In this document: positions 1-26,237 of the stretch, piece by piece
How positions within the stretch are numbered: the first letter of the stretch is position 1
How the letters are laid out: the number at the start of each line of letters is the position of its first letter
IMG/VR virus record: IMGVR_UViG_3300044535_001773
Span: 1-26,237 of that record
Reading direction: 5' to 3' (one strand)
DNA length: 26,237 nt
Origin: a virus
Translations under genes and position numbers: made by a program
Notes under the pieces: generated by a model
Databases searched by the model: none
What the model saw: the letters and a program-made list of their open reading frames with translations, nothing else
Told to the model about the DNA's origin: nothing

Positions 1-1
1 G

Positions 2-376
2 TCTAAGGATGAAATGAAGGCAGAAGCTGCAACTGAGGTAGATGGGGTATCTAAGTCGGATCAAGTAATTGCAGATGCAGTTACCGAGATTCAGGGTACC
101 TTAACATCAGCCTTTAGCGATCTAGCAAATACCGTAAAAGCTCTACACGAGCAGGTATCTGCACTAAGCAAGTCAATTGATTCTGTAAAAACAGAGGTAA
201 CAGAAGCCAAGGGACAGTTTAACGAATTTGGAAAGAGAGTCGATGCTGTAGAGCAAGACACCGCTTTCCGCAAGTCTGGCGATCTAGGCGAGATCGTACA
301 GGAAGCTCAGTCAGAACAGATTGAGAAATCCCTATGGGGCGGACGTTTCCTCAAAACTGCCGATCTATTTAGATAA
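2..376 (+). CDS. C-terminal part of a capsid assembly protein (scaffold or prohead protease tail), 5' partial
   Basis: The reading frame is open from base 2, so the true start lies upstream; the ATG at 14 is internal or at best an alternative start. The visible 124 residues are acidic, lack cysteine and have a long heptad-like stretch (TLTSAFSDLANTVKALHEQV and on through SIDSVKTEVTEAKGQF) that reads as a coiled coil. A basic, aromatic C-terminal tail (EKSLWGGRFLKTADLF) follows. The gene sits 23 bases before the major capsid gene. In HK97-type phages that place is normally held by a scaffold, or by a maturation protease with a scaffolding C-terminus; such helical rods guide shell assembly and the basic tail often contacts the capsid protein. 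I see no protease residues in the part present, so the exact class is inference from position and helical character. Confidence 0.5.
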   Translation, partial: SKDEMKAEAATEVDGVSKSDQVIADAVTEIQGTLTSAFSDLANTVKALHEQVSALSKSIDSVKTEVTEAKGQFNEFGKRVDAVEQDTAFRKSGDLGEIVQEAQSEQIEKSLWGGRFLKTADLFR

Positions 377-399
377 ACAATCACTAGGAGGTGACAATT

Positions 400-1512
400 A
401 TGTCGGAAGAGATTATTAAGAACTATCCAGGTGCTGGTGCTAACGAAGTTAATGGCGAAGGTGCATTTGCGTCTGGAGGAATTGGTGGTGTGAGTAATCC
501 AGGTGCAGATACACTTGGAAACATTCCAACCGCCAGCTTTGGTACTACAACTGGTCCTAATGCCGTAAATCCTTCGGGTGATGCGGCAAGCGGTATCCTA
601 CGCCCTGAACAGGCACGTCGTTTTATTGACTACGTATGGGATGCTACAGTTCTCGCCAAGGATGGTCGTCGTGTAACGATGAGAGCTAACTCTATGGAAC
701 TTGAAAAAGTTAACGTAGGAGAGCGTGTTATTCGTGCAGCGGCCCAAGCTAACGCAGAGTACACAAACACAGGTGCAACATTCAGCAAGGTAGAATTGAC
801 TACAAAGAAGATTCGTCTTGACTGGGAAGTTTCATCTGAAGCATTAGAAGACAACGTTGAGGGTGGTGCTCTTGAAGATCACCTAGTTCGTTTGATGACA
901 AACGCTTTTGCGAATGACATCGAAGATCTAGCAATCAACGGTACTGGTACTGGCTCAGATGCATTCACATCTATTATGAATGGATTTGTTAACAAGGTCA
1001 AGACCAATGGAGATGCACACGAAGCAGTTGTAACAGTTGCAGACAACGCATGGACTCCAGAGGTTATGCAGAAGATTATTCTTGCATTGCCAAGGAAGTA
1101 CCGTGCACTTAAGAGCAATCTTAAGTTCTACGCTGGTACAGATGCATTCCAGGGAATCGTTAAGAACAACGGTACCTTGTCAGATGCAATTGCTGAGGCA
1201 CTTGGACACAACGGTAACACCCAGGCTAACACCCAGGCTTACCTTGATGGACAGGGACAGACATTCGGTGGAGCACGTACAACTCGTGTTCTAGGCATTG
1301 ATGTTCAGGAAGTTCCTTACTACCCTGCAGGTTATGTAGACCTTACATTCCCTCAGAACCGTGTATGGGGTTTCCAGAGAGATATCACTGTAAACCGTCA
1401 GTATGTACCAAAGAAGGACACCATTGAGTACACCGTATTCGTACGTTTCGGTATTCAGTGGGAGGAAGAGGACGCCATTGCGTTCGCTGACGCAGATGGC
1501 TCAGACTCCTAA
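400..1512 (+). CDS. Major capsid protein, HK97 fold
   Basis: This 370-residue protein forms the icosahedral shell. I chose the ATG at 400 because AGGAGGT at 386-392 sits 7 bases before it; the in-frame GTG at 391 overlaps that ribosome binding site. After a Gly/Ala/Asn-rich N-terminal stretch (residues 1-65) come features typical of HK97-type capsid proteins: ILRPEQARRFIDYVWDATV, an amphipathic beta region with MELEKVNVGERVIR, the helix EDHLVRLMTNAFANDIEDLA and a C-terminal beta region (VWGFQRDITV, then YTVFVRFGIQWEEEDAIAF). Length fits the family. Codon use differs from most neighbours: lysine is almost always AAG and arginine mainly CGT, as expected for the most abundant virion protein. A strong terminator follows directly. 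A perfect 12-base tandem duplication at 1216-1239 encodes NTQA twice. The class is clear; the subfamily is not assigned. Confidence 0.92.
   Translation: MSEEIIKNYPGAGANEVNGEGAFASGGIGGVSNPGADTLGNIPTASFGTTTGPNAVNPSGDAASGILRPEQARRFIDYVWDATVLAKDGRRVTMRANSMELEKVNVGERVIRAAAQANAEYTNTGATFSKVELTTKKIRLDWEVSSEALEDNVEGGALEDHLVRLMTNAFANDIEDLAINGTGTGSDAFTSIMNGFVNKVKTNGDAHEAVVTVADNAWTPEVMQKIILALPRKYRALKSNLKFYAGTDAFQGIVKNNGTLSDAIAEALGHNGNTQANTQAYLDGQGQTFGGARTTRVLGIDVQEVPYYPAGYVDLTFPQNRVWGFQRDITVNRQYVPKKDTIEYTVFVRFGIQWEEEDAIAFADADGSDS
1216..1239 (+). repeat. Perfect 12-base tandem duplication in the capsid gene
   Basis: AACACCCAGGCT occurs twice head to tail without a mismatch and encodes NTQA-NTQA. The frame is kept. 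It looks like a recent slippage event in what is probably a surface loop of the capsid protein. Confidence 0.8.
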
Positions 1513-1531
1513 GTCTTAGCTAACCTTTAGA

Positions 1532-1563
1532 GGGGGCAGGGGTTTCGGCCTCTGCCCCTTTCT
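1532..1563 (+). terminator. Strong intrinsic terminator after the capsid gene
   Basis: GGGGCAGGGG (1533-1542) pairs with CCTCTGCCCC (1549-1558), giving a 10-pair GC-rich stem with one G-T wobble and the six-base loop TTTCGG. A short T-rich run (TTTCT) follows. It lies 20 bases after the capsid stop codon and should end most capsid transcripts before the connector genes. Confidence 0.88.
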
Positions 1564-1569
1564 AATATC

Positions 1570-1578
1570 TGTTATAAT
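1570..1578 (+). promoter_or_regulatory. Extended -10 promoter for the connector operon
   Basis: TGTTATAAT matches the extended -10 consensus (TG, one base, TATAAT) exactly. There is no recognisable -35 box 17 bases upstream, where the terminator stem sits, which is usual for extended -10 promoters. Transcription would start near 1585, giving a leader of about 13 bases that still contains AGGAGG (1587-1592) before the ATG at 1598. The same nine bases recur at 6057 and 22335. Confidence 0.72.
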
Positions 1579-1597
1579 ATAAGTTTAGGAGGTTATT

Positions 1598-1924
1598 ATG
1601 CTACAGGAAAATAATGATAGTATTATTTCTTCGGGTACCCCAAACTTTAATTCAAAAACATCTGTAAACTTTAACGACGAAAATGTAATTGGGTCAAACG
1701 GAAGAGGCTTGACAAATGATGTTAAAACAGATAAAGAATTAAAGTCAGAGAATAAAGGAAACACAGTAGCTATATATTCTTCAAAAAACGTATCCTGGCC
1801 AGGAGTTGGAAAAGTTCTTAAAGGATACAACATCGTCACTAAGCCTATTTCTGAAAAATGGCTACAGCGTGACCACATTAGGATTGCAACGCCAGAAGAG
1901 GTTGCTAAGGATTTTGGTAAATAA
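1598..1924 (+). CDS. Small protein after the capsid gene, function unknown
   Basis: The 108-residue product has two parts. Residues 1-55 are Asn/Ser/Lys-rich and probably disordered. Residues 56-108 look folded, with alternating beta character: VAIYSSKNVSWPGVGKVLKG, then YNIVTK, then EKWLQRDHIRIATPEEVAKD. AGGAGG at 1587-1592, five bases before the ATG, gives a firm start. The stop overlaps the next start as TAATG, so it is translationally coupled to the head-tail adaptor. Lying between capsid and connector genes, it is a likely virion component such as a capsid decoration or head-completion protein; this rests on position only. I do not recognise a named domain. Confidence 0.75.
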   Translation: MLQENNDSIISSGTPNFNSKTSVNFNDENVIGSNGRGLTNDVKTDKELKSENKGNTVAIYSSKNVSWPGVGKVLKGYNIVTKPISEKWLQRDHIRIATPEEVAKDFGK

Positions 1925-2820
1925 TGGAAATTTTAAGAGCACAGCCATATTCTAACCTTACTATTAGTTTTCAAATTCCAGCAATAGTATCTATAGACTC
2001 AGACATAACTGTAACAGTTATAGATCTATCTGATCTTTCAGTGCAAGACACATTCTTATTTGTAGGAATGTCTGGAGATACAATCCAGTACCCACTAAAC
2101 TCAAAGTATGACACAGAATATCATGTTATTATTACAGCAGAGCTAGATGAAACAGAGACTTTATTTGATGACACCTTTGCTCTTGTAAGGCCATATGTAG
2201 CCCCATCGACCTTAGGGCAAAATGCTTCAGAAATTGCTGAGTATACTAGATATGAAGAAATTGCTAGAGCAATTATAGACTCTATAATCCCAGAAGGATT
2301 TTACTACAAGAAAAAGGTTCTAGAAACTGTTGGGTTAGGTGCAGACTACATTCCACTATGGATGGATGCAAAAAAGATTTTGTCTGTATACGAAAATAAC
2401 GTTTTGGTAACGGATCGTGTATATGAAATAACAAAAGATAAGACCGCTATTACTGAGAAAATGCTAGACATGGTTAATAGAGATGAACAAGCCCCTCTAA
2501 TTATGCCAACAGCTATGTCAGATATAGTAGATGCTAATCTACCACCTTTGCGTGGATTCCCCAACGGATATGACTATAGATTTGTTTTAGAGTCTGGCTA
2601 TCCATCAGTTCCGTCAGACATTGCAAGAGCAGCAACATTACTTATTGACGATATCAAGTGCGGAAGAATTGATTATTACCAGAGATATATAACATCTTAC
2701 AATACTGATCAGTTCAGACTACAGTTTGATAAAAGATTGTTTGAGGGAACAGGAAACATTGTTGTAGATAAGATACTGTCAAAGTATGCTAAATCTATCA
2801 CTAGACTTGGAGTGTTGTAA
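1924..2820 (+). CDS. Head-tail adaptor with an N-terminal Ig-like domain
   Basis: The 298-residue product appears to be a fusion. Residues 1-90 alternate short hydrophobic strands with acidic turns (NLTISFQIPAIV, ITVTVIDLSDLS, YHVIITAELDET, FALVRPYV), which suggests an immunoglobulin-like beta sandwich. Residues 100-298 are mainly helical, with EYTRYEEIARAIIDSII near the start and DIARAATLLIDDIKCGR near the end, the pattern of gp6/gp15-type adaptors that form the ring below the portal. The position fits: after the capsid genes and before a stopper-like gene, with TAATG junctions on both sides. Adaptors are usually only 100-200 residues, so the extra N-terminal domain is unusual. The adaptor call is a family judgement from layout and helix pattern, not a database match. 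Confidence 0.68.
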   Translation: MEILRAQPYSNLTISFQIPAIVSIDSDITVTVIDLSDLSVQDTFLFVGMSGDTIQYPLNSKYDTEYHVIITAELDETETLFDDTFALVRPYVAPSTLGQNASEIAEYTRYEEIARAIIDSIIPEGFYYKKKVLETVGLGADYIPLWMDAKKILSVYENNVLVTDRVYEITKDKTAITEKMLDMVNRDEQAPLIMPTAMSDIVDANLPPLRGFPNGYDYRFVLESGYPSVPSDIARAATLLIDDIKCGRIDYYQRYITSYNTDQFRLQFDKRLFEGTGNIVVDKILSKYAKSITRLGVL

Positions 2821-3269
2821 TGCCAACCTGCGAATCCATATCGATTATTTTCCCAATGCTTGCAGACATTTACTATCCAATTGTAGACCAGGGCCCATAT
2901 GGCAACGTTAAGAAAAATTGGATTCATGATAAGACAATTGCCTGTAATTTTAATTCAGCAGGAACAGCTTGGAAAGAAGACATAAAGCCTAACGCAAACA
3001 TTACACAGGATAGCATTATGTTGGGTAGGGCTAAATCTGATATTCGTTTTTCTTCTACAGAAGGTCAAAATTCAATAACAAATATTCTTGTTACCAATAT
3101 AAAAGACAAAAATCTTAATGAACTTTATCTAGAGACTGCTGGCCCAAGAGCAGGAAAATCCACTCTTTTTGAGGTTGCTACAGTAGAGCCATTCGTAGGA
3201 CCGTTTGGTTCTGTAGAGTACTACAAGATAGTTGTTCGTAGATCTGAAAATCAGGCGGTAGACCTATGA
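2820..3269 (+). CDS. Head closure (stopper) protein
   Basis: This 149-residue, mostly beta protein is the second connector component. Proteins of this class (gp16 of SPP1 is the model) form the ring that closes the head channel after packaging and joins head to tail. The C-terminal half carries a conserved-looking stretch, AGPRAGKSTLFEVATVEPFV, followed by strands ending YYKIVVRRSENQAVDL. GPRAGKST only superficially resembles a Walker A motif; with no Walker B and a beta-rich context I do not read this as an ATPase. The start overlaps the adaptor stop (TAATG), and the stop overlaps the next gene by four bases (ATGA). Assignment rests on gene order, length and beta character. Confidence 0.62.
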   Translation: MPTCESISIIFPMLADIYYPIVDQGPYGNVKKNWIHDKTIACNFNSAGTAWKEDIKPNANITQDSIMLGRAKSDIRFSSTEGQNSITNILVTNIKDKNLNELYLETAGPRAGKSTLFEVATVEPFVGPFGSVEYYKIVVRRSENQAVDL

Positions 3270-3943
3270 GAGTTAAGTTTGATGGAAGAGAATTTGCTAA
3301 AGATATGAAAAATATTATGGACTATTCTTCTGGATTTTTAGAAGGTGTTCAGCTAGGAAAGCAGCAACTTCTTCATTCAATTGGAGTGCAAACAATAGAA
3401 ATATTAAAAAGCTATATAGACTCTAATGCTAGGACAAACCCATCTATCCTACACCACGTATATGAGTGGAGTCAAACTGGTAGCCCAGACAGCAGGCTTT
3501 ATGATATTGACTATACAATTAGTGGTCTAGGACTTTCTTTTAAATCATCTTTTAGACAATCAAACAGTATTCAAGATGGCTCAAATACTCCTTTTTACAA
3601 TAAAGCTAAAATTATGGAAAATGGAATTCCAGTAACGATAGCTCCTAAAGAAGCTCAAGCATTACGCTTTGAAGTTAACGGAGAAGAGGTTTTTACAAAA
3701 AGTCCAGTAAGAGTAAGCAACCCTGGAGGAAACACACAGGGTAAATATGAACAAACCTTTGATAACTTTTTTAACAAATACTTTACTCAGGCATTTTTAA
3801 GAGCTAGTGGCATAGGAGCTTACCTTGAAAATCCAACAATTTATAAAAAGAATTTAGCAGCAGGTAAAAAAGCTGGACGATCTAAGGGAGTATCAACTGG
3901 CTATCGTTGGGTAGCAAATGCGGGGGTGGCTAAGATTGGCTAA
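3266..3943 (+). CDS. HK97 gp10-like neck or tail completion protein
   Basis: The 225-residue product lies between the stopper and the tail terminator gene, where tailed phages encode a gp10/gp17-like tail completion protein. Visible features are a helical N-terminus (residues 1-50), the segment HHVYEWSQTGSPDSRLYDID, a beta region with PFYNKAKIMENGIPVTIAPK, and VRVSNPGGNTQGKYEQTF before a helix (NFFNKYFTQAFLRASGIG). A basic C-terminal tail follows (KKNLAAGKKAGRSKG). The start overlaps the upstream stop as ATGA. I am confident it is a structural connector protein; the precise ring it occupies is inferred from gene order. Confidence 0.62.
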   Translation: MRVKFDGREFAKDMKNIMDYSSGFLEGVQLGKQQLLHSIGVQTIEILKSYIDSNARTNPSILHHVYEWSQTGSPDSRLYDIDYTISGLGLSFKSSFRQSNSIQDGSNTPFYNKAKIMENGIPVTIAPKEAQALRFEVNGEEVFTKSPVRVSNPGGNTQGKYEQTFDNFFNKYFTQAFLRASGIGAYLENPTIYKKNLAAGKKAGRSKGVSTGYRWVANAGVAKIG

Positions 3944-4520
3944 TGACTCATTATTAAATACTCCAGTTTTATGGATAAACAAGTATCTTCAAAGTAAGAT
4001 TCTGGAAAACACCAGTCTAGATACACCATTCTTTCCAACTCTACCGTCAACTATTAATGACCTAACATCCTATTTCCCTACTGGGGGAACCATGGCTACT
4101 TGGGATAGACTAATTAGGATGAACAAGAAAAACTTTCCACATATCAAGTGTGAGCAAATTATGTACTACTTTTATGCAAATGGAGAAAACCCTATTGAAA
4201 AAATGGTTCAGATTCAGGAGCAGATCTTAAGACTAATGGATCGTGGAGATGAAACAGCTCAAGAAGTAAACAACTGGGCATCAAATAGACAGGTTAATTT
4301 GGGTACAAGCCAAAATCCAGACCTAATAGACAACATGTTCTATTTCCATGATTTTAAAGTATATCAGCTAGAAGAGTCTAGAGACATTATTGACTTTGGA
4401 ACTGCTAGAACCTATGGTGGAAATAAGATTATTATTGAATATGACTACCACCCAATGGCAGAATTGACTGGGGCTGACTGGGTACCAGAAAGAAAACTGT
4501 CTACAAAACAAATTATTTAA
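3936..4520 (+). CDS. Tail terminator protein
   Basis: The product caps the tail tube at the end that joins the head, and immediately precedes the tube gene as expected. I chose the TTG at 3936 as start, giving a protein of 194 residues beginning MANDSLLNTPVLWINKYLQ, because the purine-rich GGGGGTGG at 3922-3929 is well spaced before it and the start overlaps the previous stop by eight bases. The ATG at 3918 would add MRGWLR, encoded by that same site. The order of elements fits gpU/gp17-type terminators: an N-terminal helix (LWINKYLQSKIL), a strand (KCEQIMYYFYA), a helix (EKMVQIQEQILRLMDRG) and C-terminal strands with FHDFKVYQLEES and NKIIIEYDYHPM. The family call is based on position and length. 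Confidence 0.66.
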   Translation: MANDSLLNTPVLWINKYLQSKILENTSLDTPFFPTLPSTINDLTSYFPTGGTMATWDRLIRMNKKNFPHIKCEQIMYYFYANGENPIEKMVQIQEQILRLMDRGDETAQEVNNWASNRQVNLGTSQNPDLIDNMFYFHDFKVYQLEESRDIIDFGTARTYGGNKIIIEYDYHPMAELTGADWVPERKLSTKQII

Positions 4521-4526
4521 ATAGAC

Positions 4527-4535
4527 TGGTATACT
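4527..4535 (+). promoter_or_regulatory. Extended -10 promoter for the tail tube gene
   Basis: TGGTATACT matches TG, one base, TATACT. No clear -35 box is visible. Transcription would start near 4542, leaving a leader of about 44 bases that carries GAGGTGA (4574-4580) before the ATG at 4586. With the terminator at 5294-5329 it makes the tail tube gene a self-contained transcription unit. Confidence 0.6.
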
Positions 4536-4585
4536 TAGTTTTGAGGAAACACGCCCATATCTATTAAGAAAATGAGGTGAAAAAT

Positions 4586-5266
4586 ATGGCATATAACAGA
4601 GGAATAGCTAACAATATTATTGTTGGTGCAGCCGCTTTATTTACATACGAGCCAGGTGTTCTAACTGATAACCTCCTTCCAGCTTACCAGCCAGAAGGAA
4701 CTGTTAATAATACAACAGGAACTTACAGAGAGACACTTGCAAATGCAACTAGCATAACAGCTGGTTTTCGTAACGTAGGTTACACAATGAACGGTCTAGA
4801 GCTACAGTTCCAGCCTGACTTCGGTGAGGTACAGGTTGATCAGGTTCTTGACGTTGCAAAGCTATACAAGCAGGGTATGCAGGTTAACCTGAACACTGCT
4901 TTTGCTGAGGCAACACTAGAGAACTTGCTATTCTCACTAGCTGGTAAGGACGAAGACCTAACCGCAAGTGCAGGAGCTACAGGTATTAAGGCTGGATCTC
5001 CAACCCTAAACCTATCAGCAGGTGACATCGGTGAGTGCCCAGTCGAGCGAGGTCTCGTAGCTGTTGGTCCAGGTACAGGTGACTGTAACCCAGACGAGCA
5101 GATTGAGCGTATCTATGTTGCATACCGTGCACTTTCTATTGAGAGTGTTACAGTATCTGCAAAGCGTGATGAGCCAACAATGTACGAGGTTTCATTCCGT
5201 TTGCTACCAAACGACAGTGCATCTTACGGTAAGATCGTAGACCGCACTATCCCAGCAGTATCATAA
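4586..5266 (+). CDS. Major tail tube protein
   Basis: The product is 226 residues and should polymerise into the tail tube. GAGGTGA at 4574-4580 places the start at the ATG at 4586; the GTG at 4577 lies inside that ribosome binding site. The N-terminus (MAYNRGIANNIIVGAAALFT) is followed by beta-rich sequence with MNGLELQFQPDFGEVQVDQV and a helix LAVAKLYKQG-like stretch near DVLDVAKLYKQG, then the C-terminal AYRALSIESVTVSAKRDEPT and YEVSFRLLPND. This resembles tube proteins of long-tailed actinophages. Codons are of the high-expression class (AAG lysine, mainly CGN arginine) like the capsid gene. Two cysteines (about residues 151 and 168) bound a loop rich in Gly, Val and Pro. Position between the tail terminator protein and the chaperones supports the call. 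Confidence 0.82.
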   Translation: MAYNRGIANNIIVGAAALFTYEPGVLTDNLLPAYQPEGTVNNTTGTYRETLANATSITAGFRNVGYTMNGLELQFQPDFGEVQVDQVLDVAKLYKQGMQVNLNTAFAEATLENLLFSLAGKDEDLTASAGATGIKAGSPTLNLSAGDIGECPVERGLVAVGPGTGDCNPDEQIERIYVAYRALSIESVTVSAKRDEPTMYEVSFRLLPNDSASYGKIVDRTIPAVS

Positions 5267-5290
5267 TTTAATATATAACTTAATAACACG

Positions 5291-5329
5291 AAGCTGTCCA
5301 GTCTTTTTAGGCTGGGCAGTTTTGTTTTT
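5291..5329 (+). terminator. Intrinsic terminator after the tail tube gene
   Basis: CTGTCCAG (5294-5301) pairs with CTGGGCAG (5312-5319) with one G-T wobble. Flanking A-T pairs extend the stem, the loop is ten bases, and the T-rich run TTTTGTTTTT follows. It closes the tube transcription unit just before the promoter of the long chaperone gene. Confidence 0.85.
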
Positions 5330-5333
5330 GCGG

Positions 5334-5339
5334 TATACT
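5334..5339 (+). promoter_or_regulatory. -10 box for a candidate leaderless transcript of the long chaperone
   Basis: TATACT lies six bases before the ATG at 5346, so transcription would begin at or next to the start codon. There is no Shine-Dalgarno sequence between the terminator and the ATG. The -35 position is occupied by the terminator stem. This arrangement is typical of leaderless genes in Actinobacteria. Confidence 0.55.
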
Positions 5340-5345
5340 TATAAG

Positions 5346-6047
5346 ATGGCAACAGAAGCATATGAATCAAAAAACATTACTCTTATAGATGGCACAGAGC
5401 TAACTTTGGTGCCACTTAAAATAAAATATTTAAGACAGTTTATGGAAGCTTTTGAGCTTGTAAAAACGGCAAATAATGATGAAGAAGCAATTATCTTTTT
5501 ATCAAATTGTGCAGCTATAGCAATGAAACAATATTATCCAAAAATAGCAAACATCTCTGACCTAGAAGATAGCATGGACCTACCAGGAATCTATGATGTT
5601 TTAGAGATTGCTGCGGGTATAAAGATTAATGAAAAATCTGAAAATCCAGTAAAAGAGCAGGCTGAGGATAGCGGCTCTTCTTGGGAAAAGCTAGATTTAG
5701 CAAAGCTTGAAGCTGAAATATTTTTGCTGGGGATTTGGAAAGATTACGAAGAGCTTGAGCTATCTTTATCTATGCCAGAGTTGATGATAACCCTAGAATC
5801 TAAGAGAGACCTTGATTATCAAGAAAAGAAATTCTTTGCTGCAATTCAAGGGGTAGACCTAGACAAGAATAGCGGACAGAGCTCTGGAAATAAGTGGGAA
5901 GAAATGAAGGCTAGGGTATTTAGTGGTGGAAAAGCGGCAAATTCAAATGACATTCTTGCCCTACAGGGAGTAAATGCACAGAAGGCTGGATTTGGAATTG
6001 GAATGGGGCTGGGGTATGAAGATCTTACAAAACCCCTTAAAAAATAG
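5346..6047 (+). CDS. Tail assembly chaperone, long form
   Basis: The 233-residue protein has the two-part build of a gpGT-type chaperone in one unbroken frame. Residues 1-97 form the N-terminal domain (ITLIDGTELTLVPLKIKYLR, then AAIAMKQYYPKI and a closing helix). Residues 100-233 form the T-like domain (LGIWKDYEELELSLSMPELM, KRDLDYQEKKFFAAIQGVD, MKARVFSGGKA, GFGIGMGLGYEDL). In most long-tailed phages this fusion arises only by programmed frameshifting from the short form; here no shift is needed. The N-terminal domain is about 40-45% identical by eye to the next gene. Lysine codons in that domain are 7 AAA to 1 AAG, the low-expression pattern. It should recruit the tape measure and tube subunits during tail assembly. 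The 5' end lies just after a -10 box with no ribosome binding site; an upstream in-frame TTG at 5322 is inside the terminator T-run and is rejected. Confidence 0.82.
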   Translation: MATEAYESKNITLIDGTELTLVPLKIKYLRQFMEAFELVKTANNDEEAIIFLSNCAAIAMKQYYPKIANISDLEDSMDLPGIYDVLEIAAGIKINEKSENPVKEQAEDSGSSWEKLDLAKLEAEIFLLGIWKDYEELELSLSMPELMITLESKRDLDYQEKKFFAAIQGVDLDKNSGQSSGNKWEEMKARVFSGGKAANSNDILALQGVNAQKAGFGIGMGLGYEDLTKPLKK

Positions 6048-6055
6048 AGGTTTTT
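6029..6055 (+). terminator. Weak candidate attenuator hairpin at the end of the long chaperone gene
   Basis: AAAACCCC (6029-6036) can pair with GAGGTTTT (6047-6054) with one mismatch around a ten-base A-rich loop, and a short T-run continues to 6055. The stem is AT-rich and overlaps the coding end, so termination, if any, would be partial. It directly precedes the promoter at 6057. Confidence 0.3.
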
Positions 6056-6056
6056 A

Positions 6057-6065
6057 TGTTATAAT
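6057..6065 (+). promoter_or_regulatory. Extended -10 promoter for the short chaperone and tape measure genes
   Basis: TGTTATAAT is identical over nine bases to the sites at 1570 and 22335. No good -35 box is seen. Transcription would start near 6072, leaving a leader with GGAAGGA at 6083-6089 before the ATG at 6100. Confidence 0.7.
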
Positions 6066-6099
6066 AGGTAAAGCCTCATAGCGGAAGGACTAAAATAAT

Positions 6100-6423
6100 A
6101 TGAGTACAGAAGTATACGAAGAAAAGACAATTAAGCTAATTGACGGAACAGAAATTAAGGTTCGTCCCTTAAAGATTTCACTCCTCCGTCCTTTTATGAA
6201 GAAGTTTGAGGGTATTGCAGAAGTTGCAGAGGATAACGACAAGTCAATGAGTATTTTGATGGACTGTGTTCAAATCGCAATGAAGCAGTACAAGCCAGAA
6301 CTGGCTGAAGATTTAAAGACTTTAGAGGAGATTCTAGATCTTCCTACAGTCTATAAGATTGTTGAAGAAGCATCAGGCGTTAAGCTTTCAGAAGTTTCTC
6401 TTGGCGGTCTTAGCACTAATTAA
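6100..6423 (+). CDS. Tail assembly chaperone, short form (paralogue of the N-terminal domain of the long form)
   Basis: The 107-residue product matches the first domain of the preceding gene along its length: TE-YE-K-I-LIDGTE, PLKI--LR-FM--FE, IAMKQY-P and DLP--Y are shared, roughly 40-45% identity by eye. It lacks the second domain. It therefore fills the gpG role, the abundant short chaperone that coats the tape measure during tube assembly. It has its own promoter, and GGAAGGA ten bases before the ATG. All 12 lysine codons are AAG and both arginine codons are CGN, unlike the long form, which points to high expression. The frame ends in TAA 18 bases before the tape measure start, leaving no room for a frameshift extension. 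Calling it a gpG equivalent rests on the paralogy and gene order. Confidence 0.8.
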   Translation: MSTEVYEEKTIKLIDGTEIKVRPLKISLLRPFMKKFEGIAEVAEDNDKSMSILMDCVQIAMKQYKPELAEDLKTLEEILDLPTVYKIVEEASGVKLSEVSLGGLSTN

Positions 6424-6441
6424 ATAAAGAGGTGTTAATGG

Positions 6442-9400
6442 ATGGCTGAAGATGCCAATGCCAGAATAAGAGTTGATATTGATACCGCTGCCGCATTGGC
6501 AAGTATTAAAAATCTTCAACGGCAGATTTCAGCCTTTCACACCAACATGGCTAAGGGTGGTGCAGCAGCAGCTGCAACATCCCTAAACCTACAGCAGGGC
6601 CTTCTTAATAGTATAAATAGAACTGGCCAATTCTCTGCAACTATAAAAAATGTAAAATCTACTACAGAATCTTTTACATCTGCACTTGAAAAAAATAAAC
6701 TCTCTATGCGAGAGTATTTTAGATATTCTGCAGCATCCACTAAGTCATTCGGAAGATTTTTTACTACTGAGTTTGACACAATAAATAAAGTAGCACGTGA
6801 ACGTGTAAAGGATCTTCAGACTCAATATATTAAAATGGGTCGTGATGCTAACGGTGCTATAAGGTCTATTGCTGTCAGGCCTCTAGCCTTAGACATGGAA
6901 AGTCTAAGTACTAAAACTCAGATAGCTGCTCAGAAGCAAGCTCTGCTAAATCAAATGCTAAAGCAGGGGTCTACAAACCTCCTAAACTTTGGTAAAAATA
7001 CCCAGTGGGCTGGACGTCAGCTTATGGTTGGTTTTACTATTCCACTTACAATGTTTGGAACAGTTGCTGTAAAAACATTTATGGAAATAGAAAAACAGGC
7101 AATTCGTTTTAAGCGTGTTTATGGTGAAATGTTTACCACCACAGAGCAAACAACAAAAGCTTTAAATGAAATTAAGAATTTAGCTGCAGAGTTTACAAAA
7201 TACGGAGTTGCAGTATCCAAGACCATGGAGCTTGCAGCAGACATAGCTGCTACTGGTAAGATGGGTGCTGAGCTAACCGCACAGGTTGCACAGGCAACTC
7301 GTCTAGCCGTACTTGGTGGGGTAGAGCAGGCAGAGGCATTAAAAGCAACAATATCTTTAACAGACGCTTTTGGAGTTTCTGCAGAAGAGCTAGCAGGAAA
7401 AATAAACTTCTTAAACGCTGTTGAAAACCAAACTGTAACCTCTATTGAAGACTTAACAATCGCAATTCCAAAAGCTGGACCAGTTGTTCAACAATTAGGT
7501 GGAGATGTTCAAGACCTAACATTCTTCTTAACAGCAATGCGTGAGGGTGGTATTAATGCATCAGAAGGTGCTAACGCCCTAAAGTCTGGTCTTGCAGCTC
7601 TAATTAATCCAACTGGAAGAGCTTCAGAAATGCTTCAAGGTTTTGGTATTAATATCAAAGGCATTGTAGATGCAAATAGAGGAAATGTTAAGGGCATTGT
7701 AATAGACTTTGCTAAAGCTTTAGATACCTTAGACCCACTAAATCGTGCACAAGCAATTGAACAGCTATTTGGTAAGTTCCAGTTTGCACGTCTATCTACA
7801 TTGTTCCAAAACGTTATCAAAGAGGGTAATCAGGCTAGTCGTGTTCTAAAGCTAACAAATTCAACAACAGAAGAGCTTGCAGTTCTTGCTGAACGAGAGT
7901 TGAAAAAAGTTGAAGACTCTCCAATGTTTAAATTTCAAAAAGCTATTGAAGATATTAAGGTTACTCTTGTTCCTCTTGGAGAAGCATTCTTAAAGGCTGT
8001 AACTCCAGTTCTAGAATTTGGAACAAAGATTCTTGAAAAATTTAATGAGCTTGACGCAGGAGCTAAAAGCTTTGTAGTTGGTCTAACCGCTGTGGCTGGA
8101 GTTATTGGTCCAGTATTTCTTATGGGTTTTGGTCTTATAGCTAACGGTGTTGCAAACGTCATCAAGATGTTTACATTCTTTAAAACAGCAATAAATAAAA
8201 CTGGTACAGCTAGTACAGAGCTAGGAATGCAAACTGATTACATGACACAGCAGCAGCTAGAAGCATCTGCAGTTGCCGCATCTTTAAATCAGATTCATCA
8301 AAAACTAACACAAACTTTTACTTCTGAAGCTGCAGCAATTAACAACCTGTCTATTGCTTATAGAAAAGCTTTAGCTGCTCAAAACGGCATGTCTGGAGGA
8401 GCAGTCGCAAGAACAAGGCCTCCAAAGAAATTTGCCTCTGGAGTAATGTCTGTTCCTGGACCTAAGGGGGCTGGCGATGTTGTTCCAGCAATGCTTTCTC
8501 CAGGCGAAGCGGTAATTCCTGCAAAGCAAGCACAAAAGTATGCTCCATTTATTAAAGACATGATTTCTGGAAATGTTCCAGGATTTAGAAATGGTGTTTT
8601 CTTAGGAATGCCAAAGTCTTCAAAATCTGTTACAAAATCTCGCTCTGCAGCAGATGAAATCTATGAGCTATTTAAAAAGAGCAGTTATGTAAATACTCCT
8701 CCAACAGTATACGGTCATCAGATAAGCCCAACCTCTGGACACAGCTTCCCAATTTTTGGACTAGGCGGGGTATATCAAAAGGGCAACAAGCAAGTATTCG
8801 TAAAACCAGTAATGGATGAAAAGGCAGCCCTTGCAGAAATTAGAGCAACTACAATTGCTAGACAGGCTCATGGACTAAAATCTCCAAACCAAAGAGTTGT
8901 TGTTATTAAAGATCCAATGGATGTTAAGAGACAAAGAAAATTCTTGGCACTAGAGTCAGACCTAGACCCTACCTTTATTAATAATCAGCCTTTGGGCGTG
9001 TTCAATGAAGAGCAATACTTTAAGCAGCTTACAGCATCCCTTCTTCGTGGAGATAAAGACCTATCTGCATCCAACGTATACAAGGATGTTTTGGCAGATG
9101 TTGGTCCAGCAGGTGTATTTGACAGAGCATCTGGATTAAGAGATTATTCAAAGAATATTGCTTCTATGGAAGAGCAAGCACTTATAAATCTTCTTGGAGT
9201 TAAGGGTGGAGCAAAACGTGCGTTTGCAGAGTCAACACTAAACTTGATGGATAGACTTACACCACAGCAATATCACCAAAAAATGATTGGGGAAATCCAA
9301 AGAGTTCTTCCAAAGCTAAAGCAGACCATTGCATCATTTAAGCTAACAAATCCAACTGACGTTGGAATGTATGATGACATGGTTAGAAGGCTTGAGGCTG

Positions 9401-12400
9401 GATTAAATGTTGATTGGAGTAAGTTCCACAGCATTCACTCAGCTGTAAAGATTCCAAAACCAAAAGCTCCAAAGGTTGAAGGTTATAAAAAGGGAGTTGT
9501 CTCTGTACCTGGACCTAAGGGTGCTGGCGATATAATGCCTGCTATGCTTTCTCCAGGGGAAGCAGTCATCCCAAGAAAGATAGCCAAGAAGTACGCTCCA
9601 CTAATTAGCGGAATGATTGCAGACAACATTCCTGGCTTTGAAGAGGGTAAGGGATACAAGTATGATCCATTAGAAAAAACTGTAGAGACACATTTACAAG
9701 AGCCATCTACAGTTATTAGAGGAACTCCTGGATATAACCCTGAGTTAGCAGAAAAACTTGCTGCTAGTACCCCAGTTAGACAAATGGATATAGAAGGCCA
9801 AGCTCGTGTATCTGCATATGGAGACTTATTTGCAAATCTTCCTAGGTCTCTTAATGAAAATCTAAAAAGAGATGCTGGAGTTGCTATTGAAGAATTTGAA
9901 AAAGCTTGGGAGGGAACCTCTAATAAGTTTACAAAAACTCTTAAAAAGGGTTACAAAGATTTGGGAATGGCCTTTGATCCAAAAAATCCAATTATTGCGT
10001 CTGAAATTGCAGATATGGAAAAGAGCATTAAGAATAATGTCAGAAAACTTGCACAAAAAAATGGCGGAATTGTTAATGACACAATTGTTTCGCAAGCTAC
10101 GGCTCAAGCAGTCCAAACTGGGGCTTCTCGTGGAAGCAGTGTTGCAAAAGCTCTTCGTAGCAGGGCAAATTCCTTAAGAGAATATAGAACAAATTATACA
10201 GCAGAAGAGCTACGTGGTGGAGTTAAGTCTGGAAAGTTTAAGATTGAAAACGCCAAAGGCGGCGGAGGAAAGATTGTAGATCCAAAGTCAGGAATGACAA
10301 TCGGAAGAGTTGACAGCAGAGTTGGAAAAACCAGACAACAACAAATGCAAACATTTAATTCTCTATCTGGAGATGAAAGAAATGCATATGTTGACCAGAT
10401 GGGGTTGAGGTCAGATTCAAAAAAGACTACTTATAAGGGGGGCCAAGCTCAGGCTCAGGCAAAAGTAGTAGAAGTTGCTAAACAGCAAAGACTAGCAGCT
10501 GCGTCTAACCAAGCTCTTTATGGAACAACAGAATTTAATCCACAAATGCGTCAAGAAAGAAAAAGACAAGAAGCTGCAGCTAAAGCCGCTAATGCTCAAG
10601 CAGCTAGAGAAAGAAAACTTCTTGCAACGCAAAAAACTGCTACTGTACAAGCTCAGAAACAAGCTGCAGCAAGCCCTCAGGCGGCCACTACAACGCCTGG
10701 ACCACGAAGGCCTGGAATGGGGATGGGCGGAATGGCTATGGTCGCTAGCGGGGCCCTAATGGCTGGTTCTATGGCTCCAGGAAGTGTAGGAGAAATATCT
10801 CAGCAACTAATGATGCCTGCAATGTTAGCATCTATGATTTTGCCGATGGCAGGAGCTTTTGCTCCAGTAATTGCAGGCCTTGGAGCTTTGGCCGCTGGAG
10901 CTTGGGCACTAAAGAATGCTTTTGACTCAGCTGAAAAGTCTGCAAGAGAAAATGCATTAGCAACTGGCTCAAGTACTGATGCAATTAAAAACTTTGCAGA
11001 ATTTGCTGGCACAGCTTCTGCTGGCGAAATTATGGATAAGAAAAGAAGTGGGGCACTAGAACAGTTTGGTATTCAGTCAGGAAAAGAATCTTTTGGAAAT
11101 CTATTCTTGCAGAGTGAAGGAGCAAAGCCACTTCTTGAAGGCCTAAAGGCTTCTATTGCATCTGGAGCAACTAAAGAAAGTATGGTAGCTGGCACAAAGA
11201 ACCAGTTAGCAACAGCAGTAGCTAGCGGAGCTTTAACTAGAGATGAAGCTGCATCAATTGCAGGAAGTCTTGGAGAAGCTATTGGAGATAGAAGCTTTGG
11301 AATAAAGGTTGTTGGAGAGCTAAATCAACTTATTGGAATTGATGGAAGAAACCTTCTTGAAAATCCAATTGATCTCCGTGTAAGGCTAGTAGAAGAAACA
11401 AACAGCAAGCTACAGGGTATGGCACAAAGCTCAGCAATACCTAACGCACAAGGACAAGTCTTAGGAGGAGGAGCTCTTGCTGCTGCAGGCGGTGCCATTG
11501 GAGCAAATCTTGGAAAAGCAGGCGGTGCTCTTGCGGGTGCCAAAGTTATATCAATGGTTGGAGCTTTGGCTAATGCAGGAAAAGTTGCTACTCTTGTTGC
11601 AAGAATTGGATCTTTTGGTGGACCAATAGGTGCTGTTGCTGGTGCTGTCGTTGGTGCAGCAACAGGAGCCGTCATGCTATACGATGGTATGAAAAAAGCT
11701 GGTGCTGCTGCTGGTGCTATGAATGCTCAAGGTATTATAGGTTTGCAACAAAATCAAGAAATGCTAGACTCTTTAGATCTAGAATATCAAAAACGAATTG
11801 CTATTGCAAAGTCAGCTGGAGACCTTGTTGAGGCAAATAGGCTTGCAAAAGAGCTAGAGCAGGGTAGAGGGGAACTTTTAACTGCATCTCAAAATACCAT
11901 GAAGATTCTTACTGAACAATATAACGCTGCGGGTCCAGACATTTTTGGCATGAATACTATGAGAACTTCTTTAGACACAGCCTTAAACTCTATGTATAAA
12001 GACAACCCTTTAATGCAGCAAGTTATGGCGGGATCTAAATCTGCTATTGAAGGATCGTCTGCAACTGGAGAGCAGCAATATAACCTAAAGCTTATGCTAG
12101 CTAGCGGCAATGTTGATCCAGGAACAATGGCAAACCTATTAGGTGTTTTTGGAAATGACCAAGAGACTATACAAAAAATTATTGACATTAGTCTAAAGCT
12201 AGGAACTGCAGATGCAGGAAGAGCATTTGCTTTGGCAGATTTGTTTAAAGATGAAGGCGTAAAAGCAGACTTTATTGCTAAAGTTCAGACAAAGACTGCA
12301 CCACAAGCTCAAAAACTTTTAACTATGTTTGAAACTGTGCAACAGTCTGGCGGAGTTCTAGACATGGAAATGGTCTTAACCGCATACATGGCAGATGAAA

Positions 12401-14799
12401 CTGCTGGAAATCAGCTTATTCAGGACCTAGAAGAATTTAAAGCAGCACAAGAAGCTGGACCAATAACAACAACTGTAATTAATCAAGTATTCGGCAAAGA
12501 TGCAATGGATGCTGTTATGAAAGATTGGGAGTATTTCAGCGGTCTAGATAAAGACATGCAGCTTACCTATATGACCCTAGTACAAACTGCTTTTGAAACA
12601 GTAGAAAATAATCCAGACGCCTACAATACTTGGGCCGCAGTTCAAAAAACAGCTGGTAAAGACTATTCTAAACCAGCCTACTTTGCTAGTGTTGGCAACC
12701 AGGGAACCGTAGCTAAAGCTCGTACAGATAGCATGACAAAAGAAACAGAAACACCATCTTCAGGTGGAGGAAGACAAGCTGATCCTCTAGACAATATTTT
12801 AAAGTCTCTTCAAAATGTAAGAAAAGCTTCCATCGATGCTTTGGGTGGGACAAAAGAATTATTTAGGCTATTTGAAAATGGAAAAAACATTTCAGCATTT
12901 AATGGAATTGAGAATCAGCTATTAGCCTTAACTTCTAACACTGACTTTGCAAACTTTATTTCTGGTCTGGACAAGCAAGAGCAAGACCTGTTCATTACTA
13001 TTAAGAAGGGCAATGTTGAATTAACCCAGAGGGGTCGCCTGCTAGAAAAAGCTTATCAGGCAAACAGTATTGGAAACTTTGTCTTGTCTCAGCAGAAACT
13101 AGTAATATCATCTAAAAATGAACTTACCGCTAGGAATCTTTTGATTGATGCTGGCTATAGCTATATAGAGGCTTCAGAGCTGGCTAGAGACGCAACCATT
13201 CGAGAAGCATATGCGGACGCAGCATCAATTAAAAATAAAAAGGACAGAGCAGAAGCTATTAGAAATCTTAATAAAGCTTTAAAAGAGGGGGCTGATGCCC
13301 AAAAGGCAAATCGTACTTTTGAAGAAATATTTGATGATGGATTTGGCAAAGCAATGGAAGCATTTGAGGCACAAGAGAAAAAGCTTACTTTAGAATTTGA
13401 TGTAAAAGTTAAAGCAGACAAGGAAATAATTGAGGCTGCACAAAATGAGATTGCAAAAATTCAATATCAAATTGATGACTACGAAGCAGATCTCAAGGGT
13501 GTTGAAGACCAAGAAACCAAAATTAATAAAACCTATGACGATAAGCTGGATGCTCTTGAAAAGGTTAAAAATGCAAATCAAAAAATTCTTGATCAAGAAA
13601 AAGGAAAGCTGTCAATTGCTGAGGCGATTACTCGTGGTGACCTATATGCTGCTGCTCAAGCAGCACAACAGGTTAGAGAAACATCAGCATCTGGTTATTT
13701 TGGAAGCCAGACTTCAGCTTTGCAGGCAGCAAGAGAAAGTGCTCTTGAGCAAGTTAGGTCAAAATCAGGATTATCAAGAATACAAATAGAAGAAAAAATT
13801 AAAGAACTTTCTAATCAAATATTTTCTATTGAAGAAACAAGATTAGAGCCTGCAGCTGAAAGAGTTAGACTTGCAGAGGTTGAGCTACAAAAAAGAATTG
13901 CTGAAATTACAGTTTTAGGAAATACAAAGGCTCAGTGGGAAGGTATTAAGAACGGGATTGATTTAGCTAAAGTAAACAGCGATGCTTATAAAAAGTCAAT
14001 AGAAGAAGCACTAGCTGTTGTAGAAAAGTTAAAGCTTGCCTGGGCTGGAGTAGGTCCTCCAAAGGATGAGCCCCTAGTAGTAGATGACAAAGATGAGAAG
14101 AATAATAAAGACGAAAAAGTCCAGAACAAGGGTATTATTACTGTAAAAGACCCAGTTGTTCAAGATCCAAAATTTACAAAAGCTCAAATTGAAGCTAAGG
14201 AAAGAGCTGTAGAACAAGCAAAAAAGAACCAAGCAACTGCTACAAATGTTAAAGCCTCTGTTGGAGCTCCAGCACTAAACGATCCTCTAGGCCTTAGTAA
14301 AATAATTCCTCCATCTATTATAAAGTCAGTAAATGACTTCGGTAAAAATGTTCAGAATACTGTTGTTAACGCTTTCAAGTCAATCTTGCCTAAGCCAGCT
14401 CCCGCTCCAGCCCCAAAGGCTGCACCTAAGCCATCTGGCCCAGCTCCTGGAAGAAGTGTAAGAAGCTATATGGCTGGTGGAGGAAAAGTTGGCTACTACC
14501 CAATGGGCGGTCTAATACCATATATGTCCGCTGGCGGCCCATTTAAAACTATTAATACAGACAGTGTTCCAGCAATGTTAACTCCTGGAGAGTTTGTGAT
14601 TCGTAGATCCGCTGTCGATAATTTTGGGGTAAAAAATTTAGAGTCTATTAATAAAAAAACATTTGATGGCAGTTCAGTGTATAATTATAACTTAAGCGTT
14701 AACGTTTCTTCTGTTTCAGATCCTAACGCTATTGCACAAACCGTAATGTCTCACATCCGCAAGGTCGAGTCTCAAAGAATAAGGAGCAACAAGTTCTAA
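6442..14799 (+). CDS. Tape measure protein, 2785 residues
   Basis: This protein sets tail length and is expelled during DNA delivery. AGAGGTG at 6428-6434 fits the ATG at 6442; an ATG at 6438 is out of frame and stops after three codons. Visible order: a helical N-terminus; a TP901-type tape measure core at about residues 190-450 (AELTAQVAQATRLAVLGG, AMREGGINASEGANALKSGL); a hydrophobic stretch at 544-584; a first VPGPKGAGD module (667-718); a kinase-like region (about 735-1008); a second module (1018-1069); charged helices; hydrophobic Gly/Ala-rich segments at about 1428-1497 and 1676-1755 that could cross a membrane; long helical regions; a coiled coil at about 2300-2535; a Pro/Ala linker near 2650-2675; and a final VPAMLTPGEFVI motif. 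At the usual 0.15 nm per residue the upper limit for tail length is near 400 nm, less if globular inserts do not count. The TAATG junction couples it to the next gene. Confidence 0.95.
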   Translation: MAEDANARIRVDIDTAAALASIKNLQRQISAFHTNMAKGGAAAAATSLNLQQGLLNSINRTGQFSATIKNVKSTTESFTSALEKNKLSMREYFRYSAASTKSFGRFFTTEFDTINKVARERVKDLQTQYIKMGRDANGAIRSIAVRPLALDMESLSTKTQIAAQKQALLNQMLKQGSTNLLNFGKNTQWAGRQLMVGFTIPLTMFGTVAVKTFMEIEKQAIRFKRVYGEMFTTTEQTTKALNEIKNLAAEFTKYGVAVSKTMELAADIAATGKMGAELTAQVAQATRLAVLGGVEQAEALKATISLTDAFGVSAEELAGKINFLNAVENQTVTSIEDLTIAIPKAGPVVQQLGGDVQDLTFFLTAMREGGINASEGANALKSGLAALINPTGRASEMLQGFGINIKGIVDANRGNVKGIVIDFAKALDTLDPLNRAQAIEQLFGKFQFARLSTLFQNVIKEGNQASRVLKLTNSTTEELAVLAERELKKVEDSPMFKFQKAIEDIKVTLVPLGEAFLKAVTPVLEFGTKILEKFNELDAGAKSFVVGLTAVAGVIGPVFLMGFGLIANGVANVIKMFTFFKTAINKTGTASTELGMQTDYMTQQQLEASAVAASLNQIHQKLTQTFTSEAAAINNLSIAYRKALAAQNGMSGGAVARTRPPKKFASGVMSVPGPKGAGDVVPAMLSPGEAVIPAKQAQKYAPFIKDMISGNVPGFRNGVFLGMPKSSKSVTKSRSAADEIYELFKKSSYVNTPPTVYGHQISPTSGHSFPIFGLGGVYQKGNKQVFVKPVMDEKAALAEIRATTIARQAHGLKSPNQRVVVIKDPMDVKRQRKFLALESDLDPTFINNQPLGVFNEEQYFKQLTASLLRGDKDLSASNVYKDVLADVGPAGVFDRASGLRDYSKNIASMEEQALINLLGVKGGAKRAFAESTLNLMDRLTPQQYHQKMIGEIQRVLPKLKQTIASFKLTNPTDVGMYDDMVRRLEAGLNVDWSKFHSIHSAVKIPKPKAPKVEGYKKGVVSVPGPKGAGDIMPAMLSPGEAVIPRKIAKKYAPLISGMIADNIPGFEEGKGYKYDPLEKTVETHLQEPSTVIRGTPGYNPELAEKLAASTPVRQMDIEGQARVSAYGDLFANLPRSLNENLKRDAGVAIEEFEKAWEGTSNKFTKTLKKGYKDLGMAFDPKNPIIASEIADMEKSIKNNVRKLAQKNGGIVNDTIVSQATAQAVQTGASRGSSVAKALRSRANSLREYRTNYTAEELRGGVKSGKFKIENAKGGGGKIVDPKSGMTIGRVDSRVGKTRQQQMQTFNSLSGDERNAYVDQMGLRSDSKKTTYKGGQAQAQAKVVEVAKQQRLAAASNQALYGTTEFNPQMRQERKRQEAAAKAANAQAARERKLLATQKTATVQAQKQAAASPQAATTTPGPRRPGMGMGGMAMVASGALMAGSMAPGSVGEISQQLMMPAMLASMILPMAGAFAPVIAGLGALAAGAWALKNAFDSAEKSARENALATGSSTDAIKNFAEFAGTASAGEIMDKKRSGALEQFGIQSGKESFGNLFLQSEGAKPLLEGLKASIASGATKESMVAGTKNQLATAVASGALTRDEAASIAGSLGEAIGDRSFGIKVVGELNQLIGIDGRNLLENPIDLRVRLVEETNSKLQGMAQSSAIPNAQGQVLGGGALAAAGGAIGANLGKAGGALAGAKVISMVGALANAGKVATLVARIGSFGGPIGAVAGAVVGAATGAVMLYDGMKKAGAAAGAMNAQGIIGLQQNQEMLDSLDLEYQKRIAIAKSAGDLVEANRLAKELEQGRGELLTASQNTMKILTEQYNAAGPDIFGMNTMRTSLDTALNSMYKDNPLMQQVMAGSKSAIEGSSATGEQQYNLKLMLASGNVDPGTMANLLGVFGNDQETIQKIIDISLKLGTADAGRAFALADLFKDEGVKADFIAKVQTKTAPQAQKLLTMFETVQQSGGVLDMEMVLTAYMADETAGNQLIQDLEEFKAAQEAGPITTTVINQVFGKDAMDAVMKDWEYFSGLDKDMQLTYMTLVQTAFETVENNPDAYNTWAAVQKTAGKDYSKPAYFASVGNQGTVAKARTDSMTKETETPSSGGGRQADPLDNILKSLQNVRKASIDALGGTKELFRLFENGKNISAFNGIENQLLALTSNTDFANFISGLDKQEQDLFITIKKGNVELTQRGRLLEKAYQANSIGNFVLSQQKLVISSKNELTARNLLIDAGYSYIEASELARDATIREAYADAASIKNKKDRAEAIRNLNKALKEGADAQKANRTFEEIFDDGFGKAMEAFEAQEKKLTLEFDVKVKADKEIIEAAQNEIAKIQYQIDDYEADLKGVEDQETKINKTYDDKLDALEKVKNANQKILDQEKGKLSIAEAITRGDLYAAAQAAQQVRETSASGYFGSQTSALQAARESALEQVRSKSGLSRIQIEEKIKELSNQIFSIEETRLEPAAERVRLAEVELQKRIAEITVLGNTKAQWEGIKNGIDLAKVNSDAYKKSIEEALAVVEKLKLAWAGVGPPKDEPLVVDDKDEKNNKDEKVQNKGIITVKDPVVQDPKFTKAQIEAKERAVEQAKKNQATATNVKASVGAPALNDPLGLSKIIPPSIIKSVNDFGKNVQNTVVNAFKSILPKPAPAPAPKAAPKPSGPAPGRSVRSYMAGGGKVGYYPMGGLIPYMSAGGPFKTINTDSVPAMLTPGEFVIRRSAVDNFGVKNLESINKKTFDGSSVYNYNLSVNVSSVSDPNAIAQTVMSHIRKVESQRIRSNKF
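8440..8595 (+). repeat. Tape measure module, copy 1 (VPGPKGAGD..PAMLSPGEAVIP)
   Basis: Residues 667-718 match residues 1018-1069 closely, with VPGPKGAGD, PAMLSPGEAVIP and KYAP all kept. Over the 66 bases from 8455 and from 9508, 54 are identical by my count. The two copies are exactly 351 codons apart, so they are in frame with each other, and they bracket the kinase-like region. Confidence 0.88.
8644..9465 (+). other. Kinase-fold-like domain inside the tape measure protein
   Basis: Residues about 735-1008 show motifs in the order and spacing of a protein-kinase-type fold. There is a glycine-rich beta hairpin ending in a lysine (LGGVYQKGNKQVFVKP, Lys788), a helix with a glutamate 11 residues later (Glu799, ALAEIRATTIARQAHGL), a hydrophobic strand (RVVVI), and then GDKDLSASN (Asp873, Asn878) with the Asp-x4-Asn spacing of the RDLKPEN catalytic loop. 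Next comes GVFDRAS (Asp894), 16 residues after the Asn, where a metal-binding Asp would sit, followed by helices. HipA-like and PI3/PI4-kinase-like folds share these features. It is read by eye with no structure or database support, and could be an inactive relative. Boundaries are approximate. Confidence 0.5.
9493..9648 (+). repeat. Tape measure module, copy 2
   Basis: Residues 1018-1069 repeat the module of residues 667-718 (VPGPKGAGDIMPAMLSPGEA, then KKYAPLISGMIADNIPGF). It follows directly after the kinase-like region and marks its C-terminal border. Confidence 0.88.
14566..14601 (+). repeat. Third, divergent copy of the PAML-PGE motif near the tape measure C-terminus
   Basis: Residues 2709-2720 read VPAMLTPGEFVI, related to the PAMLSPGEAVI core of the two internal modules but without VPGPKGAGD. 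This form is common near the C-terminus of actinophage tape measure proteins, so the internal copies probably derive from the same module. Confidence 0.6.
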
Positions 14800-15500
14800 T
14801 GGCTACTAACGTATACATGACCAGTAGAAAAAAATATGAGAGACCTCAGGCAATGCTGTGGGCAAATAACCCAGGAACTCTTTCATCTGGCCTATACATT
14901 CCAAATGGCTATGAAGTTGGGCAAGATCTTTCACAAACTGAAACTGGAGACCTTCTGGATGAATTTCTTGTTTTGTCTGACGATAATCGTAAAGCATTAG
15001 ACTTTCAACCTACTAGGTTAGAACGTAGAGAAAGAATGATTAATGGAAGAATGAGATCTTATCATATTGCAGATAAGCTTACTATTTCAACATCTTGGGA
15101 TATGCTTCCATCTAGGTCATTTTCAGAATACCCTAATTTTGATTCTGAATTAGCAGACCCAGACCTAATAGTTTCTGGAGCTCGTTCTCCTGGAACAGAT
15201 GGATCTTTTAGGGTGCTTCCAAATACCACTACTTCCTCAGAGCAATATACAACTGATGGTGGAGCAGGCGGGGTAGAAATTTTAGATTGGTACAATAACC
15301 ATAAAGGTTCTTTTTGGGTATATTTAGCTTATGACAAATATATTAATTTTAGTAAAGACGATCAAAACAGATATATAAAACTTGGTCAATACAATCAAAT
15401 TATAGAGATGTATATCTCTGACTTTAATTATTCCGTTCAAAAACGTGGTAGTTCTAATTATGATTTTTGGAATATTTCTGTAACTCTAGAAGAGGTTTAA
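14799..15500 (+). CDS. Distal tail protein / minor tail protein
   Basis: The 233-residue product is the first gene after the tape measure, where siphophages encode the distal tail protein that joins the tube to the tip. It starts in a TAATG junction and ends directly before the next ATG. The N-terminal half holds strands and LDFQPTRLERRERMINGRMR; the C-terminal half has GVEILDWYNNHKGSFWVYLA and MYISDFNYSVQKRGSSNYDF and ends WNISVTLEEV. A closing strand of this kind, following an RG-S-YDFW pattern, is common in distal tail proteins, which add a curved beta layer to the tube. The role is inferred mainly from position; no enzymatic motif is seen. Confidence 0.66.
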   Translation: MATNVYMTSRKKYERPQAMLWANNPGTLSSGLYIPNGYEVGQDLSQTETGDLLDEFLVLSDDNRKALDFQPTRLERRERMINGRMRSYHIADKLTISTSWDMLPSRSFSEYPNFDSELADPDLIVSGARSPGTDGSFRVLPNTTTSSEQYTTDGGAGGVEILDWYNNHKGSFWVYLAYDKYINFSKDDQNRYIKLGQYNQIIEMYISDFNYSVQKRGSSNYDFWNISVTLEEV

Positions 15501-18500
15501 ATGTTTGAGAGCAAAGAGTTAAACGACCACTTAAAAAATTCTTCTACAATTAAATCTCAAACAGCAGTAATTGCAGAATGGAATATGAATTTTTCTGATA
15601 ACATTGCTGATATTGGAAACTATAGATATAGGCCATACTCTACAATTCAGGATGATAAGTATAAATCATTAATTAATTTTTATGACCCTAGAGATACTGG
15701 AAATTTTTATACTGGAGCTACTGATGCAGACACAATTGTAGACGGTGGTTTTGAAGAAGACGAAGAAACTCCAATTTTATTTACAAGCATTAAAGAAAAA
15801 GAAAAGATTTTATTTTCTTTAGAAGAGTGCTTTGGAAAATTTAGACCAAGGTCTGGAATTAATAAACTTAGGTATGGGATTACAGGTAATTATTTACATC
15901 ATAGCAATACTGAAATGTTTAATCGTCCTAGATACTATATGCCAGATAAAAATGATAAATTTAAATACTGGACATCTTATAGAACTGAAAATGGACAAGA
16001 GTATGGAATTGCGTTTGAAGCAAACTCCACGGTCGGAACTAGTTTTGAAGAGGTCAGCCAAGAAGGTATTGATTATTTTATACAAGATGCCGCTCCGTAT
16101 GTTGTTTATAAAGAAGAAATTCCTGTTAATAGGATTGTTGTAAAAACACAGACAAACGTTGGAGATGTAAACTTAGGACCATTCTCTGGCCCAGCTGGAA
16201 CCTTTGCAGATCCATTTTTTGGGGAACAAAATAAAACCGTTCCAACCAAATGGAAACTCCAATATCTAAAAAACAATATTTGGATAGACGCAATATCTTT
16301 TGACAAAAATTCTGTACGAGCAAACGGGGATCCTATATTTAGCACAGATGGATACCTAGAGATTGGCTATGGCTTAATTGTTCCAGAAAAATTTAGAGCA
16401 AATTTTATTAGCAATGGGGCTATATCTTCAACTACTATTTTGCCAGAAGAAAATGAAGAAGGGCAAGCTTACCTAGTTAAAGCAAATAGCTCTGATGTAG
16501 GAGTTTTTTATATTTGGAATTCTGGAGAATATAAAACTTTTATTCCGCAATATGGTTGGTATGTCGCTGATGAAAATGTCGATCAACTTACAAACTTTTT
16601 AACTGATACAACAGCTCCACAAAAATATGGCTCAAATCAAAATGGTATTTTAGATTATGAAGAGTTTACCTTTATCTCTGGAATTAGGATAGTGGTAAGT
16701 ACAATGAATAAGTTTGGTTCAACATTTGATCTTATTGAGCTTTCGCCAAGACTGGCTGTAGACCTAACAAATAAAACAATGTCTTACAACTTAAAAAAGA
16801 ATGCATCAGACCTTGGTATCAGCGGTCTGCCAGTAGGTCAGTTGCTAGCCTCTACAGGTAGTCTAACTTTGTTTGACTATGATCAATCCTTTAACCCCAA
16901 TAACGTTTGGAATTCAGATTCTGAAACTGGAAGCATTATTGCTAAATACATAAATAAAAATATTCAAATAAAATTTTATGAAATTATTTCAGATGTAAAA
17001 ACTATTGATTTAAATAATAATATAATTAGAAAAACTTTTTATGTTCCGCTAAAAACTATGTATTCAGAATTCTTTCCAGCCTCAAATTCAAAAACAAGAG
17101 AAGTAAGTATAAATTTAAGAGACTTATTCTTTTATTTTGAATCACAAACAGCTCCAGAACTTTTAATCCCTAATGCCTCTTTGTCTTATGCTTTAGCAAC
17201 TATATTTGATAATATTGGTTTTAGTAATTATTCGTTTAAGAGAATTGCTGGAGAATCAGATCCAGTTATTCCTTATTTCTTTATTGCTCCAGATAAAAGC
17301 GTTGCCGAAGTTCTACAAGACTTAGCAAGAGCCACTCAAACTGCAATGTTTTTTGATGAGTATAATAATTTTATAATGATGAGTAAGAACTATATTTTAC
17401 CATCTAAGGCTGATAGAAACTCTAGCCTTGTTCTTGTTGGCTCAAAAGATCAAGCTAAAGTTGGAATTGTCGAAAATTCAACTAGCCCAACAACTCCATC
17501 AATTGCAAACATTATAGATATAAGTTCTCAAGATAATAACGTATATAACGATGGAAAGATTAGTTATGTAAGTAGATATATCCAAAAAACAATGGGCTCT
17601 ATAAAACAGGCTTATGTTGCAGACAAAGATATTACTTGGACCTATAAGCCAGCCCTTCTTTGGGAAGTGTCTGGAACAGAAAATATGAAATCAAAAAATG
17701 GACAAACTGCAACCTCAAACAAATATGCTTTAGCAGCTATTCCTTTAAATTCAGATTTAAGTAGTCAAATTCCAGAAGTTGTTAATCACGAAATTGTAAA
17801 TAATATTATTGATTTTGGCGACGGTATTTTATACATAGGTAGGTATAATGGATACTTCTACTCTAATGGAGAAGTTATAAAATATGATGCAGTAGAGTAT
17901 AACGTTTCTGTATTGCCGTCTAGCGTTTCTAATTCTGGCTTTGTTGGTGGAAATGTTTGGATAAGCGATGCACAAGAATACGAAAATTATTTTTCAAAAC
18001 TATCTTTTAATGGAAAAATTTATCCAACAGGGCGTGTAAGAATTTATGCTGAGCCAAATTATGAAACTCAGGCTGACGTTACGAGGATGTCAAATGGCCC
18101 AGTTTCTAAACATGGAAGAGGCCAGTTTGGTACTAAGATTACAGATCACAGTGCAGGATTAAATCAGTATTGGACCAGCAATGATAATGTTTTTGGATGC
18201 TCCATGGAGTCTAAATATTTATTTGGAAATACTGTTTTTTTACAAACTACAGGAACTGGAAAAGCTGGAATAAATAAGTCGCTTGCTACAAAATCATCTC
18301 GATCCAGCTTAATAAAAAACTATTTATCTTTTTCTTATAATGAAGAAGTATCTAGAAAAAATAAAATATCTGCGACATCAGAAACTGTGCAGTCATCAGC
18401 CTTGGTAATGAACGGACCATCATTTTCTGCACAAGAAAATTCAATTGATTTTATTTCATATATAAATAAACCTCTTAATGATTCGTTTAAGCATTTTGGA

Positions 18501-20135
18501 ACAAGAATGAGAATTATTGGAAAAATTGAAAATAATGAAACATCTATTCAGACAGCTGCAGGGGCTACAACTTATTACAATGTTTCAACAACTACGCCAG
18601 AACAAAACCTAGCAGTCAGCGGCGGTAGTGGTGGAATAGCGGCCCTACTTAATCCTCAAACAAATAACGGGTATTACTTTGAGATAGCAGCTTTATCAGA
18701 AAACAATGTTGATAAATATTCTACTGCTGAGGGAGTCGCAAATGTTTTCTTTTATAAGATAGTCCAAAATCAAAGTTATGACAAAACCTCATCGGTAAAT
18801 CTTCCAGGAGCATATACCACAACAACTCTTACGGCCCAAACAAATGGAGCTTTAACTTTTGGCGGAGTTGCCGCATCTATAAATGAAAGAATTTTCCTAA
18901 CTAACCAAACTATTGAAGACCACAACGGATACTATAAAGTAACTGCTACAGGTTCTTCAACTGAAAAATGGCTCTTGACAAGAGATGAGGCTGGAATCCC
19001 TGTTAAGCTTTGGAGCGGACTAACAACAATAATTGTTGATGATGGAAATTTTGCTGGCCAGTCTAGGGTTGTTGCAGAAGAAATAACAAAAGTATACGAT
19101 CTTGCTTTAGAATATCAAGAGTTTGACTCTTTTAGAAGATTTTACTTATATTTAAACGATACTCAAATTGCAACTGTAGACGATGAGAATCCATTGCCAC
19201 TAGTAAATTCAAATAACATGGCTCTTTTTGTTCGTGGCGGATCTCATTGCATGTTTGAAAATATTTATGCATTAGCAAATAACTATAGTCAAAACACCAG
19301 TTTTGCCTTAGACCCAGTAGCAAATTCAATATTTACTAATAAAACTGATATTTCTGCTAACGAATCTTTTAGAAAATATTCTATTAGTGGAATGATTCAG
19401 CCAACATATCTTTCTGGAATAAACCCTTCTGAGCCACCAAAATATAACATATTTTATGACGAGTTTGGAACCATCATGAGAGAAGTAGCCTACTTTAATG
19501 TAAAATATGACAAGGCCTATCCAGCTTTGTACGCTATGATATCTCCTACATTTAATAAGATTCGTGGATATACAGTTTCAGGATTTTTTGCTGGGGCCTA
19601 TGGTGCAGAATTTTTAGTTTTTAATGCCACCGATACTTTCTTGTTTATGGACGAAACTGTTGGAAACTATTTAAGAATTCAAGGTATTACTTTTACACAA
19701 GACTCTAGAAATGAATTGACTGTCGATGACTACTTTGATAAAACTTCTAATTTTTCAGACCCACTAATAAAAGAAGATATGACAATTTTATCTCCAGTAA
19801 AACAAAAAGAGCTATATGCTGATGTAAAAAATAGTCGCATAACTTACGGACGTAATGAGTTTTCCCTGGACTCCTTATATATACAAAGTAAAGATGAAGC
19901 TACAAAAATTATGGAATGGATTATTTCTAAAACAATGAAACCTAGAAAATCTGTTGGCCTAAACATATTTTCAATTCCAACAATTCAGCTTGGAGATGTT
20001 GTAACAATTGATTACTCTGAAGAGGATGCAAATTTCTTGTTTGATGCAGAACAAAGGTTTGTAGTATATAGCATTGAACATGAAAAGAATGTTTCTGGAC
20101 CAAGAATGAAAATATACTTAAGTGAGGCAGTTTAA
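15501..20135 (+). CDS. Tail tip hub / tail-associated minor tail protein, multi-domain
   Basis: This 1544-residue protein probably forms the tip hub. Recognisable regions: about 205-415, a discoidin-like (galactose-binding) sandwich split in two, with PVNRIVVKTQTNVGDVN and later ISGIRIVVSTMNKFGSTFDL flanking an insertion (about 285-380) with YIWNSGEYKTFIPQYGWYV; about 558-619, a gp27/gp44-like hub segment (LSYALATIFDNIGFSNYSF, AEVLQDLARATQTAMFFDEY); about 990-1262, a LamG/concanavalin-like domain ending FYLYLNDTQIATVDDE and SHCMFENIYALAN, itself interrupted at about 1125-1170 by a common phage tail module (RIFLTNQTIEDHNGYYKVTA, WLLTRDEAG); and about 1459-1544, a closing hub segment (PTIQLGDVVTIDY, FVVYSIEHEKN). 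The sugar-binding-like domains suggest contact with the cell surface. No peptidoglycan hydrolase motif was found. Start follows the previous stop directly. Confidence 0.78.
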   Translation: MFESKELNDHLKNSSTIKSQTAVIAEWNMNFSDNIADIGNYRYRPYSTIQDDKYKSLINFYDPRDTGNFYTGATDADTIVDGGFEEDEETPILFTSIKEKEKILFSLEECFGKFRPRSGINKLRYGITGNYLHHSNTEMFNRPRYYMPDKNDKFKYWTSYRTENGQEYGIAFEANSTVGTSFEEVSQEGIDYFIQDAAPYVVYKEEIPVNRIVVKTQTNVGDVNLGPFSGPAGTFADPFFGEQNKTVPTKWKLQYLKNNIWIDAISFDKNSVRANGDPIFSTDGYLEIGYGLIVPEKFRANFISNGAISSTTILPEENEEGQAYLVKANSSDVGVFYIWNSGEYKTFIPQYGWYVADENVDQLTNFLTDTTAPQKYGSNQNGILDYEEFTFISGIRIVVSTMNKFGSTFDLIELSPRLAVDLTNKTMSYNLKKNASDLGISGLPVGQLLASTGSLTLFDYDQSFNPNNVWNSDSETGSIIAKYINKNIQIKFYEIISDVKTIDLNNNIIRKTFYVPLKTMYSEFFPASNSKTREVSINLRDLFFYFESQTAPELLIPNASLSYALATIFDNIGFSNYSFKRIAGESDPVIPYFFIAPDKSVAEVLQDLARATQTAMFFDEYNNFIMMSKNYILPSKADRNSSLVLVGSKDQAKVGIVENSTSPTTPSIANIIDISSQDNNVYNDGKISYVSRYIQKTMGSIKQAYVADKDITWTYKPALLWEVSGTENMKSKNGQTATSNKYALAAIPLNSDLSSQIPEVVNHEIVNNIIDFGDGILYIGRYNGYFYSNGEVIKYDAVEYNVSVLPSSVSNSGFVGGNVWISDAQEYENYFSKLSFNGKIYPTGRVRIYAEPNYETQADVTRMSNGPVSKHGRGQFGTKITDHSAGLNQYWTSNDNVFGCSMESKYLFGNTVFLQTTGTGKAGINKSLATKSSRSSLIKNYLSFSYNEEVSRKNKISATSETVQSSALVMNGPSFSAQENSIDFISYINKPLNDSFKHFGTRMRIIGKIENNETSIQTAAGATTYYNVSTTTPEQNLAVSGGSGGIAALLNPQTNNGYYFEIAALSENNVDKYSTAEGVANVFFYKIVQNQSYDKTSSVNLPGAYTTTTLTAQTNGALTFGGVAASINERIFLTNQTIEDHNGYYKVTATGSSTEKWLLTRDEAGIPVKLWSGLTTIIVDDGNFAGQSRVVAEEITKVYDLALEYQEFDSFRRFYLYLNDTQIATVDDENPLPLVNSNNMALFVRGGSHCMFENIYALANNYSQNTSFALDPVANSIFTNKTDISANESFRKYSISGMIQPTYLSGINPSEPPKYNIFYDEFGTIMREVAYFNVKYDKAYPALYAMISPTFNKIRGYTVSGFFAGAYGAEFLVFNATDTFLFMDETVGNYLRIQGITFTQDSRNELTVDDYFDKTSNFSDPLIKEDMTILSPVKQKELYADVKNSRITYGRNEFSLDSLYIQSKDEATKIMEWIISKTMKPRKSVGLNIFSIPTIQLGDVVTIDYSEEDANFLFDAEQRFVVYSIEHEKNVSGPRMKIYLSEAV

Positions 20136-20653
20136 TGGTAAGCCCTACAACTTCTTCATCTGTTGGAGCAACTCCAGAGATTCCTTTATTGTTAGTGCCA
20201 AGGCCTGATAATTCTGTAAAGTCAGCATCTCCAGATATAATTTTAATTGATCAGAATGACCTACCAATTGACTTAATTTTAAAATTAACTTTAGAAAAAA
20301 TTGGGGGCCAGGAACTAATAAGCTTGGTAAGACATGACACTGTTAATGGACAAAACATAGTCTATCAGCCAGTTAAAAATATTTCAGACGTGGCAATTAG
20401 CTACAACTCACAAAATATCATTAATGTTCCAGATACTGCAGAGATATATTTTAAGAATTTTGCTATAAAAATGGAAAATCACATTATACAAGGCACAAAC
20501 GAGTTTCCTCCAGAGTCAGTTTATATTGATTTTGATAGCGGCAACATAGTTGTTGAAGCTGTAAATTTAAAAGCAGACTATGAGGTAGAAGTTCAGATGA
20601 TATCCTCTGGCCAAATTTTTAATGGTACAATATATGAAGAGGATGTCTCATGA
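20135..20653 (+). CDS. Minor tail protein, uncharacterised
   Basis: The 172-residue product begins in a TAATG junction with the hub gene and ends in an ATGA-type overlap with the next gene. The first 35 residues are Ser/Thr/Pro-rich and probably flexible. The rest alternates beta strands and includes LKLTLEKIGGQELISLVRHD and a C-terminal region (YIDFDSGNIVVEAVNLKADY, then VEVQMIS). No signal peptide or catalytic motif is visible. Position within the tail tip operon supports a structural role, perhaps linking hub and fibres; the specific function is unknown. Confidence 0.62.
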   Translation: MVSPTTSSSVGATPEIPLLLVPRPDNSVKSASPDIILIDQNDLPIDLILKLTLEKIGGQELISLVRHDTVNGQNIVYQPVKNISDVAISYNSQNIINVPDTAEIYFKNFAIKMENHIIQGTNEFPPESVYIDFDSGNIVVEAVNLKADYEVEVQMISSGQIFNGTIYEEDVS

Positions 20654-21834
20654 TTACTAATGTTGGAAAAAACATATTAGCCAAATATTTAATTGGCCAG
20701 GCTCCAGCCTATGCATCGCACATTGCTTTAGGATGTGGGGTAACTCCAAAGGCTACAGACTATGCTTTTACAGGTAGTGACATTCAGAATATATTAGATA
20801 AAAAGCAGCTAGACTTTGAAATGTTTCGTGTGCCAATTACTTCAAGAGGATATGTAACAGAGCTTGATAGCAATAATCAGTCAGTTTCAAAGATTGTTTT
20901 AACAGCTGAACTTCCAACAATTGAAAGATACGAAATTACTGAAATTGGAGTTTACTCTTCTGGATCGAATCCAACCGCAGGGGCTTATGATAGCAAGCCA
21001 GTTTATTCTTTTACTAGAACAGAAAATTGGGAATATCACACTACGACGTCTGCCGTTACAATTCCAACAATAATCCAGCCTTTAGGAACAGAGGTTTACC
21101 CAGACGATATTATTCAAACTTCACCAGTTTTTCAAACTAATGCAGACAATAGAACACTTCTTAATGAATCTAGAATAGCAAGATATGAGTCTTGCCGATA
21201 CTTAAATAATATTATTTTAATTGCTGGTGACGAATCAACCTTATCCTTAAGTGGCTCAAGAATGGTTCCAGCAGTAGGATCAAACCATATACACCTAACT
21301 GGAGCAAGTATTGATTTTAATAGAAATGCTGGCTCTGATGAATTAAGATTTGCTTTTTCCGTAGTTAATAAAAATGCATATGACAGTATAGAGCCAAGCA
21401 GGGTAAAGATTTTGGTAGAATTTGCCTCATCAGATAGCGACTCTGCAACAAATTATGCTCAGCTTCAAGTAGACATTCAGAATGGTACTGGAGTAGGCCA
21501 GCAAGACTTTGAAAATAATAGGTACGTAGTAGTTACAAAACCACTAAAAGATTTAGTAAAAAGTTCATCGTTTACTTGGGACTCTGTGACTGTTGTTAAA
21601 ATTTGGGCATCGGTTTTAGACTCTGTTGGAAATCCGACAGATGACTATTATGTTGCTTTAGATGCATTAAGGTTAGAAAACACAACATCTGTTAATCCTC
21701 TTTATGGATTAACTGGCTATTCTGTAGTAAAATCTCAAGATGCTTTGCCAATTGTTAAAATTCCTAATACTGCAAATTTGGTAGAGTTCCGTTTTGCTTT
21801 AGACGTTGACCTGGGGATAGATATTGTCAGTTAA
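20650..21834 (+). CDS. Minor tail / baseplate-type protein with a jelly-roll-like region
   Basis: The 394-residue product starts in an ATGA overlap. Residues 1-150 resemble attachment regions of phage tail-tip proteins (ITNVGKNILAKYLIGQAPAY, HIALGCGVTP, and the strand YEITEIGVYSSG). Residues about 195-350 read as a beta sandwich of carbohydrate-binding type (SRMVPAVGSNHIHLTGASID, VKILVEFASSDSDSATNYAQ, VTVVKIWASVLD, YYVALDALRLEN). Such domains usually bind sugars or build fibre trunks. A receptor-contact role is inference from domain type and location. It ends within the overlapping start of the next gene. Confidence 0.64.
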   Translation: MITNVGKNILAKYLIGQAPAYASHIALGCGVTPKATDYAFTGSDIQNILDKKQLDFEMFRVPITSRGYVTELDSNNQSVSKIVLTAELPTIERYEITEIGVYSSGSNPTAGAYDSKPVYSFTRTENWEYHTTTSAVTIPTIIQPLGTEVYPDDIIQTSPVFQTNADNRTLLNESRIARYESCRYLNNIILIAGDESTLSLSGSRMVPAVGSNHIHLTGASIDFNRNAGSDELRFAFSVVNKNAYDSIEPSRVKILVEFASSDSDSATNYAQLQVDIQNGTGVGQQDFENNRYVVVTKPLKDLVKSSSFTWDSVTVVKIWASVLDSVGNPTDDYYVALDALRLENTTSVNPLYGLTGYSVVKSQDALPIVKIPNTANLVEFRFALDVDLGIDIVS

Positions 21835-22309
21835 AAAAGTAACTATTGAAAAAAAAGATTTTCCACCATTATCACCTGATGGAGAATATCTGCTAAGGTA
21901 TAGAATTATTTCAGAAGATAAAAATAGAACATCTCACTGGTCTCCAATTTATAGGTTAGATGCAACACGAGTTTGGGATGAAGAAGAGGAAGAGTTTGTA
22001 AGTCTTATTAAACCTGTTTTTGGAGACTTGCAAATATCTAACGTCGACAGGGCAGTTAATACATTTTGGGAAGCTTCTGCCATTGCATCTTCTTATGATG
22101 TTTTTGTGAGTTTTGGCATATATAACGTAGGAACGTCGGCAATTGCTTGGGGCAGCTATGCGTACCATGGATCTTCAAACTCTACTTCTTATTCTTTTTT
22201 AAGGCCAGATGCAGTTACCGATATTCGTGTAAAAATACAACTTTCTGGAATAGAGAAAGAAGTAAATCCTACTTTGACTATCTGTACCTTAGAAAAATCA
22301 AGAAGATAG
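21824..22309 (+). CDS. Small minor tail protein with a fibronectin III-like segment
   Basis: The 161-residue product begins at a TTG (21824) that overlaps the preceding stop by 11 bases; GGGGA at 21813-21817 is well placed before it and no ATG or GTG gives a better start. Residues 15-50 (FPPLSPDGEYLLRYRIISED, then RTSHWSPIYRL) have the strand order and the SPDG and HWSP motifs of fibronectin III-type domains, common decorations of phage tail proteins. The C-terminal half continues as beta strands (ASSYDVFVSFGIY, TDIRVKIQLSGIEK) and could be a second beta domain. Likely a tail tip or fibre component. Confidence 0.66.
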   Translation: MSVKKVTIEKKDFPPLSPDGEYLLRYRIISEDKNRTSHWSPIYRLDATRVWDEEEEEFVSLIKPVFGDLQISNVDRAVNTFWEASAIASSYDVFVSFGIYNVGTSAIAWGSYAYHGSSNSTSYSFLRPDAVTDIRVKIQLSGIEKEVNPTLTICTLEKSRR

Positions 22310-22317
22310 GAAAATAC

Positions 22318-22336
22318 CACAAAAGCTTGATTTGTG
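22318..22336. promoter_or_regulatory. Candidate operator dyad overlapping the promoter at 22335
   Basis: CACAAA (22318-22323) and TTTGTG (22331-22336) form a perfect six-base inverted repeat with a seven-base spacer. The right arm overlaps the TG of the extended -10 box. It could bind a dimeric repressor or activator, or be a weak RNA hairpin; there is only one copy, so it is tentative. Confidence 0.35.
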
Positions 22337-22343
22337 TTATAAT
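22335..22343 (+). promoter_or_regulatory. Extended -10 promoter, candidate leaderless transcript of the fibre gene
   Basis: TGTTATAAT is the third exact copy of this nine-base element. Its -10 box ends five bases before the ATG at 22349, so transcription would start at or next to the start codon. There is no ribosome binding site upstream of the gene. Confidence 0.65.
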
Positions 22344-22348
22344 TAGCT

Positions 22349-22792
22349 ATGGCCAAAATTCCAACTCCAGATAGAGGACAGCCTCTAGATGTATCATATG
22401 TTTATCAAATTGTAGAAGCAATTAACGATCTTTCCTCACAAATATCTTCAGCAAGATACAAGTACGCATCTATTGATACTACAAGTGGAAATGAAAGCAC
22501 TTTGCTTACAGACACAAAAGTAGTTGCTGGAGAAAAAGTAATTTACCCTACCCTCACAAATGTTACAGCCGAAACTACACAGTCTTTTTCTTACTCTTTT
22601 AAAGGAGAGTATAAGTATCCTCCAATTGTAACTATTACCCCAGTTTTAATTGAAGGAACTTCGTCTGGTCAAGACGTATCAGTTGTTATTCAAAGCGTCA
22701 CTAACTCATCAGTTAATGGTATTGTTCGTTTTAATACAGGAGGGTCTTTGGCCCTTAAGGTCCACATTATTGCAATAGGTATTCCAGACTAA
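22349..22792 (+). CDS. Small tail fibre / receptor-contact protein
   Basis: The 147-residue product begins with AKIPTPDRGQPLDVSYVYQI and a short helix (VEAINDLSSQI), a pattern typical of the attachment or trimerisation segment of short phage fibres. The C-terminal part (about residues 75-147) is a beta domain (FKGEYKYPPIVTITPVL, VNGIVRFNTGG) closing with LKVHIIAIGIPD, reminiscent of H-type lectin-like fibre tips. It lies last in the tail module. It has its own promoter and no ribosome binding site, so it can be expressed separately from the tail operon. A receptor role is inference from fold type and place. Confidence 0.62.
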   Translation: MAKIPTPDRGQPLDVSYVYQIVEAINDLSSQISSARYKYASIDTTSGNESTLLTDTKVVAGEKVIYPTLTNVTAETTQSFSYSFKGEYKYPPIVTITPVLIEGTSSGQDVSVVIQSVTNSSVNGIVRFNTGGSLALKVHIIAIGIPD

Positions 22793-22796
22793 TATA

Positions 22797-23339
22797 ATGG
22801 GCAAAAAACATGGTCCAATGGATATGTCAGAATATAATTCTGCCCCAGCAATTCCAGGAAACAAAAAAGTTTGGTTTTTAAACGGGCACCTTGTAAGAGT
22901 TCATCACCTTAATAAGTCAAACGGAATCATGTCTGTTTATAATATTATTAAAGATCAAATAGAAAGCTGCCTAATTTCAGACTTTAAAAAGAACAGAGAG
23001 AGAGCCTATACAGTTGGTGAAACAGCCTCTTTGGTTAATCGTCATAAAAAGTATATGCCTAGTCTAATGAAAAGAGGGGTAATCCCCCTCCCCACAGGAT
23101 CTCAAAAAGGTGGAGAAACTGCGTGGCAAGTTAGGTCGTATTATTCAGAATCACAGGTAAGAGAAATTCGTGATATACTTGCTACCTACCACATGGGTAG
23201 ACCAAGATTAGATAAGCTGATAACCAACGATATTACGCCAACACGTCAAGAGTTGACAAGGCGTATGGGAGATGGTATACTTACTTATACTAAAACAGAA
23301 GATGGGCGATTCATTCCAATTTGGTCTGAATCTATTTAA
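22797..23339 (+). CDS. MerR-like helix-turn-helix DNA-binding protein
   Basis: The 180-residue product has a helix-turn-helix of MerR type at about residues 71-131: YTVGETASLVNRHKKYMPSL, a turn with RGVIPLPTG, a wing-like segment with TAWQVRSYYSE, and the helix SQVREIRDILATYH. In MerR regulators this unit binds promoter DNA. Residues 1-68 hold a separate domain (KKVWFLNGHLVRVHHLNKS, then MSVYNIIKDQIESCLISDFK) that I do not recognise. The gene stands between the tail and replication modules, a natural site for a regulator. No clear ribosome binding site precedes the ATG, and the start overlaps a TATAAT-like sequence. A strong promoter lies inside its 3' end. Which promoter it controls cannot be told from here. 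Confidence 0.7.
   Translation: MGKKHGPMDMSEYNSAPAIPGNKKVWFLNGHLVRVHHLNKSNGIMSVYNIIKDQIESCLISDFKKNRERAYTVGETASLVNRHKKYMPSLMKRGVIPLPTGSQKGGETAWQVRSYYSESQVREIRDILATYHMGRPRLDKLITNDITPTRQELTRRMGDGILTYTKTEDGRFIPIWSESI
23253..23281 (+). promoter_or_regulatory. Near-consensus sigma-70-type promoter inside the MerR-like gene
   Basis: TTGACA at 23253-23258 is followed by exactly 17 bases and TATACT at 23276-23281, with TG at 23273-23274 adding an extended -10 element. It is the best match to the vegetative consensus in the window. Transcription would begin near 23288, about 67 bases before the next start, and run into the helicase and primase genes. Confidence 0.78.
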
Positions 23340-23354
23340 TAGAAAGATACGGGT

Positions 23355-23564
23355 ATGGAAAACGAAAACACTAAAGTCAGGGTAGCATTAGGATACACAT
23401 TGAATCTTGGCAACTTTCAGTCACTAAGAATCGATCTAGAAGTTTCTGACAATAAGCGTGAGGCTGAAACTACGAATGAGGCTTTTGAGCGAGTTTATGA
23501 GTTTGTTGAAAATAAGCTAGCAGAAAAGGTTAAAGAGGCTTCTGCCGAAATCGAAAGTAGATAA
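23355..23564 (+). CDS. Small protein upstream of the helicase, function unknown
   Basis: The 69-residue acidic product has two parts: a beta-like N-terminus (VRVALGYTLNLGNFQSLRID, then LEVSDN) and a C-terminal amphipathic helix (EAFERVYEFVENKLAEKVKE). The stop overlaps the next start (TAATG), placing it in the replication operon. It is the first gene after the promoter at 23253-23281. I do not recognise a named family. Its place and small size would fit an accessory replication factor or DNA-binding protein, but that is conjecture. The ribosome binding site is poor (AGAAAGA). Confidence 0.66.
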   Translation: MENENTKVRVALGYTLNLGNFQSLRIDLEVSDNKREAETTNEAFERVYEFVENKLAEKVKEASAEIESR

Positions 23565-23872
23565 TGGCAGACCGCAAAGACCGAATGGCTTTGCTAAGCA
23601 GATACAGTAAGTTACACAAAATAAAGTATCAAGAAAAGCCAATAGTTAATTTAAATGTAGAGCAATGGGCTGCTGATGCCCTCATTGAGTCGTTTGGCTT
23701 AGATGTTTGCTACGACATGCTACAATATTATTTTGATGTTAGCCCAAGCCCAAGCTGGAAATATTTTGCAAATTATGCAGACAATATTATTAATTCCAGA
23801 GAGCAAGTGGTTCAAGATTTAAGAGAACGAGCTGAAAGACGACAGAAAGCAAAAGAGTGGTTAAGTGAATAA
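23564..23872 (+). CDS. Small helical protein coupled to the helicase gene; possible helicase loader
   Basis: The 102-residue product begins in a TAATG junction and its end overlaps the helicase start by eight bases, so the two should be made together. It is largely helical, with EQWAADALIESFGLDVCYDM, a motif SPSPSWKYFANYADNIINS, and a very basic C-terminal helix (LRERAERRQKAKEWL). Small proteins encoded directly upstream of phage DnaB-type helicases often load or regulate them, which makes this a candidate loader or adaptor. No loader-type ATP-binding motif is present, so it would not be a DnaC-type AAA+ loader. Confidence 0.68.
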   Translation: MADRKDRMALLSRYSKLHKIKYQEKPIVNLNVEQWAADALIESFGLDVCYDMLQYYFDVSPSPSWKYFANYADNIINSREQVVQDLRERAERRQKAKEWLSE

Positions 23873-25085
23873 TACAGAGGCTAGGCTAATATCTGCAGTG
23901 CTGCAAGATAAGCAAGTGCACGTATTGCTACAGGCAAATGTAGAAAACATTTTGCGTACACACAACGACGTCTGGCAGTTTATTCGTAAATACGCTGAAG
24001 CTAATGGAACCGTACCGCCAACAAGTTTAGTCGTAGAAAAGTTTAGGGATTTTTCTCTTGTAGATAATGTAGGTGCAACAAAGCATCACTTAGAGGAATT
24101 GCAAGGGCAGTATTTAAATGACAGTCTAAAAGAAATCTTAATGACTACAGCCTCTGATGTTCAAAGTGGCAAGGGTGCAGAGGCACTAGAAAACATAATC
24201 ACAAAAACGTCAGAGCTTAAGAAAAACACTGCAGTAATTAGAGACATCGATGTTACAGATATTGATTCAGCAGTTGCATATTTTGAGAATGTTCAACGCC
24301 AAAAAGATTTAGGAATGCTAGGTATAAAAACTGGTCTGCCAGGTTTTGACAACTATCTCCCCTCTGGGATTATGCCAGGACAGCTTGGGGTATTCCTTGC
24401 CTATCCTGGCATTGGTAAGTCTTGGCTATCTCTATACTTTGCAGTACAGGCTTGGAAGCAGGGCAAGTCCCCTATGGTTATTAGCTTAGAAATGTCAGAA
24501 ACAGAGGTTCGTAATCGTGTGTTTACAATTATGGGCGAGGGCCTTTGGTCCCATCGAAAGATTAGTAATGGTGAGATTGATATTGAGGATCTAAAGCGTT
24601 GGCATAAATCTAACGTACAGGGCAAGCCAGAGTTTCATATTATCTCCAATGATACTGGTGGAGAAATTACACCATCTGTTTTACGTGGAAAGATTGATCA
24701 GTATAAGCCAGACTTTGTTATTGTAGATTACTTGCAGCTAATGAGCCCAAACCAAAAGTCAGACAACGAAACTGTAAGAATGAAGAATCTGTCTCGTGAA
24801 CTAAAGCTAATGGCTATTGGAGAAGAGGTTCCGATTATGGCTATTTCTTCTGCCACACCAGATGATGTTACAAAGCTGGATACTGTTCCTACTCTAGGTC
24901 AGACAGCTTGGTCACGTCAGATAGCTTATGATGCTGACTGGGTTCTTGCAATGGGTAGGGCTGCTAATAGCGATATCCTAGAATGCGTATTTAGAAAAAA
25001 CCGTAATGGGTTTATGGGGGATTTCCTTGTGCAAGCTGATTTTGACAAGGGATGGTACAAATATAAAGATTATGAAGATAAGTAG
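23865..25085 (+). CDS. Replicative DNA helicase, DnaB type
   Basis: This 406-residue protein should be the hexameric helicase that unwinds DNA at the phage fork. Residues 1-110 are the helical N-terminal domain that contacts primase. Residues 150-406 are the RecA-type motor: Walker A AYPGIGKS (179-186), the ISLEMS motif with the catalytic Glu209, Walker B VIVDYLQLM (285-293) with Gln291, and the arginine-finger region FRKNRNGF (376-383). The GTG start at 23865 overlaps the previous gene by eight bases and gives the expected DnaB-type N-terminus (NNTEARLISAVL). Length is slightly below cellular DnaB (about 450-470). A primase follows one gene later, completing a helicase-primase pair. Confidence 0.93.
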   Translation: MNNTEARLISAVLQDKQVHVLLQANVENILRTHNDVWQFIRKYAEANGTVPPTSLVVEKFRDFSLVDNVGATKHHLEELQGQYLNDSLKEILMTTASDVQSGKGAEALENIITKTSELKKNTAVIRDIDVTDIDSAVAYFENVQRQKDLGMLGIKTGLPGFDNYLPSGIMPGQLGVFLAYPGIGKSWLSLYFAVQAWKQGKSPMVISLEMSETEVRNRVFTIMGEGLWSHRKISNGEIDIEDLKRWHKSNVQGKPEFHIISNDTGGEITPSVLRGKIDQYKPDFVIVDYLQLMSPNQKSDNETVRMKNLSRELKLMAIGEEVPIMAISSATPDDVTKLDTVPTLGQTAWSRQIAYDADWVLAMGRAANSDILECVFRKNRNGFMGDFLVQADFDKGWYKYKDYEDK

Positions 25086-25086
25086 T

Positions 25087-25092
25087 TATAAT
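25087..25092 (+). promoter_or_regulatory. -10 box for a candidate leaderless transcript
   Basis: TATAAT ends five bases before the ATG at 25098, the same spacing as at 22338-22349. No ribosome binding site is present. The box is preceded by AGT rather than TGN, so it lacks the extended element. Confidence 0.5.
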
Positions 25093-25097
25093 AATGT

Positions 25098-25424
25098 ATG
25101 GACAACATACATCATAAAACCATCAAAAGGTTCTTCTTAAGTGGAAACATTTATGATGATTCAACAATCTTAAAACTAAAAACTGAATATATTAGACTTC
25201 TGGTCTCTGAAATGAATCTTTCTGGGTATGTTCCTAGATTTGATATTGACCCAGACTTCACAATAAGCTATAATGAAAAAGTAGAAATATTTGAATTTAA
25301 GTTATCAATATACGGAACATATGTAGGAAAGAAAAAAGTAAAATGGATAATAGGACTAGACGGAACAAAGGTAATTTATACACAAAAGAGCAAGTCCAAA
25401 GAGTTCTTGCAGGATCAGGTGTAG
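25098..25424 (+). CDS. Small protein between helicase and primase, function unknown
   Basis: The 108-residue product has a helical N-terminal half (HHKTIKRFFLSGN, ILKLKTEYIRLLVSEMNLSG) and a beta-rich C-terminal half (FDIDPDFTISYN, KVEIFEFKLSIYGTYVGKKK, then VKWIIGLDGTKVIY). It is basic toward the end. The last 82 bases overlap the proposed primase start in another frame. I do not recognise the family. Its position inside the replication module suggests an accessory role, which cannot be specified. The start has a -10 box five bases upstream and no ribosome binding site. Confidence 0.66.
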   Translation: MDNIHHKTIKRFFLSGNIYDDSTILKLKTEYIRLLVSEMNLSGYVPRFDIDPDFTISYNEKVEIFEFKLSIYGTYVGKKKVKWIIGLDGTKVIYTQKSKSKEFLQDQV

Positions 25425-26237
25425 ATGTTTATTCTGAACTAGACGCTGACTTCATAATCTTTTGTCCTTTTCACAATAACTACCGCAGCCCAGCGGGAGA
25501 AATAAATAAAAGCACAGGCATATTTTATTGCTTTTCTTGTCAAAAAACATCTGACCTTGTTGAGTTTGTAATGTTTACTTCTAATAGAACATACTTTGAG
25601 TCAGTCCGTTTTATTAAAAGTAAAGAACAAGAAAGCAACCTTGAGCAAGAAATGGTTAGACAGCTTCACACAAAGCAAGACTATGTGCTTTATGACGAGT
25701 TGCAAGTTAAAAGACTTCACCAGCAAGCTGTAGATTCTCCAAGAGCAACTAGCTACTTCTATGGCAGAAGAATTACTCAAGACTCTATCTTAAAGTTTGG
25801 TTTAGGATTTTCTGAAAATCAGGATATGGTTACTATTCCAGTGCACTCACCAGACGGTATGCTACTTGGATTTGTTGGAAGATCTATTGAGGGTAAAGAT
25901 TTTAAAAATACTCCAGGACTTCCAAAAAGCAAAACTTTGTTTAACCTAAATCGTGTTAAGACTGCAGACAAGGTTTATGTGGTAGAATCATCTTTTGATG
26001 CAATTAGGTTAGACCAAATAGGATTTCCAGCAGTTGCTACTTTAGGTGCAAATGTTTCGGCAATGCAAATAGAACTTCTTCAGAAATATTTTAATAACGT
26101 AATTGTTATTGCAGATAATGATGAAGCGGGCGGAAACATGAAGAATAGGCTTTTAGAAAAGCTTGGATCTCGTGTTTCTGTTATACAACTAAATAATAAA
26201 TATAAGGATATTGGGGATATGTCAGATGAAGATATTA
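25343..26237 (+). CDS. DNA primase, 3' partial
   Basis: The frame is open to the end of the window and gives 298 residues. The N-terminus carries a CHC2-type zinc finger: Cys41-Pro-Phe-His44 and Cys63-Phe-Ser-Cys66 (FCPFHNN, YCFSCQK), which binds DNA. A TOPRIM catalytic region follows, with VYVVESSFDAIRL (Glu215) and VIVIADNDEAGG (Asp258, Asp260), the conserved acidic residues that bind metal for RNA primer synthesis. I chose the ATG at 25343 because it gives a plausible start (MDNRTRRNKGNLYTKEQVQR); it overlaps the preceding gene by 82 bases. The next in-frame methionine is well inside the protein, beyond the zinc finger. The product would prime DNA synthesis with the helicase encoded nearby. 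Confidence 0.9.
   Translation, partial: MDNRTRRNKGNLYTKEQVQRVLAGSGVDVYSELDADFIIFCPFHNNYRSPAGEINKSTGIFYCFSCQKTSDLVEFVMFTSNRTYFESVRFIKSKEQESNLEQEMVRQLHTKQDYVLYDELQVKRLHQQAVDSPRATSYFYGRRITQDSILKFGLGFSENQDMVTIPVHSPDGMLLGFVGRSIEGKDFKNTPGLPKSKTLFNLNRVKTADKVYVVESSFDAIRLDQIGFPAVATLGANVSAMQIELLQKYFNNVIVIADNDEAGGNMKNRLLEKLGSRVSVIQLNNKYKDIGDMSDEDI

Follow-up and report, generated by a model that had tools for sequence, protein, structure and literature searches.

The window analysed here, the full 26,237 bases of an IMG/VR virus record with capsid, tail and replication genes, encodes its tail assembly chaperones in two separate genes, a long one (L) that is open in a single frame and a short one (S) that repeats its N-terminal domain. 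Taking the evidence as a whole, we consider it likely that this is a two-gene chaperone in which the ratio of the products has been moved from a ribosomal frameshift to promoters and translation starts. Nearly all long-tailed phages produce a short and a long chaperone from one gene by a ribosome slip. Few recoding events in phages are as conserved as this frameshift, and the ratio is crucial for tail assembly in lambda, whose gpG and gpGT were reportedly studied by Levin (1993) and Xu (2004, 2013).

Organization of the chaperone locus

The features of the locus are as follows.

4577..5266, + strand: major tail protein (MTP) gene; phrog_2175, E 4e-31, Ig-domain protein
5288..5331, + strand: predicted intrinsic terminator between the MTP gene and L, a 17-bp hairpin followed by a T-run; RNA fold -26.1 kcal/mol
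5334..5339, + strand: putative -10 box of L, TATACT, 6 nt before the ATG; leaderless-type start, no Shine-Dalgarno
5346..6047, + strand: L, long tail assembly chaperone (gpGT-like), 233 aa, N-domain and T-domain in one frame
5346..5645, + strand: N-domain of L (LN), G-like diverged copy, 46% identity to S
5676..6044, + strand: T-domain of L (LT), 50% identity to the -1-frame T of Streptomyces phage Elmer
6057..6065, + strand: putative extended -10 promoter of S, TGTTATAAT; TTAAAA at 6037 is a possible -35
6083..6089, + strand: Shine-Dalgarno-like GGAAGGA of S, from sequence
6100..6423, + strand: S, short tail assembly chaperone (gpG-like), 107 aa; groups with single-copy G proteins, dN/dS 0.05
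6429..6434, + strand: putative ribosome site of the tape measure protein (TMP) gene, GAGGTG, from sequence, inside the 18-nt gap between S and TMP
6442..14799, + strand: TMP gene, 2785 aa; phrog_10030, E 7e-101

The reading frame of L is uninterrupted from the ATG at 5346 to the TAG at 6047, which bears out the preliminary description of the long chaperone as one unbroken gene of 233 residues; that of S runs from the ATG at 6100 to the TAA at 6423. Residues 1-98 of L align with residues 1-100 of S at 46% identity and 72% positives (E 1e-29), with a score of 230; shuffled S scores 33 +/- 6, and the highest of 2000 shuffles reached 66. S had been read as a second copy of the N-terminal domain, and this holds; the identity estimated by eye, 40-45%, was slightly low. 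L matches one PHROG family per half, phrog_10504 on residues 1-100 and phrog_10474 on residues 130-213, and of these two S matches only phrog_10504, with a score equal to that of L.

S stops 18 bases 5' of the TMP start at 6442, and neither of the other two frames is open, so that S cannot be extended into a T-domain, as had been proposed. The order MTP - L - S - TMP, with the long gene first as described before, is kept in relatives with complete ends, and a GAGGTG-like motif precedes TMP in most fused loci. In Streptomyces phages, the gene annotated as major tail protein has the same position as the MTP gene here. Since the Streptomyces relatives carry G followed by a -1-frame T at the matching place, L corresponds to G and T joined in one frame, and S to a second G. 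No RNA element or tRNA was found in the window.

The locus shares with gpG/gpGT its position between MTP and TMP and a pair of products consisting of a short N-domain protein and a long protein with N- and T-domains, and both L and S are homologous to annotated chaperones of Streptomyces phages. Production of the long form by programmed frameshifting at a slippery site is not a feature of L, which has one open frame and no conserved heptamer. The model of L matches predicted viral proteins, several of them named tail assembly chaperone. Foldseek gave no significant match of the S model in the PDB, and a comparison with the HK97 chaperone (HK97 gp13, PDB 2OB9) gave a weak, third-ranked match (Z 4.1 over 85 residues, rmsd 4.6; VIA-align 2).

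Two states of the locus among relatives

We ran G and T profiles over 337 loci drawn from five viral-contig scans, the Streptomyces records and the window. Each collection scan contributed its best 80 loci, and the survey is thus a sample. All but six loci were complete (331/337), the others lying on contigs whose end falls within the locus. Among the matches listed, 126 loci have a single G with T at a -1 offset (89 distinct G sequences), and 205 have a fused G-T followed by a second G (140 distinct), the latter including the window and two extracts of the window itself. The survey for the two-gene arrangement that had been suggested earlier thus found it to be widespread in this sample. Neither a fused gene without S nor a frameshift plus S was found among the 331 complete loci listed, further scans included. 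In these loci a T in the -1 frame and an S copy are mutually exclusive, and the co-occurrence of fusion and S is perfect; this supports the proposal that duplication and fusion replaced the frameshift.

One locus is irregular in another way. At L053:263-1204, one A is missing in the A-run before the L stop, and the L frame continues into S, which is in a different frame; this is either a sequencing error or a real homopolymer indel.

Among isolated phages, the nearest relatives are Stanwilliamsviridae that infect Streptomyces (127 records, the best at 39-42% identity over L), and all those looked at are in the single-gene state. With L, S and Elmer G as tblastn queries, no isolated phage relatives outside Streptomyces were detected, and a search of genome contigs with L gave no prophage or bacterial homologues. 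Because a WhiB-type regulator gene is present in 12 of the 13 large contigs of the group (G001-G013, 80-125 kb), its hosts are probably actinobacterial; the window is too short to hold WhiB. The group probably represents a large set of freshwater phages of actinobacteria.

Start signals and predicted dosage

Start signals were counted in 95 nonredundant fused loci and compared with shuffled sequences. Promoters and terminators are here matches to a consensus, and their support is their conservation. A hairpin and T-run are found 5' of L in 95/95 fused relatives, compared with 3% in shuffles; in the window this hairpin, at 5288, was missed by the automatic terminator scan and found by RNA folding. 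A -10 box matching at 5 of 6 positions lies 5-11 nt from the L start codon in 94.7% of the 95 loci (5% in shuffles). It is a perfect TATAAT in 15 of them, and none has a Shine-Dalgarno of 5/6 or better at L. The L promoter is probably leaderless and modest. Leaderless phage promoters have been described in actinophages (PMC4351075).

The signals of S are of another type. A perfect TGnTATAAT is present in all 95 fused loci, compared with 0.4% in shuffles, at a median of 27 nt from the start codon, and 76% have an AGGAGG match of at least 5/6. Most single G genes of the frameshifting relatives show this same layout of extended -10, leader and AGGAGG, and S has therefore kept the ancestral type of start signal, L having a leaderless-type one. 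A weak hairpin at 6029-6055 (-5.5 kcal/mol) also hinted at a terminator insulating L from S; this candidate was rejected, as 0/95 relatives have one.

Codon usage was scored against that of the major tail protein (own score 0.686), a measure that correlates with expression and does not measure amounts. The scores are 0.635 for S, 0.489 for LN, 0.503 for LT and 0.561 for the TMP gene. S scores above LN in 87 of 88 fused loci, and G above T in 52 of 55 frameshifting loci, the latter being the pattern anticipated when the short product is abundant and the long one rare. Both codon usage and start signals are consistent with an excess of S over L.

The excess of the short over the long form would most likely be set before elongation. 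The terminator would stop transcripts coming from the MTP gene, the leaderless promoter with its usually imperfect -10 box would give low-level L, and the perfect extended -10, leader and ribosome site would drive high-level expression of S and the TMP gene, into which L transcripts would also read through. The dosage once provided by frameshifting thus seems to have been replaced by transcription and initiation signals, which seems to be new here. That the two products can be dosed independently, as put forward in the preliminary description, finds support in the separate conserved promoters and in codon usage. The layout of promoters and terminator, like the T4-like precedent considered below, was absent from that description.

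Origin and divergence of the two genes

When the T tree is rooted on the Streptomyces lineages, the fused group emerges after several frameshift lineages found on viral contigs. Strict monophyly of the fused loci is broken by one row alone, L161, which lies beside a frameshift clade with weak support, and one origin of the fusion is not rejected by the AU test (p-AU 0.58). The TMP tree likewise places single-copy lineages basally. The basal position of frameshift lineages lends further support to replacement of the frameshift by duplication and fusion. Strict monophyly is broken on the TMP tree as well: L203 is a frameshift-type locus, yet its TMP N-terminus is nested in the fused clade. Recombination or reversal are options, and L203 is perhaps a recombinant. 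Weak resolution and recombination perhaps account for the two exceptions.

On the G tree, the LN sequences group in a clade with 100/100 support, and the branch leading to it measures 1.16 changes per site, whereas the S clade (support 94/85) lies among the single-copy G proteins and has a branch of 0.088; the S of the window shares 61% identity with the single G found in a frameshifting contig (L155). From these branch lengths and placements, S is the conserved G and LN the diverged copy; by this comparison of sequences, S has kept the ancestral sequence and LN has diverged. The two genes thus appear to have evolved independently, as suggested earlier. Purifying selection acts on all parts, with median dN/dS of 0.05 for S, 0.05 for T and 0.12 for LN, and on S it makes translation of the gene very likely.

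The trees fit a single duplication with frameshifting as the state at the root. The ancestor would have had one G gene from which T was reached by -1 frameshifting. The locus would have been duplicated in tandem; the first copy, fused in frame, would have become L and lost its slip site, and the second, by losing T, would have become S. The end state of duplication and fusion is seen directly in the comparison of loci; the order of these steps we infer.

The divergence of LN raises the question of function. In a combined reading, the recoding ratio was converted once, in what are now about 140 distinct sequences, to a terminator, a weak leaderless promoter and a strong leadered promoter, and the N-domains also became specialised, S as the coat of the tape measure and L as the initiator at the tail tube. 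We put this forward only tentatively, as somewhat less probable than its contrary. Specialisation in which the ratio of G to GT matters little, S being the TMP coat and LN a dedicated initiator at one end, is rather doubtful: the long LN branch (1.16 compared with 0.088 for S) and its higher dN/dS are in its favour, but faster change in LN may just reflect lower expression or fewer binding sites, and the dosage signals are still strongly conserved.

The G tree could also be read as horizontal acquisition of S from a frameshifting relative, after which the resident gene was fused. S is indeed nearer to the single-copy G of frameshifting relatives than to the LN of its own genome, and L203 suggests exchange of tail modules. 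However, S forms a clade of its own, the layout is uniform, and unequal rates after a tandem duplication would give the same tree; we regard acquisition as unlikely.

Loss of the slippery site

In-frame heptamers of the form X-XXY-YYZ (XXXYYYZ) were sought near the G/T junction in a nonredundant set of 55 single and 95 fused loci. Of the 55 single loci, 46 have a heptamer near the end of G (0.89 per locus, compared with 0.15 expected); CCCAAAC, CCCAAAT and GGGAAAC together make up 46 of the 49 heptamers. For two phages, Yaboi and TunaTartare, the -1 frameshift is annotated as a joined CDS. The nine single loci without a heptamer form one Streptomyces subgroup, with GAC-CCG-GAA at the corresponding place. 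Loci of the Boydwoodruffvirinae (L083, L084, L096 and others) are without the canonical heptamer of all other frameshift relatives and have GAC-CCG-GAA there. In the same region of the fused genes, heptamers occur at 0.18 per locus compared with 0.26 expected (n=95), at scattered positions. The L junction of the window has none; the sole heptamer of its L is an AAAAAAC near codon 9. This loss of the heptamer in fused genes is a further argument for replacement of the frameshift.

These counts speak against the view that L still yields short product by residual frameshifting or slippage at the G/T junction, with S an auxiliary paralogue having another task. A few fused genes (L109, L020, L049 and others) have slippery heptamers near the junction, at chance level; A-runs or CCCAAAT lie near it in L020, L049, L052 and L109, and in the window stops in the other frames near the junction mean that a shift would yield a short protein. 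Yet heptamers in fused genes are below chance and not conserved in position, and it is S that resembles the ancestral G and that has conserved signals and a codon usage of the strongly expressed type. We find this view very improbable. That the arrangement is an artefact of assembly or sequencing, conceivable for a metagenomic virus contig, is refuted by its recurrence in 140 distinct sequences from many samples under purifying selection.

Relation to known systems

In lambda, gpG forms a coat on the TMP and a small number of gpGT recruit the tube protein, the ratio of about 30:1 being obtained by a -1 frameshift (PMC5009743). Like that of lambda, the locus described here lies just 5' of the TMP gene, encodes a long form with a T-domain and is predicted to give the short form in excess; unlike lambda, the window has two genes and no slip site. 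By analogy, S would cover the tape measure protein in the manner of gpG, and a small number of L molecules would, like gpGT, bring in the tail tube protein through the T-domain.

The Stanwilliamsviridae (Elmer, Braelyn, Yaboi, TunaTartare) share with the window the G and T domains and their place between MTP and TMP, and the Elmer group also has a terminator, an extended -10 and an AGGAGG leader upstream of the chaperone gene. They differ from it in having one gene, with a -1-frame T reached by frameshifting, and no second G (127 records, one place each).

Some T4-like phages have a short chaperone gene and, in place of a frameshift, a fused long one, as stated by the authors of PRFect citing Vladimirov et al. 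2022 (PMC10885494). The window resembles these phages, as that statement describes them, in its separate short and fused long genes. The T4-like phages are contractile-tailed, and, within what the statement covers, frameshifting relatives that show the direction of change are a feature of the present group. In some Microbacterium phages of cluster EA, two chaperone ORFs are present and no frameshift is evident (PMC7302621). Their ORFs, as in the window, are apparently expressed separately, whereas a duplicated N-domain or a fused long gene is not described in them (PMC7302621). Given these precedents, the principle of a short plus a fused long gene is already known. What is new is its occurrence in the present lineage, the frameshifting relatives that give its direction, and the conserved layout of promoters and terminator; we found no paper in the open-access literature describing any of these for this lineage.

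A clear loss of the frameshift in a group whose close relatives on the G tree and on the T tree still use it amounts to a natural experiment on dropping recoding. The answer that these sequences suggest is to duplicate, fuse, add separate promoters and keep the codon bias on the abundant form. For annotators, two-chaperone loci should not have a frameshift forced on them.

Similar signals elsewhere in the window

A -10 element is present in every intergenic gap of the window longer than 30 bases (at 1570, 4527, 5334, 6057 and 22335), so that separate promoters look like the general way in which this phage sets amounts. A second leaderless-type start is found at 22335-22351, where TGTTATAAT-TAGCT-ATG stands directly 5' of the gene at 22349-22792. 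After the major capsid gene, at 1512-1598, a hairpin of about -24 kcal/mol is followed by TGTTATAAT, AGGAGG and the ATG at 1598, the same layout of terminator, promoter and ribosome site as at the chaperone locus.

What the first reader, a model, noticed from the sequence alone, without database searches (positions are those of the whole stretch)
8644..9465. Protein-kinase-fold-like domain built into a tape measure protein
Residues about 735-1008 contain, in kinase order, a glycine-rich hairpin with Lys788 (GGVYQKGNKQVFVK), helix Glu799, GDKDLSASN with Asp873-x4-Asn878 (compare RDLKPEN), and Asp894 in GVFDRAS. The spacing fits an ATP-binding, metal-binding kinase or HipA/PI-kinase-like fold. 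The tape measure is expelled through the tail, so an attached kinase-like domain would enter the cell envelope or cytoplasm at the start of infection and could modify a host target there. I know of no described tape measure with such a domain, though I cannot search for one. Motifs are seen in the sequence; fold and delivery are inference.
Basis: partly seen in the sequence, partly recalled or inferred. Interest (0 to 1): 0.85.

Follow-up and report, generated by a model that had tools for sequence, protein, structure and literature searches.

The report
Swappable kinase-fold domain in phage tape measure
Uncultured viruses of actinobacteria carry, inside the giant protein that sets tail length and is thought to be pushed into the host, a domain with the fold and catalytic residues of a protein kinase, and close relatives carry an ADP-ribosyltransferase-fold domain in the same place, so the tail may double as an enzyme-delivery device.

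Summary
Residues ~727-1008 of the 2785-aa tape measure protein (window 8599-9501) form a distinct domain. AlphaFold2 on 43 homologues gives a confident model (pLDDT 86, pTM 0.86). Structural comparison returns kinase-fold proteins: CotH Z 11.5, CtkA 9.8, PI4KII 9.1, HipA 8.7, Fam20C 8.3. In 73 non-redundant homologues (pair identity down to 30%), Lys788, Asp873, Asn878 and an Asp-x-Gly at 886-888 are invariant, and Glu799 is 72/73. Sequence profiles place it in no known family. The domain was found only in tape measures of uncultured phages, several carrying the actinobacterial gene whiB. It is a module: of 65 distinct long tape measures drawn by the N-terminal region, 20 carry it, 11 carry an ADP-ribosyltransferase-fold (SopF/DUF3626, DarT-like) domain, none both. 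The closest relatives with that other cargo are 89% and 85% identical upstream. Best reading: a tape-measure slot for exchangeable protein-modifying effectors delivered with the DNA. Fold and active-site conservation are shown computationally; enzymatic activity, substrate and delivery are inferred.

The parts
6442..14799 (+). tape measure protein ORF, 2785 aa, carrier of the domain
   Evidence: PF10145 7.3e-24; PHROGs tape measure families, best 7e-101
7189..7773 (+). PhageMin_Tail (PF10145) core of the tape measure, residues 250-444
8440..8595 (+). flanking repeat 1 (residues 667-718, GVMSVPGPKGAGDVVPAMLSPGEAVIP...NVPGFRNG)
   Evidence: pairwise alignment with repeat 2; motif positions
8599..9501 (+). 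kinase-fold domain as searched (residues 720-1020); predicted folded core about residues 727-1001
   Evidence: AF2 pLDDT 86.2, pTM 0.86; fold search; homologues
8737..8769 (+). candidate nucleotide-binding loop, G766-H-S768-F-P...G-L-G-G776
   Evidence: G766, S768, G776 73/73; G766 aligns with HipA G153
8803..8805 (+). Lys788, beta3 lysine equivalent (VFVKP)
   Evidence: 73/73; aligns with HipA K181
8836..8838 (+). Glu799, helix-C glutamate equivalent
   Evidence: 72/73; aligns with HipA E203
9052..9075 (+). catalytic loop D871-K-D873-L-S-A-S-N878
   Evidence: D871, D873, L874, N878 73/73; D873 and N878 align with HipA D309 and N314
9097..9105 (+).
   Evidence: D886 and G888 73/73, D894 14/73; D886 aligns with HipA D332
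9493..9648 (+). flanking repeat 2 (residues 1018-1069, GVVSVPGPKGAGDIMPAMLSPGEAVIP...NIPGFEEG)

Best explanation
Residues ~727-1008 of the tape measure are a protein-kinase-fold enzyme domain with a complete ATP/Mg2+ site: Lys788, Glu799, Asp873, Asn878, Asp886-x-Gly888. It sits in a cargo slot just after the conserved N-terminal tape measure region, between two copies of a ~52-residue VPGPKGAGD..PAMLSPGEAVIP repeat. Slot contents are exchanged among related actinobacteriophages, the alternative identified here being an ADP-ribosyltransferase-fold domain. The likeliest mechanism has three steps. The domain is carried unfolded or extended in the tail tube as part of the tape measure. It is expelled with it at infection and refolds in the host envelope or cytoplasm. 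There it transfers phosphate (or another nucleotide-derived group) to a host target, to disarm or redirect the host before phage genes are expressed. Shown computationally: fold, site conservation, modularity, phage-only distribution in the collections searched, probable actinobacterial hosts. Inferred: catalysis, substrate, ejection, refolding, benefit.
For: Structure: pLDDT 86.2, pTM 0.86; all 22 chains with Z >= 8 are kinase-fold, led by CotH Z 11.5 over 218 residues. Conservation: K788, D871, D873, N878, D886, G888 in 73/73 and E799 in 72/73, dN/dS 0.04-0.17. Register with HipA: six invariant columns coincide, at most 4 in 400 shuffles. Modularity: TMPs 89% and 85% identical over residues 1-700 carry an ART-fold domain instead; that domain matches DUF3626 at 3e-6 and SopF/DarT structures (Foldseek E 3e-5, Z 11). 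The kinase domain is 84% identical between TMPs whose N-terminal parts are 68% and C-terminal parts 35% identical. Delivery precedents: TMP expulsion model (PMC13033339); tape-measure-related nuclease effector Tme of a Streptomyces contractile injection system (PMC11126660); T4 Alt as an injected ADP-ribosyltransferase (own knowledge).
Against: No activity has been measured. No sequence profile places the domain in a known kinase family. The N878-to-D886 spacing of 8 residues is shorter than in the kinases I know (13 in PKA, 18 in HipA). A siphophage tail channel is about 35 A wide with three tape measure chains inside (PMC13033339), so a folded kinase cannot fit and would have to be unfolded. 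The domain lies in the N-terminal third, possibly the part that leaves the tail last.
Confidence: 0.62

Rival explanations
1. The kinase-fold domain is active, but in the producing cell during assembly: it modifies tail, capsid or chaperone proteins, or the tape measure itself, before packaging.
For: The tape measure is made and assembled in the cytoplasm where ATP is available; a folded kinase would not fit a ~35 A tube (PMC13033339).
Against: Closely related phages lack the domain altogether or carry an ART-fold domain at the same place, so it is not needed for assembly in general.
Confidence: 0.15
2. A degenerate or structural kinase fold (pseudokinase) that serves as a binding or length-setting module without catalysis.
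For: No family profile match; short catalytic-loop-to-DxG spacing; tape measures are structural proteins.
Against: The complete Lys/Glu/Asp/Asn/Asp-x-Gly set is invariant or nearly so in sequences that otherwise share as little as 30%, which a pseudokinase would not need; the exchange partner is another enzyme fold.
Confidence: 0.1
3. The domain uses the kinase fold for other chemistry, for example AMPylation, glutamylation, or modification of a lipid, glycan or nucleotide, still as an injected effector.
For: The nearest structures span protein kinases, PI4-kinases and CotH, and kinase folds with other chemistries are known (SelO, SidJ: own knowledge).
Against: Nothing specific: the active-site set is the canonical one and gives no sign of altered chemistry.
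Confidence: 0.12
4. Not a kinase fold at all; the motifs are coincidental in an ordinary tape measure segment.
For: Sequence searches against Pfam, PHROGs, NCBIfam and PDB find no kinase; Foldseek E-values are weak (best 8.5e-3).
Against: Model confidence, the all-kinase structural list, motif conservation and HipA register.
Confidence: 0.03

Closest known systems
CotH spore-coat kinase, Bacillus (PDB 5jd9/5jda)
   Same: Closest structure by Z (11.5, 218 aligned residues, 4.1 A)
   Different: 9-10% identity, no Pfam CotH match; a stand-alone spore protein, not part of a phage tail
HipA / CtkA kinases
   Same: Fold (Z 8.7 / 9.8); catalytic residues align in register with HipA G153, K181, E203, D309, N314, D332
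   Different: Profile score not significant; no Pfam match to any HipA model; much shorter segment between Asn and metal Asp; embedded in a tape measure
T4 Alt
   Same: Protein-modifying enzyme carried in the virion and injected with DNA (own knowledge)
   Different: Alt is a separate head protein with ADP-ribosyltransferase activity; here the enzyme is a domain of the tail tape measure
Tme, tape-measure-related endonuclease effector of Streptomyces davawensis contractile injection system (PMC11126660)
   Same: Enzymatic effector domain joined to a tape-measure-related protein in actinobacteria
   Different: Nuclease, C-terminal, in a contractile injection system rather than a phage
Tape measures with peptidoglycan-hydrolase domains (for example mycobacteriophage TM4; own knowledge)
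   Same: Enzyme domain inside a tape measure
   Different: Those act on the cell wall during entry; a kinase fold needs ATP, so it points to the cytoplasm

Membership tests
Protein-kinase-like fold superfamily | two-lobed kinase fold | tested here: met
   AF2 pLDDT 86.2; 22 chains with Z >= 8, all kinase-fold
Protein-kinase-like fold superfamily | beta3 lysine and helix-C glutamate | tested here: met
   K788 73/73, E799 72/73, placed in a strand and the following helix
Protein-kinase-like fold superfamily | catalytic Asp and Asn (D-x4-N) | tested here: met
   D873 and N878 73/73
Protein-kinase-like fold superfamily | metal-binding Asp (DFG-like) | tested here: met
Protein-kinase-like fold superfamily | glycine-rich nucleotide loop | tested here: inconclusive
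   G766, S768, G776 invariant; loop geometry not measured
Protein-kinase-like fold superfamily | ATP-dependent transfer activity | not testable with these tools
   needs purified protein
HipA family | significant profile match to HipA | tested here: not met
   Pfam none; hhalign probability 0.3%, although register is right
CotH family | significant match to the CotH profile | tested here: not met
   no Pfam match, despite best structural Z
PI3/PI4 kinase family | significant match to the PI3_PI4_kinase profile | tested here: not met
   no Pfam match
Phage tape measure protein (carrier) | tape measure profile and position in the tail operon | tested here: met
   PF10145 and ten PHROGs families; follows two small ORFs and precedes tail-tip-sized ORFs; same order around the tape measure of phage LukeCage
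Injected phage effector | present in the virion and delivered into the host | not testable with these tools
   inferred from the carrier; no virion or infection data

The most novel reading that the evidence does not exclude
Tape measures of these actinobacteriophages are a modular effector-delivery platform: a slot after the N-terminal region, bracketed by VPGPKGAGD..SPGEAVIP repeats in the window and many relatives, takes interchangeable enzymes (kinase fold, SopF/DarT-like ADP-ribosyltransferase fold, and others not yet identified) that enter the host ahead of or with the DNA.
Probability: 0.5. Interest if true: 0.9.

Novelty: new variant of a known kind. Interest (0 to 1): 0.78.

Why it matters
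Injected phage enzymes are known from a few model phages, mostly as separate head proteins. A tape measure that carries exchangeable protein-modifying enzymes would make tail length determination and effector delivery one device. It would explain part of the great size of these proteins (up to ~4,000 aa), and give a direct way to find the first host targets of phages of abundant, hard-to-culture aquatic actinobacteria. It also suggests a natural design for protein delivery through phage tails.

Tried and rejected
Sequence searches of the domain against Pfam, PHROGs, NCBIfam and PDB gave nothing meaningful. tblastn against annotated phages and plasmids with the window domain and two divergent members gave no relatives, and two scans of bacterial and archaeal genomes gave none, so an isolate or a cellular homologue was not found. 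hhalign against a HipA alignment is not significant by score: 46 of 300 column shuffles scored as high, so only the register is used as evidence. Asp894 as metal ligand was rejected on conservation. The other slot contents (L125, L126, L136, L145, L149, L157, L185, L199) gave no Pfam match and remain unidentified. Papers on tape measures with kinase, HipA or CotH domains: none describing this in the open-access library.

Full report
What is there. The window is a 26,237-base virus record with no tRNA gene and 37.9% G+C. ORF 6442-14799 encodes a 2785-residue tape measure protein, identified by PhageMin_Tail (7.3e-24) and ten PHROGs tape measure families. Its first ~690 residues are 28-32% identical to tape measures of Streptomyces phages such as LukeCage and Tomas, and the major capsid protein is about 41% identical to those of Streptomyces phages. 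Contigs that carry the domain hold a WhiB gene in 13 of 20 cases. WhiB is confined to actinobacteria and their phages (own knowledge; in the control set only Corynebacterium rang), so the hosts are probably actinobacteria.

The observation. The stretch has no meaningful match in Pfam, PHROGs, NCBIfam or PDB sequences. Scans of viral contigs found 17, then 61, then at least 298 relatives. Each fetched relative holds one copy of the domain, and wherever the contig reaches far enough it lies in a long tape measure ORF. No relative was found in annotated phages, plasmids or bacterial and archaeal genomes.

Conservation. In 73 sequences below 90% identity to each other (lowest pair 30%), K788, D871, D873, L874, N878, D886 and G888 are invariant and E799 is in 72. 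D894 is in 14. The fifth is D886 in a D-x-G motif after a short beta hairpin (N878-VY-KD-VLA-D886-V-G888), which is the order asparagine, beta7, beta8, DFG of a kinase. G766, S768 and G776, upstream of the lysine, are also invariant and are candidates for the nucleotide loop. dN/dS between close members is 0.04-0.17, so the domain is under purifying selection.

Fold. AlphaFold2 on 43 aligned homologues gave pLDDT 86.2 and pTM 0.86. The order is strand, beta hairpin with K788, helix with E799, two strands, helix, catalytic loop, short hairpin, and a helical C-terminal lobe. Foldseek against PDB ranks HipA first (E 8.5e-3), and the 50 rows shown are kinases. VIA-align gives CotH Z 11.5 (218 residues, 4.1 A), CtkA 9.8, PI4KIIalpha 9.1, HipA 8.7, Fam20C 8.3, and all rows with Z >= 8 are kinase-fold proteins. 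That LepB is one of them is own knowledge. Foldseek E-values are modest, so the weight rests on the consistency of the list, the model confidence and the motif conservation together.

Independent register test. A profile of HipA proteins (A5) aligned to the phage family gives a non-significant score. Yet the alignment pairs G766, K788, E799, D873, N878 and D886 with HipA G153, K181, E203, D309, N314 and D332, six of HipA's 19 invariant columns. In 400 column and block shuffles the best was four such pairs.

A cargo slot. The domain lies between two copies of a ~52-residue repeat, residues 667-718 and 1018-1069. The N-terminal 719 residues were used to draw 80 relatives. Of 65 distinct long tape measures, 20 have the kinase-fold domain, 11 have another domain that is an ADP-ribosyltransferase-fold candidate, and none has both. 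The closest relatives belong to the second class: L121/L122 and L123/L124, 89% and 85% identical over residues 1-700, carry it just after residue ~720. In one of the 11 (L134) it lies near residue 2360 instead. Four of nine members match DUF3626, best 3e-6. A model (mean pLDDT 64.5, core above 80) matches SopF (Foldseek E 3e-5, probability 1.00; Z 11.1) and DarT (Z 11.0). SopF is an established ADP-ribosyltransferase (PMC10333799). Invariant R (RPxYG), YG, D and E residues fit that fold. L125/L126, 83% identical, carry neither domain. Conversely, the kinase domain of L002/L003 is 84% identical to the window's although the N-terminal parts are 68% and the C-terminal parts about 35% identical. 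So the domain is exchanged as a module.

Mechanism. Tape measures line the tail as trimers and are thought to be expelled before the DNA (PMC13033339). A tape-measure-related nuclease effector is known from a Streptomyces contractile injection system (PMC11126660), and T4 injects the ADP-ribosyltransferase Alt (own knowledge). A slot that takes a kinase fold or an ADP-ribosyltransferase fold, two protein-modifying enzyme types, fits delivery of effectors better than a structural role. The steps not shown are activity, substrate, exit from the tail and refolding. The ~35 A channel means the domain must be unfolded or extended in the virion, which is the main mechanical objection. An assembly-time role in the producing cell is the main rival.

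Verdict. The fold claim is strong (about 0.93), catalytic competence likely (about 0.75), and injection as an effector plausible (about 0.6). The domain is not filed under HipA, CotH or PI-kinases, because those profile tests failed. It is a divergent kinase-fold family known here only from uncultured phage tape measures.

Noticed in passing
L121:12137-12949, L123:12155-13117, L127, L132, L135, L146, L147, L148, L134: Tape measures of close relatives carry an ADP-ribosyltransferase-fold domain (DUF3626/SopF and DarT-like), in all but L134 at the same place as the window's kinase-fold domain; invariant R, YG, D, E residues.
   Followed up: yes
L125/L126, L136, L145, L149, L157, L185, L199, residues ~740-1190 of the tape measure: Further, different contents of the same region with no Pfam match; L145 and L149 share similar-looking H-containing stretches (SHRVDLTG / AHVIELNN) that may be another enzyme family.
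   Followed up: partly
window 8440-8595 and 9493-9648: A ~52-residue repeat (VPGPKGAGD..PAMLSPGEAVIP...PGF) brackets the cargo; a related TPGEFVIR motif lies near the C-terminus. Its function is unknown; it could be a recombination site or a processing or binding element.
   Followed up: partly
window 5322-6423: Two adjacent ORFs upstream of the tape measure share a similar N-terminal sequence (..ITLIDGTELTLVPLKI.. / ..IKLIDGTEIKVRPLKI..), suggesting duplicated tail assembly chaperones.
   Followed up: no
window 23865-25085: DnaB-like helicase ORF, judged by its Walker A-like motif (PGIGKS), only a few kb after the tail genes, so replication genes follow closely.
   Followed up: no
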